A stretch of DNA of 64,000 nucleotides from Flavobacteriales bacterium. GTDB taxonomy: Bacteria > Bacteroidota > Bacteroidia > Flavobacteriales_D > UBA2798. This document shows, piece after piece, positions 1-64,000 of the stretch (within the stretch, counting starts at the first letter, position 1; every line of letters begins with the position of its first letter). The translations under genes were made by a program, and so were the position numbers. Where the stretch lies: positions 1 to 64,000 of the forward strand of contig JAIBBF010000010.1 in the NCBI GenBank assembly GCA_019694795.1, in the 5' to 3' direction. Under the pieces are notes generated by a model that was not told the origin of the DNA, made no database searches, and was given only the letters and a program-made list of their open reading frames with translations.

Positions 1-315
1 TATATCAATTATCTGCGGAATTATTTACGCGATAACAAATATAAACCCGGCGAATTAAGTCTGGAAGAAAATCAGCATGAGCTTGCAGAGGATGAAAAAA
101 AAGAAAATGATTCTCCGCAAATGAAAATACTGAACGAGGAGCTGGAGAAAATGGAAGATTGGGAGCGCATGCTTTTACTGCTAAGAAGTCAGGAAATGAG
201 TTATTCGGAGATCCGGAAATATATTGACAAACCCGAATCTCAATTGAAAGTATATTATCAGCGCTTAAAACAACGATTAACCCAGCGTATTAACGAACGA
301 TTATCAGAAAAATAA
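1..315 (+). CDS. RNA polymerase sigma factor, C-terminal part (5' end outside window)
   Basis: Reading from base 1 in the frame that stops at 315 gives an open frame with no start, so the gene begins upstream of the window. The visible 104 residues hold a charged linker and then a helix-turn-helix segment (LLLRSQEMSYSEIRKYI followed by a Q/R/K-rich helix), which fits region 4 of ECF-type sigma-70 factors, the part that contacts the -35/-33 promoter element. The ATG at 121 lies inside this frame and is not the real start. The next gene begins 2 bases later and encodes a membrane protein with a short cytosolic N-terminus, the usual arrangement of a sigma factor and its anti-sigma factor. Family assignment rests only on the C-terminal domain, so it is moderately sure. 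Confidence 0.7.
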   Translation, partial: YINYLRNYLRDNKYKPGELSLEENQHELAEDEKKENDSPQMKILNEELEKMEDWERMLLLLRSQEMSYSEIRKYIDKPESQLKVYYQRLKQRLTQRINERLSEK

Positions 316-317
316 AT

Positions 318-1736
318 ATGGAAAAGAAGGGCCCTCTTTCCGAAAACGATATTGAGAAGATGCTGAAAATGCACTTTCTTGATCTCGAACATGTCTCACC
401 TAAAAACGAAACCACTATGGAAATCGTAGCTCAACATGTTGCCGGAAAAAAAGGATTTGCAGTTTACTCCGGCTCCGGATTATCCACATTTTTTAAATGG
501 GGATTATTTACCCTTACCATTGCAATTGGGGGTCTTGCCGTTTACTTTTCAAACTCAACTGAAACCGAAAACAAAACGGTAGAAGTTATCTCAACCATTC
601 CTGCTTCAGAAGAGAATCCGCCTATTATAAGTCCGGACCCCGATCCTGCACCCAAACAAATTGCGGCTTTACAATTTGTTCCGAAACAAAACGAAGAAAA
701 AAATGCAATTCCGTCCGACAGTTTATCCAATGAACCGATAGAATTCAAAAATGAACGGGTAAAAATCCCCACGAACGAAATCAAACCATCCAACTTTCAG
801 CGAACAATCATTGAAGAAGATCATATTCCCAATTTAAGTCCGGAAGAAATCAAGGAAACGCAAAAGTTTAAAAAGAAAATGATCGACCGTGTAATTAAAC
901 GGGATAAAAACTATTATGCTCTTATTCCCTCGGGTACAATTTCCTTTCGTAACGACACTGTTTCGATACAAAGTTTTTTAATCCGAACGCATGAGATCAC
1001 CAATCTTGAATACCGCACTTTTTTATTTGACTTGTTGATTCAGGGTAAAGTAGAAGACTTTAAAAAAGCCAGACCGGTTCACCGGATGTGGACCGATCGT
1101 TTTGTGAAGGCCGCCTATAATGAACCGATGGAAAAAAATTATTTTTCACATCCTGCCTACGACTTATATCCGGTTGTTAACATCACCCGTGAAGGCGCAA
1201 AACTTTTCTGTGATTGGTTGACGATTTCCGTAAATGAAACATTAAAGAAAAAAGAAAAACCGCTAATGAACGATTTCAGACTTCCCTTTGATTCGGAATG
1301 GGCCATGGCGGCATATGGCGGACGATTGCACGGAAATTTATCGACCGACGACGATCATTTAAAAAATGAAAAAGGATGTTATCTGATAAATTTCAGCGAT
1401 CTGGAAGAGGTAAACAGTAAATACGATTCCACCTTGAAATATTGGATTCCAACTAATAATGATGGTTTAAAAATGATGCAGGACGGTGCCTTTCACACCG
1501 CCCGAACCGATAGTTACAATCCCAACAAATACGGACTCTATTGTATGAGTGGAAATGTTTCTGAAATGGTAATTCGTTTTAACCGTAAAGAAAACAAAAA
1601 AGTACCAGGCACTATTGGAGGATCCTGGTTGAGTCCGGAACAATTCCTTCGCATTGAAGCACCGGAAGAATGGGGCAGCGAAGTGAATGGTCCCTCCCCC
1701 ATGATTGGCTTCCGGCCGGTAATGACTATACGATGA
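318..1736 (+). CDS. Membrane-anchored SUMF/FGE-domain protein, possible anti-sigma factor
   Basis: This 472-residue protein has three parts: a cytosolic N-terminus of about 55 residues, one transmembrane helix (about 57-78), and a long periplasmic part. After a low-complexity linker the periplasmic part ends in a formylglycine-generating-enzyme-like (SUMF/FGE-sulfatase) domain at about 200-470. Landmarks are IPSGTISF, RTHEITNLEYRTF, RLPFDSEWAMAAYGG, YGLYCMSGNVSEM, GGSWL and IGFRPV. The fold is shared with FGE, EgtB and the Bacteroidetes gliding proteins GldJ/GldK. I see no pair of catalytic cysteines like those of true FGE, so a structural or binding role is more likely than catalysis. It follows the sigma factor by 2 bases, and its N-terminus lies where anti-sigma factors hold theirs. 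I infer that it anchors or senses for the sigma factor. A strong terminator follows. Confidence 0.75.
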   Translation: MEKKGPLSENDIEKMLKMHFLDLEHVSPKNETTMEIVAQHVAGKKGFAVYSGSGLSTFFKWGLFTLTIAIGGLAVYFSNSTETENKTVEVISTIPASEENPPIISPDPDPAPKQIAALQFVPKQNEEKNAIPSDSLSNEPIEFKNERVKIPTNEIKPSNFQRTIIEEDHIPNLSPEEIKETQKFKKKMIDRVIKRDKNYYALIPSGTISFRNDTVSIQSFLIRTHEITNLEYRTFLFDLLIQGKVEDFKKARPVHRMWTDRFVKAAYNEPMEKNYFSHPAYDLYPVVNITREGAKLFCDWLTISVNETLKKKEKPLMNDFRLPFDSEWAMAAYGGRLHGNLSTDDDHLKNEKGCYLINFSDLEEVNSKYDSTLKYWIPTNNDGLKMMQDGAFHTARTDSYNPNKYGLYCMSGNVSEMVIRFNRKENKKVPGTIGGSWLSPEQFLRIEAPEEWGSEVNGPSPMIGFRPVMTIR

Positions 1737-1741
1737 GATTG

Positions 1742-1770
1742 AAAGTCACGGTTTTTCACCGTGACTTTTT
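1742..1770 (+). terminator. Rho-independent terminator after the SUMF gene
   Basis: An 11-bp perfect stem (1742-1752 with 1758-1768) with a 5-base loop runs into a T tract. It starts 5 bases after the stop codon of the SUMF-domain gene and closes the sigma/SUMF operon. Confidence 0.9.
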
Positions 1771-1808
1771 TATTTTCCATCAATCGAAGAATTGTGTATC
1801 TTTTCTTC

Positions 1809-2147
1809 ATGGATACGTTGACGATAAAAGAAAGTCAGGCCCTGGTTGATCGCTGGATTAAAGAGCATGGCGTGCGTTATTTTTCGGAATTAACCAATAT
1901 GGCAATGCTCACTGAGGAAGTTGGTGAAGTTGCCCGGATTATTGCCCGGCGCTATGGTGAACAATCGGAAAAGGAAAGTGATAAAAACAAAGATCTGGGC
2001 GATGAATTGGCAGATGTGCTTTTTGTATTGATTTGTTTGGCGAATCAAACCGGAATTGATTTGGAAGAGGCCCTGAAAAAAAACCTCGATAAAAAAACCG
2101 GGAGAGACCATGATCGTCACCACTCCAACGAAAAATTAAAATCCTGA
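1809..2147 (+). CDS. MazG-like nucleotide pyrophosphohydrolase
   Basis: The 112-residue all-alpha protein carries the MazG-type metal-binding pattern: TEEVGEVAR in the first helix and DLGDELADVLFVLICLANQ in the second, supplying the EExxE and ExxD acidic residues that bind magnesium. Members of this superfamily hydrolyse (d)NTPs to monophosphate and pyrophosphate and cleanse the nucleotide pool. The single-domain length fits the short Bacteroidetes homologues rather than two-domain MazG. I chose the ATG at 1809 because an upstream in-frame ATG lies inside the terminator hairpin and would add an unlikely hydrophobic leader. A -7-like sequence (TATCTTTT) lies about 5 bases before the start. The exact substrate cannot be told from sequence. 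Confidence 0.85.
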   Translation: MDTLTIKESQALVDRWIKEHGVRYFSELTNMAMLTEEVGEVARIIARRYGEQSEKESDKNKDLGDELADVLFVLICLANQTGIDLEEALKKNLDKKTGRDHDRHHSNEKLKS

Positions 2148-2154
2148 TTCACCC

Positions 2155-4152
2155 ATGCGGTATTTTTTTCTATACCTATTACTGCAGTTAAACTTCTCGT
2201 TGTTTGCTCAGGAAACGGAGTTGGTTATTGACTCACTTGAAAAAAGTGCACTACGAATAAAATCCGATTCGGAACGCCTGGAAAAATACATTGAATGGAC
2301 CCGCGAAAACGAAGGGAAAAATTATTCAGTAGCTCTCCATTTTGGAGAAAAGGCAGTAGAACTAGCACAGAAAATTGGAAATAAGGAACGTGAGGCCTAT
2401 GTGTTAAATAGTTTGGGAAATACCTATTGGTATATGAACGAATTGCAAAAATGCATGAATTATTACATCAAAGCCATGAAAATTCGCGATGAGATTCAGG
2501 ATAAACGCGGCATGGGAACTTCACGCATCAATATCGGATCAGTTTTATCGGAGCAAGGTGATTTTAAAAATTCAAAGCGATACTTCGATGAAGCACTTTC
2601 CATTTTTAAATCCATAAAAAACACCGAAGAAGAATGCGCTACACTGGTGAATATCGCTGAATGGCATTATTACCAGCAAGAACATGATTCTGCCATTTAC
2701 TATTATAAAAAAGCGAAGGAAATTGCTATTCGGGATCACTATCCGGATCAGGTAACACAAATCAACAATGGTTTGGCCGGTTATTACCGCAGAAAAGATG
2801 AAATCCCCAAGGCGCTTGAATTGTATGAAGAAAATATAAAAATCGATAAAGAATCGGGCGATATCTATTCGCTTACGGTTACCCTCAACAATTTATCGCT
2901 TGCCCAATCGGCTATGGGCGATTACAAAAAAGCCATTGAAACATCCTTACAATCACTGGAGCTCGCACAGCAAATCGATAATCATGCTTCCATTCAATAT
3001 GCATTGGGAAATCTCGCCGAGTATTATAAACAAATTGGCGACTATAAAAATGCTTATCAATATCAGAATTACTTCCTCGTATATTTTCAGGAATCGGTAG
3101 ATGTAGAAAACAAACGGATTAGTCTCGAAATTGAAGCCAGGTTTCAGGATGAAAAAAAACAATTACAGATCGACCGTTTAAAAGAAAAGGAAAAGTTGCA
3201 ACAAGAGGAAATCCGCAATAAAGAAATTGAAGCGGATTCTGAACGAAAAACAAAAATCATGTTCGGTGGCGGATTCCTTTTTGTTTTATTGATCGCCGTT
3301 CTCATTTTCCGTTCGCTGCGCCAAAATCAAAAAACCAACCGCATAATTCTGGCGCAGAAAAAAGAAGTTGAACATCAGAAAGAATTAATTGAAGATAAAA
3401 ACAAGGAAATACTCGACTCCATCAACTATGCACGCCGTTTACAGGATGCCATTATTCCATCACTCCGTGCAATTAAGGAACATCTGCCCGGTACCTTTGT
3501 GCTATATCGTCCAAAAGACATTGTAGCGGGCGATTTTTACTGGATGGAGAAAACAGAAAAATACACCTATTTCGCTGTGGCAGATTGTACCGGACACGGT
3601 GTTCCCGGAGCGCTGGTGAGTGTGGTGTGTGCCAATGCACTGGATCGCACCGTAAAAGAATTTGGAATTGAAGACACCGGAAAAATTCTCGATCATACCC
3701 GCTCTTTAATTTTAAAAACATTTTCGAAAAGCGAAGATGAAGTGAAAGACGGAATGGATATTTCATTGGTAAGAATCGATAATAATAATCAACTCCAATG
3801 GTCGGGCGCAAACAATCCATTGTATATTATCAGAAACGGAAGTGAAAGCATTGAAGAAATGCAGGCCGATAAATTTCCTGTTGGAGCAGGGTATGCCGAT
3901 CAACAATTTCAATCGAAAACAATTTCAATTACCAAAGGCGATCAGATTTATTTGTTTACGGATGGATTTGCCGATCAGTTTGGTGGTGAAAATGGAAAAA
4001 AATTAAAAAGTTCGGGACTCAAAAAATTATTGCTATCCATCCATCATCTTTCTTCAGAAGAACAAGTGCAGACGCTTTCCAAAACCTTCGAAAACTGGAA
4101 AGGAAATCTTGAACAGATTGATGATGTTTGTGTGGCAGGTATTCGGTTTTGA
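2155..4152 (+). CDS. TPR-repeat, membrane-anchored SpoIIE/PP2C-type phosphatase
   Basis: This 665-residue protein has a signal peptide (cleavage near FAQ, residue 19), several tetratricopeptide repeats (about 40-320), a coiled coil, a transmembrane helix at about 369-388, a second cytosolic coiled coil, and a SpoIIE-type PP2C serine phosphatase domain (about 440-664). Phosphatase landmarks are VAGDFYWME, ADCTGHGVPGALVS, DGMDISLV and LFTDGFADQFGG, whose aspartates bind the metals. The layout suggests periplasmic TPRs sensing or binding a partner and a cytosolic phosphatase acting on a phosphoserine protein such as an anti-sigma antagonist. It begins 7 bases after the MazG-like gene and may be co-transcribed with it. 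The nearby sigma/SUMF pair makes a regulatory link conceivable, but nothing in the sequence proves it. No anti-anti-sigma (STAS) gene is visible here. Confidence 0.85.
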   Translation: MRYFFLYLLLQLNFSLFAQETELVIDSLEKSALRIKSDSERLEKYIEWTRENEGKNYSVALHFGEKAVELAQKIGNKEREAYVLNSLGNTYWYMNELQKCMNYYIKAMKIRDEIQDKRGMGTSRINIGSVLSEQGDFKNSKRYFDEALSIFKSIKNTEEECATLVNIAEWHYYQQEHDSAIYYYKKAKEIAIRDHYPDQVTQINNGLAGYYRRKDEIPKALELYEENIKIDKESGDIYSLTVTLNNLSLAQSAMGDYKKAIETSLQSLELAQQIDNHASIQYALGNLAEYYKQIGDYKNAYQYQNYFLVYFQESVDVENKRISLEIEARFQDEKKQLQIDRLKEKEKLQQEEIRNKEIEADSERKTKIMFGGGFLFVLLIAVLIFRSLRQNQKTNRIILAQKKEVEHQKELIEDKNKEILDSINYARRLQDAIIPSLRAIKEHLPGTFVLYRPKDIVAGDFYWMEKTEKYTYFAVADCTGHGVPGALVSVVCANALDRTVKEFGIEDTGKILDHTRSLILKTFSKSEDEVKDGMDISLVRIDNNNQLQWSGANNPLYIIRNGSESIEEMQADKFPVGAGYADQQFQSKTISITKGDQIYLFTDGFADQFGGENGKKLKSSGLKKLLLSIHHLSSEEQVQTLSKTFENWKGNLEQIDDVCVAGIRF

Positions 4153-4197
4153 TAGCATTTCTACACCTTTTACTCTCGGATTTCTACCGTTACATCG

Positions 4198-4215
4198 CTA
4201 ATTGTCATGAATTAG
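4198..4215. promoter_or_regulatory. Inverted repeat upstream of the CxxCH/YceI operon
   Basis: CTAATT and AATTAG form a perfect 6-6-6 inverted repeat centred about 55 bases upstream of the -7 element at 4259. The position fits an activator site. The sequence is only loosely like Crp/Fnr-type half sites, so the regulator is unknown. Confidence 0.35.
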
Positions 4216-4258
4216 TCACACAACACAACCAAACAAACTTTCTTAACGTCTTCTGATA

Positions 4259-4266
4259 TATTTTTG
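4259..4266 (+). promoter_or_regulatory. Bacteroidetes -7 promoter element (TATTTTTG)
   Basis: This is an exact match to TAnnTTTG, 18 bases before the ATG at 4285. I see no clear TTTG -33 box, which would fit a promoter that needs an activator. Confidence 0.55.
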
Positions 4267-4284
4267 TACAAACAACTATTTGCC

Positions 4285-5103
4285 ATGAAGAAAACATTAC
4301 TCTTTATTACAGCGTTGGGAGGATTTAGCCTCTTTTTAGCCTCATACGATAACGGAGCAGCGACGCACAGCAAAGACCGAACAGGGTCTCCGGTATCGAA
4401 TTTAAACTGCGGACAATGTCACGGTGGTGGCGGATTTAGTCCTTCCATTTCTGCACAATTATTAGATGCCACAAATACACCTGTTACTTCCTATAACCCG
4501 GGAGCAACTTACACCTGGAAAATTACGATCACGGCAGGTGCGGGAAATCCGAATTTTGGTTTTCAAACTGTGGCATTATTATCCAACAATTCCAATGCAG
4601 GAACTTTATCTGCACAGAGTGCAAATACCAAAGTGGTTACTTTAGGCGGAAGAAAATATGGAGAGCATCCATCGCCTAGTACAACCGGAGTGTTCATGTT
4701 AAACTGGGTAGCTCCAGCTTCAGGTTCGGGAACCGTAAAATTTTATACCACCGGAAATTGCGGAAACAACAATAACAACGATACCGGCGATTCTCCTTCT
4801 AATTTAGGCGCAACTATTATTACCGAAAATACATTTGCGGGAATTGAAGATGTAGCGCAGGTAGCTTTTACCGTATTTCCGAATCCAGCATCCGAGAGCA
4901 TCCGTATTCAATCTGAATTGAGCGGAAATTATATGCTTGAATTAATCGACGTAAGTGGTAAAATTGTTTACACAGAAAATATCGTTTTAAAGGGTGTCAC
5001 CTCCGGTGATGTAAATGTTGCATCATTTGATAAAGGAATTTATCTGGTTCGTCTTACCTCTGCCAATCAGGAAATTCATCTGAATAAAGTGCTTATCAAG
5101 TAA
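4285..5103 (+). CDS. Secreted CxxCH-containing T9SS cargo (choice-of-anchor V-like)
   Basis: The 272-residue protein has a signal peptide, then a c-type heme motif CGQCH at residues 42-46 within a GSPVSN..CGQCHGGGG context typical of Bacteroidetes 'choice-of-anchor V' proteins. A beta-sandwich middle follows, and a type A T9SS sorting domain occupies roughly the last 75 residues (FPNPASESIRI ... GIYLVRLTS ... KVLIK). It is therefore predicted to cross the outer membrane and stay at the surface. I use the ATG at 4285 rather than an upstream TTG because the n-region MKK begins there. It heads a five-gene same-strand run with a second CxxCH protein, an OB-fold protein, YceI and a DUF5777 barrel. 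Heme attachment is inferred from the motif only. Confidence 0.8.
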   Translation: MKKTLLFITALGGFSLFLASYDNGAATHSKDRTGSPVSNLNCGQCHGGGGFSPSISAQLLDATNTPVTSYNPGATYTWKITITAGAGNPNFGFQTVALLSNNSNAGTLSAQSANTKVVTLGGRKYGEHPSPSTTGVFMLNWVAPASGSGTVKFYTTGNCGNNNNNDTGDSPSNLGATIITENTFAGIEDVAQVAFTVFPNPASESIRIQSELSGNYMLELIDVSGKIVYTENIVLKGVTSGDVNVASFDKGIYLVRLTSANQEIHLNKVLIK

Positions 5104-5115
5104 TCTCTTTTCATT

Positions 5116-5478
5116 GTGATTAAGTTTGTTTTTTTCGGCATGGCTGTAGTTATTCTTACTATGGCCTGCTCGAAAGAAAATGAGCAGACGCTCATTCAGG
5201 AAACCTTGTGCCAGTTGGATACCTTAAGTTTTTCAAAGCAAATCCGGCCCATTATCACCCAGCGCTGCCTACCCTGCCACGATAATCTCCGGGCTGAGGG
5301 CGGTTATATTCTCGATAATTATTCCGATATTTCAGCTGAAGCTCTAAATGGCGTATTACTAGGAGTAATCAGGCATGAAAACGGATATAGTCCCATGCCA
5401 AAGGATGCCCCTTCAATGCCTGCTTGCGAAATCAGTGCCATTGAAAAGTGGATCGCCCAGGGAGCTCCTAATAATTAA
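5116..5478 (+). CDS. Monoheme c-type cytochrome lipoprotein
   Basis: The 120-residue protein has a lipoprotein signal (hydrophobic stretch ending MACSKEN, lipid cysteine near residue 18) and one CxxCH heme site, CLPCH, near residues 51-55, in the context IRPIITQRCLPCH. That context is common in cytochrome-like domains of Bacteroidetes and Planctomycetes. The tail has MPKDAP and EKWIAQGAPNN, matching the C-terminal helix and methionine-containing loop of small cytochromes. I take the GTG at 5116 because it supplies the positively charged n-region. The ATG at 5140 would leave a poor signal peptide. It sits 12 bases after the T9SS CxxCH gene and 3 bases before the OB-fold gene. It may pass electrons or sense redox state at the envelope, but its partner is unknown. 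Confidence 0.8.
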   Translation: MIKFVFFGMAVVILTMACSKENEQTLIQETLCQLDTLSFSKQIRPIITQRCLPCHDNLRAEGGYILDNYSDISAEALNGVLLGVIRHENGYSPMPKDAPSMPACEISAIEKWIAQGAPNN

Positions 5479-5481
5479 ACG

Positions 5482-5895
5482 ATGAAAAAAATTATTTTAC
5501 TTCTGGTCCTTGCCGGAGTTGCCATCGGAGCATGGTACGCCTATTCGGAATGGAACCGTAAACCCGCCACCGCTGCAGATGCGGCCACCGATTTTAAAGT
5601 GACTGCTGTTGACCTGATGAATGAGTTCAACGCAGACGAAACGGCCGCTACCAAAAAATACCTCGAGAAAATGCTGGAGGTAAAAGGAATAGTTGCAGAG
5701 GTTAGTCCGAATGATAAAAACTACGACGTGCTGCTCGAAACGGATGATTTGATGGGAGGTGTTAATTGTCACCTGGTGCCCGAGCAATCAGAAAAGGCAA
5801 AATCACTTCACCCCGGTGATGAAATTACAGTGAAAGGCAAGTGCAATGGTAAACTGACCGACATCGAATTAAACGTCGGCATTATTCTTGATTAA
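5482..5895 (+). CDS. OB-fold (tRNA_anti-like) membrane-anchored protein
   Basis: The 137-residue protein has an N-terminal membrane segment (about 3-21, IILLLVLAGVAIGAWYAY) and then a single OB-fold of the type Pfam calls tRNA_anti-like. The landmarks are VKGIVAEV, a conserved NCHL segment, and GDEITVKGKCNGKL. Despite the family name these exported Bacteroidetes proteins are not known to bind tRNA. The lone cysteines in NCHL and GKCNG could form a disulfide or bind a ligand. It is inside the CxxCH/YceI operon and its role is unknown. Confidence 0.75.
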   Translation: MKKIILLLVLAGVAIGAWYAYSEWNRKPATAADAATDFKVTAVDLMNEFNADETAATKKYLEKMLEVKGIVAEVSPNDKNYDVLLETDDLMGGVNCHLVPEQSEKAKSLHPGDEITVKGKCNGKLTDIELNVGIILD

Positions 5896-5914
5896 CCCAA
5901 CCTAAAAACCAGTC

Positions 5915-6466
5915 ATGAAAAAATTAATCTTCCTCTTGTTGCTCGCGCCGGTAATGGCCAATGCACAAACCAAAGTGTTTACCAAAAAGGGACAAATCTC
6001 TTTTTATTCCGAAACTTCCGTTGAAAAAATTGAAGCGCATAACAATCGCGTAACTGCTGTTCTGGAACAAGAAAGCGGCAAGCTTGAATTTTCCGTACTT
6101 ATCACCGCTTTTGAATTTGAAAAAGCACTGATGCAGGAACACTTCAATGAAAATTATATGGAGTCGCCCAAATTCCCGAAAGCAACATTTAAAGGAGCCA
6201 TCACCAACATTAAAGATATCGACTTTAAAAAAGATGGAGAATACGTTGCAAAAGTGGAAGGAGAAATGACCATTCACGGAGTGACAAAAAAAGTTGCCGA
6301 AAGCGGAAAAATTGTAATTAAAGGCGGAAAAATTTCTGCAAGTTCAACCGTAAACATTGCACTTAAAGATTATAACATCACCGTACCATCTGTGGTTGGA
6401 GCAAAGATTGCAGAAGTGATTAAAGTGGTGGTTAACATACCTTCTTTTGAACCATTGAAAAAATGA
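5915..6466 (+). CDS. YceI family periplasmic lipocalin-like protein
   Basis: The 183-residue protein has a signal peptide (cleavage after NAQ, residue 18) and the YceI beta-barrel: KGQISFYSETSVEKIEA at the start, FNENYMESPKFPKATFKG in the middle, and VEGEMTIHGVTKKV, the family signature, at about 115-130. YceI proteins hold long isoprenoid chains, such as polyprenyl quinones, in a lipocalin-like barrel. In this operon it lies between two CxxCH proteins and a predicted outer-membrane barrel, so a quinone or isoprenoid carrier for an envelope redox step is a reasonable inference. The last four bases overlap the start of the DUF5777 gene (ATGA), which suggests translational coupling. Confidence 0.88.
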   Translation: MKKLIFLLLLAPVMANAQTKVFTKKGQISFYSETSVEKIEAHNNRVTAVLEQESGKLEFSVLITAFEFEKALMQEHFNENYMESPKFPKATFKGAITNIKDIDFKKDGEYVAKVEGEMTIHGVTKKVAESGKIVIKGGKISASSTVNIALKDYNITVPSVVGAKIAEVIKVVVNIPSFEPLKK

Positions 6467-7362
6467 AATTAAAACAAAGCATTCTCCTGTTTACATTCGG
6501 ACTATTCAGTCTGAATACCTTTTCGCAGGATTTATTAAGTGAATTAGGCGATGAAGAAGAAGTGGTAAGAACACGCGCCAGTTTTAAAAATTCGAAGGTG
6601 ATTAATGCGCAATCGCTGGAAACCACTTACGGTGGTGTACTCGATTTCAGAATATCACACCGATTCGGACAAATTAACGGCGGACTGTATCAATTCTTCG
6701 GTTTGGATCAGGCCAGCATGCGTTTAAGTCTGGATTACGGACTTACCGACCGCCTGCAAATCGGAATAGGCAGAAGCACCTATGAAAAAACGGTAGATGG
6801 CCATATTAAATACCGGCTATTGTGGCAAACCGCCAATAGCAACAAAATGCCGATTTCATTAATTCTCTATTCGAGCATGTCGGTAAACGGAATGCGTTTC
6901 GATAACACATTTTACGAGCGCACCTTCGATACACGGATCAATTATGTGAATCACATTATTGTCGGAAGAAAATTCAACGAAAGGTTTTCTGCGGAATTAT
7001 TACCAACCATCGTACACAGAAATTTTGTTTTAACCGCTGCAGAAAAAAATACCGTCTTCGCTATTGGAGGAGCAGGAAGAGCAAAACTCACCAACCGGCT
7101 TGCCTTAAATGCAGAATATTTTTATGTTCCCGAAGGACAACTCGCCGCGGGATATACCAACTCCCTTTCATTGGGATTTGATATTGAAACCGGGGGACAC
7201 GTATTCCAATTACACATGACCAACACACCGATTATGGTAGACAAAGGTTACATCACTGAAACCACCGGTAAATGGGGCAAAGGAGATATCTGTTTTGGTT
7301 TTAATATCTCGCGTGTGTTCACGATTAAAAAACCAAAAATGCCGAAAGAAGAACAACAATAA
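6463..7362 (+). CDS. DUF5777 family outer-membrane beta-barrel protein
   Basis: The 299-residue protein has a signal peptide (cleavage near FSQ, residue 22) and alternating amphipathic strands typical of Bacteroidetes barrels. Segments such as GGVLDFRISHRFGQINGG, DRLQIGIGRS and GHVFQLHMTNT match what I know of DUF5777, a family often found beside YceI and cytochrome genes. It ends the operon that begins at 4285 and overlaps yceI by four bases. Function is unknown. Surface exposure next to a CxxCH protein suggests it could be a pore or scaffold for the redox proteins of the operon. Confidence 0.8.
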   Translation: MKLKQSILLFTFGLFSLNTFSQDLLSELGDEEEVVRTRASFKNSKVINAQSLETTYGGVLDFRISHRFGQINGGLYQFFGLDQASMRLSLDYGLTDRLQIGIGRSTYEKTVDGHIKYRLLWQTANSNKMPISLILYSSMSVNGMRFDNTFYERTFDTRINYVNHIIVGRKFNERFSAELLPTIVHRNFVLTAAEKNTVFAIGGAGRAKLTNRLALNAEYFYVPEGQLAAGYTNSLSLGFDIETGGHVFQLHMTNTPIMVDKGYITETTGKWGKGDICFGFNISRVFTIKKPKMPKEEQQ

Positions 7363-7381
7363 TTTTAAATTTATTGATCAT

Positions 7382-7410
7382 AAAAAAGGACCTTAACAGG
7401 TCCTTTTTTT
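7382..7410. terminator. Bidirectional terminator between DUF5777 and SDR genes
   Basis: The stem of 7382-7393 with 7398-7409 has an A tract on one side and a T tract on the other, with a 4-base loop, so it can stop transcription from both converging genes. It overlaps the stop codon of the minus-strand SDR gene. Confidence 0.88.
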
Positions 7411-8203
7411 ATGTGGCAGATTGTTTTCTAATAATCCTCGAAAATAGTTTTGGGAATAATCGTTTTAAAGTAACTGCTTTAATTTCTTTACCTCCCACTA
7501 ATACTTCCTCTTTATTTTTAGAAACAGCATTTAAAATTTTAATAGCACAAACGTCCGCAGGCATACCTGTTTCCTGATTATGATCCATCACGCCATGGGC
7601 TGTGCCATCTTTACTGAGCGCATTAAGTGAAATTGGGGTATTAATTTTTCCGGGACAAACAATGGTAACACGAATGCCTTTTTTTTCTTCCTCTAAGCGC
7701 AAAGACTCATAAAAACCATGCAATGCATGCTTGGCTGCGGAATAAGCAGAACGAAGGAAAAAACCGAATTTACCGGCAATGGAACTCATGATTACAAAAT
7801 GTCCGTAACCCTGTTGTTTCATAATCGGGAGTACAGCTTTGGTAAGTGCAATGTTTCCAAAATAATTAACCTCCATAATTTTTCGGTCCACCTCCATACT
7901 GGTTTCAGCAGCATTTCCTCGTTGAGAAACACCACCATTATTTACCAAAATATCGATTCGTCCAAATTCTAAAACGACCTTAGAAACCAATACCGGAAAT
8001 TCTTCTTGTTTTTCAAGATCCAGAGGCAGAATCATGATTTTATTTTCAGGCGAACAGGCTTTTTTTACGCGTTCAAGTTCGGTTGCCCTGCGTGCAGAAA
8101 GAATTAATTGTGCTCCAGCTTTAGAAAATGCATAAGCCAATTCTTCTCCGATGCCGGAAGAAGCTCCGGTAATCCATACCACCTTATTTCTGAAATTTTG
8201 CAT
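7409..8203 (-). CDS. SDR family NAD(P)-dependent oxidoreductase
   Basis: This 264-residue classical short-chain dehydrogenase has the Rossmann motif TGASSGIG at 12-19, the NNGG motif near 88-91, the catalytic serine in the MSSIAGK segment (140/141), and YSAAK with Tyr154 and Lys158. The loop after the active site (VCPGKINTPIS) is typical of this family. The overall look is close to DHRS7-like SDRs, whose substrates are often lipids or steroids, but the substrate cannot be inferred. The gene is divergent from an Rrf2 regulator with a perfect inverted repeat between them, so it is a likely regulatory target. Confidence 0.88.
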   Translation of the reverse strand: MQNFRNKVVWITGASSGIGEELAYAFSKAGAQLILSARRATELERVKKACSPENKIMILPLDLEKQEEFPVLVSKVVLEFGRIDILVNNGGVSQRGNAAETSMEVDRKIMEVNYFGNIALTKAVLPIMKQQGYGHFVIMSSIAGKFGFFLRSAYSAAKHALHGFYESLRLEEEKKGIRVTIVCPGKINTPISLNALSKDGTAHGVMDHNQETGMPADVCAIKILNAVSKNKEEVLVGGKEIKAVTLKRLFPKLFSRIIRKQSAT

Positions 8204-8236
8204 GATGCAATTTAAGAATTAAGCAGAACTTCCATA

Positions 8237-8259
8237 AATCCTATCTATTCTGTAGGATT
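8237..8259. promoter_or_regulatory. Probable Rrf2 operator, 7-9-7 inverted repeat
   Basis: AATCCTA (8237-8243) and TAGGATT (8253-8259) form a perfect inverted repeat with a 9-base spacer. It sits where the -33 element of the rrf2 promoter would be and 34-56 bases upstream of the divergent SDR start, so one bound dimer could control both genes. Rrf2 family members bind dyads of this overall size. Confidence 0.65.
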
Positions 8260-8270
8260 CATATTTTGAC

Positions 8271-8278
8271 TATATTTG
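8271..8278 (+). promoter_or_regulatory. -7 promoter element of the Rrf2 gene (TATATTTG)
   Basis: This is an exact TAnnTTTG match 5 bases before the ATG at 8284, so the transcript would be leaderless or nearly so. Confidence 0.6.
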
Positions 8279-8283
8279 ACTGT

Positions 8284-8733
8284 ATGCTATCCAAAAAAGC
8301 CAAATATTCCCTCAACGCTTTAACCTATCTGGCCCGTCACTACGGTGAAGGCCCTGTGTTAATTACTGATATTTCAACTGAAGAAAATATTCCCCGAAAA
8401 TTTCTGGAAGCTATTCTGCTTGAACTTAAAAGAAACGGAATTCTGGGAAGTAAAATGGGAAAAGGCGGAGGGTATTACCTGATTAAATCCCCTGCACAAG
8501 TAAATCTCGCCGATGTAATCCGGATTTTCGATGGAGCCATTGGATTATTACCCTGCGTTACCCATCGCTATTATCAGCCCTGCGATGAATGTCACGATGA
8601 AGAAGCCTGCGGAATTCGAAGCGTATTAAAAGAAGTGCGGGATGTCACCGTAAATGCCCTTAAAGAACGAACCCTTGAACAGATTCTTATCGAGGAGAAA
8701 AAGGGGAAGAAAAAGAAAAAGAAAAGTCCATAA
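8284..8733 (+). CDS. Rrf2 family transcriptional regulator, probable Fe-S sensor
   Basis: The 149-residue protein has the Rrf2 winged helix-turn-helix: MLSKKAKYSLNALTYLA at the start, then ISTEENIPRKFLEAILLEL and the wing GKGGGYYL. Cysteines at 91, 100, 103 and 109 (LPC, CDEC, ACGIR) lie where Rrf2 proteins such as IscR and NsrR bind a [2Fe-2S] or [4Fe-4S] cluster, so it probably senses iron-sulfur status, redox or NO. The lysine-rich tail (last 15 residues) is unusual and may bind DNA nonspecifically. I reject an upstream TTG start (8266) because it overlaps the promoter. It probably regulates itself and the divergent SDR gene through the 8237-8259 dyad. Confidence 0.88.
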   Translation: MLSKKAKYSLNALTYLARHYGEGPVLITDISTEENIPRKFLEAILLELKRNGILGSKMGKGGGYYLIKSPAQVNLADVIRIFDGAIGLLPCVTHRYYQPCDECHDEEACGIRSVLKEVRDVTVNALKERTLEQILIEEKKGKKKKKKSP

Positions 8734-8764
8734 AAAAACCCCCACCTTACGGCAGGGGCCTTTT
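8732..8764 (-). terminator. Terminator of the dcw/ftsZ-yqeY operon
   Basis: On the minus strand CCCCTGCC and GGTGGGGG pair, with two G-U wobbles, around a GTAA (GNRA-type) tetraloop. Outer G-U and A-U pairs and a run of seven T follow. On the plus strand the wobbles become mismatches, so it works mainly for the minus-strand operon. Confidence 0.75.
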
Positions 8765-8793
8765 CCTATAACAAACAACAAAACAAAAAACGA

Positions 8794-9237
8794 TTAACTC
8801 AACAATTGTTTTACAAGAGCAGAGATCAATTTACCATCTGCTTTACCTTGTAATTTAGCCATTGCAGGACCCATCACTTTTCCCATATCGGCAGCAGAAC
8901 TTGCACCAACCTGGGCAATGACTTCCTGAATAACAGCTTTCACTTGTTCTTCACTCATTTGTTCAGGCAAATACGCTTTAATAATATTTGCCTGAAATAA
9001 TTCAGGTTCTTCCAATTCGGGACGACCCTGCGCCTTGTAAATTTCTGCCGACTCCATACGTTGCTTGTACATCTTCTGCAAGATTTTTACTTCAGCATCC
9101 TCGGTTACTTCTCCAGTACCTTTTGTCTGCTCCAACAACAAAGCAGCCTTAATAGCACGAAGAGCTTCGAGTTTCTCTTTTTCTTTAGCCAGCATGGCCG
9201 ACTTGATATCGCTATTGATTTTATCGCTTAAACTCAT
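8794..9237 (-). CDS. GatB/YqeY domain-containing protein
   Basis: The 147-residue protein matches the YqeY family: MSLSDKINSDIKSAML near the start, LEALRAIKAALLLEQT, YKQRMESAEIYKAQGR, YLPEQMSEEQV and MGKVMGPAMAKLQGKADG. The fold is shared with the tail domain of GatB, the amidotransferase that makes Gln-tRNA, and may bind tRNA, but the free-standing protein has no settled function. I use the ATG at 9237; an extension to 9279 would run to the edge of ftsZ and lacks family similarity. It is the last gene of the minus-strand cluster, 41 bases after ftsZ, a neighbourhood common in Bacteroidetes. Confidence 0.88.
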   Translation of the reverse strand: MSLSDKINSDIKSAMLAKEKEKLEALRAIKAALLLEQTKGTGEVTEDAEVKILQKMYKQRMESAEIYKAQGRPELEEPELFQANIIKAYLPEQMSEEQVKAVIQEVIAQVGASSAADMGKVMGPAMAKLQGKADGKLISALVKQLLS

Positions 9238-9278
9238 AATAAAAAAATTTAGGGAGAGCGAAAACTCCCCCGTCATCA

Positions 9279-11165
9279 TTAATCTACATTATCGTGAAGA
9301 AACGAATTGTTCGATAAACCACTTTTACCATTTTCATCTTTTCCTCCAACAGAATATTTAGAAATATTCGATTCGGAAGAATGACGGGTGTTTTCCAGAT
9401 TCACATTTCTGCGAAGGTAGGCCGGTTGATTTTCGATTTCGTTTAATCCACTTGGCGTTTTAATTTTTGCGGTCAATTCTTTTAAACGCGCAAAACGCTC
9501 ATTGGCTCTTTTCTGTTGCTCTTCTGCACTCATTTGCTTTTCCTTTTGCGGATCGATGTTCTCTACCGGAAAAAGTGATGATTGAGATTCAGATTTTACT
9601 TCAGAACGAACTTCTGTTTGTTTGTTCTCCATTTTAACTTCCGGAGTAACATTATTTACAGGAGTCGAAGTTGAATTATCATTGGAAGTTTCTTCCAAAT
9701 CTTCTTCGGTTAACCAGTGACGAATAACTTCTTTTTTCGGTTCTTCATTCACGATTTCCGGAGTTTTAATCTCTGCTTCGAATGTTTCAACCACAGGCGT
9801 TTTAACTTCAGCAACCGGAGTTTCAGAAATCACTTCCTCTACCGACGATTCAAATTCATATTCGAAGGTCTCTGTTTCTTCAGAAGAAACATCGAGTGTA
9901 TGTTTTATTACCGGCTCAGGTGTTTCAACCTCCATTTCAGTGATGGAAATTTTTTCTTCAGCGATCGGCGTTTCAACAATTTTTAAAACAGGTTCATCCG
10001 ACGAAACTGTTTCTGCAACAGGTTCTGCAATGGTTTCCGGACCCGCATTCTTCAGATAAGGTTCAATTACTTTTTCTGAAGTTGGATTCATTTGCGTTGG
10101 AGAAGAAACAGGACTTGTAATCAGATTTCCGGTTACAACAGGTGTTTCTTCGGTAAGTGTTACCACTTTCTTTTCCGGCATTTTCATAGTTACACCAGTG
10201 TCCGGCGTACGATTAAATCCGGTAGCGATAACGGTAACCAATACCTGATCTCCCAATTCCTCATCGAAACCATGTCCCCAGATTACATCTGCTGTAGATC
10301 CGGCTTCTTCCTGAATGAAATCTGTAATCTCAGCAATTTCATCCATGGTAACTTCCTGTGTTCCGTAGGTGATATTCAACAATACAAATTTTGCACCTTG
10401 AATGTGATTATCATTCAACAATGGTGAAGAAAGTGCTTTCTCTACAGCAACACGTGCACGATTTTCTCCCGCAGCTGTAGCTGATCCCATAATAGCGACA
10501 CCACTGTTACGCATTACCGTATTCACATCGTTGAAATCGACGTTAATTAAACCGGTAACGGAAATCATTTCTGCAATACCACGAGCTGCAGTGTTCAGCA
10601 CCTCATCTGCTTGTCCGAATGCATTGGCAAGCGTAAGGTTACCATACATCTCACGCAGTTTATCATTATTGATCACCAATAAAGTATCTACTGCATTGCG
10701 CATGCTTTCTAAACCTTCTTCGGCTTGTTGCTTTCTTTTCTTCCCTTCGAAAGAAAATGGAATAGTAACAATACCTACAGTTAGAATCCCCATGTCTTTC
10801 GCTACCTGCGCAATAACCGGAGCAGCACCTGTACCGGTACCACCGCCCATTCCTGCAGTAATGAAAACCATTTTGGTATTCTGACTTAAAAAGCTTTTAA
10901 TGTCGTCGATATTCTCGATTGCCGCATTGCGACCAACTTCAGGTAATGCTCCTGCACCCAGTCCTTGCGTAAGACTGGATCCTAATTGAATTTTAGTTGG
11001 AACAGGACTCATTTCGAGCGACTGACTATCGGTGTTGCAGACGATAAAGTCGACACCTTTAATTTGCTGGCGGAACATGTAGTTAACGGCATTACTTCCG
11101 CCACCACCAACTCCAATCACCTTAATGATCGAAGATTGTTCTCTGGGTAATTCAAACTTAAACAT
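9279..11165 (-). CDS. ftsZ: Cell division GTPase FtsZ with long C-terminal extension
   Basis: FtsZ polymerises at midcell to form the division ring. The globular GTPase domain (about 1-320) shows [13 protein letters not shown] and the tubulin signature GGGTGTG at residues 107-113. Total length is 628 residues against roughly 380 in E. coli. The extra sequence is an acidic, Glu/Val/Pro-rich linker (about 330-570), followed by PAYLRR at 581-586, a motif that Bacteroidetes FtsZ proteins carry near the C-terminus. A further 42-residue polar tail follows. The gene lies 45 bases after ftsA, preceded by a CAA-rich leader. Confidence 0.97.
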
Positions 11166-11210
11166 AAGCTTTGAGTTTTGGTTTGTTGTTATTGTTGTTT
11201 GTTGTTTGCT
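11166..11210 (-). promoter_or_regulatory. CAA/AAC-rich leader of ftsZ
   Basis: The 45-base ftsA-ftsZ spacer read on the minus strand is a run of AAC/CAA units (for example AACAACAAACAACAATAAC) with no G-rich Shine-Dalgarno sequence and no hairpin. A similar leader precedes ftsA. It probably keeps the start region unstructured for ribosome loading. Confidence 0.5.
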
Positions 11211-12482
11211 TTAATCAATATCCTCTTCGAAGAAGGACTTCCCTACTTTACCGAAAATCTTTTCGAAGAAGTTTCCTTTTGTTTTCTGAGAGTGAGTTTT
11301 AATGGAAGTTGTTTTACTTCTTGCTTGTTTTTCATATTTCTGGAAGCCCATAAGAACTAATCCAACACCGGTAGAGAACATTGGACTGGTTACTTCTTCT
11401 GCTCCTTTAGAAAGATGTTCGGTAGGGTAACCGATACGAGCATCCATTCCGGTAATGTATTCGAACAATTGAGTGATGTGTTTCAATTGCGAACCACCGC
11501 CGGTGACAACAATTCCACCAATCAATTTTTTCTCGTATCCGGAATTTTTGATTTCGTAATAAACATGCTCAACAATTTCTTCCATTCTCGCCTGAATGAT
11601 GGATGCAAGATTGCGAACTGAAATTTCTTTCGGTTCACGTCCGCGTAAACCAGGAATACAAACGATTTCGTTGGCCTGACTTTCACTGGCAAGCGCACTA
11701 CCGAATTTTACTTTCAGTAATTCTGCTTGTTTATGAATGATGGTGCATCCGTCTTTTACGTCTTCAGTAATTACATTACCACCAAATGGAATTACGGCAG
11801 TGTGACGAATAATTCCATCCTGGAAAATGGCAATGTCGGTAGTACCGCCACCAATATCTACCAGTACAACACCCGCTTCTTTTTCTTCCATGCTAAGCAC
11901 AGCTTCGGAAGAGGCAAGTGGTTCTAGAATTAATTCATCTACTTCCAGTCCTGCTTTTGCAACACATTTATGAATGTTTTTTGCAGCAGCTATTTGTCCG
12001 GTTATAATATGGAAATTCGCTTCGAGTCGAATACCCGACATACCAATCGGATCTTTTATTCCCTGTTCATTATCCACAATATATTCCTGCGGCAACACGT
12101 GAATAATTTCTTCACCCGGCAGCATCACCAGTTTATACATGTCTTCAATCAGCGCATCGATATCATCCTGCGCAATTTCTTCATCTACACTGTTGCGTGT
12201 GCGAATACCACGGTGTTGCAGACTCTTGATATGTTGTCCCGCAATACCTACGTTCACCACATTGATTTCAACTCCCGATTTTCGGGATGCTTCTTCCACG
12301 GCTGCTTTAATTGATGCAACCGTTTTTTCAATGTTAGAAACTACGCCACGGGTAACGCCTACCGATTCCGATTTTCCTACGCCGAGGATTTCGATCTTGC
12401 CGTGTTCATTTTTGCGACCCACCAGGCAGGCAATTTTGGTGGTTCCGATGTCGAGTCCGACGATGATCTCAGGTGATTCCAT
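11211..12482 (-). CDS. ftsA: Cell division protein FtsA
   Basis: This 423-residue actin-like ATPase tethers FtsZ to the membrane. Visible motifs are phosphate-1 GLDIGTTKIACLVG, the phosphate-2 segment VVLVDIGGGTTDIAIF, and the adenosine motif GGIVVTGGGSQLKHI. The C-terminus ends with a basic/aromatic stretch (NFFEKIFGKVGKSFFEE) that fits the amphipathic membrane-targeting helix. It stands between ftsQ and ftsZ in the normal order. A 55-base CAA-rich leader precedes it, which may set its translation independently of ftsQ. Confidence 0.97.
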   Translation of the reverse strand: MESPEIIVGLDIGTTKIACLVGRKNEHGKIEILGVGKSESVGVTRGVVSNIEKTVASIKAAVEEASRKSGVEINVVNVGIAGQHIKSLQHRGIRTRNSVDEEIAQDDIDALIEDMYKLVMLPGEEIIHVLPQEYIVDNEQGIKDPIGMSGIRLEANFHIITGQIAAAKNIHKCVAKAGLEVDELILEPLASSEAVLSMEEKEAGVVLVDIGGGTTDIAIFQDGIIRHTAVIPFGGNVITEDVKDGCTIIHKQAELLKVKFGSALASESQANEIVCIPGLRGREPKEISVRNLASIIQARMEEIVEHVYYEIKNSGYEKKLIGGIVVTGGGSQLKHITQLFEYITGMDARIGYPTEHLSKGAEEVTSPMFSTGVGLVLMGFQKYEKQARSKTTSIKTHSQKTKGNFFEKIFGKVGKSFFEEDID

Positions 12483-12537
12483 ACTACTTATGTTGTTTGT
12501 TGTTGTTGTTTGTTATTGTTGTTTTGTTTGTGCATTT
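12483..12537 (-). promoter_or_regulatory. CAA/AAC-rich leader of ftsA
   Basis: The 55-base ftsQ-ftsA spacer on the minus strand is almost entirely AAC/CAA/AAT units, like the ftsZ leader. No terminator or -7 element is obvious in it. Confidence 0.5.
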
Positions 12538-13323
12538 CTATTTTCGGGAACAGACAATCTGATCCTTGTATTTTAAATTAATAGTGTCGTAAAGATTCCA
12601 ACCGGTTTTTCTTAATCCTTCCTGATAGAATACTTTTAGCTTATTGAATTTCGCTTCCAGATGGGTGGTATCACCAAAAATAATCCGATGATCTCCAACC
12701 ACTGGAATTAGTTCCATATCGCCCGAAGGCTCAAAATATATTTCCTGAATCTGTGCCGACCAGAAGGGATCATTAGAAATATAACTGGCCATTGCAAAAA
12801 CATCATCTGTTTTAAATCCTGCACGTAAACTCGAATCTGATGCTATTTCATAAGCGCTCTCCTCTACAAATGGCTCACTGATATATCCGTTTACCACCAG
12901 AACACGCGGATAATAATGTTCTGAAATAGGCATTTGATAACCACGGTCGTCGATATAAAATTGTCGTCCATTAAGATTCAAAACTCGAACAATCGGGTTG
13001 CGTTGTGTAACGGAAATCCCAATATTTCCATCAATCGTTTTATAAACCTCCGCATCCTGAACTTCCGAAATATTCAATAGAACCTGTTCTATTTCCCCAA
13101 CCTTAATTTCTTTAAACTTTTTCCCTACCGGATATACATGTGTTTGTTTTAATTTATCGATTAGCAATTCATTATTTAAAAACATCATTCCATTGGAATG
13201 ATCAATAGAAATGCTCACATTATTGCATACCAATTCCGATTGAGATCCGCTTACAAATCCCAGCATGATTAACATTGTAACAGGCAATGCAATCCAGAAT
13301 ACGATATTTAATATTCGTTTCAT
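12538..13323 (-). CDS. ftsQ: Cell division protein FtsQ-like (POTRA domain)
   Basis: The 261-residue bitopic protein has a membrane helix at about 4-24 and a periplasmic POTRA-type domain (ELLIDKLKQTHVYPVG ... VEQVLLNISEVQDAEVYKTIDGNIGISVTQRNPIVRV), then a beta domain. FtsQ links early and late division proteins (the FtsB/FtsL subcomplex). Sequence conservation is low in this phylum, so the call leans on its position between murC and ftsA. Its start overlaps the murC stop by four bases (ATGA). Confidence 0.9.
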   Translation of the reverse strand: MKRILNIVFWIALPVTMLIMLGFVSGSQSELVCNNVSISIDHSNGMMFLNNELLIDKLKQTHVYPVGKKFKEIKVGEIEQVLLNISEVQDAEVYKTIDGNIGISVTQRNPIVRVLNLNGRQFYIDDRGYQMPISEHYYPRVLVVNGYISEPFVEESAYEIASDSSLRAGFKTDDVFAMASYISNDPFWSAQIQEIYFEPSGDMELIPVVGDHRIIFGDTTHLEAKFNKLKVFYQEGLRKTGWNLYDTINLKYKDQIVCSRK

Positions 13324-14666
13324 TCCCTTGTTAATCCATTTTTAATTTCCATTGGTAAACGATCAATATCACCGGCACCCAAAATCAGTGTAACTTCAGG
13401 TTTGCGTTGACAAATTTCTTTTACTGCATCTTCTTTTGATAATAATTCTTTATGAGGACCATTCACGAGTTCCAATAATTTAGCAGAAGTAATTCCATCA
13501 ATCGGTTTCTCTCTTGCGGGATAAATATCCAGTAAAATGAGTTCATCCAACAGGGATAGACTTTCGGCAAATTCACGCATGAAATCACGTGTTCTGGTGA
13601 ATAAATGCGGTTGAAAAACACCGGTAATTTTTTTACCAGCAAACAATTCCTTTGCAGCCCCAATCGCAGCACGCAATTCCACCGGGTGATGCGCGTAATC
13701 ATCAATCAGATTCAATTGTTCGGAACGAATATAAAATTCGAAGCGACGTTTAATTCCTCTGAAATTTTTTAATGCCTCACGAATCCCCTTTTCATTTGCG
13801 CCATAGTTCAATGCTAAAGTGATAGCTGCACAGGCATTTTCGATGTTATGTCGACCCGGCATTGCAAATTCGAGGTTTGAAATGGAGCATTGCTCTCCGA
13901 TAAAATCGAAAACAAAATATCCATTTTCAACCCGAATATTTTCAGCACGGTTTAATGATTCACCGGCATAATATTGAACCGGGACTTTACTGCTGATATT
14001 TAAAGGTAATTGACTACGAACGACAAGATGTCCATCCACCGAAATTCCATTTACAAATTCTGCATAAGCAGAAAGCATATTTTCAGGCGTACCGTAAATA
14101 TCGAGGTGATCAGGATCAACTGCCGTAACGATTACGCCATCGCGTTTTAATTGCAAAAACGAACGATCGTATTCATCTGCCTCCATAACAACCAGTGAAG
14201 GATTCCCTTCAATATAATTGCTGCCATAATTCGCCGCGATGCCACCTAAAAAGGCAGTGCAATTAACACCACTGGATTTTAAAATATGAGTAAGCAAGGT
14301 GGTGGTGGTGGTTTTTCCGTGTGTGCCTGCAACACATAAACAGGTTGCATTCCTGGAAATAATCCCCAACACTTCTGCACGCTTTTTAATAGGTAAACCG
14401 CTTTTCTCTAAATAAACGCGTTCGTTTGAATCTACGGGAATTGCAGGTGTAATTACCACAAAGTCGATATCCGAAGGAATTAATTCCGGTCGATCTTCAT
14501 AATGAATTTGCATTCCCATTTTTTCCATTTCTGCCGTTAATGCGGTAGATGTTTTATCATAACCCGAAATACGAATTCCCAGCGAATGAAAATACCTCGC
14601 CAGGGCGCTCATGCCTATTCCGCCGATGCCTAAAAAGTAGATATGTCGCGTTTCGTTCACGTTCAT
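13320..14666 (-). CDS. murC: UDP-N-acetylmuramate--L-alanine ligase MurC
   Basis: MurC adds L-Ala to UDP-MurNAc in the cytosol with ATP. The 448-residue protein shows the UDP-binding GIGGIGMSALARYFHSLG at the N-terminus, the ATP P-loop AGTHGKTTTTTLLTH (about 114-128), MEADEYDRSFL, and DDYAHHPVE in the C-terminal domain. These are the diagnostic MurC motifs, distinct from MurD and MurE. Both flanking junctions (murG-murC and murC-ftsQ) are four-base ATGA overlaps, so the three genes are probably translated in a coupled way. Confidence 0.97.
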   Translation of the reverse strand: MNVNETRHIYFLGIGGIGMSALARYFHSLGIRISGYDKTSTALTAEMEKMGMQIHYEDRPELIPSDIDFVVITPAIPVDSNERVYLEKSGLPIKKRAEVLGIISRNATCLCVAGTHGKTTTTTLLTHILKSSGVNCTAFLGGIAANYGSNYIEGNPSLVVMEADEYDRSFLQLKRDGVIVTAVDPDHLDIYGTPENMLSAYAEFVNGISVDGHLVVRSQLPLNISSKVPVQYYAGESLNRAENIRVENGYFVFDFIGEQCSISNLEFAMPGRHNIENACAAITLALNYGANEKGIREALKNFRGIKRRFEFYIRSEQLNLIDDYAHHPVELRAAIGAAKELFAGKKITGVFQPHLFTRTRDFMREFAESLSLLDELILLDIYPAREKPIDGITSAKLLELVNGPHKELLSKEDAVKEICQRKPEVTLILGAGDIDRLPMEIKNGLTRE

Positions 14667-15763
14667 TTTACCAAATCCATAATTACACCGGCAATCGCAT
14701 CTGCCGAATTCACAAATCCCATTCCTCCGATATTACGATGCAATCCAAAACATTTTTCTTCATCTTTCAGCAATTCAACTGCTGTGATTCCTAATTTCTC
14801 CTTTGCTTCAACATCTTTTACCAATAAAGCGGCATGGTGGTTGACCAAAGCCATGGCATTTTTTGTCTGATGATCTTCTGCCACATTGGGAGAAGGTACC
14901 AGAATGACCGGTTTACGAACTAAACACAATTCGGAAATTGCAATTGCTCCCGCTCTGGAAATAACCACATCAGCCATAGCATAACCCAAATCCATTCGTG
15001 TGATAAAATCAAAAACTTTAATATGGTCGCATTTCAATTCTTCCACCGCTTTTTTTGCACGATCGAAATAGGTTTTTCCGGTTTGCCATACTACCTGAAT
15101 CTCCTCTTTTTTTAATTTCGGCAAATACAACTCAATGGCTTCATTGATGGTTCGCGCACCTAAACTACCGCCAACAATTAACAGCGTTTTCTTATCTGCA
15201 TTTAAACCGAAAAATTCAGCGGCACGCGGACGTTTACCTTCCAGCATTACGACTTCTTCGCGTACGGGATTTCCGGTGAGAATAATTTTCTCCTTCGGAA
15301 ACCATTTATCCAAACCATCATAGGCAACACAAATTTTATTGACGGATCCTGCCAATAATTTATTTGTTTTACCCGGAAACGAATTCTGCTCCTGAATTAC
15401 GGTAGGTATTCTTTTTTGTGTGGCAATTTTTAACATGGGTCCACTAGCATACCCTCCTACTCCAACAACTACATCCGGATTAAATTCACGAATTACGTTT
15501 CGTCCTTTAATCATGCTTCCAAAAAGATTCCAGAAAAATGAAAACCATTTAAAGGTAATTTTCCGTGGCATCCCCTGAATTTTTAATCCCACAATTTTAT
15601 ATCCGGCGGCCGGAACCTTTTCCATTTCCATGCGGCCTTCTGCTCCAACAAATAAAATATCGAGATCAGGATTCTTTTTCTTTAATGCATTTGCAATAGC
15701 TACAGCAGGGAAAATATGTCCACCCGTTCCTCCTCCACTAATTAAAACTTTACGCAACGACAT
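14663..15763 (-). CDS. murG: UDP-GlcNAc--lipid I GlcNAc transferase MurG
   Basis: MurG adds GlcNAc to lipid I to make lipid II on the inner face of the membrane. The protein of 366 residues has the GGGTGGHIFPAVAIA motif at the N-terminus, GGSLGARTINEAI in the UDP-binding C-domain, and SRAGAIAISEL with PSPNVAEDHQTKNA, all typical of the family. I take the ATG at 15763 because MSLRKVLISGGGTGGH is the usual N-terminus. An in-frame upstream start at 15805 would overlap ftsW by 56 bases. With this start the overlap with ftsW is 14 bases. Confidence 0.96.
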   Translation of the reverse strand: MSLRKVLISGGGTGGHIFPAVAIANALKKKNPDLDILFVGAEGRMEMEKVPAAGYKIVGLKIQGMPRKITFKWFSFFWNLFGSMIKGRNVIREFNPDVVVGVGGYASGPMLKIATQKRIPTVIQEQNSFPGKTNKLLAGSVNKICVAYDGLDKWFPKEKIILTGNPVREEVVMLEGKRPRAAEFFGLNADKKTLLIVGGSLGARTINEAIELYLPKLKKEEIQVVWQTGKTYFDRAKKAVEELKCDHIKVFDFITRMDLGYAMADVVISRAGAIAISELCLVRKPVILVPSPNVAEDHQTKNAMALVNHHAALLVKDVEAKEKLGITAVELLKDEEKCFGLHRNIGGMGFVNSADAIAGVIMDLVK

Positions 15764-16946
15764 AATTTCCTCCTTCCTCTTTTGCACTTGTATTCCGCTT
15801 TGCACGATTATGCTCTTCTTCTGATTCCTGCTCTACACTACGGCTAACGCTTAAGATCATGCCGAGCGATACACAGGTAAACCATGTTGATGTTCCTCCC
15901 ATTGAAATCAATGGCATATTCTGACCAGTAACAGGCATTATTTTCGTACATACTGCCATATTTACAAAGGCCATAAATACCAGATTAAGGCATAACCCCA
16001 GAACCAGTAATGAACCAAAATTGCTATCGCATTTAGAGGCAATGCGAATGGATCTGTACAATAAAATCAAATACATCATCAGCAATGCCACACCGCCCAA
16101 CATGCCGAATTCTTCAATGAAAGAAGCAAACACAAAGTCGGCATATGCTTCGGGGATAATGTGCTTCATTTGACCATTACCGGGTCCTTGTCCAAGCATT
16201 CCTCCATTGGCAACGGCCTGAAGTGCATTATTAATTTGCCATTGTTTTTTCGGGTCTTCGGAGGAGTGACTGGTAAAACGATTCATCCATGTTTCCAAAC
16301 GCGGTAGTAATTCAGGATTAGCTTTGGCCAGCAACAGCATCAATGCCATTGCAGCAACAGCACTTCCCACAATGGTTAAAATATGCCGCATTGGAACTTT
16401 TGCTAAAAAAAACATGATGAGTACAATTCCAAAAATTAAAACGGCTGTAGAAAGATTTTGCGTAATAATTAAACCGATAACCAAACCAACAGGAATCAGA
16501 ATGGGAACAATTCCCTCTCTGAAATCTTCAAATTTATCCTTGTTAATGGTGAGCATCCGCGCAACAAAAACAATCAGTACCACCTTCGCAAAGTCGGAAG
16601 TTTGAAACTTAATATTTAAAACAGGAATTTCCAGCCAGCGCTCTGCTGAGTTAATTTTTACTCCTGCCACCAATGTGACAAACAATAAAATCACACTCAC
16701 CCAAACCAAAATCTGCGATAGCTTGGAAAAATATTTAAAGTTGATATTGTGAACATAAAACATCATGACGAAACCGGTCACCACCATCATTACATGTTTA
16801 ATCAAAAAGGATTCCGTTCCTGTATCACTCGAACGAACAAGAATTGGTGTGAAGGAATAAACCGACACCAGCGATAGCAATGAAAGCAACAATGCAATCA
16901 TCCAGATCACTTTATCTCCCTTTAGATATGTAAATACAGCTCTCAA
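15750..16946 (-). CDS. ftsW: Septal peptidoglycan glycosyltransferase FtsW
   Basis: This 398-residue SEDS family protein has about ten membrane helices. SEDS proteins polymerise lipid II together with a class B PBP, here the FtsI at 21494. Landmarks are SAERWLEIPVLNIKFQTSDFAKVVLIVF, QNLSTAVLIFGIVL, GMLGQGPGNGQMKHIIPEAYADFVFASFIEEFG and TGQNMPLISMGGTS near the C-terminus. It starts 5 bases after the orphan MurD-like gene. The C-terminal tail is cytosolic and charged. Confidence 0.96.
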   Translation of the reverse strand: MRAVFTYLKGDKVIWMIALLLSLLSLVSVYSFTPILVRSSDTGTESFLIKHVMMVVTGFVMMFYVHNINFKYFSKLSQILVWVSVILLFVTLVAGVKINSAERWLEIPVLNIKFQTSDFAKVVLIVFVARMLTINKDKFEDFREGIVPILIPVGLVIGLIITQNLSTAVLIFGIVLIMFFLAKVPMRHILTIVGSAVAAMALMLLLAKANPELLPRLETWMNRFTSHSSEDPKKQWQINNALQAVANGGMLGQGPGNGQMKHIIPEAYADFVFASFIEEFGMLGGVALLMMYLILLYRSIRIASKCDSNFGSLLVLGLCLNLVFMAFVNMAVCTKIMPVTGQNMPLISMGGTSTWFTCVSLGMILSVSRSVEQESEEEHNRAKRNTSAKEEGGNYVVA

Positions 16947-16951
16947 GCGTT

Positions 16952-17440
16952 TTAATTATTCCAATTCGATTTAAAAGAATCACCACGGTGACGATAATCT
17001 TCAAACATTCCGAAACTGGCGCATCCGGGAGAGAACAACACAACATCTCCGGATTTCGACCATGATTTTGCTTTTGATACAGCTTCTGTCAGATTTGAAA
17101 CGTAATCGTAATTATCCACCACCTCAGACAATGAACGACGTATTTCTAAATCCTGCTCAACTCCGAAAACCACCAATGAAACAACTTTGTATTTCACAAG
17201 TGATGCGAGAATCGAATAATCCTCCGGAAAATCGGTAGTCTGTAAAATCAACACCACCGGTTTTTCGATTTGCATTAATGATTCATTCACCGAACGCAAA
17301 TCAGTTGCCTTAGAATCATTGATAGCTTCCACTCCATTGAAGCTTTCAATGTATTCCATGCGGTGTTCAATCAACGAAGGTCTTTCCCTCAATTGATCAA
17401 CAGAAACCGATAGCAATTCTTTATTTAGTTTGCTTTTCAT
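16952..17440 (-). CDS. Free-standing MurD C-terminal-domain paralogue
   Basis: This 162-residue protein aligns over nearly its whole length with the last third of the adjacent MurD. Shared landmarks are EHRME / EHRLE, INDSKAT, KPVVLILQTTDFPEDYSILASLVKYKV against the MurD equivalent, and the terminal SPGCASFGMFEDYRHRGDSFK against [21 protein letters not shown]. It lacks the UDP-binding N-domain and the ATP P-loop domain, so it cannot be a complete ligase. Residues that in MurD contact the D-Glu substrate (the Lys of NDSKAT, the Ser and Phe of SPxCASFxxF) are kept, which argues against random decay. It sits 9 bases after murD and 5 before ftsW, in frame with its own ATG. It may be a pseudo-ligase that binds substrate or scaffolds Mur enzymes; a decaying duplicate is the alternative. 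Confidence 0.85.
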   Translation of the reverse strand: MKSKLNKELLSVSVDQLRERPSLIEHRMEYIESFNGVEAINDSKATDLRSVNESLMQIEKPVVLILQTTDFPEDYSILASLVKYKVVSLVVFGVEQDLEIRRSLSEVVDNYDYVSNLTEAVSKAKSWSKSGDVVLFSPGCASFGMFEDYRHRGDSFKSNWNN

Positions 17441-17449
17441 ATCTGCAAA

Positions 17450-18793
17450 TTATAAAGCACGAACGGCGGATTTAAATTGGTGTCCGCGGTCTTCATAGTT
17501 TTCGAAAAGATCAAATGAAGCGCAACATGGCGACAACAATACCACCTGGTCTTTTTTCGCTAAACGATACCCAAGTGCAACTGCTTCCTCTGCCGTTTTT
17601 GCTTCAGCAATTTGCTCAACCATTCCGGAGAAGTGATTGATGATTTTGGAATTGTCGGTACCTAAACATACAATAGCTTGTACTTTTTGGCGAACCAATT
17701 CATCCAGCATCGCATAATCATTGCCTTTGTCAACGCCACCAACAATCCATACAATTGGTTTATTTACCGATTCCAAAGCATACCAGGTAGAATTTACATT
17801 GGTAGCTTTTGAGTCGTTAATAAACTCAATGCCATGAACGCGGGCAACGAATTCTAAACGGTGTTCAACATTCTGGAAATCCGACAAACATTCGCGGATG
17901 GTTTCCTTTCTGATTTCAAGCAGCTTTGCGGCAATACCGGAAGCCATTGAATTGTAAGCGTTGTGCTTACCCTGGAGTGCAAGGTCAAAAATTGACATAG
18001 ATAGTGTGGTGTTGTTGGTGGTTATATTGATTGTGTTTGTTTCGTAATCGGCATAAGCTCCTTCTTCTATTTTATGCTTAATAGAAATCGGATACTTATG
18101 AGCAGTAATCATTCGGTCTGCCATTTCTTTCATTGTAATTTCATCGTCGGCACAATAAATAAATGCGTCCTCCGATTGCTGATTTTGCAGAATTCTGAAT
18201 TTGGAATTCACATAATTCTGCAAATTATAATCGTAACGATCTAAATGATCCGGTGTGATATTGGTAAGAACCGCAATGTTGGCACGGAAGTCATACATAT
18301 TATCCAACTGGAATGACGACAACTCCAATACATAGTGGTCGTGATCTTTTTCCGCCACCTGCATTGCAAAGCTTTGTCCCACATTACCTGCCAATCCCAC
18401 ATTTAACCCTGCACGCTTTAAAATGTGATATGTCAGTAATGTAGTTGTCGTTTTTCCATTGCTGCCGGTAATACAAATCATTTTTGCATTGGTATAGCGT
18501 GATGCAAATTCTATTTCAGATAAAACCGGAATATTCTTTTCTTTTAATTTTTTTACGATGGGTGCTTTATCGGGAATTCCCGGACTCTTCACCACTTCAG
18601 TAGCATTTAAAATCAGTTCTTCACTGTGTTTTCCCTCTTCAAATGGCACAGAACGTTCCTGCATCATGGATTTATATTTTTCCTTGATGCTTCCCATATC
18701 GGAAACGAACACTTCAAATCCCTGCTTCATAGCAAGAATTGCTGTGCCTGTTCCGCTTTCTCCGGCGCCTAATATGACGAGTCTTTTTTTCAA
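17450..18793 (-). CDS. murD: UDP-MurNAc-L-Ala--D-Glu ligase MurD
   Basis: MurD adds D-Glu to UDP-MurNAc-L-Ala. The 447-residue protein has the N-domain motif [15 protein letters not shown], the P-loop [51 protein letters not shown] and [18 protein letters not shown] place the start at a TTG (18793) whose last two bases and following A form the mraY stop, giving a TTGA overlap and the expected N-terminus [11 protein letters not shown]. The next upstream ATG (18847) would add 18 unlikely residues inside mraY. A partial copy of its C-terminal domain follows downstream. Confidence 0.95.
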
Positions 18794-20031
18794 CGAAGTT
18801 TCAGCGTTACAATTGAAATCACTGCCAGCATTATTCCTACAATCCAAAATCTGGCAACAATTTTAGATTCGTGCATTCCTTTTTTCTGGTAATGGTGGTG
18901 CAATGGCGACATCAGAAAAATTCTTCTTCCTTCTCCATATTTCTTTTTCGTGTATTTGAAGTAGGACACCTGCATCATCACCGATAAATTTTCGATAAGG
19001 AACACGCCACAGAAAATTGGAATAAGCAATTCTTTACGAATAGCAATGGAGAATACCGCAATGATTCCTCCCAATGCCAGCGAGCCGGTATCACCCATAA
19101 ATACCTGCGCAGGATAAGCGTTGTACCACAAAAATCCGATACAGGCTCCAACGAATGCAGCAATGAACACAACCAATTCTCCCGAGTCGGGGATGTACAT
19201 CAGGTTGAGATAATCAGCAAAAGCAAGGTTACCGGATAAGTACGCGAAAATGGCCAATACCGTTCCAATAATAGCAGAAGTACCAGTTGCTAATCCATCT
19301 AATCCGTCAGTAATATTTGCTCCATTCGAAACTGCAGTTACAATGACAATAACAATGACCACAAAAATCACCATGGTGAGGATGGACTCTTTCCCGGCGA
19401 TCCATGAATAATTGAATTCATTGTTTTTTACAAATGGGATAGTGGTTTTAAGTGAACGCGTCTCCTGCCATACGTAATTTCCGTCATCGCATGGAATAAT
19501 ATCGCCTTCACCGGCCACTACTTCATAGGTCTTGTCGGGATCAATCGCAACTTTTTCTTTAATCCGGACATCCTGATGAAAATACAGCGTAATACCTACA
19601 ATGAGTCCGATTCCGATCTGACCCATCACTTTAAATTTTCCTGCTAATCCTTTTTTATCCTTTTTAAATACCTTGATATAATCATCAATAAATCCAATTG
19701 TACCTAACCAGATGGTAGAGACAATCATCAAAATCACATAAATATTTTGAAGCTTAGAAAACAACAATGTTGGAATTAAAATGGCCATTAGAATAATGAT
19801 ACCACCCATTGTTGGTGTTCCCTTTTTCTCCATTTGTCCCTGTAATCCCAAATCACGAATGCTCTCTCCAACTTGTTTATAGCGGAGATATTCAATCAAT
19901 CGTTTTCCAAAGAGCATGGAAATGATCAGTGATGTAATAATAGCCATCGCTGCACGGAAGGAGATGTAATGAAACACCCCTGCTCCTGGAACATCAATTG
20001 AATCGAGATATTGAAATAAATAGTATAACAT
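18790..20031 (-). CDS. mraY: Phospho-MurNAc-pentapeptide transferase MraY
   Basis: MraY transfers phospho-MurNAc-pentapeptide to undecaprenyl phosphate, making lipid I. The 413-residue polytopic protein shows [13 protein letters not shown], the DD motif [41 protein letters not shown] and [11 protein letters not shown]. It is about 50 residues longer than E. coli MraY because of a periplasmic insertion at roughly 145-210 ([18 protein letters not shown] region), which is usual in Bacteroidetes. Its start overlaps the murE stop by one base, and its stop overlaps the murD TTG start. Confidence 0.97.
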
Positions 20032-21494
20032 CAGTGTCCGATTAGCTTAAAACTTTCCTGTACTTCTTCGAGATCATCGAAATGAAATTTTTCTCCTTTG
20101 ATCTCCTGGTATTTTTCGTGACCCTTACCTGCAATGAGAATAATATCGCCGCCTTCTGCCATCATACACGCTGCACGAATTGCTTCTCTTCTATTGGTAA
20201 GTGTCATTACTTTTTTCATCTGATCCGGCTCAACCCCTCCCATCATTTCACGAATGATTTGTTCCGGTTCTTCACTTCTTGGATTGTCGGATGTAATCAC
20301 TACTTTATCACTTAAATCGCAAGCGATAGCCGCCATTAAGGGACGTTTTCCTTTATCGCGATCTCCTCCGCAACCAACCACGGTAATTACCTTTTCATTT
20401 CCGGTACGGATATCTTTTATGGTATTCAAAACATTCTTTAATGCATCCGGAGTGTGAGCATAATCGACAATCGCCGTAATGTCGTTGGCAGATTTTAAAT
20501 ACTGAAATCTTCCTTCGGGTGGCGACAAGGTGCTGATTTGGGTAAGTACCGCCATTTCATCCTGACCAAGTAATCGAGCAACAGCATATACGGCAAGGAT
20601 GTTGTAAGCGTTAAAACTACCAATGAGTTTTGTCCACAAATCTTTACCATCAATATTTAATTGCAATCCGGAAAATTGATTTTCGATGACACGTGCTTTA
20701 TAATCGCACATCGTTTTAATTCCGTAGCTTCTGAGTTTTGCTTTGGAATTCTGAACCATTATTTCGCCGTGGTAATCATCTTTATTCACCAAAGCAAAAG
20801 ATGAATCCGATAATTGATCAAAAAATCCTTTTTTCGCTTTCAGGTATTCATCAAAGGTTCCATGGTAGTCGAGATGATCATGCGTAATATTCGTAAACAC
20901 CGCACCGGTAAAATGCACGCCGGAAATTCGTTTTTGATGTACGGCATGCGAGCTCACTTCCATAAAACAATACGTACAACCTGCATCCACCATATCGCGC
21001 AACAAACCATTTAATTCAATGGCATTCGGAGTAGTATGGGTGGAAGGAACTACTTCATTGTGAATGCGGTTCACTACGGTGGAAAGCAATCCGGTTCGAT
21101 ACCCCAATCGCTTAAACAATGAATACAACAAGGTTACTGTGGTTGTTTTTCCATTGGTACCAGTTACACCCACCAATTTTAATTGTTCGCTGGGATGATC
21201 ATAGAAATTGGATGCCATTACCCCTAGCGCAGCATTCGGATCACTTACTTTAACGTAGGTAACATGTGGATGCAGCGTAGCCGGAATATTCTCGCACACG
21301 ATGCAATCTGCACCAAGTTCAACTGCTTTTGCAATGAAATCGTGACCATCCATTGCACTTCCCTTAATGGCAACAAACATCCAGTTGGGGCGTACCTTTC
21401 TCGAGTCGAGGGTTAATCCTTCAACGGCAATATTGGTTGAACCATGCACCTCAACGATGCGCACACTATACAATATGTCGCGTAATAATTTCAT
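20031..21494 (-). CDS. murE: UDP-MurNAc-tripeptide ligase MurE (meso-DAP type)
   Basis: MurE adds the third stem amino acid. The 487-residue protein has the P-loop [30 protein letters not shown], the carbamylated-lysine segment and the C-domain specificity motif DNPR (SDNPRSEEP). DNPR is the signature of enzymes that use meso-diaminopimelate rather than lysine, so the peptidoglycan of this organism is predicted to be the DAP type. One-base overlaps join it to ftsI upstream and mraY downstream. Confidence 0.97.
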
Positions 21495-23617
21495 TACATC
21501 AATTCAATAAGAATTTCTTGTCCCTTAGCAATGCGCTGTCCTTCCGGAATCGATTGACGTTTCACTCTGCCGCTTCCTTTCACTTTAACCATCAAACCTT
21601 TATTCTCCAGAATAAAAAGTGCATCTTTTAATCCCATTCCAATTACACCCGGAACAGTGTTGTCGTCGTAATTCCTTTTTTCTAAAACCAATTTTCTGCT
21701 TTCGCTTATAACAGGTTTTACCCACTCTGCTCCAACATCGGTTGAACGGGAGGAGATATTGAGTTCATCAAAAACTTTTTTCAAATCAGACTGTTTACCG
21801 CTCTTCACCGAAGGCGTTTCAAGTGATGCCATCAATTGAAAAACTTTACGTTCATGAATATCCAGCGATCGTGAATAAAGTTTGTCGGCGATTTCCTTGA
21901 ATACATTTCCGGCCACGGCATTTCCGTAATAACCGGTTAGTACATTCGGTTCCATTACCCAAACGATGCACGAATACCTGGGCTCATCAGCAGGAAAATA
22001 TCCGGCAAATGAGGCGAGGTATTTTTCTTTATTATAAGCTCCTTTTGTATGAATCTGAGCTGTTCCTGTTTTACCTGCAATTTTAAAACTGGAAGCTTTT
22101 AAATTTTGCGCCGTACCCGTATCAACAACACCTTCCAGCATCGGACGAATCATGCCCAGGGTTTTGTCGCTGCAGATTTTTTCTTTGATCACAATCGGCT
22201 CAAACTTTTTAATTACTCTACCATTACGTTTTACTTCTTTTACAAATTGTGGTTTTACCATTTTTCCATTGTTGGCAATGGCATTGTAAAAGGTAAGAAT
22301 GTGAATTGGTGCTAATCTTACTTCATAACCGATGGCCATCTGAGGCAAGGTTACGCCCGACCAATCTTTTTTATTTGAAGGATCTTTTAAATAAGGTTTT
22401 GCTTCACCGGTGATATCGAGTCCTAATAATTCACCGATCCCTAATTCTTTTAATCCTTGTACATATTGTTTTGGATTGGCAGAATAACTTTCAAAAATGG
22501 GACGAGAACAACCGATGTTGGATGAAACTTCCAATGCATGCTGTATAGTGATGGTGCCATGCGGTTTGGTGTCCTTCATTTTTAAATTGTAATAGGAATA
22601 TTCACCATTACCGGTGCGGACAGAATCGGTTGGACGAAACTTTCCGTCTTCCAATCCCACCATGAGTGAGGCTGTTTTAAACGTAGAGCCGGGTTCAATG
22701 GCTGTTCCTATGGCATGGTTGAAATATTCATAATATTCTCCATCGCTGCCAATCGATAAATTGGCCATGGCTTTTATCATTCCTGTTTCCACCTCCATCA
22801 ATACAACACATCCCGCTTTTGCTTCGTACTTTTTCAACTGATCCATTAATGCATTTTCTGCTACGTCTTGAATGTTGATGTCGATAGAAGTATACACATC
22901 CGAACCATCTTCGGGATTGATTTCATAATTATCGGAAACAGGTCTCCACTGAAATCCGACTTTTTTCATCAGCTGTTTTCCATTAATACCACTTAGCTCT
23001 TTACTAAATGCACCTTCTAATCCAACGCGCGAAATGTATTCCGGATTATTGGGATCGGGACGCTCATAGCCGATGAGACGGGCTGCGAGTAATCCAAATG
23101 GACGGCTACGTTTGTTCTCTTTAATAACAATCATTCCGCCCTTGTTTTTCCCCAATTTGAAAATGGGAAACTTCTTCATTTTTTGAAGCTCCGGATGTTT
23201 TACTTTGGCACGGATTAAGAAATAGCGATTCGTATCCTTGCGGGCTTCTACCAGCGATAAATAATATTGGTCTTTTGTTTTTTCCGGAAAGAGTTTTGCT
23301 AATTCATAAGAGAGAGAATCAACATTATCATAAAAAATCTCATCGCTTAATCCATCTGCTCCCATATCCATTCTTACTTCGTAAACAGGAATGGAAGTAG
23401 CGAGCAAACTACCATTATCGGAATAAATATTTCCGCGCACAGCTTCAATGGTGCGGAGATCGGTGAGCTGATTTTCGGGCTGACCAATAACCGCAACTGT
23501 ATCCACCTGAATCCGGAAGACTTTCACAAGAACAACCAGGCCAAAAATGCACAAGGTGAAATACACCAGATACATTCTGCGCAGCATATCCTTTTTATCT
23601 TTCGACTTCTCTTGCAC
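21494..23617 (-). CDS. ftsI: Class B penicillin-binding protein FtsI with PASTA domain
   Basis: This is the septal transpeptidase that cross-links peptidoglycan together with FtsW. The 707-residue protein has an N-terminal membrane helix (about 15-35), the PBP dimerisation domain, and the transpeptidase motifs SxxK (EPGSTFK, near 305), SSN (EVSSNIG) and KTGTAQ. One C-terminal PASTA domain (VPGVIGMGLKDALFILENKGLMVKVKGSGRV) ends the protein, as in many Bacteroidetes FtsI/Spo5D-type proteins. The start is a GTG at 23617, 2 bases after ftsL; an internal ATG at residue 11 is the alternative. Confidence 0.96.
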   Translation of the reverse strand: MQEKSKDKKDMLRRMYLVYFTLCIFGLVVLVKVFRIQVDTVAVIGQPENQLTDLRTIEAVRGNIYSDNGSLLATSIPVYEVRMDMGADGLSDEIFYDNVDSLSYELAKLFPEKTKDQYYLSLVEARKDTNRYFLIRAKVKHPELQKMKKFPIFKLGKNKGGMIVIKENKRSRPFGLLAARLIGYERPDPNNPEYISRVGLEGAFSKELSGINGKQLMKKVGFQWRPVSDNYEINPEDGSDVYTSIDINIQDVAENALMDQLKKYEAKAGCVVLMEVETGMIKAMANLSIGSDGEYYEYFNHAIGTAIEPGSTFKTASLMVGLEDGKFRPTDSVRTGNGEYSYYNLKMKDTKPHGTITIQHALEVSSNIGCSRPIFESYSANPKQYVQGLKELGIGELLGLDITGEAKPYLKDPSNKKDWSGVTLPQMAIGYEVRLAPIHILTFYNAIANNGKMVKPQFVKEVKRNGRVIKKFEPIVIKEKICSDKTLGMIRPMLEGVVDTGTAQNLKASSFKIAGKTGTAQIHTKGAYNKEKYLASFAGYFPADEPRYSCIVWVMEPNVLTGYYGNAVAGNVFKEIADKLYSRSLDIHERKVFQLMASLETPSVKSGKQSDLKKVFDELNISSRSTDVGAEWVKPVISESRKLVLEKRNYDDNTVPGVIGMGLKDALFILENKGLMVKVKGSGRVKRQSIPEGQRIAKGQEILIELM

Positions 23618-23619
23618 GA

Positions 23620-24021
23620 TTAATACATTTTTTCTTTTTGATACCGCTTCACCAAAATCACTTTCGGTGGTTCATCTTTCATTTCATATAACCCCATGGA
23701 AGCCGTTGAATCTGCAATTTGAGATTGACGGCTTACCAAATTCAATTCTGTTTTAACACTGATATATTCCGAATTCAATTCCACCAACTCCGATTCAATC
23801 TTTTCAATCCTTCTGGAATTTTTATCCGTTGTATATCCCATTCCGATATAAAACAGCATTAGCGCAGTGAGAAAAAATATGTAAGGCAGGTTATCTACCA
23901 CATAATCTCTCGTCAGCACATTTCCATTAAGAACATCACGAAAAGAGCGAGCTACTTTATTCGCTTTTTTCTTTTCCGCTTTCTTTTCGGCCTTTACTGT
24001 TTTATATGTGTTATTCTTCAT
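23620..24021 (-). CDS. ftsL: FtsL-like cell division protein
   Basis: The 133-residue protein has a lysine-rich cytosolic N-terminus, one membrane helix (about 47-65, IFFLTALMLFYIGMGY) and a short periplasmic coiled coil (RRIEKIESELVELNSEYISVKTEL). That architecture and its place between rsmH and ftsI identify it as the FtsL equivalent, part of the FtsQLB subcomplex that activates FtsWI. Primary sequence is poorly conserved in this family. It abuts rsmH with no gap. Confidence 0.85.
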   Translation of the reverse strand: MKNNTYKTVKAEKKAEKKKANKVARSFRDVLNGNVLTRDYVVDNLPYIFFLTALMLFYIGMGYTTDKNSRRIEKIESELVELNSEYISVKTELNLVSRQSQIADSTASMGLYEMKDEPPKVILVKRYQKEKMY

Positions 24022-24936
24022 TTATTTTTTTTCTGCAATCCGGAGTTTTGCACTTCGTGATCGCGGGTTTTGTTCTATTTCTGCTTCGTCGGGCACCAAC
24101 GGTTTTTTTGTTAAATCGGTGAACGGTGTAATGGGTACTCCGAAAAAATCTTTTTCTATTTCTCCACTCAGGTTTCCCGATCGCATAAAATTTTTCACTA
24201 AGCGGTCTTCGAGCGAGTGATAGGAAATCACAACAAGTCTTCCGCCTGGTGAAAGCACTTTAAGACTTTGTTGCAGGAAATCGCGCAAAACCGACATTTC
24301 ATCATTTACCTCAATGCGAATCGCCTGAAAAATTTTTGCCTGGTATTGCTTTTCTTTTTTTCGCGGTGCAACGCGGTCAATGATCTGCAATAATTCTCCC
24401 GTGGTAGAAATGGCTTTTTGTTTTCTTGCTTCCCCAATGAAATAGGCTAGTTTTCCGGCATTCTCCGCTTCACCGTATTCGCGAAAAATAATTTTCAACT
24501 TTTCGGTTTCATAGGAATTGATAACATCGAAAGCACTCAGGGGCGATTGCTGATCCATTCGCATATCGAGTGGCGCTTCATAGCGAAGTGAAAATCCACG
24601 CTCGGCATCATCGAACTGATGAGAAGAAACACCCAGATCTGCAAGAATTCCATTTACGTTTTCAATTCCATCCATTGCTAATGCAGATTGGAGATTGGAG
24701 AAATTGGTGGGATAAAACCGAAAACGGGAATCGTTAATCAGATTGTTCTTCGCATCCGAATCCTGATCGAATGCACAGAGCGTTCCATTATCGAGATGCG
24801 ATAAAATTTCACGCGAGTGTCCGCCACCTCCAAAGGTGACATCCACATAAATTCCTGAGGGTTGAATGTTGAGCCCTTTAACAGCAGCATGTAAAAGAAC
24901 AGGGATGTGATAGCTGTTACTGGTCATTTTCTTCAT
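24022..24936 (-). CDS. rsmH: 16S rRNA (cytosine(1402)-N4)-methyltransferase RsmH
   Basis: RsmH methylates N4 of C1402 in the ribosomal P site using SAM. The protein of 304 residues carries HIPVLLHAAVKGL, the SAM-binding YVDVTFGGGGHSREIL, ILADLGVSSHQFDDAERGFSLR, APLDMRMD and VISYHSLEDRLVKNF, all diagnostic. It overlaps mraZ by 20 bases; an internal ATG at 24927 would reduce this to 11. mraZ-rsmH-ftsL is the normal order at the head of the cluster. Confidence 0.96.
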   Translation of the reverse strand: MKKMTSNSYHIPVLLHAAVKGLNIQPSGIYVDVTFGGGGHSREILSHLDNGTLCAFDQDSDAKNNLINDSRFRFYPTNFSNLQSALAMDGIENVNGILADLGVSSHQFDDAERGFSLRYEAPLDMRMDQQSPLSAFDVINSYETEKLKIIFREYGEAENAGKLAYFIGEARKQKAISTTGELLQIIDRVAPRKKEKQYQAKIFQAIRIEVNDEMSVLRDFLQQSLKVLSPGGRLVVISYHSLEDRLVKNFMRSGNLSGEIEKDFFGVPITPFTDLTKKPLVPDEAEIEQNPRSRSAKLRIAEKK

Positions 24937-25384
24937 CCAGATTGCCTAAGAGTTCTTCAGCAAGCTGGGAGAAGTCTGCCAGACCTTCCTTCATCTCCTG
25001 TTCATACCTCGACTTGTCCCACAGTTCAATGCGATCAAAAGCCCCCACAACCATGAGGTCTTTCTTGATCCCAGCGTACTGCATGAGACTTTGAGGTAAA
25101 AGGATTCGTCCACTGGAATCGATCGTAACCGGAATCGCTCCATTGCGGAATTGTCGAAGTAAGCGCCGACCCTTCTCGGTAAAACCGTTGACTTTCCCGC
25201 TTACGCGTGTCATCAGTTTTTCCCACTCTTTCATTGGGTACAAATTGAGGTGCGACTCAAACCCCCGATTCACGACAAATGTTTCGTGATCAGCCGGATC
25301 GAGCTGCTTCTTAACGCCAGAGGGAAGCGCAAAACGCCCCTTGTCATCAAGCCTGCAATCATATTCTCCAATGAATCCTGCCAT
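24917..25384 (-). CDS. mraZ: Transcriptional regulator MraZ
   Basis: MraZ is a SpoVT/AbrB-fold DNA-binding ring protein that represses its own operon by binding tandem TGGGN repeats. The 155-residue protein has two copies of the fold: GEYDCRLDDKGRFALPSGVK near the N-terminus and NGAIPVTIDSSGRILLPQSLM in the second half. I take the ATG at 25384 (MAGFIGEYDCRLD, the family N-terminus) over one five codons upstream. Three 10-bp-spaced repeats lie 40-65 bases upstream and an exact -7 element lies further out, so self-regulation is strongly suggested. Confidence 0.95.
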   Translation of the reverse strand: MAGFIGEYDCRLDDKGRFALPSGVKKQLDPADHETFVVNRGFESHLNLYPMKEWEKLMTRVSGKVNGFTEKGRRLLRQFRNGAIPVTIDSSGRILLPQSLMQYAGIKKDLMVVGAFDRIELWDKSRYEQEMKEGLADFSQLAEELLGNLDEENDQ

Positions 25385-25422
25385 AATAGCTTTCACCAAT
25401 AAGGTGCTAAGTTAATTATTGT

Positions 25423-25450
25423 CTCCCACTTTGTGCCACTTACTCCCACA
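25423..25450 (-). promoter_or_regulatory. MraZ-binding repeats upstream of mraZ
   Basis: On the minus strand TGGGA, TGGCA and TGGGA occur at exact 10-bp steps (cores at 25445-25448, 25435-25438 and 25425-25428). E. coli and Mycoplasma MraZ bind TGGGN repeats at this spacing. Here they lie between the -7 element and the mraZ start. Confidence 0.8.
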
Positions 25451-25481
25451 ATGTTGATAAATTTCTACGTGGACTGTTATT

Positions 25482-25489
25482 CAAAGTTA
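25482..25489 (-). promoter_or_regulatory. -7 promoter element of mraZ (TAACTTTG)
   Basis: This is an exact TAnnTTTG on the minus strand, about 100 bases upstream of the mraZ start. The leader that follows contains the MraZ repeats, as expected for a repressor acting just downstream of transcription start. Confidence 0.55.
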
Positions 25490-25531
25490 CAAAAATCTTT
25501 GAAAACACCAATAAAATCAAGCTTTTTATGA

Positions 25532-25550
25532 GGTGGGAGAAAGTGGGGGT
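25532..25550 (+). promoter_or_regulatory. Second MraZ-type repeat pair, opposite orientation
   Basis: GTGGGAGAAA and GTGGGGGTAA place TGGG at 25534 and 25544, a 10-bp step, on the plus strand. They face the divergent hydrolase-engB genes and lie 74 bases upstream of that promoter's -7 element. MraZ could bind here to act on either side. Confidence 0.6.
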
Positions 25551-25623
25551 AATTAACAATTCAAATCCACATTCCCTTGTTGATACATCCCCTTACAAAA
25601 GCCTTTATTTTCGGGCTTTTTAT

Positions 25624-25631
25624 TAACTTTG
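25624..25631 (+). promoter_or_regulatory. -7 promoter element of the hydrolase-engB pair (TAACTTTG)
   Basis: This is an exact TAnnTTTG, identical to the mraZ element on the other strand, 23 bases before the ATG at 25655. A small hairpin (AAAAGCC ... GGCTTTT, 25597-25620) lies just before it and is of uncertain meaning. Confidence 0.55.
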
Positions 25632-25654
25632 AGTTTACACAAACCCTGTACATC

Positions 25655-26416
25655 ATGAGCGGAAAGGTGATTAAGGAAGGCGACTTCGAATACATAGAAG
25701 CCGGTGAAGGTCAACCGGTTATACTTTTACACGGACTTTTCGGAGGCTTAAGCAATTTCGAAGATGTTATCTCCCATTTTGCACCACGCTGTCGCGTGAT
25801 TGTGCCACAGCTACCCATTTATACCCTGCCGGTGCTCAACACCAACATACCGGCATTGTCCAAATTCTTGTTGCGTTTTCTCGACCATAAAAAAATTGAG
25901 AAAGCAACATTGTTGGGGAATTCACTTGGTGGACATGTTGGCCTGGTTTTCACCAGCGAGTACCCGGGTCGTGTAGAGCGTTTAATTCTTACGGGCTCTT
26001 CGGGATTGTATGAAAATGCATTCGGCGGATCCACCCCACGTAAAGGCGATCGCGAATACCTCAGAAAAAAAATCGAATTAACCTTTTACGATCCAAGTCA
26101 TGCCACTGATGAATTAGTGGATGAATGTTTACATATTCTCAATGATAAAGGAAAACTCATCCGCATTTTATCATTGGCAAAATCAGCTATTCGTCACAAT
26201 ATGGCGAAAGACCTACCACAGATTACGGCACCAACCTGTTTGATCTGGGGAAAACAAGACACCATTACTCCGCCTGAAGTAGCCGAAGAATTCAATCGAC
26301 TCATTCCAAATACGGATTTGTTTTGGATTGATAAATGTGGACACGCTCCAATGATGGAACATCCGCAGGAGTTTAACCGCGTGTTGAGTGAATGGCTGCA
26401 GAAACACGGAATTTGA
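25655..26416 (+). CDS. Alpha/beta-fold hydrolase
   Basis: The 253-residue protein has the alpha/beta-hydrolase oxyanion segment LLHGLFGGLSNF, the nucleophile elbow GNSLGG with Ser90, an acid in WGKQDTITPP (Asp202) and the catalytic histidine in CGHAPMMEHP (His230). The triad is complete, so it is probably an active esterase, lipase or C-C hydrolase, but the substrate cannot be told. I use the ATG at 25655; an earlier in-frame ATG (25577) precedes the -7 element. It is divergent from mraZ and 5 bases upstream of engB, a neighbourhood widely kept in Bacteroidetes. Confidence 0.9.
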   Translation: MSGKVIKEGDFEYIEAGEGQPVILLHGLFGGLSNFEDVISHFAPRCRVIVPQLPIYTLPVLNTNIPALSKFLLRFLDHKKIEKATLLGNSLGGHVGLVFTSEYPGRVERLILTGSSGLYENAFGGSTPRKGDREYLRKKIELTFYDPSHATDELVDECLHILNDKGKLIRILSLAKSAIRHNMAKDLPQITAPTCLIWGKQDTITPPEVAEEFNRLIPNTDLFWIDKCGHAPMMEHPQEFNRVLSEWLQKHGI

Positions 26417-26421
26417 TCGCC

Positions 26422-27033
26422 GTGGAAATTTTAAGCGCTAATTTTGTTTCCAGTCACGCCACCTTAGACAAACTGCCTTCGGGAGATCGTCCGGAATACG
26501 CTTTCATTGGAAGATCCAACGTTGGGAAGAGTTCGCTCATTAATATGCTGACCGGAAAAAAAGGGCTGGCAAAAACCTCTTCCACTCCCGGAAAAACACA
26601 AACTATTAATCATTTTCTGATTAACGGCGATTGGTATATTGTTGACCTTCCCGGATATGGTTATGCAAAAACTGCAAAATCACTTCGTGAAAAATGGAAA
26701 GGTTTTACGTTTGATTATCTCACTCAGCGCGAACAACTACAATGTGTATGCGTTTTGCTCGATTCACGACTAGAACCGCAACGGATAGATATGGAATTTA
26801 TGGAATGGTTGGGCGTGCAAGGAATTCCATTTGCAATGATTTTTACCAAAGCCGATAAGTTATCTAAAACACAGCTGCAAAAGAATTTTTCCATTTACGA
26901 AAAACAAATGCTGGAAATCTGGGAAGAACTTCCTACCGTATTTTTTACTTCGGCAGAAAAAGGAAATGGCAAAGAGGAATTACTTCAATTTTTTGCCGAC
27001 ATCAACCAGAAATTAAACGAAGATTCAGAATAG
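26422..27033 (+). CDS. engB: Ribosome biogenesis GTPase EngB (YihA/YsxC)
   Basis: EngB is an essential GTPase needed for assembly of the large ribosomal subunit and, in some bacteria, division. The protein of 203 residues shows G1 GRSNVGKSSLI, G3 DLPGYGYA, G4 TKADK and the family N-terminus MEILSANFVSS. That N-terminus decides for the GTG at 26422. An ATG at 26392 would overlap the hydrolase by 25 bases and add residues without family counterpart. It converges with the DUF3667 gene, overlapping it by 9 bases. Confidence 0.95.
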   Translation: MEILSANFVSSHATLDKLPSGDRPEYAFIGRSNVGKSSLINMLTGKKGLAKTSSTPGKTQTINHFLINGDWYIVDLPGYGYAKTAKSLREKWKGFTFDYLTQREQLQCVCVLLDSRLEPQRIDMEFMEWLGVQGIPFAMIFTKADKLSKTQLQKNFSIYEKQMLEIWEELPTVFFTSAEKGNGKEELLQFFADINQKLNEDSE

Positions 27034-27737
27034 AATTGTCGTTATCGCCGTAAAGCAAAGTGTGCCTGTAAACGAACAAAGCATTGCTTTAAACCAGGAC
27101 GATTTTTGTTTTGCAGCTTTCATCATCCGGTGAAAAACCAGACCAGGATAAACTACCTGCAACACTAAAATGTGAATTAACGTCAGGTCTAAAATCAGAG
27201 GACTTTCACTCCAATACACAGAAAAAGGATGTAGGAAGATGGTTGCAATTGCAATTGATCCTCCAATGAATGCATTCATCACACAGTGTTCAATAAAATT
27301 GAATCCTGCATTAGAATAAAATACCCACGAAAAAAATCCGGAGATTAAAAATGCCAATGAAAAACTCCATTTTGGATTTTCAATTAAATGCATTTCAATA
27401 TTATCCAGTGTATTAAAAATGTTTCCTTTTTCGGTGGGAAGAACAGGAAAAAGATGAAACAACAACACCATGAAACCGGCACTCACAAATAAAAACAAAA
27501 AGGGATTGGTTATACCAACGCGCTTTCCTTTTAAAAATGAAAAATCATTGTGCCCGGACTTTTCCACAAGCGAACAAAAGTGGATGGAAATCCCGAATCG
27601 ATATGCCATAATGCATGAGGGAGATCGTGCATTAAACCTGAAAAGGAATAACGATGAACAGAAGCGCTCTGGCCACAGGCGGGACAAAACTTTTGTTTAA
27701 CCGGTCCCCCGCAATTCAGGCATAACGGATGCTTCAT
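27025..27737 (-). pseudogene. DUF3667 membrane protein gene interrupted by a -1 frameshift
   Basis: The N-terminal part (ATG at 27737) encodes a zinc ribbon, CLNCGG...CPACGQ, then a segment ending LWKSPGTMIFHF before a stop at 27531. In the neighbouring frame the sequence continues without a break as FLKGKRVGITNPFLFLF and about four membrane helices to 27025. DUF3667 proteins have exactly this order: zinc ribbon, rPG..i..yl.GKRv..NPf, membrane helices. The switch lies in a run of five A on the plus strand (27533-27537). One more A, or a -1 slip of the ribosome on TTT before TAA, restores a single protein of about 237 residues. A sequencing homopolymer error, a real mutation or programmed frameshifting are all possible. 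It lies next to gldC. Confidence 0.8.
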
Positions 27738-27740
27738 CGG

Positions 27741-28070
27741 TTAGCCGATCAATTTCATTTTTTCCGCAAAATGATAGCAGAAATCGCGCATGTCGCCACA
27801 AATTTTTTCTTCACCTGTGGCACGTTCAAATGTATCGGCCATGGTGAGTAAAGTCTGATGAAAAAACTGTTTCATTTCATCGATCGACATATCCTTGGTC
27901 CACAAATCCATTCGCAATGTGTTGCGTTCTTTTTCATCCCACATGGCAAGAATTAGTGCTTTCGAATCCTGATCTGATATTCCTGCATCGCTTGCGCTCC
28001 ATTTCATTTCAACCGGCACCTGGTTCTCATCGAGTTTAACACTAATATTTATTTCGCTTGACTTACTCAT
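27741..28070 (-). CDS. gldC: Gliding motility protein GldC
   Basis: The 109-residue cytosolic protein matches GldC, which supports gliding in Flavobacterium but is not strictly essential there. Landmarks are INISVKLDENQVPVEMKWSASDAG, KALILAMWD, LRMDLWTKDMSIDEMKQFFHQTL and ICGDMRDFCYHFAEKM. Its start overlaps the gldB stop by four bases (ATGA), the conserved gldB-gldC arrangement of Bacteroidetes. Confidence 0.92.
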   Translation of the reverse strand: MSKSSEINISVKLDENQVPVEMKWSASDAGISDQDSKALILAMWDEKERNTLRMDLWTKDMSIDEMKQFFHQTLLTMADTFERATGEEKICGDMRDFCYHFAEKMKLIG

Positions 28071-29080
28071 TTCTTTTCGGGTTTGTATGATTTTAAAATT
28101 TTCTTTGGATTATCTATGGCCATCAATTGCGGTAACGTTGTTTCAGGATGTTCTTTCACATAAGCGCGAACCATCATCCAACCTAACCAATTTCCTACTC
28201 TTCCAGGAGAATTATTGGGGAGTCCGCTGGTAAATGGTGCTTCATCACAAAACTTTTTTATTTCGAGAGGTTCAGTTGAATAGAGTAATTTCTTATCCAC
28301 AATATCGCGCCAGATATTGTTTTCATTTTCAATACACCATCCAAATTGATCTGAGGTATAGCGAATTTTTATATGATCGGGTGTAGTGGGAAGTAAAGCA
28401 TCCAATGCATATAAAATCTTGCCTTCATAAACGATGCGCGATAAAAAATCCTGACCCTGCAGTTCCTCCATAAAATTCACTTCAAACCATCCGCGCATAA
28501 TGTCCACCACCAGGTATTCGCGAATCATTTTATCCTTCATGAATTGAGGAATCATTTCCGTTGAAATTTTCTTTACCGTGCGATTGTCAGGTCCCAGATA
28601 CATATCCAACCCCACTCCAACAGAATGTTCGAAAGTGGAAACTCCGTAATTAAAAACGGAATTATAGGTAACGATTAAGGGGATTTCTGCATCGGGATAA
28701 TAGTACTTCAAATGCCTGAACGCTTCTTCGAGGTCCTTCTGAAGCCAGGACAAATCGCCATACTCAGCAGAGATGTCCTGATAAACCTGCATCATCACCT
28801 CATCGTGAATAAACCGGTCCAGCGACACCACAATCAGTGAATCATCGGGAGAGCCGGCTCTTAACATTACCGCGACGTAAGCGTCCCATAAATCGCCATA
28901 TTTTTGCGAAAAGCGGGTGTTTAAGGCGGGTAAATCCTCGTATTTGCACTCAAAAAGCTCCTTCTCCATCCGATCGATGCGAATTTCGACCTCAATTCCC
29001 GATACATCCACATCCAGCGGATTCTTTTCTCCACAGGCCACCAGCAGAATTGTCAAAAAAATTACCTGAAAAATCCTCAT
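28067..29080 (-). CDS. gldB: Gliding motility lipoprotein GldB
   Basis: The 337-residue lipoprotein has signal MRIFQVIFLTILLVAC with the lipid-modified cysteine at 16. The body matches GldB: RIDRMEKELFEC, RFSQKYGDLWDAYV, FRHLKYYYPDAEIPLIVTYNSVFNYG, VGVGLDMYLGP and NSPGRVGNWLGWMMVRAYV. GldB is required for gliding and for function of the T9SS-linked motor in Flavobacterium. I start at 29080, where the signal begins; an ATG seven codons upstream is possible. It is divergent from the gene at 29140. Confidence 0.93.
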   Translation of the reverse strand: MRIFQVIFLTILLVACGEKNPLDVDVSGIEVEIRIDRMEKELFECKYEDLPALNTRFSQKYGDLWDAYVAVMLRAGSPDDSLIVVSLDRFIHDEVMMQVYQDISAEYGDLSWLQKDLEEAFRHLKYYYPDAEIPLIVTYNSVFNYGVSTFEHSVGVGLDMYLGPDNRTVKKISTEMIPQFMKDKMIREYLVVDIMRGWFEVNFMEELQGQDFLSRIVYEGKILYALDALLPTTPDHIKIRYTSDQFGWCIENENNIWRDIVDKKLLYSTEPLEIKKFCDEAPFTSGLPNNSPGRVGNWLGWMMVRAYVKEHPETTLPQLMAIDNPKKILKSYKPEKK

Positions 29081-29139
29081 ATCCTTATTGAAAAAATGCA
29101 TTATTCCCTATTATTGCATCGAAAATCAATGATAAAACT

Positions 29140-29934
29140 ATGAAAAAAGTCGCAGGTATCATCCTTGGCGCGATGTTCAGCGTAACATGCCTCGCTCAAA
29201 GCGGAGTTGGAGCAGGAAATGAACAAAATTTCCGTTTCGGATTAAAGGCTATGCCTTCGGTTAACTGGTACAAACCGGATAACACTAAAAAATACGAAAA
29301 TGGAGGAGCAGTGATGAAGTTTAACTGGGGACTAACCCTCGACTTCAAACTCTCGAATTCAGCATGGTTATCTTCCGGTTTGGAAGTTTCTTATGATGGC
29401 GGAAACATTAATTTTAAAGACACCGTTGGATACCTTCTTTCCAACTCCGAATTCCAAAGTATCCCGGCTGATGCTTCGGGAATGGTAGGCAAGGATGTTG
29501 TTCAATTGAAAGAACGTCGCTATAACAGCACTTACGTTACTTTACCTTTGAACATTAAAATGAAAACCAAAGAAATCGGAATGTTGAACTATTACGGTAT
29601 GTTCGGATTAAATCTTGGTGTAAAAGTTAAAACCAAAGTTACGGACACTGGTTACCTTAACGGTTCAAGCAGTTTAACAGACAACGAAGGTTTGGACAAC
29701 AGCAAAGACATGGGCTTTTTCCGTGCCGGTATTAACATTGGAGGTGGTGCTGAATGGAATTTAAGCGGAACAACTTCTTTAGTTTTCGGATTACAATACA
29801 ACCTCGGATTTACCAATGTGGTTAAAGGTAATTCTGACTATGTTTTTAATGCCGGATCTACCAATACACTTAAAGCAATTGAACAAAAATTTGCTTCACA
29901 CTTCATCGGACTTTCCGTTGGAGTTCTTTTCTGA
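29140..29934 (+). CDS. PorT-family-like outer membrane beta-barrel protein
   Basis: The 264-residue protein has a signal peptide (cleavage after CLAQ, residue 20) and beta-barrel strand patterns through to a terminal strand ending in aromatic and hydrophobic residues (SHFIGLSVGVLF). Segments FRFGLKAMPSVNWYKPD, WLSSGLEVSYDGGNINF and YVTLPLNIKMKTKEIG are typical of the Bacteroidetes PorT/OmpA-like 8-stranded barrels. A weak -7 (TATTATTG, 29109-29116) precedes it. Function is unknown. A strong terminator follows. Confidence 0.8.
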   Translation: MKKVAGIILGAMFSVTCLAQSGVGAGNEQNFRFGLKAMPSVNWYKPDNTKKYENGGAVMKFNWGLTLDFKLSNSAWLSSGLEVSYDGGNINFKDTVGYLLSNSEFQSIPADASGMVGKDVVQLKERRYNSTYVTLPLNIKMKTKEIGMLNYYGMFGLNLGVKVKTKVTDTGYLNGSSSLTDNEGLDNSKDMGFFRAGINIGGGAEWNLSGTTSLVFGLQYNLGFTNVVKGNSDYVFNAGSTNTLKAIEQKFASHFIGLSVGVLF

Positions 29935-29949
29935 TTACAAAAACTGATA

Positions 29950-29982
29950 CCCCGTCCACTGTAATGGTGGACGGGTTTTTTA
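29950..29982 (+). terminator. Terminator after the barrel gene, abutting the nadE start
   Basis: A 9-bp GC-rich stem (29951-29959 with 29967-29975, CCCGTCCAC/GTGGACGGG) is followed by a T tract ending 3 bases before the nadE ATG. No room is left for a separate nadE promoter downstream of the hairpin. Confidence 0.9.
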
Positions 29983-29984
29983 TT

Positions 29985-30806
29985 ATGCAGCATAAAAAAA
30001 TCATAGCGCACATTGTACATTGGTTGAAAGAATATTCCGATTTATCCGGCACGCACGGTTTTGTTATTGGAATTTCGGGTGGTATTGATTCTGCCATTAC
30101 CTCAACGCTATGTGCTTTAACCGGAAAAAAAGTGCTCTGTGTAAATATGCCTATTCACCAAAGTGCAGCAGAATACAATCGCGCCAATGAGCATATTTCC
30201 AATTTAAAATCGCGCTTTAGTAATGTTGATTCCGTTGAAGTAAACTTAAGCGACACCTTTGAAACCATGCGAAAAGCATTTCCCCCCACAGTGGCGGATC
30301 ACTTTTTAGCTATGGCAAATACCCGCTCCCGCTTGCGTATGTCCTGTTTGTATGCATTGGGTCAGGAAAAAGGTTTGCTGGTTGCAGGAACAGGAAATAA
30401 AATTGAAGATTTTGGAATTGGTTTTTACACCAAGTATGGTGATGGCGGAGTAGATCTAAGTCCCATTGCCGATCTCAGTAAAACGCAGGTGTTTGAATTG
30501 GCCAAAGAACTGGAAATTGTAAAAAGTATTCAGGAGGCGAAACCTACGGATGGGTTGTGGTCGGACGGTCGCAGCGACGAGGATCAGATTGGTGCAAGCT
30601 ATCCGGAATTGGAATGGGCAATGGAATATGTTGCTCAATATGCAAGTTTGGAAGCGGAACGGATCAGCGGAGATCAAATCCCCAGAAAAGGATTAAGCGA
30701 TCGTCAGGATCAAGTGCTGGGCATCTTTTTGCGCTTCCATAATGCCAATAAACATAAGATGCTACCCATTCCGGTTTGCGTTATTCCGAAAGAATATTTT
30801 CATTGA
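29985..30806 (+). CDS. nadE: NH3-dependent NAD(+) synthetase NadE
   Basis: NadE amidates nicotinic acid adenine dinucleotide to NAD+ with ATP and ammonia. The 273-residue protein shows the PP-loop GISGGIDSAI, ANTRSRLRMSCLYALGQ, GTGNKIEDFGIGFYTKYGDGGVDLSPIADLSKTQV and PTDGLW..GRSDEDQIG, the standard synthetase motifs. No glutaminase domain is present, so it uses free ammonia. I take the ATG at 29985; the ATG at 29964 lies in the terminator loop. The gene probably depends on read-through of the terminator. It overlaps a tiny downstream ORF by one base. Confidence 0.95.
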   Translation: MQHKKIIAHIVHWLKEYSDLSGTHGFVIGISGGIDSAITSTLCALTGKKVLCVNMPIHQSAAEYNRANEHISNLKSRFSNVDSVEVNLSDTFETMRKAFPPTVADHFLAMANTRSRLRMSCLYALGQEKGLLVAGTGNKIEDFGIGFYTKYGDGGVDLSPIADLSKTQVFELAKELEIVKSIQEAKPTDGLWSDGRSDEDQIGASYPELEWAMEYVAQYASLEAERISGDQIPRKGLSDRQDQVLGIFLRFHNANKHKMLPIPVCVIPKEYFH

Positions 30807-30895
30807 TGAAACAACTTCCATTGTGGCTTAGGCTGCTTTTTGTTTGCATTATTTGCAGCGGACTAGTTACCGGTCTCGTTGTATTACTGGGATAA
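30806..30895 (+). CDS. Possible 29-residue membrane miniprotein
   Basis: An ATG overlapping the nadE stop by one base (TGATG) opens a 29-codon frame that ends exactly where the convergent SPOR gene ends. After a short MKQLPLWLR start, the product is a single hydrophobic segment (LLFVCIICSGLVTGLVVLLG), as expected for a small inner-membrane protein. The overlap supports translational coupling to nadE. No homologue is known to me, so it could be chance. Confidence 0.45.
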   Translation: MKQLPLWLRLLFVCIICSGLVTGLVVLLG

Positions 30896-31657
30896 TTACT
30901 TTACCCGTTCTCCATTTACAAACTTCACCACGAATGCGCCTTTAAATCCGGCATCGCGCATTTCTTTTTGCTTTACCGCAGCCTCATCCAATGTTGCAAA
31001 TTCTCCAACGGTGTATTTATAAATACCATTATCGAGATAATATGAAACACCGGAATATCCCTTGAATAATTTATCCGATTCGGAAAGTAATTTACCGGAA
31101 GTCAGAATTTGAACTTTATATACAAGTCCCTCCTGAATGGTAGCCTTATTTACGTCATTTTTTTGTTCATGCACGAGCGGCTTAATCACTTCCTTTTTAT
31201 CCTGCACAATAATTTTCCGATGGTGTACCCTGCACTTTTTTTCTTTGGCAAAATCAATGGCAGGAATTTTATCCTGGTGGTTTTCGCGAAGGATATAGAG
31301 AGAAATTAATCCTGAATCAGGAATAGAAATTGTTCGAATGATTTCGCATTTTTCATTGAAGCAGTTTTTTGCAGCTGTAATTGAACTAGCAGATCGCTGC
31401 CAATATTTTATTTTGCCCGACTCGGTTTGTAAGCCGATCGACAACACATTTCTATGGAGCGAAATAATTCCCGACGAATCAGAATACACCAGCTGTGTAT
31501 CCTTTTCACTCAGCAACTGAACCGGTAAATTGACAAATGGAAGATCGCTTAATCCATCACCAAAAAAAATGCGACAATTGCTTTGGGCAAAAAGAAAACC
31601 TGGGGCAATAATCAGAAAAACACCTATGAAAAAATGATATGCCCTCGAAAAATTCAT
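30896..31657 (-). CDS. SPOR domain-containing exported protein
   Basis: The 253-residue protein has a signal peptide (cleavage near FAQ, residue 25), a beta-rich middle, and a C-terminal SPOR domain at about 180-253 (YKVQILTSGKLLSESDKLF ... GIYKYTVGEFATLDEAAVKQKEMRDAGFKGAFVV). SPOR domains bind denuded glycan strands at the septum, so it may locate to division sites. It is the last gene of a minus-strand set with a ferredoxin and its reductase, starting at the last base of the ferredoxin gene. There is no terminator between it and the converging nadE side. Confidence 0.85.
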   Translation of the reverse strand: MNFSRAYHFFIGVFLIIAPGFLFAQSNCRIFFGDGLSDLPFVNLPVQLLSEKDTQLVYSDSSGIISLHRNVLSIGLQTESGKIKYWQRSASSITAAKNCFNEKCEIIRTISIPDSGLISLYILRENHQDKIPAIDFAKEKKCRVHHRKIIVQDKKEVIKPLVHEQKNDVNKATIQEGLVYKVQILTSGKLLSESDKLFKGYSGVSYYLDNGIYKYTVGEFATLDEAAVKQKEMRDAGFKGAFVVKFVNGERVK

Positions 31658-31983
31658 CAGGCTTCGGGAGCCAATTCAACTTTTAATCCGTCGATTTCCG
31701 GACTTATTTTTATCTGACAACCCAAACGCGAATTCGGTTTAACATGAAAGGCCTGATCCAACATGGCCAATTCATCATCACTTTGTTCCGGCAAGGAAAT
31801 ATCGTTGAGCACGTAGCATTGACACGTTGCACACATGGCCATTCCTCCACAAGTTCCTTCTACAGGCAATTCATAGGCCTTGCATAATTCCATCAGGTTC
31901 ATGCCCATGTCGGTTGGACCTTCCAGTACGTGTTCTTTTCCTTCGCGGTCGACTACGGTAATATTTACACTGTTTTCTGCCAT
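31657..31983 (-). CDS. [2Fe-2S] ferredoxin
   Basis: The 108-residue protein is an adrenodoxin/ISC-type ferredoxin. Ligand cysteines at 45, 51, 54 and 89 follow the pattern CGGMAMCATC ... LGCQI. It probably passes electrons from the reductase encoded 3 bases upstream to a biosynthetic or Fe-S assembly enzyme. It overlaps the SPOR gene by one base. Which acceptor it serves cannot be told here. Confidence 0.92.
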   Translation of the reverse strand: MAENSVNITVVDREGKEHVLEGPTDMGMNLMELCKAYELPVEGTCGGMAMCATCQCYVLNDISLPEQSDDELAMLDQAFHVKPNSRLGCQIKISPEIDGLKVELAPEA

Positions 31984-31986
31984 TGA

Positions 31987-33006
31987 TTAAAATCCATTTA
32001 CACCGTTTACGGTTGTATATTTTAATACAAGATTTTTATCGGGATAAATCCGCTTAAATGCCGATTGCACCATGAGCGTTCCCTCATGAAATCCGCATAA
32101 AATCAATTTCAATTTTCCGGGATACGTATTTACATCGCCAATGGCATATATTCCGGGAATATTGGTTGAATAATCAAACGTATCCACTTTTATCGCTCCT
32201 TTTTCAATTTCAAGACCCCAATTAGCAATAGGTCCTAATTTTGGAGTAAGACCAAAAAGCGGTACAAAATGATCGGTTTTTATTTCGTAGTTCTCTTTGT
32301 CTTTTTGCTGAATAACCACTGCATCTAATCGATTGCTTCCGGTTAAACCAACCACTTCGGCATCGAGTACAAGATTCAATTTACCTTCGGCACCCATATC
32401 GAAGACCTTTTGAACGGAATCCAAATGTCCGCGGAAGGTTTGCGAGCGGTGCACCAGTGTAACAGAGGCTGCAATTTTCTTTTCAATCAGGTAAATGGTC
32501 CAATCTAAAGCAGAGTCTCCACCTCCCGAAATAACCACGTTTTTACCGCGGTAAAATTCAGGGTCCTTGATAATATATTCAATGCCCTTGTCTTCGAAAT
32601 CGGTGATATTGGAAATAGGTGGTTTTCTTGGTTCAAACACGCCCAATCCGCCGGCTATGGCAACAATCGGTGCTTTATGTTGCGTGCCTTTCACGGTGGT
32701 GACCAAAAACTTCCCGTCTTCGAGTTTATCAATTTTTTCCGCTGCTTCTCCCAGTGTAAATCCAGGTTTAAAGGGAGCAGCTTGTTCCATCAGGTTATCG
32801 ATGAGTTCTCCGGCCAATACACTCGGAAATCCGGGAATATCGTAAATGGGTTTCTTGGGATAGATCTCCGAACATTGTCCGCCGGGCTGGGCAAGACTAT
32901 CAATCAGGTGACAGCGCAATTTGAGCAAACCCGCCTCAAATACAGTGAAAAGTCCAACAGGACCAGCACCGATAATAATGATATCAGTTTCAATAACGTT
33001 ACTCAT
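31987..33006 (-). CDS. Ferredoxin/flavodoxin--NADP+ reductase (thioredoxin-reductase-like)
   Basis: The 339-residue flavoprotein has the FAD motif IIIIGAGPVGLFTVFEAG at the N-terminus, the NADPH motif VVISGGGDSALDWTIYLI and the late FAD segment GIYAIGDVNTYPGKLKLI. It lacks the CxxC redox pair of thioredoxin reductase, which marks it as the TrxR-type ferredoxin reductase of Bacteroidetes and Firmicutes. I start at 33006 (MSNVIETDIIII), just downstream of an exact -7 element. The ferredoxin gene follows 3 bases later and is its likely partner. Confidence 0.92.
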   Translation of the reverse strand: MSNVIETDIIIIGAGPVGLFTVFEAGLLKLRCHLIDSLAQPGGQCSEIYPKKPIYDIPGFPSVLAGELIDNLMEQAAPFKPGFTLGEAAEKIDKLEDGKFLVTTVKGTQHKAPIVAIAGGLGVFEPRKPPISNITDFEDKGIEYIIKDPEFYRGKNVVISGGGDSALDWTIYLIEKKIAASVTLVHRSQTFRGHLDSVQKVFDMGAEGKLNLVLDAEVVGLTGSNRLDAVVIQQKDKENYEIKTDHFVPLFGLTPKLGPIANWGLEIEKGAIKVDTFDYSTNIPGIYAIGDVNTYPGKLKLILCGFHEGTLMVQSAFKRIYPDKNLVLKYTTVNGVNGF

Positions 33007-33011
33007 GGCTG

Positions 33012-33019
33012 CAAATTTA
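33012..33019 (-). promoter_or_regulatory. -7 promoter element of the ferredoxin reductase operon (TAAATTTG)
   Basis: This is an exact TAnnTTTG 5 bases before the start codon on the minus strand, predicting a leaderless or very short-leader mRNA for the reductase-ferredoxin-SPOR genes. Confidence 0.6.
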
Positions 33020-33126
33020 CTATTTATGGGGCTTTCTTGGGAGATAAAAGTCACAAACAATTCTGACCCTGATCAGCAAAGACCTAACGCTAACAAAGTT
33101 GAGCTAAAAAGGTTCCGGAATTTGCT

Positions 33127-36100
33127 TCAGATCCTTTGTTTATCGATGTTTTCGAAACGGAGGAAGTAACGGGTACCCGGGGCATCGAGAATTTCAATGC
33201 TACCGTTTAGCTGGTCGGCTAAAATCCGAATGAGGTCCACCCCAAGCGTTTTATTGGAGGTATAAAAGACATCCTTCGGAAAACCAACCCCATCATCACC
33301 CACCATCAATTCAAAATTCTTACCATCACCTTTCAGGTGAAAATAAATGGTGCCTTGTTTTCTGTCGGGGAAGGCATATTTCAGTGAATTCGATACAATT
33401 TCATTCAGCAGTAATCCCAAAGGAATAATCGTATCGAAACCAAAACTTTCCGAATCAATTTTTTTATCGATGGTAATAGCCGTGTTCAATCCGTAAGTAT
33501 CTACCAATTCTTTCACAAGCGTTTCCATGTATTCGCCTATGTTCACTTTGGAAAAATTCTTGGTTTCGTACAACTTCTCGTGAATGAGTGCCATACTTTT
33601 AATGCGACTTTTCGAATCTTCTATTAAAGCGAGCGACTCCGGATCTTTGATATAATCGGCATGAATATTCAAGAGAGAAACAATCACCTGCATATTGTTT
33701 TTTACACGGTGGTGAATTTCTTTCAGCAACAATTCTTTCTCTTCTTTTTGTTTCAGAATTTCACGTGTACGGATATTTACTTTTTCTTCTAAAATTTCAT
33801 TGTGACGTAACACATTTCGCTGCATCAATGTATTGATGTAATAAACGCCATATACCAGGGAAATTAAAACAATTAAGAAAAACCACCAGGTTTGCCAGAA
33901 AGCAGGATCAATTTCGAATGCAAATTCGGTGTTGGATTGACTCCACAATCCATTGGCGCTTTTTGCCTTTACTTTAAAAATGTATTTCCCGGGAGGAAGA
34001 TTGGAATAAGAAGCAACGGAATTAGAGGTTAATGGCGACCACTGCTTATCAAAACCTTCGAGCATGAACGAGTATTTAACGCGTTCCGGAAAATCCATAC
34101 ACACTCCTGTAAATGAAAATGAAATGTTGTTTTGATCGTGACGAAATACATGTCCCGCAGGAACACCAAACCAATCCAGCTCTGTCTCGTCAATATCTTT
34201 CATCCATTTATCATCGTAAAATAATTTCACACCGGTGATGTGAATAAGCGGACGTGTAAATGCATCGGGATCTTCGGATGGGTTGTATTTAATTAAACCT
34301 TTAACTGTACCAAACCAAACGCAACCATCGTCATCAACCAATACCGACTTATTGTTGCACTCAATACCTAAAAATCCTTCGCTCTTGGAGTAGTTTCGGA
34401 TATTGGCGATTTGTCCGTAAGAAGTAAACCTGATTTTATCGAAACCTTTATTGGTACCAACAATCAGATCGCCTTTTTTATCTACAGCCAGAAGATAAAC
34501 AGTGCCGGAAGATAATCCGTCGTTTACATCATAATTGGTAAATCGTCGTCCGTTAAAACGAGAAATACATTTATCAGTTCCCACCCAAATGTTTCCAAAT
34601 TTATCTTCGGCAATTGAACTAACATACGTATTACACAGTCCTTCATCTGATCCAAAAGAGGTAAAGATTCCATCCGATAGTTTATTTAATCCTGCACCGG
34701 TACCGATGTAAATGTTTCCTTTGGAATCTTCCAGTAAAGAATGAATCCAATCGTGATTTAATCCATTTTCTTTCGTGAAGCGCTCAAACTTTTTCCCATC
34801 GAAAACCGCAAGTCCAAACCCGGCGGTACCAATCCATATTCTTCCGTCACGTGCTTGCATCAGGCAGCGGATATTATTATCGGGCAATCCGTCCTCCGTA
34901 AAGTAATTGGTAAACTTACTGCCATTATAAACCGACATTCCCTCACGGGTTCCGATTAATAAATCATTGTTTTTTAATCGCACCAATACTCTCACATTAT
35001 CCGAGGGCAATCCATCTTTTCGTGTAAATTGTTTTACTTCATTTCCATCATAACGAAATAAACCTTCACTCATGGAAGCAACCCATAATGCGCCGTCATT
35101 CATTCGCACAATGGAGAAAATATCGGTTAAACCAAGTCCGGTAACCCCATTAAAATAATTAAATGCAAAACCATTAAACCGAACAGCTCCGGACCCCCTT
35201 GTTCCGAACCAGGTGCGACCCGAACTTTCGGTAAACAAACAGCCAATGTTTTCGTCGGGTAATCCATTCTGATGTGTAAAATGTAGCAATTTTCCATTGC
35301 GAAGTAAAAACACACCACTGCCAATGGTTCCAAACCACAACTGATCGAAATCGTCCTGATAAATCGAAGTGAAATCGGCATTTATAAATTCATTGTCTTC
35401 CGATAAAATGAGGGGAAGGTTCTGAACTGAATAATTCTTTTTAGAAATCTTCATCAGGTCTGCATCCGTAGCTATCCATAATGAAGTTTCATCTGAACTG
35501 ATACTCCGGATGTACATCCCTTTTGTAGAGGGAATGAGCGAATATTTGTGCTGATCGTAAACAAAAATTCCTTTGTCGGTACCGATGTAAATTTTACCGT
35601 CGGCATCCTGGTAAATGACTTTTGTTTCAAAATCATTGGTTCCATCTAAATCATACAGATTCGTAAAATCGTGTTGGTCGTAAATGGTTAAACCTTCTAC
35701 GGTTCCGATGAATAACTGATCAGAAAATTTATCGTACAACAAACAGGTGATTTCATTGACGGGAAGTCCTTTTGTTTTATCGTAAATTTTAAACTTGCTT
35801 CCGTTAAAGCAGGATAATCCACCCCAACTGCTTCCAATCCATAAATTCCCGTTTTTATCTTCAGCAATGCAATTAGCAATTTGTCCGGCCAAACCATCTT
35901 TCTCCTCGTATTGCAAGAATGTTTTTCCATCAAAACGTGCTACTCCACCACCCTGTGTAGCAAACCATAAAAATCCGCGTGAATCTTCCAGAATTGCATT
36001 CACTTGCGATTGAGGCAATCCCTGATCCACGGAATACTGCAAAAAATTATATTGCTGTAATCCGCTAACAGAAGACTGCGCCTTGAGCATTCCCGTAAAA

Positions 36101-36135
36101 AGGAATAACAAGAGATATGGAAGGAGTCGTTTCAT
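33127..36135 (-). CDS. Propeller-sensor histidine kinase (Reg_prop, Y_Y_Y, HisKA_2)
   Basis: This 1002-residue membrane kinase has a signal peptide, then about twelve or more Reg_prop repeats with the W(F/V)(A/G)T and DG(L) pattern (about 30-630). A Y_Y_Y domain (about 690-755), one transmembrane helix (about 762-780), a short coiled coil, and a HisKA_2-type phospho-acceptor (EIHHRVKNNMQVIVSLL, His near 805) with an HATPase domain (about 875-1000) follow. The periplasmic propellers probably sense a ligand such as an oligosaccharide. Unlike hybrid systems it carries no receiver or HTH domain, so its response regulator is elsewhere. Its start overlaps the stop of the amidohydrolase gene by one base, suggesting co-expression. 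Confidence 0.9.
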   Translation of the reverse strand: MKRLLPYLLLFLFTGMLKAQSSVSGLQQYNFLQYSVDQGLPQSQVNAILEDSRGFLWFATQGGGVARFDGKTFLQYEEKDGLAGQIANCIAEDKNGNLWIGSSWGGLSCFNGSKFKIYDKTKGLPVNEITCLLYDKFSDQLFIGTVEGLTIYDQHDFTNLYDLDGTNDFETKVIYQDADGKIYIGTDKGIFVYDQHKYSLIPSTKGMYIRSISSDETSLWIATDADLMKISKKNYSVQNLPLILSEDNEFINADFTSIYQDDFDQLWFGTIGSGVFLLRNGKLLHFTHQNGLPDENIGCLFTESSGRTWFGTRGSGAVRFNGFAFNYFNGVTGLGLTDIFSIVRMNDGALWVASMSEGLFRYDGNEVKQFTRKDGLPSDNVRVLVRLKNNDLLIGTREGMSVYNGSKFTNYFTEDGLPDNNIRCLMQARDGRIWIGTAGFGLAVFDGKKFERFTKENGLNHDWIHSLLEDSKGNIYIGTGAGLNKLSDGIFTSFGSDEGLCNTYVSSIAEDKFGNIWVGTDKCISRFNGRRFTNYDVNDGLSSGTVYLLAVDKKGDLIVGTNKGFDKIRFTSYGQIANIRNYSKSEGFLGIECNNKSVLVDDDGCVWFGTVKGLIKYNPSEDPDAFTRPLIHITGVKLFYDDKWMKDIDETELDWFGVPAGHVFRHDQNNISFSFTGVCMDFPERVKYSFMLEGFDKQWSPLTSNSVASYSNLPPGKYIFKVKAKSANGLWSQSNTEFAFEIDPAFWQTWWFFLIVLISLVYGVYYINTLMQRNVLRHNEILEEKVNIRTREILKQKEEKELLLKEIHHRVKNNMQVIVSLLNIHADYIKDPESLALIEDSKSRIKSMALIHEKLYETKNFSKVNIGEYMETLVKELVDTYGLNTAITIDKKIDSESFGFDTIIPLGLLLNEIVSNSLKYAFPDRKQGTIYFHLKGDGKNFELMVGDDGVGFPKDVFYTSNKTLGVDLIRILADQLNGSIEILDAPGTRYFLRFENIDKQRI

Positions 36136-39100
36136 TAATGTTTACCGCAAACACATTTAGGTGAAGCAAAAGAATTGGTTTGTGCGTTGATCTTAAATGA
36201 TGAATTGCTTCCGGGCATTTCCCAGAAAAATTTCCCGCGGGGAACGTTGTAGTTTCCGACTTCATTCATGGTTTCCGGATCATATAAACGACCGTTAACC
36301 ATAACGTATGAAATGCTCTCTGTATTTCTGATATTCTCCAATGGATTTTTATCCATGATGATCAAATCGGCCAATTTCCCTTTTTCAAGTGATCCAATCT
36401 GATCTTCCATGCCAATGTAATGCGCTCCATTCCATGTGGCACAACGCAGCGCTTGTAATGGCGACATTCCGCCTTGCACCAGCATCCAGATTTCCCAATG
36501 TGCACCAATACCCTGAATTTGTCCGTGAGAACCCATATTCACCTTAACACCTGCATCCGCTAATTTTTTGCAGGATTGTGAAGCGAGGATGTGTCCGTTT
36601 TCATATTCTTCATCCGGAATCATGGTGCGGTGACGGGATCTGGAGTCGATTATGGTGCGTGGCGTAAAATTGAGGAGTCGCTTTTTCTCCCACACATTAT
36701 CTTTCTGGTAAAAATAAAATTCTCCATTCACTGCTCCATAAGAAACAATAAGCGTTGGTGTATAACCGGATTGACTGTTTTTCCATAATTCAACCACATC
36801 TTTATAAGCTGGTGCTACGGGAATATTGTGTTCAATTCCGGTATGACCATCCAATATCATCGTCATGTTATGATAAAACGTACTTCCACCTTCAGGAACC
36901 ACCATGCAACCCAATTCGCGCGCAGCTTGTATGACCATCTGACGTTGTTCGCGTCGTGGCTGGTTATAACTCTTGACCGAGAAAGCACCAAAAGCCATGG
37001 TTCTTCGAATGGCAGATCGTGCATCATCTATAGAATTGATCGGTGCTTTAAAATCGCCATCTGCACCATACAAAATGGTACCCGTTGAAAAAACACGTGG
37101 TCCAACCATCGCTCCGGATTTCACCAATTCAGAATAAGCAAAAACCATTTCCGTATTCGATGAAGGATCGTGAGTAGTGGTTACGCCATAAGCAAGATTG
37201 GCATAATAGGGCCAATGTTTTTGCGGCGTTAAACCGCTTCTGAAATGACCCACATGCGCATGCACATCTACAAATCCGGGCATTATGGTTTTACCGGTAA
37301 CATCTATCATTTTCGCATCAGCAGGAATGTTGACTTCAGTCACTGATCCTACCTCAACAATTTTATTATCCTTTACCAATACAACACCATTTTCAATCAC
37401 TTCATCACCACGCATGGTGATAATACGAGCGCCTTTAAATGCGATCATACCTTTCGGACGATCCGTTGAAATTTCGAGTCCGATTTTAATTCCTGCCGTA
37501 TCCGGCTTTACTGCTTCAGCGGGTGCATCCGGAAGAAAAGTAAACTTTTTATTCAATGCAACGGAATAGTATTCTTCGCCGAGTGTCCACATTAATTTCT
37601 TGCTATCACCGCTCCAGTGCATATTAATTCCTGCATCACGGGAAACCTTCATCACAGGCACATTTTCAGATCCTGCACTTAAATCCAATGCTTTCCCACT
37701 ATGAGGAAATGCGGCAATATATACGTTGTGTAATTCGCGGAAAGCAACCCATTTATTATCCGGACTCGGAATAAAATCGGTAGCATATCTCGAGGTAAAC
37801 AATACCTGTTCATGATTTCCGTCGAGATCTACGGATTTATATTCGACTTCAGGAAAACTATTTGCATAGAAAAACAATTCTTTTCCATCGGCAGAAAACA
37901 TCGGGCTTTCACCATAAGGATACACCCATGTTGATTTTCCGCCATTGGCATCCATTCTAAAAATTCCCGTTTCGCTACCATAGGTAAATCCCTGATCGTC
38001 ATTTCCACCCTCGGTCCAGTAAACAATTTGTTTACCATCCGGCGAGAATTTTGGTTGACGATAAATTCCGCGTGCCGATGTAAGTGCTGTAGATTTTCCG
38101 GATTTGAAATCGTATTTCATAATGTAACCGGCTTTTTCATCATTCCAGGTTACATATACCAATTGCGTTCCATCCGGCGAAAAGCAAGGTTCAAATTCAT
38201 GATCAGTTCCTTTTGTTAAACGAACAGGTTTCCCTCCGGAAAGATCTTTTTTCCATAAATATCCAACGGCATTAAACACAACGGTTTTCCCATCGGGAGA
38301 AGTGATTAAATGGCGGATTACTTTTGCGGTAAACTTATCCGGATCTATATTTCTGCGGAAGCGTAATGCGTCCTGAATTTTTTGTTGAACGTTTACTTTA
38401 AATGGAATTTCTTCGATGTTATTTTGCTGAGCGCCCATGGGACCGGAATTCGCCTGATCCACTTTTATTTTTACAATTTTACCGCCGGACCAAATCACAA
38501 TTTGCCGATCGTCGGGGGTCCAGCTATAACCGGTATACACACCAAAAATCGCCCAGGCTTCCTGTTGATCTTTACTTAGTCCGTCATAAACCATCCATTC
38601 TTGGCCCGATTCAAGATCGCGAACCATTAAAACCGTTTTGGTTCTGATTCTGCGAACGAATGCCAGTTTTTTTCCTGAGTGGGAAATCTGTGGACGAATT
38701 GCTCCTCCTGAGCCACCGATAAAATTTTCGAGCGTCCCCTTTTTAAAATTATAACGACGAATGATGTAAATCTGACTATTTGGGTCTTTGTTGTATTGAA
38801 AGTATCCACCGGGATAAACATCTTCTGAAAAATACAACCATTTCCCATCTGGCGAAACACAAGGTTCGTTAACGTCCTGCTGGTCGTTTTTTCTTTTTGT
38901 CAATTGAATTCCTTCGCCGCCACTAATGTGATACATCCACATTTCACCAGCACCCAATGAGCGTGTAGCCGTAAAATGTTTTCGGGCAATGAGGTAATTT
39001 CCATCGGGTGTCCAAACTGCATTGTTTAGTAAACGGAAATTTTCTTTTGTCACCTGGTGAGCATTGCTTCCATCTGCATTCATCACCCAAATATTATCGC

Positions 39101-39419
39101 CTCCTCCTGCATCAGAAGTGAAGGATATTTTTTTTCCATCCGGACTAAAACGCGGTTGAATTTCCCAGGCATGACCACCACGAAGTAAACGGGCTTCTCC
39201 ACCGGAAAAAGGCATGATGTAAATATCTCCCAATAAATCAAAAACCACGGAAGATCCATCTGGACTTACATCCAAATTCATCCATGTACCTTCGGTAGTT
39301 GAAAATGAAATTTCTTTGAGCGGACCCTGCGGTTGTGTTACGTCCCATTTTTTATCGTCGCTTTGTGCAGTTGCTGTTGCTGCCCATAATAAACACAGAA
39401 AAAACGTCTTGATTTTCAT
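36135..39419 (-). CDS. Exported TolB-propeller/amidohydrolase fusion protein
   Basis: The 1094-residue protein has a signal peptide (after ATATAQ), a long TolB/WD40-like propeller built from 'SPDG' repeats (about 45-640), and an amidohydrolase domain (about 670-1065). Amidohydrolase landmarks are GFVDVHAHVGHF (metal-binding HxH near 718), GVTTTHDPSS, HTGIEHNI and GSLEKGKLADLIIMDKNPLE. Such exported fusions occur in many Bacteroidetes and are thought to act on peptides or cyclic amides, but the substrate is unknown. I start at 39419, where the signal peptide begins, not at 39494. Its one-base overlap with the downstream kinase gene ties the two functionally. Confidence 0.88.
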   Translation of the reverse strand: MKIKTFFLCLLWAATATAQSDDKKWDVTQPQGPLKEISFSTTEGTWMNLDVSPDGSSVVFDLLGDIYIMPFSGGEARLLRGGHAWEIQPRFSPDGKKISFTSDAGGGDNIWVMNADGSNAHQVTKENFRLLNNAVWTPDGNYLIARKHFTATRSLGAGEMWMYHISGGEGIQLTKRKNDQQDVNEPCVSPDGKWLYFSEDVYPGGYFQYNKDPNSQIYIIRRYNFKKGTLENFIGGSGGAIRPQISHSGKKLAFVRRIRTKTVLMVRDLESGQEWMVYDGLSKDQQEAWAIFGVYTGYSWTPDDRQIVIWSGGKIVKIKVDQANSGPMGAQQNNIEEIPFKVNVQQKIQDALRFRRNIDPDKFTAKVIRHLITSPDGKTVVFNAVGYLWKKDLSGGKPVRLTKGTDHEFEPCFSPDGTQLVYVTWNDEKAGYIMKYDFKSGKSTALTSARGIYRQPKFSPDGKQIVYWTEGGNDDQGFTYGSETGIFRMDANGGKSTWVYPYGESPMFSADGKELFFYANSFPEVEYKSVDLDGNHEQVLFTSRYATDFIPSPDNKWVAFRELHNVYIAAFPHSGKALDLSAGSENVPVMKVSRDAGINMHWSGDSKKLMWTLGEEYYSVALNKKFTFLPDAPAEAVKPDTAGIKIGLEISTDRPKGMIAFKGARIITMRGDEVIENGVVLVKDNKIVEVGSVTEVNIPADAKMIDVTGKTIMPGFVDVHAHVGHFRSGLTPQKHWPYYANLAYGVTTTHDPSSNTEMVFAYSELVKSGAMVGPRVFSTGTILYGADGDFKAPINSIDDARSAIRRTMAFGAFSVKSYNQPRREQRQMVIQAARELGCMVVPEGGSTFYHNMTMILDGHTGIEHNIPVAPAYKDVVELWKNSQSGYTPTLIVSYGAVNGEFYFYQKDNVWEKKRLLNFTPRTIIDSRSRHRTMIPDEEYENGHILASQSCKKLADAGVKVNMGSHGQIQGIGAHWEIWMLVQGGMSPLQALRCATWNGAHYIGMEDQIGSLEKGKLADLIIMDKNPLENIRNTESISYVMVNGRLYDPETMNEVGNYNVPRGKFFWEMPGSNSSFKINAQTNSFASPKCVCGKH

Positions 39420-39533
39420 AGAATGAATAATGTGAATATCTCTAAATGTAACAAATAATGCCATTCGATATAACCAGCCGATTGGGCATTGCAAAAAATA
39501 AGTGATTATGCGCTAAAGGAGAGGATAAAAAAT

Positions 39534-39788
39534 TTAATGCGCTGCCAGACTTTCATCCTTAACGGCAATTACGGCTTTAATTTCAGGAACCTCTTTACGG
39601 ATGGTTTCTTCCACACCCGCTTTCATGGTCATTACCGACATACTGCAACTACTGCATGCTCCCAATAAGCGAACATGGGCTACCAGGTCATCCGTAATAC
39701 GAACCAACTCGATATCGCCACCATCTGCTTCTAAAAAAGGACGGATTTTATGAATTGCAGCTTCTATTTTGGAATGAATTTCGCTCAT
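39534..39788 (-). CDS. NifU C-terminal-domain (Nfu-like) Fe-S carrier
   Basis: The 84-residue protein is the NifU C-terminal domain alone: RPFLEADGGDIELVRI, then GACSSCSMSVMTMK with cysteines 45 and 48, which in pairs bind a transferable [4Fe-4S] cluster at a dimer interface. It directly abuts the Mrp ATPase gene (no spacer), so the two probably work together in delivering Fe-S clusters. Confidence 0.92.
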   Translation of the reverse strand: MSEIHSKIEAAIHKIRPFLEADGGDIELVRITDDLVAHVRLLGACSSCSMSVMTMKAGVEETIRKEVPEIKAVIAVKDESLAAH

Positions 39789-40883
39789 TTATCCTCCTGT
39801 GGTTTGTACTGGTTTGGTCGGTGCAAGGTGATTGTTTCTCCAATTGACCTGCTCAACAAAGTTAGCCACTAATAATTCAAAAGCAATAGCTGTGGGCGTT
39901 CCTTCCTGTAATACAGCAGGACGGCCTGCATCGCCGCTTTCGCGGATACTCTGAACGAGTGGAATTTCCCCAAGAAAAGGCACTTCCAATTGCTCGGATA
40001 ATTGCCTTGCACCGCCTTGTCCGAATATGTAGTATTTATTTTCCGGAAGTTCTGCGGGTGTAAAATAGGCCATGTTTTCGATCATACCCAACACCGGAAC
40101 TTTTACGGAATCGAGTTTAAACATAGCCACTCCTTTGCGGGCATCGGCTAATGCAATTTGTTGCGGAGTAGACACAATAACAGCCCCGGTTAAAGGAACC
40201 AATTGAACTAAACTTAAATGAATATCACTTGTGCCCGGAGGTAAATCGATGAGCATGTAATCCAATTCTCCCCAATAGGTATCGCGGAACATCTGTGTTA
40301 AGGCCTTTGATGCCATAGCTCCACGCCAAACAATGGCCTGGTCCAACTCGGCAAAAAAACCAATGGATAACAATTTCACCCCGTAACTTTCAATGGGCTT
40401 TATCAGCGATTTGCCGTCCACATCAATTGCCATAGGTTTTTCATGCTGACAATCGAACATGATGGGCATGGAGGGACCGTAAATATCTGCATCAATCAAT
40501 CCAACCTTGTACCCTTTTTTTGCGAGTCCCGCAGCGAGATTGGCCGTTACTGTTGATTTACCTACGCCACCTTTTCCAGATGAAATGGCAACTATATTTT
40601 TTACACCTGGCAAAATCGAACGCTGTTCAGGTGCACGGTCGGCCCCAAGAGCAATAACGTTTACATTCACCTGATAATCCTTCCCTAAAAATCGTTCAAT
40701 GGCAAAACGACAAGCTTCCTCCATCCGTTTCCTCGAATGTAAAGCAGGATTATTGATACGAACGGTAAGAGAAATTACATTCTCATTTATCTGAATATCC
40801 GAAACCAGATCCAATGCAATCAAATCCTTTTTTAAATCGGGTTCAATGACATTAGACAGCGCTTCTTTTACTTTGTCGATCAT
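39789..40883 (-). CDS. Mrp/ApbC family Fe-S cluster carrier ATPase
   Basis: The 364-residue protein joins an N-terminal MIP18/DUF59 domain (about 1-90) to a P-loop NTPase with a deviant Walker A, SGKGGVGKSTVTANLA (about 104-120), DADIYGPSMPIMF, and DLPPGTSDIHLSL. Mrp/ApbC/NBP35 proteins load Fe-S clusters on targets. The CxxC that many of these carry after 'ENM' is replaced here by ENMAYFTPAELP, so cluster binding would have to use other ligands or the Nfu-like partner encoded next to it. Confidence 0.9.
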   Translation of the reverse strand: MIDKVKEALSNVIEPDLKKDLIALDLVSDIQINENVISLTVRINNPALHSRKRMEEACRFAIERFLGKDYQVNVNVIALGADRAPEQRSILPGVKNIVAISSGKGGVGKSTVTANLAAGLAKKGYKVGLIDADIYGPSMPIMFDCQHEKPMAIDVDGKSLIKPIESYGVKLLSIGFFAELDQAIVWRGAMASKALTQMFRDTYWGELDYMLIDLPPGTSDIHLSLVQLVPLTGAVIVSTPQQIALADARKGVAMFKLDSVKVPVLGMIENMAYFTPAELPENKYYIFGQGGARQLSEQLEVPFLGEIPLVQSIRESGDAGRPAVLQEGTPTAIAFELLVANFVEQVNWRNNHLAPTKPVQTTGG

Positions 40884-40969
40884 AGCAAATTTTTTACAAA
40901 TTTAAGCGCTTGATCGAAATACCATGGAAATATTCGTGCTATTCCTATATTTAATTTCAAAATGAAACT

Positions 40970-41947
40970 ATGCGGATTCTGATTGTAATTTTTAGTTGGC
41001 TATGCATTTCAGCAACAGCTCAATATGATTCTACTGCATTCCGGTGGGAAGAATTGGGCGACTCCTGGCTGCAATTTGATGTAACTGCATTAAAGAATAA
41101 ACCAAAAAAAACAGGACATCTGATTCTTGCTTTCCACTACGAAAGCATGAACCTTCAATTGATCCGCGAATCAAAAGGGAAATTCAACACCATTTATTCC
41201 GACACCCTCGAAGACTTTTGGTACAACGAAGCCAAAGCCTATTGGGAAATGACCATTTCCGGAGATACCATTTACCTGCCTTCACAAATTCCGTTTAAAG
41301 CCACGGTGGTGACAGAAAAATTTTTCTGGGACGGGAAAAAACTCCATCACCTGGAAGCTGAATTTACCGATGACAATTGGTCAAAAATAGAACGTGCCGA
41401 TTCCCTTATCACCATTGGGAAATTCATTGAAGCCTCCGAACTGTTGGAAACAGTAGAATATCCGATGAGCTATTACAATTCAAGAGAATATGGCGACCGC
41501 ATGATTGTTACCGCTCATACCATGGCGCTTGAATTATTTCGGAAAGAAAAATATAAAGAAGCAGCCCAAATTATGCAGGATGCAATGGAATATTGGGACA
41601 ACGGATATTTGCTCGATTTCAGCCGGAAATCGGAATTGGATTCTGCCCGTAAGGAATATTATTTTGGTGAGTTTTGGACCGATGAAAATTATACCCTCTA
41701 TTTTGGAGATTTCGGTCTATTTCTTTACAAAGCAGGAATGCTTGAAGAAAGCATTAAAGTAAACACCTGCCTGATGAATATCCTGCCTGATATTCCCGGG
41801 CCTTGCCTTCAACTGGCAGATGCCTACTATGATCTTGGTCAAAAAAAAGATGCCGCTTCCGTCTATAAAATCTATTGTAAACGAATGGATAAAAAAGGTT
41901 ATTCAAGCAGAATTCCCATCCGGGCTAAACAAAGGCAGATACCGTAA
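40970..41947 (+). CDS. Exported TPR-containing protein of unknown function
   Basis: The 325-residue protein has a signal peptide (cleavage after ATAQ, residue 18), a beta-rich N-terminal half, and helical repeats in the second half. Examples are LITIGKFIEASELLETVEY, ELFRKEKYKEAAQIMQDAMEYW and LQLADAYYDLGQKKDAASVYKIY, a TPR-like signature. I do not recognise the family. A -7-like TATATTTA lies about 17 bases upstream. It is followed by the secreted pentaheme cytochrome gene 61 bases on. Confidence 0.65.
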   Translation: MRILIVIFSWLCISATAQYDSTAFRWEELGDSWLQFDVTALKNKPKKTGHLILAFHYESMNLQLIRESKGKFNTIYSDTLEDFWYNEAKAYWEMTISGDTIYLPSQIPFKATVVTEKFFWDGKKLHHLEAEFTDDNWSKIERADSLITIGKFIEASELLETVEYPMSYYNSREYGDRMIVTAHTMALELFRKEKYKEAAQIMQDAMEYWDNGYLLDFSRKSELDSARKEYYFGEFWTDENYTLYFGDFGLFLYKAGMLEESIKVNTCLMNILPDIPGPCLQLADAYYDLGQKKDAASVYKIYCKRMDKKGYSSRIPIRAKQRQIP

Positions 41948-42008
41948 CCTAAAACTTACTTGAATTACTAAATAAACTTCATTATTTTGGGCATTAAATA
42001 AATGGGGT

Positions 42009-43976
42009 TTGAAAAAGTCGGTCTTTATAATTCTTATTTCTCTTGCGGTTGTTACCGTAATGGGTAAAAAAGTTGAAACGAAATCCTTGTTTCGTTCGCA
42101 TGTAAAAAACGTAATGCATCATAACGTAACTCAAAACCGTGCTCCTCTTGCACAGGATGAGTATTTCATGCATTCATTTAATTGCGGAGGTTGTCATGGA
42201 CCGGATCCCAGTGCCATTGCCATGGTAGACAACAACGGAACCGATGTAAATCTCTATTCCGATTGGCGCACCAGCATGATGGCCCTTTCTGCTATTGATC
42301 CTCTGTGGAGAGCGAAAGTGAGTCAGGAAATCACCGTTAATCCGGGACATGCCGATGAATTGCAAAGCACCTGTACAAAATGCCACGCCCCTACCGGAAG
42401 ATATACCGCCGAATACAAAGGATTACTCCCCTACACCATTGCTGACCTTGAAAATGATTCATTAGGACTTGATGGCGTTTCCTGCAGTGGATGTCACGCT
42501 ATTGATCCCAGCGTTGGCACTACCTTCTCCGGAAATATCCCTTACGATACGGTGCATTATGGTCCCGATGGATTCCGTGCAGAGTATGGTCCATTCGATA
42601 ATCCCGTACAAGGCAATATGCAATTGTATGTTGGAATTAATCCCACATTCAGCACACACGTAAGTGAAGGAAGAATGTGTTCCTCTTGCCATACACTGAT
42701 TACGAATACAGCGGATTTGTCGGGTAATTTAACCGGCGGACAATTCATTGAGCAAGCAACATTCCACGAATGGAAAAACTCGGCCTACCCGGCTTCATTT
42801 ACTACTTGTCAGACCTGCCACATGCCGCAAATCGAAGATCCGGTGATTTTAATGGTGGGTAGTATTGGACTTGCACCTCGTTCTCCATTTAACCTTCACT
42901 ACTTCAACGGTGCCAATTCGTATATGGTGAATCTGATTAAAAACAATAAAAGTGCACTGGGATTGGATTCCATTCCCGATAAAGATTTCGATTCAACCCT
43001 TGCAACGATTGGTCGCCAATTAAAACAAAACACAGCGAAACTCACTTTCACGCAAACACCTTATGTTGGTAATGACACATTGTATGTTGACCTGGAAGTA
43101 AGAAACAAAGCAGGACATAAATTCCCCAGCGGATATCCATCACGACGTGCATTTGTGCAATTGGTTGTTACCGATGCTGCGAATGGAGATACGCTCTTTA
43201 AATCGGGAGTGGTAGATAATACCGGCGAAATTGTAAACAATACCGGTCCATATCAAAATCACTATACGATGATCAACAGCGAAATGCAAACGCAGATCTA
43301 CGAAATGATTATGGGTGATGTGAATGGAAATAAAACCACCGTATTGGAACGTGCCGCTCAACCTTTAAAAGATAATCGTCTCCCACCTTTTGGTTTTAGC
43401 ACATCACATCAAAGTTATGATACAACAAAAATCATTGGCGGCGCATTGAATGATCCGGATTTCAATTGGAATGGCGGCACAGAAGGAACCGGTAAGGATG
43501 TGGTTCATTATCACATTCCACTGGGAGGATTTTCAGGCAATGTAAATGTCACCGCAAAAATTTTATACCAAACCATTAATCCCGGTTGGTTAAGCGAAAT
43601 GTTTGCACTAAATACAGCCCCCATCGATGCATTCCGAAACATGTATCAGAATTCGGATGTTAGTCCGATTGTGGTAGATAGTATTGCTATTGGAGGAATA
43701 AGTTTTTATACCGGACTCAATCCTTCATTGAGGAGCCAGCTAAAAATTTATCCGAATCCATCCCGAGATGGTCTTGTGATGATAAGTAGTTCTTCGGTAG
43801 AAATCCAAGAAATCGAACTTTATGATTTGAGTGGAAAAAAGCTGACAATCAACTCTATTGATTATTTCCAAAGCATCAAAATGCTTCGATTACCTGCTTA
43901 TTCAGGAATTTTCATTCTGAGAATACGGACCGAAAAGGGCTGGATCAGCGAAAAAATTATCCGAATCACCGAGTGA
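42009..43976 (+). CDS. Secreted pentaheme c-type cytochrome with T9SS sorting domain
   Basis: The 655-residue protein has a signal peptide and five CxxCH heme motifs: CGGCH 59-63, CTKCH 122-126, CSGCH 159-163, CSSCH 224-228 and CQTCH 267-271. Their spread resembles the cytochrome c554 family. A beta-rich region (about 340-560, with AGHKFPSGYPSRRAF) follows, and a type A T9SS sorting domain begins at about 577 (LKIYPNPSRDGL). A multiheme protein exported over the outer membrane could carry electrons outside the cell or act as a reductase or hydroxylamine/nitrite-type enzyme. The start is a TTG at 42009; the nearby ATG at 42002 is in another frame. Confidence 0.88.
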   Translation: MKKSVFIILISLAVVTVMGKKVETKSLFRSHVKNVMHHNVTQNRAPLAQDEYFMHSFNCGGCHGPDPSAIAMVDNNGTDVNLYSDWRTSMMALSAIDPLWRAKVSQEITVNPGHADELQSTCTKCHAPTGRYTAEYKGLLPYTIADLENDSLGLDGVSCSGCHAIDPSVGTTFSGNIPYDTVHYGPDGFRAEYGPFDNPVQGNMQLYVGINPTFSTHVSEGRMCSSCHTLITNTADLSGNLTGGQFIEQATFHEWKNSAYPASFTTCQTCHMPQIEDPVILMVGSIGLAPRSPFNLHYFNGANSYMVNLIKNNKSALGLDSIPDKDFDSTLATIGRQLKQNTAKLTFTQTPYVGNDTLYVDLEVRNKAGHKFPSGYPSRRAFVQLVVTDAANGDTLFKSGVVDNTGEIVNNTGPYQNHYTMINSEMQTQIYEMIMGDVNGNKTTVLERAAQPLKDNRLPPFGFSTSHQSYDTTKIIGGALNDPDFNWNGGTEGTGKDVVHYHIPLGGFSGNVNVTAKILYQTINPGWLSEMFALNTAPIDAFRNMYQNSDVSPIVVDSIAIGGISFYTGLNPSLRSQLKIYPNPSRDGLVMISSSSVEIQEIELYDLSGKKLTINSIDYFQSIKMLRLPAYSGIFILRIRTEKGWISEKIIRITE

Positions 43977-44072
43977 TTTTTTCCCTTTTATGATTGGTAG
44001 GTGCCCCATATTTATGTAAATTGAGGGCTCAATCAAACAAACACATTTCTAATTACACCAAAAACTTTAAGC

Positions 44073-46940
44073 ATGAAGAAAAGTTTACTTACGTGTTTTG
44101 GTATTGGAGGATTGATGATTTCTGCAAATGCGCAATTAGCATTTACAGATGCATCTGCACGTCTTTCCAATGGCCTTAACAGTGGTTGTCCAATTACCGT
44201 TGTGGATTGGAACAATGACGGAATGGACGATATCGTTCGTCTTGATCAGGGTTATATTCTTGTAATCGATGAGCAACGTCCGGGTCAGAATTTTGTAACC
44301 CACAATTTCGGAGCAGTTGGAAGCGGTTCCGGTTGGGCATGGGGTATGGCAGTTGCCGATTTCGACAATAACGGTTATAAAGACGTTGTTGCGGGTGGTT
44401 ACTCCACTTCCTATCCTCTTCGTGTTTTAATGATGAATGCGAATGGTACTTCAGTAACCGTTCAGAATTTAAGTCCGGGAAATTTCTTTGTGCAGAACAT
44501 CACCCTGGGTGATTTTGACAATGATGGTTCTACCGACATTTTTTCGTGTGATGACAATGCTCCGGCGCATATTTTCCTGAACAACGGATCCGGAACATTT
44601 AGTGCATCCACCATCATCAATTTCGATATTACACCTGGTCAAACCTCCGGTACATCGAATGATGATTCCGGAAACTATGGTTCAGTTTATACCGATTTCG
44701 ACAACGACGGTGATCTTGATTTATACATTGCAAAATGTCGCCAGGCCGTAACTGGTCCGGGTGCAACCAGCGATCCACGCCGTATCAATATCATGTTCCG
44801 TAACAACGGAGATGGTACCTATACCGAAATGGCAACTTCTGCAAACATTGCAGTAGGATGGCAAAGTTGGACCGCTTGTTTTGGTGATGTGGACAATGAC
44901 AATGATTTCGATTTAGTTCTTACGAATCACGATCATGAAAGTCAACTCTACATCAATGACGGTTCTGGTGTATATACTGAAAATACAACTTCAGGAATCA
45001 CTACATCAGGTATGACTCCAATTGAAACTTTGTTTGCGGATTTCGATAACGATACTTACATCGACTTATTAATTGGTGGTTCCAGCAACTTTAAGTTTTT
45101 CCATAACAATGGAGATTTAACCTTTTCGGAAGTAACCAATCTTTTCGGAAGCAGCATTATTTATGCACCTGCAAATGGAGATTTAAATCATGATGGATTT
45201 ATGGACTTAGCGGTTTCATATGCTAACATCTATACCTCTCCTTCTTCTACCGACGACAAAATCTGGTTTAACAATAAAAACTCCAATCATTTTGTAGTTG
45301 TAGATTTAAAAGGTACCACATCTAATATCGACGCTATTGGTGCACGTGTTTCCATTTATGGCGCATGGGGTGTTCAAACACGCGAAGTTCGTGCAGGAGA
45401 ATCTTACGGTACTCAAAACAGCGGATTCGCTCATTTTGGTTTAGGTTCTGCAACCAGCATTGATTCAATTGTTATCGACTGGCCGACTTCAGGATCACAA
45501 ACCATTTACGATCCGGCTCCTGATCAGTTTATTTCTGTAATTGAAAACGATTGCGTATCACCTGTGGCTGCATCCATTACTTCCAGCAATGGATCGTATG
45601 CATTCTGTACCGGACAATCCGTTACCTTATCTGCACCTGCAGGATATACTTACTTGTGGTCGAACGGAGCAACTACTCAATCGATCGTAGTTAATGCAAC
45701 CGGTGAATTTAATGTATTGGTTTCTGCAGCAGGAAACAACTGCGGATCTTTATCTCCTACAGTTTCTGTAACTCAAAATCCGGATGAAACACCAAGCGTT
45801 TCTGCGAATGGTCCAACCGAATTTTGCTATGGAGAATCAGTGGTATTAAGCGGAAGCTCTCACCCGAACGGTTATAGCTGGTCGAACGGTGAAACCACCC
45901 AATCCATTACCGTAACTGATGCCGGAACTTATTCGATGACAGTTCAAGGTGCTTGTGGAAACTTCACATCCACTCCGATTACTGTATCAGTAAATGCAGC
46001 TACTGCTCCAACAACTTCCGATGTAAATATTCCTGTTCCCGGAACGGCTAACCTTACTGCTACCGGTACTACCATTTCATGGTACGATGCAGCAAGCGGA
46101 GGAAATTTAGTTGGTACTGGTAATAACTGGACCACTCCATTCATCAACACTACTACAACTTATTATGCAGAAGATGTTGCCACCTTTACAGGAGGAACTG
46201 CTACAGGTGGTAAACCATATGTAACAGGAGCAAATGTGTACAGCGGAAATACAACTAATGCAAAAATGTATTTCGATGTAACTGAAGCTTGCACGTTAAA
46301 CACTGTGAAAGTGTATACTGATATCGCAGGAACTCGTTTAATTCAACTTTACAGCTCAGGCGGAACATTACTTAATTCTGCTTCAGTGAACATCCCTGTT
46401 GACTCCAGCGATATCACGTTAAATTTCGCTTTAACTCCTGGTACTGGATATTATCTTACAACTGATGCAATCACCAACCAAGCTATTCCCGGATGGGGAA
46501 ATCCTGGTCCACGTTTAAAACGTAACTCAGGCGACGTTGCTTATCCTTATGCTGTTGGTAGCTCGATTTCAATTACGGGTAACAACCAGGGTACAACCTT
46601 GTATTACTACTTCTACGATTGGCATATCACTTTACCTGACTTTGATTGTCCTGGTCCACGCTCTTCTGCCACTGTAACGGTAGGTGCTGTTGGAATTGGT
46701 GAACTTTCGGAAAATGGTTTCAATGTATATCCAAATCCGGCCAAAGACATGCTTTACATTTCTTCTTCCAACGGAAACTATTCTGTAGAAATGTATGATG
46801 TAACAGGACGTGTTGTTTATACAAAAACTACAACAAGCGGTAATTCTCAGATCGACGTGAACGAAATGGTACCTGGTGTATATTTCATTCGTCTCGAAAA
46901 TGCTTCGGGTAAATCTATCCGTAAAATTATCGTTGAATAA
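44073..46940 (+). CDS. Secreted FG-GAP/UnbV repeat protein with Ig-like modules and T9SS domain
   Basis: The 955-residue protein has a signal peptide (after SANAQ, residue 21) and at least six FG-GAP/VCBS calcium-binding repeats with the DxDNDGxxD pattern (DFDNNGYKD, DFDNDGSTD, DFDNDGDLD and others, about 45-370). An ASPIC/UnbV domain (about 405-490) and two 'CxGxSVxLS ... W SNG x TTQSI' Ig-like modules (about 510-650) follow. The C-terminus is a T9SS sorting domain (VYPNPAKDMLYIS ... GVYFIRLEN). It is probably a calcium-stabilised surface adhesin or binding protein. Ligand unknown. Confidence 0.88.
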   Translation: MKKSLLTCFGIGGLMISANAQLAFTDASARLSNGLNSGCPITVVDWNNDGMDDIVRLDQGYILVIDEQRPGQNFVTHNFGAVGSGSGWAWGMAVADFDNNGYKDVVAGGYSTSYPLRVLMMNANGTSVTVQNLSPGNFFVQNITLGDFDNDGSTDIFSCDDNAPAHIFLNNGSGTFSASTIINFDITPGQTSGTSNDDSGNYGSVYTDFDNDGDLDLYIAKCRQAVTGPGATSDPRRINIMFRNNGDGTYTEMATSANIAVGWQSWTACFGDVDNDNDFDLVLTNHDHESQLYINDGSGVYTENTTSGITTSGMTPIETLFADFDNDTYIDLLIGGSSNFKFFHNNGDLTFSEVTNLFGSSIIYAPANGDLNHDGFMDLAVSYANIYTSPSSTDDKIWFNNKNSNHFVVVDLKGTTSNIDAIGARVSIYGAWGVQTREVRAGESYGTQNSGFAHFGLGSATSIDSIVIDWPTSGSQTIYDPAPDQFISVIENDCVSPVAASITSSNGSYAFCTGQSVTLSAPAGYTYLWSNGATTQSIVVNATGEFNVLVSAAGNNCGSLSPTVSVTQNPDETPSVSANGPTEFCYGESVVLSGSSHPNGYSWSNGETTQSITVTDAGTYSMTVQGACGNFTSTPITVSVNAATAPTTSDVNIPVPGTANLTATGTTISWYDAASGGNLVGTGNNWTTPFINTTTTYYAEDVATFTGGTATGGKPYVTGANVYSGNTTNAKMYFDVTEACTLNTVKVYTDIAGTRLIQLYSSGGTLLNSASVNIPVDSSDITLNFALTPGTGYYLTTDAITNQAIPGWGNPGPRLKRNSGDVAYPYAVGSSISITGNNQGTTLYYYFYDWHITLPDFDCPGPRSSATVTVGAVGIGELSENGFNVYPNPAKDMLYISSSNGNYSVEMYDVTGRVVYTKTTTSGNSQIDVNEMVPGVYFIRLENASGKSIRKIIVE

Positions 46941-46957
46941 AAAATATCTTCATGCTG

Positions 46958-46988
46958 AAAAGCCCGGATCGAAAGGTTCGGGCTTTTT
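46958..46988 (+). terminator. Terminator after the FG-GAP gene
   Basis: A stem of AAAAGCCCG (46958-46966) with CGGGCTTTT (46979-46987) and a 12-base loop runs into T residues. Confidence 0.88.
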
Positions 46989-47046
46989 CACTTTTATATC
47001 TTGATAATCCTATTTCTTTCCCACCTTTTTGAATGCGAATTTGATT

Positions 47047-47054
47047 TAGTTTTG
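47047..47054 (+). promoter_or_regulatory. -7 promoter element (TAGTTTTG)
   Basis: This is an exact TAnnTTTG 5 bases before the ATG at 47060, with a TTTG at 47028-47031 as a possible, slightly close, -33 box. It drives the three-gene set 47060-49110. Confidence 0.5.
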
Positions 47055-47059
47055 AACTG

Positions 47060-47761
47060 ATGAAGTTTTTGCGTGTTTTCATTTTGATTTCATGTTGCTG
47101 CTCCGGATTAGCAAATGCCCAAACTTTTGGATTTAGTAGTGGAATACCAGTCTGGCAACCTCTAAACCATATTATTAATCGATACAACGATACACGTCCC
47201 TGGCTAACGAATCAGATGAATGAAATTCATTTCTTACCAGGTGTTAATATCGGATTTGGAATGCATGAGTGGGATTCAAAATTTTCATTTGATTTATTCC
47301 GGCTTCAATGGTTAAGAAAAACAGTAAAGGCAGAAGGCCAGGATCAAAGTCGAACAATGCGCGTAAAATTTTCAACCCTATCCATTATCGGATTCGGGTA
47401 TTACCCCATTGCAAAATCGAAATTTAAATTAGGTTTTAACCTTTATCCGGTTGAACTTTCACGGCTAAAAATTAAAGGTAAAACAAGCGAAGAACCCGAT
47501 TGGAAATATTATTACAAAAGCGCTTCATTTTTTGGAATTCCCACGAATGCAAGTAGCACCTTGACTTTTGATTTCCTCTACCTAACAAGTGAGAAACTGC
47601 ATTGGCAATTTCGATTATACTATTTGTACTCATGGTTCAAGGATGAAGAAATTCTATTTGTAAACAAAGAATTAAACCCAAATACTTACCAATACACAAA
47701 TCAATCTCAGACATTGGATTGTAGTCATTTCGGAATTTCAATATCACTTGGCGTACACTGA
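47060..47761 (+). CDS. Exported protein of unknown function, barrel-like
   Basis: The 233-residue protein has a signal peptide (cleavage after ANAQ, residue 21) and alternating hydrophobic/polar strands with aromatic girdles (STLSIIGFGYYPIAKSKFK, WQFRLYYLYSWF), as in outer-membrane barrels. I do not recognise the family. It lies 6 bases upstream of a second barrel-like gene, and an overlapping lipoprotein gene follows, so the three are probably one envelope unit. Confidence 0.65.
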   Translation: MKFLRVFILISCCCSGLANAQTFGFSSGIPVWQPLNHIINRYNDTRPWLTNQMNEIHFLPGVNIGFGMHEWDSKFSFDLFRLQWLRKTVKAEGQDQSRTMRVKFSTLSIIGFGYYPIAKSKFKLGFNLYPVELSRLKIKGKTSEEPDWKYYYKSASFFGIPTNASSTLTFDFLYLTSEKLHWQFRLYYLYSWFKDEEILFVNKELNPNTYQYTNQSQTLDCSHFGISISLGVH

Positions 47762-47767
47762 TTCACT

Positions 47768-48604
47768 ATGAAAAAAGGAATTCTACTTCTCTTCTCGTTT
47801 TGCTGGATGAATCTTTGCTTTTCCCAGGATAATCTTTGGATTACAATACATGGAGGTTATAATTATAATCAATTTAAGCCTGGTCTTTTAAACGATTTTA
47901 TTTCCAGCTATAATTCCGCCTATTCATCTTTCATAAAAACCCCATTCGATAAATTTGATGAAAGCATGGCGGGTTTAAATTTTGGTGGCGGAATGTTTTT
48001 GCAATTGGAAAAACTAACACTGGGCTTTGACTTTTCAAAAGTGAAATATCGTCAGGAAAGGAGTACGCAATTCAATAACCTGAATGGTCGACAGGTAAGT
48101 CTTCAATTTGTGAATTGGGACATGAACATTGATATTGGGGGCAAACTCTTAAAAACCGGCAGCGTGGGGTTCTTAATGGGAGTCACATACAGGTCTGCAG
48201 CTATTTATTCAAAATCATTTTCATATGGCGAATCAAACATGTCATACGGTTCTGAATATTGGCTTAACGGAATTTACAGAGGAACACCACAAACCGATCT
48301 GAATGTGGGGGCTGTTATAAGAATCCCCATTTTTAAGTATGGAATGATTCAATTTACTGCATACTATCCCCTCCCATTTGCAGATGGAAATCCGGATGAA
48401 CAGTATCTGAGTGCCTTTTCAGATGATAGTCCGGGTAAAAACATTTGCTCGCAATATTTCCCCAAAGATGTTGCACAATTTGATGCCAATTGCAGCGCCG
48501 GTATTTACGATTATCAGAATAATGTTATTCCGAATAAATTTCGGGGACCCTATTTGAATGCCTCGCTGGTTTTCCGAATTAATCTATTAAACGAAAAAAA
48601 ATGA
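47768..48604 (+). CDS. Exported protein of unknown function, barrel-like
   Basis: The 278-residue protein has a signal peptide (cleavage near CFSQ, residue 20) and beta-strand-rich sequence with glycine/aromatic patterns (GGGMFLQLEKLTLGFDF, NMDIGGKLLKTGSVGFLMGVTYRS), ending NASLVFRINLL like a barrel closing strand. It has no recognised family. It lies between the 47060 gene and the lipoprotein gene at 48601, which it overlaps by four bases (ATGA). Confidence 0.65.
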   Translation: MKKGILLLFSFCWMNLCFSQDNLWITIHGGYNYNQFKPGLLNDFISSYNSAYSSFIKTPFDKFDESMAGLNFGGGMFLQLEKLTLGFDFSKVKYRQERSTQFNNLNGRQVSLQFVNWDMNIDIGGKLLKTGSVGFLMGVTYRSAAIYSKSFSYGESNMSYGSEYWLNGIYRGTPQTDLNVGAVIRIPIFKYGMIQFTAYYPLPFADGNPDEQYLSAFSDDSPGKNICSQYFPKDVAQFDANCSAGIYDYQNNVIPNKFRGPYLNASLVFRINLLNEKK

Positions 48605-49110
48605 AATACATAGGATGCCTGATTACGATTCTTTGCTTATCACTTTTTTCATCATGCGGAAAAGATGATCCAATAAACCCGGAGGATGTATTATTTAAAC
48701 GACTTTCAACTGGGAATGGAATCTGGAAATTGGAAAAAGTGGAATACATCTCATTTGATGCCAATGGAAATGAAACGCTCGATTCGGCATTGATACCGGA
48801 TCAACAATATATTTTTTACGAAAAAAGTGAAGAGATCGACGGATTAATCATTTCCTACCATGCCGTGTCAATTTCTGAACCGAATAATACGGGTATTACG
48901 TATTCTATTTGGGCAGAAAAAGAGCGCGTAATCTTTTATCCGGTTGGAGACATCCTCAATTCCGTTGCAGAATTCGCTGTTGAAAAAGATGAAAAGAATA
49001 AACAAACCTGGATCCGATTTGTAAACCTAAACGGTAAAGTGGTGTTTCATTTGGAAAAATGTCCGGATTGCACACCTTATTACACGCCGTACACTGAAAA
49101 TGGAATTTAA
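48601..49110 (+). CDS. Small lipoprotein of unknown function
   Basis: The 169-residue protein has a lipoprotein signal with SSCGKDD (lipid cysteine near residue 19) followed by acidic residues, as in surface lipoproteins of this phylum. The body is beta-rich (GNGIWKLEKVEYISFDANG) and lipocalin-like in feel, without a firm match. A CPDC pair sits near the C-terminus. It ends in a TTAA double stop shared with the convergent gene at 49107. Confidence 0.65.
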   Translation: MKYIGCLITILCLSLFSSCGKDDPINPEDVLFKRLSTGNGIWKLEKVEYISFDANGNETLDSALIPDQQYIFYEKSEEIDGLIISYHAVSISEPNNTGITYSIWAEKERVIFYPVGDILNSVAEFAVEKDEKNKQTWIRFVNLNGKVVFHLEKCPDCTPYYTPYTENGI

Positions 49111-49466
49111 ATTTTTAATTCTTTCATGGGATCCCAAAAAAGCTGATCAAAATTCTGAACCTGATCATCAATAACAATTACTCCTTCTGCTTCCAATAAT
49201 TGCTGCATGGTATCCGGTGTTGCAAAATGCATTTTACCCGATAACAATCCAATGCGGTTCACCACCCGGTGAGCAGGTATGCCAGAATCGCCATGCGCTG
49301 CATTCATAGCCCAGCCCACCATACGTGATGAACGTGCAGCCCCAAGATATTTTGCAATTGCTCCATAGGATGTAACTCTTCCATAAGGTACAAGTTTGGC
49401 GACTTCATGTACCTGCTGAAAAAAATCTTTGTTCTTTTCCGAAAGTTTAACGGGTTTTAATGCCAT
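49107..49466 (-). CDS. Alkyltransferase-like (MGMT family) protein without active cysteine
   Basis: The 119-residue protein matches the DNA-binding domain of O6-alkylguanine-DNA alkyltransferases: VPYGRVTSYGAIAKYLG, SRMVGWAMNAA, then PAHRVVN. In the enzymes this motif is PCHR, with Cys taking the alkyl group. Here it is Ala, as in alkyltransferase-like (ATL) proteins, which bind alkylated guanine and call nucleotide excision repair. It overlaps the end of trmB by 20 bases and shares its last four bases with the converging lipoprotein gene. Confidence 0.88.
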   Translation of the reverse strand: MALKPVKLSEKNKDFFQQVHEVAKLVPYGRVTSYGAIAKYLGAARSSRMVGWAMNAAHGDSGIPAHRVVNRIGLLSGKMHFATPDTMQQLLEAEGVIVIDDQVQNFDQLFWDPMKELKI

Positions 49467-50232
49467 CTACAGTTTTATAATATTCTTCCAATGCAGCAAG
49501 CGCAGGATCCATTTCTATGATAATATCATCGCGACGTTTAAAATCGGCAAGCAATATAAATTTCAGGTATTTTATTTTCTTTCCTTTCGATAACCACATC
49601 TCTTCATAAAAGGTGCGGATGTCGAGAATATCTCTGGTTTCCGCATCGAATGAATTGAAATCATCGCCATATAAATCATTGGTGTCAACAATACACTTCA
49701 ATTGATAACGACGAATTACTTCCCTTGTGTATTCGTACAATAAATCACTATCTGATTTTACATGAATAATTCCATCCTTACCCAACAGACGGGTATATCT
49801 TTCCAAAAACCATGGAGAGGTTAAACGCTTTTTCTCCCATTGCGGACGAGGCTGTGGGTCGGAAAATGTCAGCCATATTTCACTTACTTCACCCGGTGAA
49901 AAAAATGCGGCTATAAAATCGATTCTAGTCCGGATAAATCCTGCATTGGAAATTTTTTCCTCCAATACCGTTTTCGCACCACGCCAAATCCGCGCCCCTT
50001 TAACGTCGATACCAATGAAATTTTTATTGGGAAAGCGTCGTGCTAAGCCAACTGTGTATTCACCCTTTCCACAACCCAGCTCTAAAACAATCGGATGTTC
50101 ATTTTTAAAAAAATCCGAATTCCATTTCCCTTGTATAGCATGAGGTGTTTTCATTAATTCAGCACGCGAATCCTGAATAACATGCGGAAATCCCTCCATT
50201 TCGGCCCAACGTTCAAGTTTGTTTTTACCCAT
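49447..50232 (-). CDS. trmB: tRNA (guanine(46)-N7)-methyltransferase TrmB
   Basis: TrmB methylates N7 of G46 in the tRNA variable loop with SAM. The protein of 261 residues shows the SAM motif VLELGCGKGEYTVGLARRFP, FIGIDVKGARIW, and the family signature LTFSDPQPRPQWEKKRLTSPWFL. I take the ATG at 50232 (MGKNKLERWAEMEGF, common in Bacteroidetes TrmB) instead of 50259, which lies upstream of the -7 element. The ATL gene follows with a 20-base overlap. Confidence 0.94.
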   Translation of the reverse strand: MGKNKLERWAEMEGFPHVIQDSRAELMKTPHAIQGKWNSDFFKNEHPIVLELGCGKGEYTVGLARRFPNKNFIGIDVKGARIWRGAKTVLEEKISNAGFIRTRIDFIAAFFSPGEVSEIWLTFSDPQPRPQWEKKRLTSPWFLERYTRLLGKDGIIHVKSDSDLLYEYTREVIRRYQLKCIVDTNDLYGDDFNSFDAETRDILDIRTFYEEMWLSKGKKIKYLKFILLADFKRRDDIIIEMDPALAALEEYYKTVDGIKTR

Positions 50233-50248
50233 TGCAGATTGAATTGAA

Positions 50249-50256
50249 CAAATGTA
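50249..50256 (-). promoter_or_regulatory. -7 promoter element of trmB (TACATTTG)
   Basis: This is an exact TAnnTTTG on the minus strand, 16 bases upstream of the chosen trmB start. Confidence 0.6.
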
Positions 50257-50301
50257 CAAGATTCGCTGAATTGTTCAGATTGATGTATTTTGGAGGCCGA
50301 A

Positions 50302-51240
50302 ATGATGAATCAGGAACGAATTCTTATTGCCCCTTTAAATTGGGGTTTAGGTCATGCCAGTCGCTGCGTGCCGCTTATCGACCGTTTCCTGAACGAAGGT
50401 CACCATCTATTAATCGCCGGATACGGAGATGCCGGGGAATATTTAAAAAAAAGGTACCCTCAACTTGAATACATCCATTTTCCGGGAATGGAAATCAATT
50501 ATGCGAATAAGCGATGGATGAAATTGAAAATGCTTTATCAATTTCCGAAATTGATCAGAAGCATTTCAAAAGAACATATCCAGTTAAAAAGCATCATAGA
50601 AAAACACAAAATCACGAAAGTGATTTCCGATAACCGCTTCGGGTTGTACAATAAAAATGTGCATTGTGTTTTTATCACCCATCAGGTTTTTATCAAAACC
50701 GGATTATTCGAAAAATTAATTCATAAAATAAATTCCTCTTATATCAGGCGATACAACGAATGCTGGATTCCGGATGTTGAAACGGAACCTTCATTATCGG
50801 GAGAGCTATCTCATGGAAACACACTTCCTGAAAACTGTAAATATATTGGTCCACTCTCCCGTTTTTCCGGAGTAACCTTACCTCCTGCAGAAGCAACGCT
50901 GGATGTAGTCATTGTAATATCCGGACCTGAACCAAGCAGAACAAGGTTTGAAATGCAAATGATTGAACGGTTTAAAAACACCGGTAAAAAAATTGCACTG
51001 ATCCGCGGCACTTGTGCTCCTTCTACCCTGATTTTTCCTTCTGAATTTGTAACTGTGGTAGATTTAGCTATGGATGATGAATTATTAATGCTTTATGCAA
51101 AATCGAAACACATTATCTGTCGCTCGGGTTATTCCACCATTATGGATTTGCATGCCTTAAATCTAACTGCAGAATACATTGCAACGCCGGGTCAGCCCGA
51201 ACAGGAATACCTGGCAAAACTCCATTCCAAACACAACTAA
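50302..51240 (+). CDS. MurG-like/GT-B family glycosyltransferase
   Basis: The 312-residue protein begins ERILIAPLNWGLGHASRCVPLIDRFLNEGH, the N-terminal nucleotide-sugar fold seen in a Bacteroidetes branch of MurG/MJ1255-like GT-B glycosyltransferases. Its C-terminal domain has KHIICRSGYSTIMDLHAL, equivalent to the donor-binding SRxGxxTxxEL of MurG, and PGQPEQEYLAKLH. The acceptor is unknown. It starts at the ATG at 50302 or the next codon at 50305. It is divergent from trmB and ends overlapping the converging lipoprotein gene by four bases. Confidence 0.82.
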   Translation: MMNQERILIAPLNWGLGHASRCVPLIDRFLNEGHHLLIAGYGDAGEYLKKRYPQLEYIHFPGMEINYANKRWMKLKMLYQFPKLIRSISKEHIQLKSIIEKHKITKVISDNRFGLYNKNVHCVFITHQVFIKTGLFEKLIHKINSSYIRRYNECWIPDVETEPSLSGELSHGNTLPENCKYIGPLSRFSGVTLPPAEATLDVVIVISGPEPSRTRFEMQMIERFKNTGKKIALIRGTCAPSTLIFPSEFVTVVDLAMDDELLMLYAKSKHIICRSGYSTIMDLHALNLTAEYIATPGQPEQEYLAKLHSKHN

Positions 51241-51977
51241 TTCACCATTTCAAAACGTTCTTTGCCTAACCATTTCAGCAGCGATTTCTTACTTCCCAAC
51301 AAATCACCAATCATAAAAAACTGCGAATACTGAATGGCTGCACAATCATCAAATGGTTCATTCACCACTTTCCATGGTGAAAATCCGGAGGAATGAATCA
51401 TAACAATGGAAGTATCTTTCTTTTGAACAAAGCCTACATGCGAATCAAGACCAAGAATAAAAATTGAGTTATCGCATTTATTTAAATACTCTTTTAATCC
51501 GGAACGGTTTCCATTGGTAAATACCTTAATCTTTTTTTCTTCACAAAGTGTATTGATAATAACACTGGCAGCTTGTTGCGCAAGTGTAACACGGTCCAAA
51601 ACAAATCCGCTATGAAGTAAAGTAGTCGTTACAAAATATCCGCATGCAATTTTTCCGTCCTGCGGTGTTTCTGTTATCCCGTTAAAATCCCAGGGCGTGC
51701 CGTACCAATATTGAAATAAAGAATCCGATAAAACTCCCATCAAATACAATTTGGCATCATCGAGTGTTTTTGTTTTGTTTCCGTTTTTATACCGCGATAA
51801 CAATTGCTCCCTCGAATAATTGACCCGTTTTCTCAGTGCGAGATATTGCGTATTAAGTTCTTCTTTTGATAATTGCTGTAACCTTGAACGATATGCGTTT
51901 TGAGGCGCCGTATCATTCGTTGAACAAGCATTAAACATGATCATTAAGATCAAATAAAAAAGCATCCGTTTTTTCAT
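51237..51977 (-). CDS. Lipoprotein with cysteine-peptidase-like (NlpC/P60-type) features
   Basis: The 246-residue protein has a lipoprotein signal (MIMFNACSTND, lipid cysteine near 18), a helical region, then WYGTPWDFNGITETPQDGKIACGYFVTTTLLHSGF and later LDSHVGFVQKKD. The Cys at the start of a helix after a GTPWDF segment and the later His in 'SHVGFV' resemble the Cys and His of NlpC/P60 and related papain-fold hydrolases. Membership is inferred from this pattern only. Its ATG directly abuts the T tract of a terminator, so expression would need read-through. Confidence 0.6.
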   Translation of the reverse strand: MKKRMLFYLILMIMFNACSTNDTAPQNAYRSRLQQLSKEELNTQYLALRKRVNYSREQLLSRYKNGNKTKTLDDAKLYLMGVLSDSLFQYWYGTPWDFNGITETPQDGKIACGYFVTTTLLHSGFVLDRVTLAQQAASVIINTLCEEKKIKVFTNGNRSGLKEYLNKCDNSIFILGLDSHVGFVQKKDTSIVMIHSSGFSPWKVVNEPFDDCAAIQYSQFFMIGDLLGSKKSLLKWLGKERFEMVN

Positions 51978-52009
51978 AAAAAAGCCGTAAGTGATCTAAA
52001 CTTACGGCT
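51978..52009 (-). terminator. Terminator of the M43 protease gene, T tract touching next ATG
   Basis: On the minus strand a 10-bp stem (cores AGCCGTAAG and CTTACGGCT at 52001-52009 and 51983-51991) is followed by six T that end directly at the ATG of the next gene. Confidence 0.85.
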
Positions 52010-52054
52010 CTATAAAAAAAGAGAATGCCTGAACGATTATCCGTTGATGTTGGT

Positions 52055-53800
52055 TTATTTTACGATTAAACGTCGGTTAAATTGATATCCCGCTATAGAT
52101 ACGTTAATCACATAAACCCCATTGGACCATTGGGAAACATCGATGGTAGAAACATTACCATTAACGGATTCACTGTAAACTTTATTCCCGATGGCATCAT
52201 ACACCGTAATGATTTTTGATTGATGCACGGAAGCGAAACTGATCATAAAAAGATCTTCTGCCGGATTGGGATAAATGGAAATGGAAGAATTGAATTCCGT
52301 TTCAAATACCGATACACTATTGCCAATGGTAATGCTTGTGTTGATCATTTCACCGCAGGCATCCATAATCATTACTGAATAGGTACCTGGATTTAAACCG
52401 GAAAATAAAGAATCCGTTTGTGCAGCTCCTCCATTTAGAGAATAAGTGAGTGGCGGTGTTCCTCCGGATACCTGAATGGCTGCACTACCATCGGCACAAT
52501 TGGAACAAGTGGCATTGCCAATTACATTATTATAGGCAACCAGCGGATTCGGATCGTAGATGTTAACGGTGACAATAATTGAATCGTTATTGGCATCTTT
52601 GATTTTGCAATGGTAAACACCTTCGCACAAGTAAACCGCCATGCTGTCTGTTTGCGTATTTGGATCGTCCCATTCAAACGTAAACGGAGCAACACCCGAT
52701 ACCGGAGTTACAATTCCAATACCACCGCAGTCGCCCTGACAACTATTATGGGTTAATGTAGCGTATGCATTTAATGTTGGAATACCACAACCATTGGAAG
52801 AAAACAAACTCAATCGATCAGTAGATAAAAAAGACCAGATTCTATCGCTTTGTCCAAGAGTGAACATATTCATACACGAATCAGAAGAATAATCCATAAA
52901 ATTCTCTACCATGTCGGGCGGATTCATCCCTGCCCAAAAAGGATTACCCAAATCATCGCAGGTATTCTTGGTCGTATCGCAATCGAAATTTGATTGAGCA
53001 TCTGCATTTGGAGTGTCCCAAACCAAATCATCCATTGAGCAATCGCCATCACCCCAAATGTGACGTAAACCGAGCCAATGTCCAACTTCATGCGAAGTGG
53101 TTCTTCCTAAGTTTGCAGGAGCAGTTGCAGGATCATTGGTTAAACCGATGTATTGATATTGAATCACCACACCGTCCGTTGCAGGATCGTCGCCCGGAAA
53201 TTGAGCATATCCTAAAACCAGCGGCGTTCCAAAAAAGGACATATCACAAATCCACAAATTCAAATAATCGGTCGGAGGCCATGGATCTGCTCCACCTGTA
53301 GCTGTGCTTTTAACGCTATTATTAAAAGGCGTAAGCGCATGCGAAGCAGTGGATGATATTCGCTCTATCCCTGTGGTTGGATTACCATTTGGATCTACCG
53401 ATGCCAGACAAAACTGTACACCGATATCTGCAGCAATAGTATCGAAAATGGAACGGGTATTAACGGCATTGGCATTTAAGCGACGGAAATCTTCGTTTAA
53501 AATATCGATCTGCGAAAAAATCAGCGAATCGGGGATGTTAGAACCTGCTGTATTGGGATTATACACCAAATGGACCACCACAGGAATGGTGATAATTCCA
53601 CTGCGGAGTGAACGTCCACCCTGGCGATTCGACCAATGAGATGCTCGTTGCTCAGCCTGCATCATGCGGTTTTGCAAGGAGGGATTTACCTGTAAGCGAT
53701 GCTTCAAAGAAACATCCGTTGCACAACGATCTAAGTTTTGCTGTGCAAAAACGCTCAATGTAAAAAAGAGCGCGGGAAGAAGGACGAAGAATCTTTTCAT
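52055..53800 (-). CDS. Secreted M43-type zinc metalloprotease with SprB-like repeats and T9SS domain
   Basis: This 581-residue protease has a signal peptide (after VFAQ, residue 20) and an M43 (pappalysin/cytophagalysin) catalytic domain at about 65-345. The zinc motif is HEVGHWLGLRHIWG (HExxHxxGxxH) and the Met-turn is MDYSSDSCM. Two SprB-like repeats ([28 protein letters not shown], and NATCSNCADGSAAIQVSGGTPPLTYS) and a T9SS type A sorting domain (IYPNPAEDLFMIS ... GVYVINVSI) follow. It is predicted to be released or fixed at the surface to digest proteins. It lies downstream of the PhoR-like kinase gene, 100 bases on, probably with its own promoter. Confidence 0.92.
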   Translation of the reverse strand: MKRFFVLLPALFFTLSVFAQQNLDRCATDVSLKHRLQVNPSLQNRMMQAEQRASHWSNRQGGRSLRSGIITIPVVVHLVYNPNTAGSNIPDSLIFSQIDILNEDFRRLNANAVNTRSIFDTIAADIGVQFCLASVDPNGNPTTGIERISSTASHALTPFNNSVKSTATGGADPWPPTDYLNLWICDMSFFGTPLVLGYAQFPGDDPATDGVVIQYQYIGLTNDPATAPANLGRTTSHEVGHWLGLRHIWGDGDCSMDDLVWDTPNADAQSNFDCDTTKNTCDDLGNPFWAGMNPPDMVENFMDYSSDSCMNMFTLGQSDRIWSFLSTDRLSLFSSNGCGIPTLNAYATLTHNSCQGDCGGIGIVTPVSGVAPFTFEWDDPNTQTDSMAVYLCEGVYHCKIKDANNDSIIVTVNIYDPNPLVAYNNVIGNATCSNCADGSAAIQVSGGTPPLTYSLNGGAAQTDSLFSGLNPGTYSVMIMDACGEMINTSITIGNSVSVFETEFNSSISIYPNPAEDLFMISFASVHQSKIITVYDAIGNKVYSESVNGNVSTIDVSQWSNGVYVINVSIAGYQFNRRLIVK

Positions 53801-53900
53801 GGTTTCGGCTTTATTGGACTAAAATAAAAATTCACCGAGTGAAAATAAGCAGCAATGGATAAATGGAAAGATAAATTTACAGACGGTTTTACCGAAAATA

Positions 53901-54947
53901 TCATTTAGCGCGTTCCAGCGTAAATGCAAATGTGGTTCCTACCCCTTCCGTGCTTCTCACGTTCACCGTTTGGTGATGAGCCTCAATAATATGCTTTACA
54001 ATGGCAAGACCAAGTCCAGACCCCCCTTGATTGCGGGCTCGGCTTTTATCTACACGGTAAAAACGTTCAAAAATCCGGTTTAAATGTTGTTTGGCTATAC
54101 CGGGACCATTATCCGCCACTTCAATTAAAATATTCTCATCCATATCGAAAAAACGAATCGATGTTTTTCCGCCTTCTTTACCGTAATTAACGGAATTCAC
54201 CAATAGATTCGTTAAAACCTGTGCAATCCGGTTTTTATCGCAATTGACGTAAATCGGTTTTTCGTATTCTTTATTGAAATTTAAAACGATGCCTTTGTCC
54301 TTTGCCTTCATCTCCAGCGAATCCATTACTTCTTTGGCTAAATCGACAATGTTGATTTTTCGTTTATCCAATTCCAGTCTGCCAGATTCCAACTGTGTAA
54401 TTGTATCGAGATCCTCAATGATATGGGTTATTCGATCAACCCCATTTGCTGCACGCTGAAGAAAGTTGCGGTTAATGGAGGGATCATCCAATCCGCCATC
54501 CAGCAAGGTGAGGATATAACCCTGGATACTGAATATGGGTGTTTTTAATTCGTGCGCAAGATTACCAAGAAATTCTCTTCTGAAATTTTCCTGTTCTTTT
54601 AGTTTTTCAATTTGTTGGTCCTTATCCTTAGCCCACTCAATTACTTCATCATTTACATCTCCGATCATATCGGGAGAAGACTGAATTTTTTCTTTCGTCT
54701 CTTTATTTAATTTTTGATTGTAAATAGTTTTATAAATCACTTTTACACGAGCGTAAATAAAACGATCTACTAAATAAAAGACAACCAAAAAGGAAATAAC
54801 AACCGAAACAGAAGCCGTAACCAGCGGAAAAAATAAATTCCATTTTCCACTAACGGCAAAAGAAGAAAATAGAACAGAGAAAAAAACAATGCCACCCGTG
54901 ATGAGGGAAGCAATCAATGCTATACCACGGGGCGTTGTACTATTCAT
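53901..54947 (-). CDS. PhoR-like sensor histidine kinase
   Basis: The 348-residue kinase has two membrane helices near the N-terminus (about 10-30 and 38-62) with almost no periplasmic loop, a HAMP-like linker, the phospho-acceptor box FLGNLAHELKTPIFSIQGY, and HATPase N, G1 and G2 boxes (NLLVNSVNYG, VADNGPGI, GGSGLGLAIVKHI). The tiny periplasmic loop suggests sensing through a membrane partner, as PhoR does with the Pst/PhoU complex, and not through a ligand. It overlaps the response-regulator stop by one base, giving a classic two-component operon. A PiT phosphate transporter and Pho-box-like sites nearby support a phosphate role. Confidence 0.88.
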   Translation of the reverse strand: MNSTTPRGIALIASLITGGIVFFSVLFSSFAVSGKWNLFFPLVTASVSVVISFLVVFYLVDRFIYARVKVIYKTIYNQKLNKETKEKIQSSPDMIGDVNDEVIEWAKDKDQQIEKLKEQENFRREFLGNLAHELKTPIFSIQGYILTLLDGGLDDPSINRNFLQRAANGVDRITHIIEDLDTITQLESGRLELDKRKINIVDLAKEVMDSLEMKAKDKGIVLNFNKEYEKPIYVNCDKNRIAQVLTNLLVNSVNYGKEGGKTSIRFFDMDENILIEVADNGPGIAKQHLNRIFERFYRVDKSRARNQGGSGLGLAIVKHIIEAHHQTVNVRSTEGVGTTFAFTLERAK

Positions 54948-55630
54948 TAATTATCGAGTTTGTAACCGACCCCTTTAACGGTTTTGATTAAATCCTCACC
55001 TAATTTTTCGCGAAGTTTACGAATGTGAACATCAATAGTGCGGTCTCCCACTACAATTTCATTTCCCCACACATCATTCATGATGGACTCTCTGGTAAAT
55101 ACTTTTCCGGGTTTAGAAAGTAAAAGTGCAAGTAATTCGAATTCTTTTTTGGGTAAGGAAAGTTCTTCTCCGTCTTTATAAACGATATAACGTTCCCTGT
55201 CAATTGAAATCCCTGCCACCTGTTGCGGTGTTGCAGTTTCGGCAACTGAACCTCGGCGTAATAATGCTTTTACCCGGCTAACAAGTACTCTTGGTTTTAT
55301 TGGCTTGGTAATGTAATCGTCCGCTCCACTTTCAAAACCCGCGATTTGCGAATAATCTTCACCACGTGCAGTAAGAAATGCGATGATGGTGTTTTTAAAA
55401 TCATCCATTTCACGCAGACTCATACATGCCTCAACACCGTCCATTTCCGGCATCATTACGTCCAATAATATTAATTCGGGTTTGTATTTTTTTGCTGCTT
55501 CAATAGCTTCACGCCCATTCCCTGCGGTATATACCTCATACCCCTCCTTCTCGAGATTGTATTTTACCATCTCAAGAATATCTGCTTCGTCATCAACTAA
55601 CAGAATTCGATTTGTAACTGAATTTGACAT
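54947..55630 (-). CDS. PhoB-like OmpR-family response regulator
   Basis: The 227-residue regulator has a complete receiver: acidic pair D13/D14 in LLVDDEAD, phospho-acceptor D57 in LLDVMMPEMDG, T87 and K109 (ITKP). A winged-helix DNA-binding domain ends RTIDVHIRKLREKLGEDLIKTVKGVGYKL. OmpR-family regulators bind tandem direct repeats with about 11-bp period. Such repeats (TTAA type) precede this gene and three other promoters of the locus. It is the first gene of the regulator-kinase operon and is likely autoregulated. Confidence 0.93.
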   Translation of the reverse strand: MSNSVTNRILLVDDEADILEMVKYNLEKEGYEVYTAGNGREAIEAAKKYKPELILLDVMMPEMDGVEACMSLREMDDFKNTIIAFLTARGEDYSQIAGFESGADDYITKPIKPRVLVSRVKALLRRGSVAETATPQQVAGISIDRERYIVYKDGEELSLPKKEFELLALLLSKPGKVFTRESIMNDVWGNEIVVGDRTIDVHIRKLREKLGEDLIKTVKGVGYKLDN

Positions 55631-55641
55631 TGTTTTTTTTA

Positions 55642-55699
55642 CAAAGATACCCCTCGAAAAGGGTATTTATTGTTAACACATCATTAATAATCATTTAAA
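55642..55699 (-). promoter_or_regulatory. Promoter of the PhoB/PhoR-like operon with three 11-bp TTAA repeats
   Basis: On the minus strand TTAAA, TTAAT and TTAAC begin at 55698, 55687 and 55676, two exact 11-bp steps. A weak fourth unit (TACCC) begins at 55665. An exact -7 element TATCTTTG starts at 55649, 16 bp past that weak unit, and the start codon of the regulator is at 55630. Confidence 0.7.
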
Positions 55700-55787
55700 A
55701 TTACGAAAATATCCGGAATAGAAAAGAGCATTTTCAAGCCATTAGAGGCCCTTTCTTAAGGAAATGTAACGTGTTTCGGCTTTTCAA

Positions 55788-55843
55788 TTAATATTCAGAT
55801 AACCTCGCGCTAATGAATGGGTAAGAATGGTGTTTGATCTTTG
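55788..55843 (+). promoter_or_regulatory. TonB-receptor promoter with four 11-bp TAA repeats and -7 element
   Basis: TTAAT, ATAAC, CTAAT and GTAAG begin at 55788, 55799, 55810 and 55821, three exact 11-bp steps. The last unit begins 15 bp before GATCTTTG (55836-55843), a 7-of-8 match to TAnnTTTG. This replaces the -33 region, as PhoB boxes replace the -35 region in E. coli. The ATG is 18 bases further on. Confidence 0.7.
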
Positions 55844-55861
55844 CATCGTTAAAATACAACC

Positions 55862-58717
55862 ATGAAACAAATTTCAAATTATCTCCTGCTAATGATTTTC
55901 CTCTGTACTGGTAGTTTTGCCCTTGCGCAAACCGGTATCAAAGGAATTGTGAAAGATAAGTTAACTGGAGAGACACTCATCGGAGCGAATGTTAAGGTAG
56001 AAAAGGTATCGGGAAAAGGAGCCTCCACCGGATTAGATGGCGATTTTCAGATTTTATTGAATCCGGGAACTTACAAAGTAACTGCGTCTTATATCTCTTA
56101 CAAAGACAAAACCATCGAAGTAACCGTTACACAGGGAGCACTTACAGAACTGGTATTTGCCATGGAAACGGAATCCAGCGTAATTGATGAGGTGAGTATT
56201 GAAGTAACGCGCATTACCAATACGGAACAAGCGGTTATCAATGAAATTAAAAATGAGGACCAGGTAGTTAGCGCTATCGGGGCACAGGAAATTCAAAAAA
56301 CATCCATGCGTGATGCCGCCGAAGTAGCACGAAGAATTCCGGGTGTTACCGTAGTGGATAACCGATTTGTGATTGTGCGCGGATTAACCGAACGATACAA
56401 TGCGGTGATGCTCAATAATGCATTAGCACCTTCGGTTGAAACCGACGCGAAATCCTTTTCATTTGATTTGGTTCCGAGTCAGGTCATCGACCGCTTTCTC
56501 ATTTACAAATCACCCTCTGCCGATCTTCCGGGTGAATTTGCCGGTGGAGCAATAAAAATTTACACCAAAAATTTTCCGGAAAACAATTCGATTTATGGTG
56601 GGTACTCCTTATCATACAGACCTGGAACTACTTTCGATGAATTCAAAAGTAACGGCAGCTCCAAAGGTGAATGGTTAGGATTCGGAAAAAAAGGAAGAGA
56701 TCTTCCTTCCAGCTTTCCCGAAAATGTTCGTGACATTACAGACCCTACACAATTACAAAGTATTGGTCAATCCCTCAATAACGATTGGTCACTGCAAAAC
56801 AAATCGGCCATGCCCGATCAACGTTTCAATCTTGGATTCGACCGGATTTGGACCGACAGCATCACAAAACGAAAAATCGGAATGGTAACCGCCATTAATT
56901 ATACCAATTCAAATCTGCATTTCATTTCGAATCGTTATGATTATAACACCTTCGATGAAATCACAAAAACGAGCGACACCATTTTCGGATATCACGATAC
57001 TATTTATCAAAAACAATATCGCTTTGGTGCTATTACCAACTGGGGATATAAAAAAGGAAACACCACCATCGATTTCAGAAATCTGTTCAACCAAATGGCC
57101 TTTAATGAAACCACATTAAGAGGCGGTGAAAATCACGAAGAAGGTAACGACAGAAAAGAATATGCCTATCGTTTTAATCAACGTTCCATTTTATCATCTC
57201 AGTTAACCGGTAACCACATTTTTAAAGAAGATGCCAATGGAAATGCAGTGGATGTTCTGGATTGGACCCTCGGTTTTTCCATGGCCAGAAGAAGTGATCC
57301 GGATTGGAGAAGGGTACGTTACACCCGCGATATCGGAACGCAAAATCCGTGGCAGGCATACATTCCATTTTCTGCACAACCATTTTATATGGGACGTTTA
57401 TACCTCAACATGAATGAAAACATCATGATGGGTGCAGCCAACTATGAGCACACGTTTATTTCATTCGATAAAGACGGAGTAATTAAAAAATTCCAGCCGA
57501 AAATTAAAGGTGGATTTTATGTAGAAAATAAAGCCCGCGATTTTTCTGTTCGCAATATTGGTTATGCAACGTCGAATTTCATGAATTTTAATTATTCGAT
57601 TCCTTACCAATCCATCGATAGTTTATTGCAACCTGCCAATATTGATCCGGTAACAGGATTAAAAATTGATGAAGACACCAAACTTTCCGACTCATACCAT
57701 GCAGAAAACAAACTTCGTTCATTCTACCTCATGGGAACCTTGCCTTGGGAACGATTCAATTTAGTAGCCGGCGTAAGAGCTGAAGACAATACGCAAATCT
57801 TAAATACAGGTACAATTACCAATCAACCATTGGATACTTCGTATCATACATTCCGGATTTTACCTTCCATCAACATGGCCTATCATTTAAAAAAGGACAC
57901 CATGTTACTTCGTTTGGGATACGGAAGAACATTGAATCGTCCGGAATTCCGTGAATTGGCACCACTCACTTTCTACGATTTCGTTTTTAATGCGATTTAT
58001 TCAGGTAATCCCGAATTACAAACACCTTCTATCGATAATATCGATTTACGTTGGGAATTGTATCCACATGCAGGCGAAATGATTTCGGCTGGTGTGTTCT
58101 ATAAATATTTTAAAAATCCGATTGAATTGTATTTCCAACCCGGAGTAGGATCCGGAGGAACACGGTCATTTACATTCGGAAATGCATTATCAGCTACATC
58201 CTACGGTGGAGAAATTGATATCCGTAAATCACTTCAGGATACAAAAATTGGATTCATCGAAGATCTTACCATCGTAGCCAATGCATCTTACATTTTTAGT
58301 AAAATTGAATTGTCGGACGGACAAGCCAACACGGGATTAAATGCATCACGTCCGATGATGGGTCAGTCGCCCTACATCCTTAACGGAGGATTGTATTACC
58401 AGAATGACAGTCTTGGATTAAGCATCAGCTTAATTTATAACCGCATTGGACAACGCGTTGTAATTGTTGGTGTACCCGGAATTCCTGAAGTATATGAAAT
58501 GCCTAGAAACCTCATGGATTTAACGGTTAGCAAGGACCTGGGAAAATATGTTACGCTTCGTTTCAGCATTCAGGACATCTTCAATAATAGTACGATGTTA
58601 TTGCAAGATGCCAATGGCGATGGAAAACTTGACCGCGCCAACGATCAGAAAATGCAGGAATTTAAACGCGGAAGTTATTTCACGTTCGGTGCAAGCTTCA
58701 GAATCAGTAAAGAATAA
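55862..58717 (+). CDS. TonB-dependent outer membrane receptor with CarboxypepD_reg domain
   Basis: The 951-residue receptor has a signal peptide (after FALAQ, residue 22) and a CarboxypepD_reg-like beta-sandwich (about 24-105, GIKGIVKDKLTGETLIGANVKVEK). The plug domain follows (ITNTEQAVINEIKNEDQVVSAIGAQEIQKTSMRDAAEVARRIPGVTVVDNRFVIVRGLTERYNAVMLNN is its diagnostic region, about 118-186), then a 22-strand barrel to the C-terminus (FTFGASFRISKE). It imports a ligand with TonB energy. No SusD gene is adjacent; the next gene instead encodes a secreted beta-helix protein with a matching promoter, so the two probably form a pair. Its promoter carries PhoB-type repeats. Confidence 0.93.
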   Translation: MKQISNYLLLMIFLCTGSFALAQTGIKGIVKDKLTGETLIGANVKVEKVSGKGASTGLDGDFQILLNPGTYKVTASYISYKDKTIEVTVTQGALTELVFAMETESSVIDEVSIEVTRITNTEQAVINEIKNEDQVVSAIGAQEIQKTSMRDAAEVARRIPGVTVVDNRFVIVRGLTERYNAVMLNNALAPSVETDAKSFSFDLVPSQVIDRFLIYKSPSADLPGEFAGGAIKIYTKNFPENNSIYGGYSLSYRPGTTFDEFKSNGSSKGEWLGFGKKGRDLPSSFPENVRDITDPTQLQSIGQSLNNDWSLQNKSAMPDQRFNLGFDRIWTDSITKRKIGMVTAINYTNSNLHFISNRYDYNTFDEITKTSDTIFGYHDTIYQKQYRFGAITNWGYKKGNTTIDFRNLFNQMAFNETTLRGGENHEEGNDRKEYAYRFNQRSILSSQLTGNHIFKEDANGNAVDVLDWTLGFSMARRSDPDWRRVRYTRDIGTQNPWQAYIPFSAQPFYMGRLYLNMNENIMMGAANYEHTFISFDKDGVIKKFQPKIKGGFYVENKARDFSVRNIGYATSNFMNFNYSIPYQSIDSLLQPANIDPVTGLKIDEDTKLSDSYHAENKLRSFYLMGTLPWERFNLVAGVRAEDNTQILNTGTITNQPLDTSYHTFRILPSINMAYHLKKDTMLLRLGYGRTLNRPEFRELAPLTFYDFVFNAIYSGNPELQTPSIDNIDLRWELYPHAGEMISAGVFYKYFKNPIELYFQPGVGSGGTRSFTFGNALSATSYGGEIDIRKSLQDTKIGFIEDLTIVANASYIFSKIELSDGQANTGLNASRPMMGQSPYILNGGLYYQNDSLGLSISLIYNRIGQRVVIVGVPGIPEVYEMPRNLMDLTVSKDLGKYVTLRFSIQDIFNNSTMLLQDANGDGKLDRANDQKMQEFKRGSYFTFGASFRISKE

Positions 58718-58750
58718 CATTCGTGTTAATAAAACTAAACCCGAATTAAC

Positions 58751-58777
58751 AAAGGAGTGCATCAAGCACTCCTTTTT
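58751..58777 (+). terminator. Terminator after the TonB receptor gene
   Basis: A perfect 10-bp stem (58751-58760 with 58766-58775, AAAGGAGTGC/GCACTCCTTT) with a 5-base loop runs into T residues. Confidence 0.92.
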
Positions 58778-58810
58778 AGTAACAATACACTCGTCATATC
58801 GTCAGATTCC

Positions 58811-58855
58811 TTAACACAGCTGTAAGGAAGAGTTAAAGTTGCTACTCTACTTTTG
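58811..58855 (+). promoter_or_regulatory. Promoter of the secreted beta-helix gene with three 11-bp TAA repeats
   Basis: TTAAC, GTAAG and TTAAA begin at 58811, 58822 and 58833, two exact 11-bp steps. The last unit begins 15 bp before TACTTTTG (58848-58855), an exact -7 element. The distance is the same as in the TonB receptor promoter. Confidence 0.7.
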
Positions 58856-58877
58856 CTTCGAACAAAAAACAAAAACA

Positions 58878-61430
58878 ATGAAAAAATTAGTACTCAGTTT
58901 TGCGCTTGCACTCGGCTTAATGAAAGCGGCCGATGCGCAAATCGTAGTATCAGGTAACATTACAACGAATACCACCTGGACTAACGACAACATCTACATC
59001 CTTTCGGGGTTTGTATATGTAAAGGCCAATGCCACTTTAACCATTGAGCCGGGAACCATTATTAAAGGTGACTTTGCAACGAAAGGCGCTTTAATTGTTG
59101 AACGCGATGCAAAAATTTATGCAGCCGGAACACCGGAGCAACCAATCGTGTTTACTTCACAAAAAGCACCAGGACAACGTTCGTATGGTGACTGGGGTGG
59201 ATTAATTCTTTGCGGAAAAGCAAGCGTTAACCAACCTGCAAATCCAGGCGGATCTCCTGCTACATTACAAGGTGAAGCAGTTGTTGAAGGTGGAGTTGGA
59301 ACCGTATATGGCGGTGGAACTACACCAGACGACAACGACAGTTCCGGAGTATTGCGTTATGTACGTTTAGAATTTGGAGGAATTCCTTTCCAACCAAACA
59401 GCGAGATCAACGGTCTTACACTTTGTGGTGTAGGAAGAAGAACGCAGGTTGAATACATTCAAATTTCCTACGCTGGTGATGATGCTGTTGAGTGTTTCGG
59501 TGGAACCGTTCAATTAAAACACATCATTGCATACAGAAACTGGGACGATGATTTGGATACCGACTTTGGTTACAAAGGATTGATTCAACACGTTCTTGTA
59601 ATCAGAGACCCTGCTATTGCTGACCAATCCGGATCTAACGGATGGGAGTCGGATAATGATGCTTCTGGTACAACAAACACACCGATTACACAACCTATCT
59701 ATTCTAACGTAACATTGGTTGGTCCTTATGCCTTTAACACTACCATTAACTCTAACTACAAAAGAGCACTTCACTTAAGAAGAAATACGCGTACCAATGT
59801 TTTCAATTCAGTAATTATGGGTTACCCAACAGGATTATTGATTGAAAGTTCTTCTACTCAAGCTAACGCCACCAATGGTGATCTTCAGTTTCAAAACAAT
59901 GTATTGTGTCAGATGAACGATACATTAGCTACTACAACAGCAGCGAATCCAAACAATGTTAATGGTGCATTCAATATCAATACATGGTTTAACACTGCAG
60001 GATTTAATAACCAAATAATCAATTCGATCAGCTCGTTGGGATATACCAATATTGATATGAACAATCCTGATATGCGTCTTACCGCAGGTTCTTCATTAAA
60101 TTCTGGTGCAAGCTTTTCAAACGCCGCATTAAATGATCCTTTCTTCGACCAGGTAAACTATCTTGGGGCATTTGGTTCTGAAGACTGGACAAAATGTTGG
60201 GCTGAATGGGATCCGCAAAATGAACCTTACAATGCAACCATCGATAATTCAGTAGCTGCAACCATTACTCCAAGCGGAAGCACAACCTTCTGTCAAGGTG
60301 GATCAGTTGATCTTTCTGGTACAGCTATTACCAATGCAAGCTACGATTGGTCGAACGGAGATGTAACTTCAACCATCACTGTTACTACCAGCGGAACGTA
60401 TGATGTAACCATTACCAATGAAAAAGGATGTTCTGCTACATCATCACCGGTTACTGTAACAGTAAATGCAAATCCAACTGTATCTATTTCTGCAAATGGA
60501 AACACTTCTTTCTGTACTGGTGGTTCAGTTGATTTAACTGCTAACCAAACTCCGGTTCTTTGGAGCACAGGTGCAACAACACAAACTATTACTGTAAATG
60601 CCAGCGGAACATACTCTGCTACTTATACTAATGGTAATGGTTGTTCTGCAACTTCAAACGATATTACTGTAAACGTATCTGCAACTCCAATCCCAACTAT
60701 TTCTACCAGCGGTTCTACAACCATCTGTTCAGGTGATGTAGTTACATTGAGCGCTTCTGCTTCAGATAGCTACCAATGGAATTTCAATGGTTCACCGATC
60801 TCTGGTGCTACTTCGCAAACTTATGATGCAAATGCTTCAGGTACATATACCGTAACTGTTACCAATGCAAACGCTTGCGATGGTGTTGGTACATCTAATG
60901 CAACTGCAGTATTCGTTAATCCTACTCCAACAGCAGATGCAGCTTATGCGGCATTCGGATTTGTTGTCAACTTCACCAACAACTCACTTGGAGCAACATC
61001 TTACTCATGGGATTTCGGTGACGGTACTTCTTCTACACAAGTGAATCCTTCTCACACATATGCAACAGCAGGTAACTACACTGTAACACTTACAGCAACT
61101 GCAGGAAACTGTACAGATACTTATACCTTTGTTGTAGGAAGTGTTTCTGTAGAGGAAATCAACAAAAATACATTTGGAAACGTCGTTCTCTTCCCGAATC
61201 CTGCCAATCAAATGGCAACCATCGAAGTTGAAATGAATATCGATGCTGACCTGATTCTTGAAGTGATTGATTTAACCGGAAAAGTTGTTTTTGCTGAATC
61301 CCGCAATAACATCTACAGCGGAAAGCAAATCATCAACATCAACACAGCAGAAATGTCAAACGGAATTTACCTGGTAAGCCTTCGCTCAGGTGAAACCCGC
61401 CAAATGGTGAAAATGATTATCAACCACTAA
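58878..61430 (+). CDS. Secreted beta-helix/Ig-like/PKD protein with T9SS sorting domain
   Basis: The 850-residue protein has a signal peptide (after ADAQ, residue 20) and a right-handed beta-helix-like region (about 25-430) with IEPGTIIKGDFATKGALIVERDAKIYAAGTPEQPIVFTS and a DDAVECFGGTVQLKHIIAYRNWDDDLDTDFG segment rich in acidic residues. Three SprB/Ig-like modules with the 'CxGxxVxLS ... W SNG ... GTYxVTVTN' pattern, a PKD domain (FTNNSLGATSYSWDFGDGTSS) and a T9SS domain (LFPNPANQMATIEV) follow. An in-frame TTG at 58839 overlaps the operator and is rejected. Its promoter matches that of the TonB receptor, so it is a likely extracellular partner that captures or processes the ligand. Confidence 0.85.
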   Translation: MKKLVLSFALALGLMKAADAQIVVSGNITTNTTWTNDNIYILSGFVYVKANATLTIEPGTIIKGDFATKGALIVERDAKIYAAGTPEQPIVFTSQKAPGQRSYGDWGGLILCGKASVNQPANPGGSPATLQGEAVVEGGVGTVYGGGTTPDDNDSSGVLRYVRLEFGGIPFQPNSEINGLTLCGVGRRTQVEYIQISYAGDDAVECFGGTVQLKHIIAYRNWDDDLDTDFGYKGLIQHVLVIRDPAIADQSGSNGWESDNDASGTTNTPITQPIYSNVTLVGPYAFNTTINSNYKRALHLRRNTRTNVFNSVIMGYPTGLLIESSSTQANATNGDLQFQNNVLCQMNDTLATTTAANPNNVNGAFNINTWFNTAGFNNQIINSISSLGYTNIDMNNPDMRLTAGSSLNSGASFSNAALNDPFFDQVNYLGAFGSEDWTKCWAEWDPQNEPYNATIDNSVAATITPSGSTTFCQGGSVDLSGTAITNASYDWSNGDVTSTITVTTSGTYDVTITNEKGCSATSSPVTVTVNANPTVSISANGNTSFCTGGSVDLTANQTPVLWSTGATTQTITVNASGTYSATYTNGNGCSATSNDITVNVSATPIPTISTSGSTTICSGDVVTLSASASDSYQWNFNGSPISGATSQTYDANASGTYTVTVTNANACDGVGTSNATAVFVNPTPTADAAYAAFGFVVNFTNNSLGATSYSWDFGDGTSSTQVNPSHTYATAGNYTVTLTATAGNCTDTYTFVVGSVSVEEINKNTFGNVVLFPNPANQMATIEVEMNIDADLILEVIDLTGKVVFAESRNNIYSGKQIININTAEMSNGIYLVSLRSGETRQMVKMIINH

Positions 61431-61450
61431 TCAATAACACTCAACCATAG

Positions 61451-61480
61451 AAAGCCGCTCAGTGATGAGCGGCTTTTTTT
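61451..61480 (+). terminator. Terminator after the beta-helix gene
   Basis: An 11-bp stem (61451-61461 with 61466-61476, AAAGCCGCTCA/TGAGCGGCTTT) with a 4-base loop is followed by a T run. Confidence 0.92.
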
Positions 61481-61495
61481 ATGCAACTTCTAGGT

Positions 61496-61531
61496 AAAAA
61501 GAAAGGGAAGCAAATGCTTCCCTTTCTTTTT
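61496..61531. terminator. Bidirectional terminator between the beta-helix and second regulator genes
   Basis: A 17-bp perfect inverted repeat (61496-61512 with 61515-61531) has A and T tracts at its ends, so it is symmetrical. It lies 15 bases beyond the stop of the minus-strand regulator and insulates both directions. Confidence 0.9.
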
Positions 61532-61546
61532 ATCGTTTACAAAATA

Positions 61547-62224
61547 TTATTGATCAAATTTATATCCTACGCCCTTAATGGTTTTAATTAAATCGCCTCC
61601 GATTTTTTCTCTCAGTTTTTTAACGTGGACATCAATGGTTCTGCTTTTCACTTCATCATCATCACCCCATATTTCCGATTTAATCTCATCGCGAGAAAAC
61701 ACTTTACGTGGGTGCTTATATAACAGGGTTAGGATTTGAAATTCTTTTTTGGGAAGTTCTATTTCATTCTCTCCGCGAATAGCAATGTATCGCTCGAAGT
61801 CAATATGCAATCCGTTTTCAGACTGAGATTGAAACGCTTTCATATTTCCGGAACCTAAGCGACGGAAAATGGATTGAATTTTACTTAACAACAAGCGTTC
61901 GCTTAATGGTTTTGCTAAAAAGTCATCGGCGCCGGAATTGTAGGCTGTGATTTGAAGAAAATTTTCATTTCGTTCACTAAGCATGATGATATAACTTGGT
62001 TTCAGTAAACCAATGTTTCTAAATTCCCTGCACAATTCAATTCCATCTTTATCCGGCAAATCCACTTCACATAAAATTAACGCAGGCAAATGTTTCAATG
62101 CCAGTTCAGCGCCTTTTTGCGACGATAAAGCCAGGTGCACACTGAAATCGTTTTTTTCCAAAAACTCCTTGATATCAGAGGCAAATCCGTAGTTGTGATC
62201 TATGATTAATATGCTACTATTCAC
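61547..62224 (-). CDS. Atypical PhoB-like response regulator, phospho-acceptor Asp replaced by Glu
   Basis: The 225-residue OmpR-family protein has a degenerate receiver. The motif LILLDVMMP of the first regulator reads LILCEVDLP here, so Glu53 replaces the phospho-acceptor Asp. The acidic pair reads IIDHN (Asp9, His10) in place of DD. Ser83 and Lys105 are kept. The DNA-binding domain is nearly the same as that of the 54947 gene over the recognition region (RTIDVHVKKLREKIGGDLIKTIKGVGYKF), so both should read similar sites. No kinase gene adjoins it. I infer a phosphorylation-independent or phospho-mimetic regulator. The start is a GTG at 62224. Confidence 0.9.
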   Translation of the reverse strand: MNSSILIIDHNYGFASDIKEFLEKNDFSVHLALSSQKGAELALKHLPALILCEVDLPDKDGIELCREFRNIGLLKPSYIIMLSERNENFLQITAYNSGADDFLAKPLSERLLLSKIQSIFRRLGSGNMKAFQSQSENGLHIDFERYIAIRGENEIELPKKEFQILTLLYKHPRKVFSRDEIKSEIWGDDDEVKSRTIDVHVKKLREKIGGDLIKTIKGVGYKFDQ

Positions 62225-62241
62225 CTTTTATTTGATTTGCT

Positions 62242-62298
62242 GTAAATTAGCATTGCAGTACAACCTAAGCATTAAGTACATTTTAAGAATGAGTTAAC
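62242..62298 (-). promoter_or_regulatory. Promoter of the second PhoB-like regulator with 11-bp TTAA repeats
   Basis: On the minus strand TTAAC, TTAAA and TTAAT begin at 62297, 62286 and 62275, with a weaker GTTGT at 62264, all 11 bp apart. The last begins 15 bp before TAATTTAC (start 62249), a 6-of-8 -7 element. The outermost unit abuts the ATG of the divergent bestrophin gene. Confidence 0.65.
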
Positions 62299-63192
62299 AT
62301 GATTCGATACAATCCCAAAACCTGGTTCGGACAAATCTTCCTCTTTCACCGTAGTGATACACTCCGTATTTTATGGCAGGAGATGCTTATTATGGGAATA
62401 TATTCAGGCATTCTAACCTGGATCATCACCGTAAATTTTCCGGATCACCAGCATTTCAAGAATACTTTATCCGTGCACTCACTGGTGGGATTTGTAATGG
62501 GACTCTTCCTCGTATTTAGAACAAACACCGCTTATGATCGCTGGTGGGAAGGAAGAAAATTATGGGGATCGCTGGTTAATGTTTCACGAAATCTGAGCAT
62601 CAAGTTAAATGCATTCGTTAAAAACGATTCACCGGAGAAAAAAGAAATCATTCAACTTCTCTCGTTCTTTCCATTTGCCGTAAAGGAGCATTTGAGAAAT
62701 CAACAGCAAGTATCTTTTGACCAGTTTGAATTAAGCAGGGAAATTCGTGAAGAATTAATTCAGGCGGATCATCTTCCCAATGCAATCGTGCAAATTATTT
62801 ATGGACGATTAAAAGAAATTTCAAAACGACAGGAAATTACCGCCGAAGAAATGCTCATACTGGATAAAGAATTGTCGGAGCTTTTAAATATTGTAGGAGG
62901 ATGCGAACGCATTCGTTCAACCCCCATTCCCTATTCCTACAGTTTGTTTATGAAAAAATTTATTTTCATTTATACGGTTACCATTCCCATTGGACTCATT
63001 CCTGATTTTATATACTGGACCATTCCCATTACCATGTTTATTTTTTACGTAATGGTAAGTCTTGAAATTCTTGCTGAAGAAATTGAAGATCCATTTGGCA
63101 CAGACGATAATGACCTTCCTACTGATGAAATAGCAGAAAAAATAGCGCTGAACATTCAGGAAATAGAAACAAAAAAAAGGGGTTCAGTGTGA
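62299..63192 (+). CDS. Bestrophin family (UPF0187) anion channel
   Basis: The 297-residue membrane protein matches bacterial bestrophins: WFGQIFLFHRSDTLRILWQEM near the N-terminus, HSLVGFVMGLFLVFRTNTAYDRWWEGRKLWGSLVNVSRNLSI, RSTPIPYSYSLFMKKFIFIYT and EEIEDPFGTDDNDLPTDEI. These form pentameric ion channels for anions or, in some bacteria, cations. It is divergent from the atypical regulator with 74 bases between starts, and its ATG directly follows the last TTAA unit of the operator. A phosphate-linked role (charge balance) is conjecture. Confidence 0.92.
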   Translation: MIRYNPKTWFGQIFLFHRSDTLRILWQEMLIMGIYSGILTWIITVNFPDHQHFKNTLSVHSLVGFVMGLFLVFRTNTAYDRWWEGRKLWGSLVNVSRNLSIKLNAFVKNDSPEKKEIIQLLSFFPFAVKEHLRNQQQVSFDQFELSREIREELIQADHLPNAIVQIIYGRLKEISKRQEITAEEMLILDKELSELLNIVGGCERIRSTPIPYSYSLFMKKFIFIYTVTIPIGLIPDFIYWTIPITMFIFYVMVSLEILAEEIEDPFGTDDNDLPTDEIAEKIALNIQEIETKKRGSV

Positions 63193-63202
63193 ACCCCTTT
63201 TT
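63174..63202. terminator. Bidirectional terminator between bestrophin and PiT genes
   Basis: A 13-bp stem (63174-63186 with 63190-63202, AAAAAGGGGTTCA/TGAACCCCTTTTT) with a 3-base loop includes the bestrophin stop codon. A and T ends make it work for both converging genes. Confidence 0.9.
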
Positions 63203-63227
63203 AATGATTTATTTTTTTAATCAACGA

Positions 63228-64000
63228 TTAAATCAATTGACGGAACAACAAAAATAATCCACCGGACAATAACATGGTCACCGGCAATGTAAGAATCCAC
63301 GCCATTAAAATTGTTCTGATGGTTTTCGGCTGAAGATTCTTAATACCATTTTGTGCCACCATAGATCCTGCAACACCCGAAGATAAAACGTGTGTAGTAG
63401 AAACCGGTAATCCCATATAAGTACTCAATCCGATAGTAGAGGCTGCTACAATTTCTGCAGAAGCTCCTTGTGCATAACTCATATGCGTTTTACCGATTTT
63501 TTCACCGATGGTAACCACAATACGTTTCCATCCTACCATTGTACCAATACCTAATGAAAATGCAATAATTACCAATACCCAGGTTGGAGCGTAGTCCGTC
63601 ATATTTCTCAAATCCTTCGCGTGGCCCTTTAATTCTTTAGCCACCTTTTCATCTAAGGGCAGTTTACCGTTCTTCACCATTTTCTCAATTTTACGGGTTA
63701 CATAAAGCAACTCACTTCTCAAATGGAAACGGGTATCGGGTGTAATACTTTTTACTGTAGAGGCGTCCTTAATTTGCGATTCCACCTTATCCAGATTCTC
63801 CATGATCTTACCATAGGTTTTACGATCATCCGCTGCGAGATCATCCGGATTAACCGTAATCATAATTTCGCGAATACCTGTAGTGTGTTTTACAAATGAA
63901 GAAGGATCTACCGTGTCATCAATCGCATAATACGCAGGCAGAATACCAATTAAAATCAACATCACTAATCCAACACCTTTTTGACCATCATTCGATCCGT
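63228..64000 (-). CDS. PiT family inorganic phosphate transporter, C-terminal part
   Basis: The frame stays open to the end of the window, so the N-terminal part lies beyond 64000. The first visible residues are GSNDGQKGVGLVMLILIG, a PiT family signature, then a hydrophilic cytosolic loop (about 90 residues), and then membrane helices with MVGWKRIVVTIGEKIGKTHMSYAQGASAEIVAASTIGLSTYMGLPVSTTHVLSSGVAG, the second PiT signature. PiT proteins take up phosphate with H+ or Na+. It ties the locus to phosphate. Its promoter is outside the window, so whether it carries the TTAA repeats cannot be seen. Confidence 0.93.
   Translation of the reverse strand, partial: GSNDGQKGVGLVMLILIGILPAYYAIDDTVDPSSFVKHTTGIREIMITVNPDDLAADDRKTYGKIMENLDKVESQIKDASTVKSITPDTRFHLRSELLYVTRKIEKMVKNGKLPLDEKVAKELKGHAKDLRNMTDYAPTWVLVIIAFSLGIGTMVGWKRIVVTIGEKIGKTHMSYAQGASAEIVAASTIGLSTYMGLPVSTTHVLSSGVAGSMVAQNGIKNLQPKTIRTILMAWILTLPVTMLLSGGLFLLFRQLI

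Follow-up and report, generated by a model that had tools for sequence, protein, structure and literature searches.

In MurD, the D-Glu end of the product is held by Lys348 together with Thr321 and Ser415. Arg302 acts as a hinge handle contacting the nucleotide, and rotation of the C-terminal domain (C domain) controls the enzyme (PMC4816537). Enzymes of the same pathway have also been placed in larger assemblies: MurG is a scaffold for MurE-MurF (PMC6420597), and the Mur synthetases of Mycobacterium tuberculosis gave two-hybrid-type signals with FtsW (PMC3605390). A possible physical coupling of the cytosolic Mur ligases to MraY, MurG and FtsW is a long-standing question, for which the gene described here is a natural candidate link. 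This small extra gene sits inside dcw, a cluster that ranks among the best conserved in bacteria, and at best a piece of MurD can be recognised in it.

Results

The window, a stretch of 64,000 nucleotides of contig JAIBBF010000010.1 from a Flavobacteriales bacterium (GCA_019694795.1), carries a dcw cluster whose genes, named from their translations, are ordered mraZ, mraW, ftsL-like, ftsI, murE, mraY, murD, the free-standing gene (free gene), ftsW, murG, murC, ftsQ, ftsA and ftsZ; apart from the free gene the cluster is ordinary for Bacteroidota. The initial annotation had reported a 162-residue ORF with its own start and tight spacing, and we found the ORF exactly as described: it begins with its own ATG 9 nt downstream of the murD stop (17450) and ends 5 nt upstream of the ftsW TTG (16946) (Table 1). 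The actual start of murD probably lies somewhat inside the ORF listed. A split murD was ruled out by the full-length, intact neighbouring MurD, and an assembly frameshift by the identical architecture in dozens of genomes. A chance frame is very unlikely for the window ORF, since the same gene recurs in the same slot across the order.

Table 1. Features of the murD-ftsW interval in the window
Feature	Coordinates	Strand	Remarks
Free-standing MurD C-terminal-domain gene (pseudo-ligase)	16952..17440	-	ATG start, 162 aa ORF; Pfam, MurD alignment, AlphaFold2, Foldseek, same-slot orthologues
murD, full-length	17450..18847	-	every catalytic residue examined is intact
ftsW	15750..16946	-	TTG start, 5 nt past the stop of the free gene
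N-terminal 20 residues, low-confidence helix	17381..17440	-	free-copy alignments; helix 6-18 in the model
EHR (E. coli MurD 300-302 region)	17360..17368	-	kept in window copy; gone in f4 copy A and f5
NDSKAT (E. coli MurD 316-321)	17303..17320	-	kept in window copy
QTTDF replacing GGxDK (E. coli MurD 344-348)	17228..17242	-	Lys348 lost
SPGCASFGMF (E. coli MurD 410-419)	17003..17032	-	S-P invariant in free copies

As the initial annotation had said, the ORF aligns to the C domain of the neighbouring MurD; the pair is 37% identical along 161 aa (E 2e-30), and the window protein matched Pfam Mur_ligase_C (PF02875) with 35.4 bits (E 2.2e-8), above the gathering score of 28.4. Also as described, the 162 residues encode the C domain alone, the UDP domain and the ATP-binding P-loop domain being absent, and EHRxE, NDSKAT and SPxCASFxxF are all kept in this copy. 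The NCBIfam MurD model (TIGR01087), an equivalog for which three domains of ~440-465 aa are expected, was matched with 126.7 bits, below its cut-off of 211.95 and over model positions 304-438 of 441 only. The catalytic residue set of the ligase is incomplete as well: Lys348 is changed to Phe within QTTDF, a replacement that the initial annotation did not mention, and His301, Arg302 and Lys319 are present in the window copy, not family-wide. Both f4 copies tested fell below the Mur_ligase_C gathering score (18.1 and 20.6 bits), and the copy of Fluviicola taffensis did not match PF02875. The AlphaFold2 model of the window protein comprises the whole C domain (pLDDT 86.5, pTM 0.81), with low confidence in the first 12 residues, and its best 33 matches in a Foldseek search of the PDB were all MurD (TMq 0.68-0.78); the predicted fold is that of Mur_ligase_C. 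The N-terminal helix of the free copies reads LLxARxxxL and is equivalent to the linker helix that precedes the C domain in MurD (LLEIRKETI in the MurD of the window); the window copy keeps this motif only approximately.

Exploring 60 relatives, ~200 genomes of the order and ~90 dcw regions that were read, we found a second small C-domain gene adjoining murD in seven families (f1, f2, f3, f4, f5, f8 and f11), in a slot that lay between murD and ftsW in every carrier region read. The gene was present in 3/3 genomes of f1, in 24/25 of f3, the exception having a truncated MurD match only, and in 7/7 of f4, each with two copies; two copies were also found in f8 and in f5, the second one of f5 being strongly diverged. 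The congener of the window also has the gene with an open frame, as do genomes from across the order. In f9, which we infer to be Crocinitomicaceae, including the cultured carrier F. taffensis RW262T (PMC3236050), the same slot holds a hyper-diverged gene of 150-165 aa in at least 8 genera. Representatives of this gene were unrecognised by Pfam and NCBIfam, and hhalign joined it to the main family with a probability of 97.7. It keeps the N-terminal LLxARxxxL and a PVxW strand; its EHR/NDSKAT/SPxCAS-type motifs are gone and the gene survives.

The dcw regions read from f6, f7, f10, f13 and several f9 genera had no free gene. Since several families live without it, the gene is an accessory one, dispensable on long time scales. 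In a phylum-wide sample outside the order nearly every genome gave a single match, its own MurD; three of five exceptions were read, and these three had nothing between murD and ftsW. A scan of genome contigs returned mostly ordinary MurD and added a few named carriers, and viral contigs contained no relatives. Searches of the open-access literature for MurD domains that are free-standing or paralogous, and for dcw genes of Crocinitomicaceae or Flavobacteriales, turned up no description of this gene, most subscription journals lying outside their scope, and the family is apparently undescribed. Two loci of f9 genus g22 (L155 and L056) lack a free copy and, within the stretches read, murD is not followed by ftsW, so the dcw cluster seems broken there. 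In a fragmented MAG of f4 (G050; L199:2138-2442:+), copy A falls into two reading frames that overlap, by assembly error or as a true pseudogene.

To trace the origin of the free copies we used protein and species trees. In the protein tree 38 free copies of the order formed one group apart from MurD (SH-aLRT 87), and constraining 44 free copies to one clade raised the likelihood above that of the unconstrained tree (p-AU 0.82). A single origin is therefore favoured, not proven, the one-clade tree having the better likelihood and not being rejected; for the same reason recurrent independent duplication was set aside as the main history. The species tree, built from MurE, MraY, FtsW, MurG and MurC, is consistent with a gene that was already there at the base of the order and descended vertically, with several losses and one later tandem duplication, from which f2, f4 and f8 have their copies A and B and f5 probably its two copies. 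Because it begins with the linker-helix segment of MurD, the free gene looks like a copy of the murD 3' end. In the two-copy families, copy B has near its N-terminus a conserved basic motif, SYTIHKSKKSxVD, which is absent from MurD and from copy A (L034, L036, L040, L046, L049, L053, L059, L062, L064 and L066) and could possibly be an interaction motif.

Selection was examined by Nei-Gojobori estimates in eight close pairs from four genera (dS 0.4-0.63). Omega of the free gene was 0.05-0.20 in these pairs, that of MurD 0.05-0.14 and that of FtsW 0.02-0.09. Between the window and its congener the free gene is 51% identical (dN 0.46), with an omega of 0.32 that is rough, dS being 1.44 and near saturation; omega of MurD in this pair is 0.066. 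On the same taxa the tree of the free gene is 2.6 times as long as that of the MurD C domain (14.31 vs 5.59). These values show purifying selection under a constraint that is looser or of another kind, not decay. Selection rather than decay had been proposed from the motifs, and the unsaturated pairs agree; dN/dS gave purifying selection in place of neutral evolution. Given the fast evolution of the free gene, a conserved interface is not obvious. Branch rates of the free gene covaried with those of FtsW at rho 0.03 and with those of the MurD C domain at rho 0.22 (p 0.16). In lineages without the free gene the relative rate of FtsW was the highest among dcw proteins, but the difference was not significant (p 0.11). 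Neither rate comparison strengthens the case for an adaptor at FtsW.

Comparison of 62 MurD C domains with 46 free copies (numbering of E. coli MurD) separated what is kept from what is lost. All 62 MurD domains have H301, R302, N316, D317, S318, K319, A320, T321, G344, G345, K348, S410, P411, C413, S415 and R425. The free copies keep Lys348 in 1/46 and have a degraded GGxDK loop; H301 and R302 are each found in 31/46 and K319 in 26/46. The claim that the active site retains its D-Glu/product end is not supported, given the loss of the Lys348 loop in 45/46 copies and, in other families, of His301, Arg302 and Lys319 too. S410-P411 is kept in 46/46 copies, D317 in 44/46, R425 in 43/46 and N316 nearly everywhere, residues that may equally well be structural; what is retained looks like a loop scaffold, and the ligand grip looks like the part that was lost. 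The free copies share the derived residues N322D, A329S, A390L and L409F relative to MurD, the residue before S-P being Phe in 40/46 including the window copy, vs Leu409 in MurD. The window copy has D47, S54, L117 and F136 at these four sites (D322, S329, L390 and F409) and fits the family signature, with Lys348 lost and S410-P411 and R425 retained. Four named Bacteroidetes MAGs (L074, L107, L127 and L147) have free copies between murD and ftsW with the GG of GGxDK and a replaced Lys348, possibly a less degraded grade or an early branch of the family.

The junctions around the free gene differ. At 24/48 loci the ftsW start lies at or within the stop of the free gene (median distance 1.5 nt), whereas start and stop overlap or touch at 1/35 direct murD-ftsW junctions and 1/47 murD-free gene junctions. 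For 24/48 vs 1/35, with starts picked by rule, Fisher's test gives 1.5e-6, a p that overstates independence as the loci are related. A few of the 35 murD-ftsW junctions hold an unlabelled diverged copy; these are among the long ones, and the overlap count is unaffected. Where genes are inserted within the order (genus g35 of f3), there are two, and they lie on the murD side of the free gene, which stays next to ftsW. The placement in dcw suggests a link with MurD and FtsW; the overlaps and the position kept at insertions point to ftsW. The inserted stretch at L071:4893-6512:+ and the matching one of L195 encode two tandem, related lipoprotein-like membrane proteins (SSCASxxxVVxxGFLQKRKYKKGY). 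Outside the order, L135 (Flavobacteriales bacterium nzgw150, 5070-6993 +) has ~190 nt between free copy and ftsW; this copy still has GGVDK and clusters among the C domains of MurD, and the C domain of its own MurD sits on a long branch, so that recent duplication or gene conversion is possible. An AlphaFold2 prediction of the in-frame murD-TAA-free gene read-through, made from an alignment of few rows, was uninformative on docking (pTM 0.47), as not even the domains of MurD itself were confidently placed.

Discussion

We explain the free gene best as a non-catalytic MurD-C-domain paralogue of one old origin and vertical descent that acts as a protein-protein adaptor between FtsW and the Mur proteins, with a probability of about 0.45 for this reading as a whole. 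Its identity as a MurD-derived pseudo-domain is well supported; its function is what we infer from gene context and residues. Near the base of the order, most likely once, a tandem duplication would have copied the last part of murD, from the linker helix through the C domain; the copy would then have been inherited vertically, with a second duplication in one branch and several losses. On the way the D-Glu-gripping loop with Lys348 was lost while, by prediction, the fold was kept. The protein would be made together with FtsW through the overlapping or abutting stop and start, and would serve as a cytosolic module that tethers or tunes the Mur side (MurD or a Mur/MurG/MraY assembly) at FtsW, being neither an enzyme nor a precursor-binding protein. 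Co-production with FtsW and the adaptor role are suggested by the stop/start overlap and by the gene staying with ftsW at insertions; loss of the substrate-gripping loop, retained selection and the abutting or overlapping ftsW together argue that the product is probably a partner protein and not an enzyme.

The main rival, which we regard as unlikely though worth serious consideration, is direct regulation of MurD, in which the free C domain competes or docks with the swinging C domain or the central domain of MurD and tunes its activity. Such a role would suit a gene derived from MurD and encoded beside murD that keeps the NDSKAT and S-P side of the domain, given that MurD is controlled by C-domain rotation with Arg302 as hinge (PMC4816537), and the weak rate covariation with the MurD C domain points the same way. 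However, this covariation is not significant, many carriers have lost His301/Arg302/Lys319, residues of the nucleotide-facing side, the gene stays with ftsW and not with murD at insertions, and the read-through fusion did not dock, in a prediction that was itself uninformative.

A decoy that soaks up an antagonist of the MurD C domain (a phage lysis protein, a toxin or an antibiotic-like peptide) would explain the fast evolution, the tandem copies and the repeated loss. We consider it improbable, since all unsaturated pairs have an omega far under 1, the gene stays within dcw at every locus read and, to our knowledge, no antagonist is aimed at this domain. Binding of the muropeptide precursor UDP-MurNAc-Ala-Glu or of the product through the D-Glu end, as sensor or carrier, had been raised by the initial annotation and can appeal to EHR, NDSKAT and SPxCAS in the window copy. 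The loss of Lys348 and the GGxDK loop in 45/46 copies and of Lys319 in 20/46, elsewhere also of His301 and Arg302, makes it very improbable as the conserved function; moreover, the UDP and ATP domains are missing, and in f9 the motifs are gone while the gene persists. A neutral leftover of a murD duplication that is now disappearing, as the absence of the gene from f6, f7, f10, f13 and some f9 genera and the broken copy A of G050 might suggest, is hardly credible in view of the low omega in eight close pairs from four genera, the frames intact in practically all carriers, the persistence across the order and the new shared residues.

The adaptor reading can be extended, tentatively and with more doubt than confidence, to an order-wide, previously undescribed component of the Bacteroidota divisome: a catalytically dead MurD C domain, translationally coupled to FtsW, that would couple precursor synthesis by MurD or a Mur assembly to FtsW and whose origin would be invisible to family libraries in Crocinitomicaceae such as Fluviicola. 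F. taffensis, a cultured and sequenced carrier, puts the gene within experimental reach.

Among known systems, MurD shares with the free gene the fold, 37% identity in the neighbouring pair of the window, NDSKAT and the S-P...R-G framework, but has in addition the UDP and ATP domains and the GGxDK loop with Lys348, the free gene being separate with its own start. Weak fold matches of the window protein include entries of the plastid-encoded RNA polymerase (8r6s, 8qma and 8ras), probably through its MurE-like subunit, which would be a case where a descendant of the Mur ligases has become part of an assembly, although it is eukaryotic, has further domains and is unrelated to cell division. MurT, another weak fold match, is a Mur-ligase descendant acting as half of the heteromeric MurT/GatD complex (PMC6085368); it retains the ATP domain and is catalytic, and the window gene has no GatD-like partner beside it. 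An isolated Mur C domain can be crystallised, as the Mpl-type ligase domain 3mvn in the PDB shows; that domain, by its title, was excised from a ligase, whereas the lone domain of the window gene is naturally free-standing.

Follow-up and report, generated by a model that had tools for sequence, protein, structure and literature searches.

Promoters of the Bacteroidota follow a consensus of the -33/-7 type, and the PhoP box of Bacillus consists of TT[A/T/C]ACA repeats. The boxes of B. subtilis have features similar to those of the E. coli Pho boxes, whose units are composed of 7 + 4 nt (PMC4415409). In cyanobacteria, the SphR Pho box (CTTAACCT) contains at least three repeats of 8 bp with a 3-bp linker, and autocontrol of the regulator has been predicted in two cyanobacterial species (PMC1906773). 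PhoB of B. fragilis binds the pstC promoter in a gel shift (PMC3547664). In F. johnsoniae, Fjoh_0541-0549 encode in a row PhoR, PhoB, a TonB receptor (pf07715, pf13715), and an IPR011050 lipoprotein; upon Pi depletion, log2 changes of 3.06, 8.02, and 9.91 were reported for PhoB, the TonB-dependent receptor, and the lipoprotein FII, respectively (PMC8115612). The terms "Pho box," "motif," and "binding site" are absent from the available text of PMC8115612, as are "consensus" and "motif" from that of PMC3547664, and no printed PHO-box sequence for Bacteroidota was found in the open-licence PubMed Central literature.

We analyzed a stretch of 64,000 nucleotides (the window; positions 1 to 64,000 of contig JAIBBF010000010.1) from the genome of a Flavobacteriales bacterium (3.45 Mb, 40% GC). 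The relevant genes are as follows.

53901..54947, minus strand: PhoR/PnpS-like histidine kinase (HisKA and HATPase_c in Pfam), overlapping the end of RR1
54947..55630, minus strand: RR1, PhoB-like response regulator (Response_reg and Trans_reg_C) with an intact DD/D/T/K receiver
55862..58717, plus strand: TonB-dependent receptor (Plug and CarbopepD_reg_2 in Pfam) with a carboxypeptidase-regulatory-like N-terminus
58878..61430, plus strand: secreted protein with a parallel beta-helix domain, PKD, and a T9SS type A sorting tail (Por_Secre_tail)
61547..62224, minus strand: RR2, second PhoB-like regulator, with the acceptor Asp changed to Glu and the acid pair DH
63228..64000, minus strand: C-terminal part of a PiT phosphate transporter (PHO4; full gene G000:C10:63228-64628)

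The predicted structure of the secreted beta-helix protein (mean pLDDT 86.5) gave weak PDB matches, the best being pectate lyase Pel9A (E 1.3e-3); IPR011050, found in the F. johnsoniae lipoprotein, denotes the pectin-lyase fold. The likeness between the two clusters lies in gene families and order, with a glycosyltransferase near both (pf04101 in F. johnsoniae and a match to Glyco_trans_1_3 in the window), and no second regulator or PiT is listed for the F. johnsoniae cluster in the available part of the report (PMC8115612).

Four promoters in the window share a layout of 11-bp repeats followed by a -7 element. On re-reading, all the positions given for them in the initial annotation were correct.

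55788..55831, plus strand: receptor array of four 11-bp units, TTAAT 55788, ATAAC 55799, CTAAT 55810, and GTAAG 55821
55836..55843, plus strand: receptor -7 element GATCTTTG, 15 bp past the start of the last unit
58811..58843, plus strand: beta-helix gene array of three units, TTAAC 58811, GTAAG 58822, and TTAAA 58833
58848..58855, plus strand: beta-helix gene -7 element TACTTTTG
55655..55698, minus strand: phoB-like/kinase operon array, TTAAA 55698, TTAAT 55687, TTAAC 55676, and a weak TACCC 55665
55642..55649, minus strand: phoB-like operon -7 element TATCTTTG, 16 bp past the start of the weak fourth unit
62254..62297, minus strand: RR2 array, TTAAC 62297, TTAAA 62286, TTAAT 62275, and a weak GTTGT 62264
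62242..62249, minus strand: weak RR2 -7 element TAATTTAC, a poor match

The local set proposed there, comprising the regulator-kinase operon, the second regulator, the receptor, and the secreted protein, is supported.

Three perfect TTAA cores were found at just two of the four sites (phoB-like and RR2), and the receptor units are of the form NTAAN. TTAA is frequent in intergenic DNA at 40% GC and the pattern had been picked after reading, so that the arrays could be A+T-rich repeats arisen by chance. In line with this explanation, three exact TTAA at 11-bp spacing occurred at four sites genome-wide, two of them in the window (phoB-like and RR2), and a backwards control also gave four. The exact pattern, which alone is weak evidence, was therefore dropped; moreover, a palindromic core by itself gives no strand. 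The other exact sites are located at C2:7315, between converging ORFs, and at C98:5067, ~510 bp before the next ORF. A fixed-register matrix built from relatives gave 35.0 bits for the receptor site, 12.3 for the beta-helix site, 8.2 for the phoB-like site, and less than 8 for the RR2 site, and on 1 Mb of Markov sequence it gave one hit of at least 12 bits and five of at least 8. By this matrix the receptor site alone stands well clear of the background; those of the beta-helix gene and the phoB-like operon lie close to it, and the count of three near-noise sites out of four also favors chance. The box scored together with the -7 element, with weights picked by eye after the promoters had been seen, is stronger evidence than the exact repeats alone: six register hits of at least 24 were obtained in the window, all at the four reported sites, whereas a Markov null gave 0.44 per 64 kb. 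A near-match with one mismatch at 52055, where the M43 peptidase gene ends, was absent from these hits and was taken as chance.

The main independent support for an operator is conservation in relatives. In 50 receptor-orthologue promoters, including that of the window, the 11-bp period scored 1036.7, compared with 768.0 (sd 12.1) in a Markov null. When last units were picked without regard to TTTG, this tetramer was found 19 bp past their start in 24 of the 50 promoters, and every other offset occurred at most twice. Both the tandem 11-bp units and the fixed distance to the -7 element, as initially claimed, are thus supported. The box was present in 34 of the 49 training receptor promoters from relatives and missing from 15; arrays phased to the -7 element contained 3-8 units (lenient rule, single gaps allowed), and a -33 TTTG was absent in 33 of the 34 box-bearing promoters. 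These are direct repeats of at least two units with an 11-nt period, in a fixed place relative to a -10-type element and replacing the -35 element, as in a PHO box. At eight of the 49 relatives' receptor loci, no site of at least 12 bits was detected by the fixed-register matrix, the upstream DNA being missing at some. The box follows whichever gene opens the operon: when the beta-helix gene comes first, the box precedes it, as observed in six of the 15 loci with a boxless receptor and in two further loci. By the eye-tuned score, three relatives retain the box upstream of RR1 and five retain it upstream of the second regulator. The footprint at the RR2 promoter is kept in relatives G001 and G002, with TAATTTAA and TAATTTCA, respectively, as the -7 element at the same distance. 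A lack of conservation upstream of orthologues, named in the initial annotation as an outcome that would count against it, did not occur; the box recurs before the receptors of relatives. The recurrence of period, spacing, and position despite diverged flanks speaks against chance.

The unit consensus obtained from the relatives is directional, [T/G/A]TAACATNNNN. The palindromic TTAA core read initially was abandoned, because it is strandless and the relatives alone revealed the direction. Nor is the core new, as had been claimed, since SphR units of the TTAAC type with an 11-bp period are already published (PMC1906773). The SphR box and the window have in common the TTAAC core, the 11-bp period, and at least three head-to-tail units (PMC1906773), whereas the unit [T/G/A]TAACATNNNN is locked to the Bacteroidota -7 element TAnnTTTG, with a TonB receptor and a secreted beta-helix protein as the targets here. 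The E. coli PhoB box likewise has 11-nt tandem units before a -10-type element (PMC4415409), but its core is CTGTCAT instead of TTAAC, and the promoter belongs to another sigma factor. The core of the Bacillus PhoP box almost equals the directional core found here, although phylum, promoter type, and target genes differ. B. fragilis PhoRB is from the same phylum as the window and a pst promoter is bound, but no box sequence is given in the available text (PMC3547664).

The genome and the phylum were scanned with R1, a model trained solely on relatives with the window excluded. In the own-genome scan, scoring covered 150 of 1795 first-look candidates (150 of 3424 for the reversed control), with E-values from a shortened calibration. 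Among the candidates scored, the receptor promoter ranked first (E 8.3e-5), the beta-helix promoter second (E 0.002), and the phoB-like promoter third (E 0.039), and seven of the 14 hits with E of at most 10 fell within a 12.8-kb stretch at this locus. The phoB-like hit, given on the plus strand because the core is palindromic, was weaker than the best reversed-control hit among the candidates scored (E 0.011), and the RR2 promoter was not among the 14 hits from the 150 candidates. In the phylum scans, with stricter filters and at most 56 candidates scored per genome, R1 matched in 31 of 99 genomes and the reversed control in none of the same 99. Given these results and the first three ranks of the window promoters, we consider a chance origin of the arrays exceedingly improbable. 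No R1 match was obtained in the 21 genomes of family f26 (at most 56 candidates per genome), indicating that the box in its present form is not phylum-wide.

For 27 phylum genomes, the ORF downstream of the best R1 hit was of the PstS type in four, an ABC permease in one, PhoU_div in one, Porin_O_P in one, a metallophosphoesterase in two, and of the TonB-receptor type in 13; it had no family in four and was missing in one. The PstS-type, PhoU_div, and Porin_O_P genes among these 26 ORFs place the box upstream of phosphate-acquisition genes, in support of the PhoB-type operator proposed at the outset. In the genome of the window itself, the targets are phosphate-linked only by homology. The idea of a local regulon fits this genome, in which no PstB reached its cut-off; in other Bacteroidota, pst genes are preceded by the box.

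RR1 scored 229.4 bits with the PhoB model TIGR02154 (cut-off 296.2) and 212.8 with NF053854 (cut-off 270), and RR2 scored 150.7 and 136.8 bits, also below the cut-offs; both are therefore called PhoB-like only. The kinase scored 232.2 of 334.2 with TIGR02966 (PhoR) and 260.4 of 400 with NF046044 (PnpS). The DNA-binding domain of RR1, a Trans_reg_C winged helix, matched E. coli PhoB chains 3t72, 1qqi, and 1gxp (E about 1e-17), and its PhoB-like recognition helix DRTIDVHIRKLREKL is near-identical to that of E. coli PhoB (DRTVDVHIRRLRKAL). Of these structures, 1gxp and 3t72 are DNA complexes. Unexpectedly, the recognition helix of RR2 is nearly equal to that of RR1, although RR2 does not combine an acceptor Asp with an acidic pair: Glu occupies the acceptor position in G000, G001, and G002, with DH, DK, and DN as the respective pair.

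Taken together, the model hits, the phosphate genes downstream of them, and the largely Pi-induced like cluster of F. johnsoniae indicate that the repeats most likely represent a PHO box adapted to promoters of the Bacteroidota type. Counted against this reading are the scores of RR1 and the kinase below the curated PhoB and PhoR cut-offs and, in F. johnsoniae, the lack of induction of PhoR (0.76) and OprP (-1.3) (PMC8115612). Alternatively, the repeats could be operators of another OmpR/PhoB-family regulator of the WalR/VicR or MtrA type, which would respond to an envelope or other signal with the phosphate genes being secondary. Other regulators of the OmpR family also bind 11-bp tandem half-sites, and RR1 scores on the YycF and MtrA models as well. 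However, its best scores are with the PhoB models, sites upstream of PstS, PhoU_div, and Porin_O_P genes are found with a model derived from receptor promoters, and Pi depletion largely induces the like cluster of F. johnsoniae (PMC8115612), making such a regulator improbable.

In the PHO-box explanation, which we regard as very probable as a whole, phosphate starvation would lead the kinase (53901-54947) to phosphorylate RR1, which would bind head-to-tail with one monomer per 11-bp [T/G/A]TAACATNNNN unit. The array, phased to the -7 element such that TAnnTTTG follows the start of the last unit by 15 bp, would replace the missing -33 TTTG, and bound RR1 would recruit the primary sigma factor. 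The targets switched on would be phoB-phoR (autoactivation), the TonB receptor, the secreted beta-helix protein, and RR2. With its near-same recognition helix and Glu acceptor, RR2 probably needs no phosphorylation to occupy the same boxes and would prolong or strengthen the response. We infer the binding by RR1, activation instead of repression, phosphate as the signal here, and the role of RR2.

RR2 could also be the main, phosphorylation-independent activator, with RR1 merely starting RR2 synthesis; its recognition helix near that of RR1, the Glu acceptor in all three genomes, and the box in its own promoter would fit this arrangement. However, in 20 of 30 genomes, including the box-bearing G007 and G012, just one protein matched RR2 at E 1e-30 (presumably the RR1 of that genome), and RR1 is better conserved than RR2 (82% and 69% identity to G001 and G002, compared with 70% and 52%), so that we judge this arrangement highly improbable. 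In a tree of 12 regulators, RR1 formed a clean group (99/99), and the second regulators of family f1 (83/83) and those of family f4 (100/100), on long branches, did not join in a sure clade; a common origin of the second regulators is therefore not claimed.

A further reading, which we consider less likely than not, is that of a self-amplifying, Pst-less phosphate switch, in which PhoB activates a paralogue whose receiver is closed to the usual phosphorylation (Asp to Glu) but which acts on the same boxes, so that the response would latch after the first signal. The boxes, adapted to the -33/-7 promoter, would in that case mark an extensive and hitherto unread set of jointly regulated TonB receptors and secreted beta-helix proteins in much of the phylum. 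The degenerate RR2 would be a test of whether a latch can be built by copying a regulator and removing its phosphorylation site. A readable Bacteroidota PHO box would allow prediction, from sequence only, of the TonB receptors and secreted proteins that serve phosphorus capture. It would also show how a PhoB-type activator fits the unusual -33/-7 promoter of the phylum and provide a compact model in which activation with the Bacteroidota sigma factor could be tested.

The PiT promoter, suggested initially as a further place to look, contained only two units (C10:64711, E 0.28) and no -7 element at the right distance, and a box is not claimed there. Two good units with TAGATTTG in register were also seen at 65404, upstream of a DUF2490 gene (65472); this site is suggestive only.

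The initial annotation had placed TTAA repeats with 11-bp steps at a fixed distance from the Bacteroidota promoter element at -7 (TAnnTTTG) in four promoters, and all coordinates of repeats and -7 elements proved correct when these promoters were read base by base. The sites of the phoB-like operon and of the second regulator each contain three perfect TTAA units, the beta-helix gene promoter contains one GTAAG flanked by two TTAA units, and the four units of the receptor promoter are all of the NTAAN type. The -7 elements of the beta-helix gene and the phoB-like operon are good, that of the receptor gene is fair, and that of the second regulator is poor. Exact runs of three TTAA at 11 bp are no more frequent than chance, with 4 sites in the 3.45-Mb genome versus 4 for the reversed pattern. 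The combination with a correctly spaced -7 element exceeds chance: six matches scoring at least 24, with weights tuned by eye and post hoc, were found in the window, all at the four reported sites, versus a Markov expectation of 0.44 per 64 kb. By a fixed-register matrix from relatives, the receptor site scored 35.0 bits, the beta-helix site 12.3, the phoB-like site 8.2, and the second-regulator site less than 8; 1 Mb of Markov sequence gave one match of at least 12 bits, five of at least 8, and none of at least 15. Only the receptor site in the window is far above noise by this matrix. Because the first score was tuned by eye and the matrix values at the other three sites were weak, score-independent tests were sought.

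The search for receptor orthologues covered 60 genomes, the window's own plus 59 relatives; a second source was a single genome-contig scan of named records, which supplied 30 loci. Among the resulting 60 receptor loci (L005-L064), seven were left out as partial or lacking upstream DNA. Of the 53 used, 50, including the window's own, offered a start together with 120 nt or more of upstream sequence. In these 50 promoters the summed best three-unit score was 1036.7 at period 11, and periods 7-10 and 12-16 gave 771.5 to 814.3; Markov copies gave a mean of 768.0 (sd 12.1, maximum 799.7, n = 200). When units were chosen without regard to the -7 element, TTTG lay 19 bp from where the last unit starts in 24 of 50 loci, and every other offset was seen at most twice. 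This offset equals the 15-bp distance between last unit and TAnnTTTG originally described. The unit consensus, taken from 34 of 49 relatives' promoters (the other 15 had no receptor box under the rule applied), is directional: T/G/A, T, A, A, C/T, mostly A then T, and four free bases. Arrays are phased with the -7 element and reach upstream for 3 to 8 units by a lenient count allowing single gaps. The usual -33 TTTG is missing from 33 of the 34 promoters; the -7 TTTG is present in 34 of 34 because it served as their anchor. Named records bearing the box include Pontibacter, Parachryseolinea, Ferruginibacter, Limnovirga, Segetibacter, Flaviaesturariibacter, Agriterribacter, and one Prevotellaceae MAG.

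The box goes with the operon and sits before its first gene. In some relatives the beta-helix gene lies upstream of the receptor gene and the box then precedes the former. Six of the 15 loci lacking a receptor box show this layout (L021, L027, L031, L032, L054, and L056; 17.9 to 27.3 bits), as do two further genomes (G005, L089, 17.5 bits; G023, L090, 15.2 bits). Among the named records, two Chlorobi-labelled MAGs have the box before the beta-helix gene. At L009 a receptor-promoter site overlooked by the stricter rule was present, and eight of the 15 loci had no site of at least 12 bits by the fixed-register matrix.

A sequence-only model (R1) was trained on the 34 relatives' promoters, with the window left out. 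In the window's genome it ranked the receptor first (E 8.3e-5), the beta-helix gene second (0.002), and the phoB-like intergenic region third (0.039), and 7 of 14 matches at E <=10 fell inside 12.8 kb at the locus; the second regulator's promoter was absent from the matches, 150 of 1795 first-look candidates having been scored. A reversed control model gave nine matches, none on the window's contig; as its best was 0.011, only the receptor and beta-helix matches stand on E-value alone. At E <=0.01, R1 found matches in 31 of the 60 genomes of the relatives' set, counting the window's own and many that had supplied training sequences. The initial annotation had proposed scanning the genome and its relatives; in the latter, arrays with the fixed -7 distance recur before receptor orthologues. 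Across the phylum, 31 of 99 genomes (28 of 59 genera; 55 matches in all) were matched at E <=0.001, including the window's own and one training donor (G010), versus 0 of 99 for the reversed control. Matches were uneven, with 9 of 11 genomes in family f25 and 0 of 21 in family f26; in the form described here the box is restricted to certain clades, and a different core may be in use in f26.

The best match from each of 27 phylum genomes was taken as a new locus, and at 26 of these an ORF of at least 80 aa started within 350 bp downstream. By Pfam, as raw counts of downstream ORFs only and with R1 trained solely on receptor promoters, 13 were of TonB-receptor type (two of these, L148 and L173, lack a Plug match), four PstS-type solute-binding proteins (at L154 starting 336 bp from the match), two calcineurin-type phosphoesterases, and one each an ABC permease, PhoU_div, and Porin_O_P; four had no family. 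In genomes other than the window's, the box is linked to phosphate genes. One such box, with TAGATTCG (L117, G001:C58:45017, minus strand), lies in G001 immediately upstream of a phosphate-selective porin gene, and the corresponding place in the window's genome holds no Porin_O_P ORF. Past the window's end, two units and TAGATTTG in register (L116, G000:C10:65404-65441) precede a DUF2490 gene, possibly a further member judging from this arrangement.

Genes downstream of boxes L117 and L116
43607-44824, minus strand, Porin_O_P gene of G001, beside PiT
65472-66269, plus strand, DUF2490 gene on the window's contig (C10), outside the window

The PiT gene adjoins the locus. No PstB above the cut-off was found in the window's genome (best 155.1 versus 343.2 bits), in a search that gave matches in 14 of 14 control genomes, 13 above the cut-off. 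With PstB as the Pst component covered, PiT seems to be the transporter on which the organism depends for phosphate. Phosphate depletion raises members of the Flavobacterium johnsoniae PhoBR cluster, namely a glycosyltransferase (log2 5.42), PhoB (3.06), the receptor (8.02), and lipoproteins (9.91 and 7.59), and PhoR (0.76) and OprP (-1.3) are not raised (PMC8115612). The beta-helix label of the window's secreted protein was checked with a structure model (mean pLDDT 86.5), whose matches were weak (TM 0.35-0.39); the best was to pectate lyase Pel9A (E 1.3e-3), with none at or below 1e-3. This result is in keeping with lipoprotein FII, which is listed after the TonB receptor in the F. johnsoniae cluster (PMC8115612). 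A glycosyltransferase (Glyco_trans_1_3) is encoded close to the locus (50290-51240, plus strand); the induced F. johnsoniae enzyme, listed under lipid remodelling, belongs to a different Pfam family, pf04101 (PMC8115612).

TTAAC-type cores also occur in Bacillus, and the PHO box is a known kind of element. The core had been called new, a claim that does not stand, since TTAAC-type cores were already published for cyanobacteria (PMC1906773). No printed Bacteroidota PHO box, nor its fixed distance to that phylum's -7 element, appeared in the literature searched. The PhoB-like regulator RR1 (54947-55630, minus strand) has an intact receiver, and its DNA-binding domain aligns to E. coli PhoB chains, with a recognition helix differing at few positions; it is termed PhoB-like because it scores below curated PhoB cut-offs. 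Its orthologues in G001, G005, and G023 are preceded by the box. RR1 very likely binds the array and activates through it in place of the -33 element; phosphate starvation is the likely signal in this organism.

The second regulator, RR2 (61547-62224, minus strand), has Glu instead of the acceptor Asp, as in G001 and G002, and its acid pair is broken (DH in the window, DK in G001, DN in G002). Its recognition helix is almost the same as that of RR1 and is retained in both genomes, where TTAA units and TAATTT are conserved in its promoter and the spacers have diverged. In G002, RR2 and RR1 stand in tandem behind a single array; between the two genes, no other site reached the reporting threshold. 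RR2 is a candidate phosphorylation-independent PhoB paralogue within its own regulon, which may bind the same boxes and latch the response. Genomes of family f4 carry a second, degenerate PhoB-like regulator near the locus, which retains the acceptor Asp and lacks the normal acid pair where the receiver is readable (the L091 row starts too late); a PHO-box-like array also precedes these genes, possibly a parallel case to RR2.

Second regulators of family f4
11740-12402, L089
2686-3345, L090
9661-10239, L091
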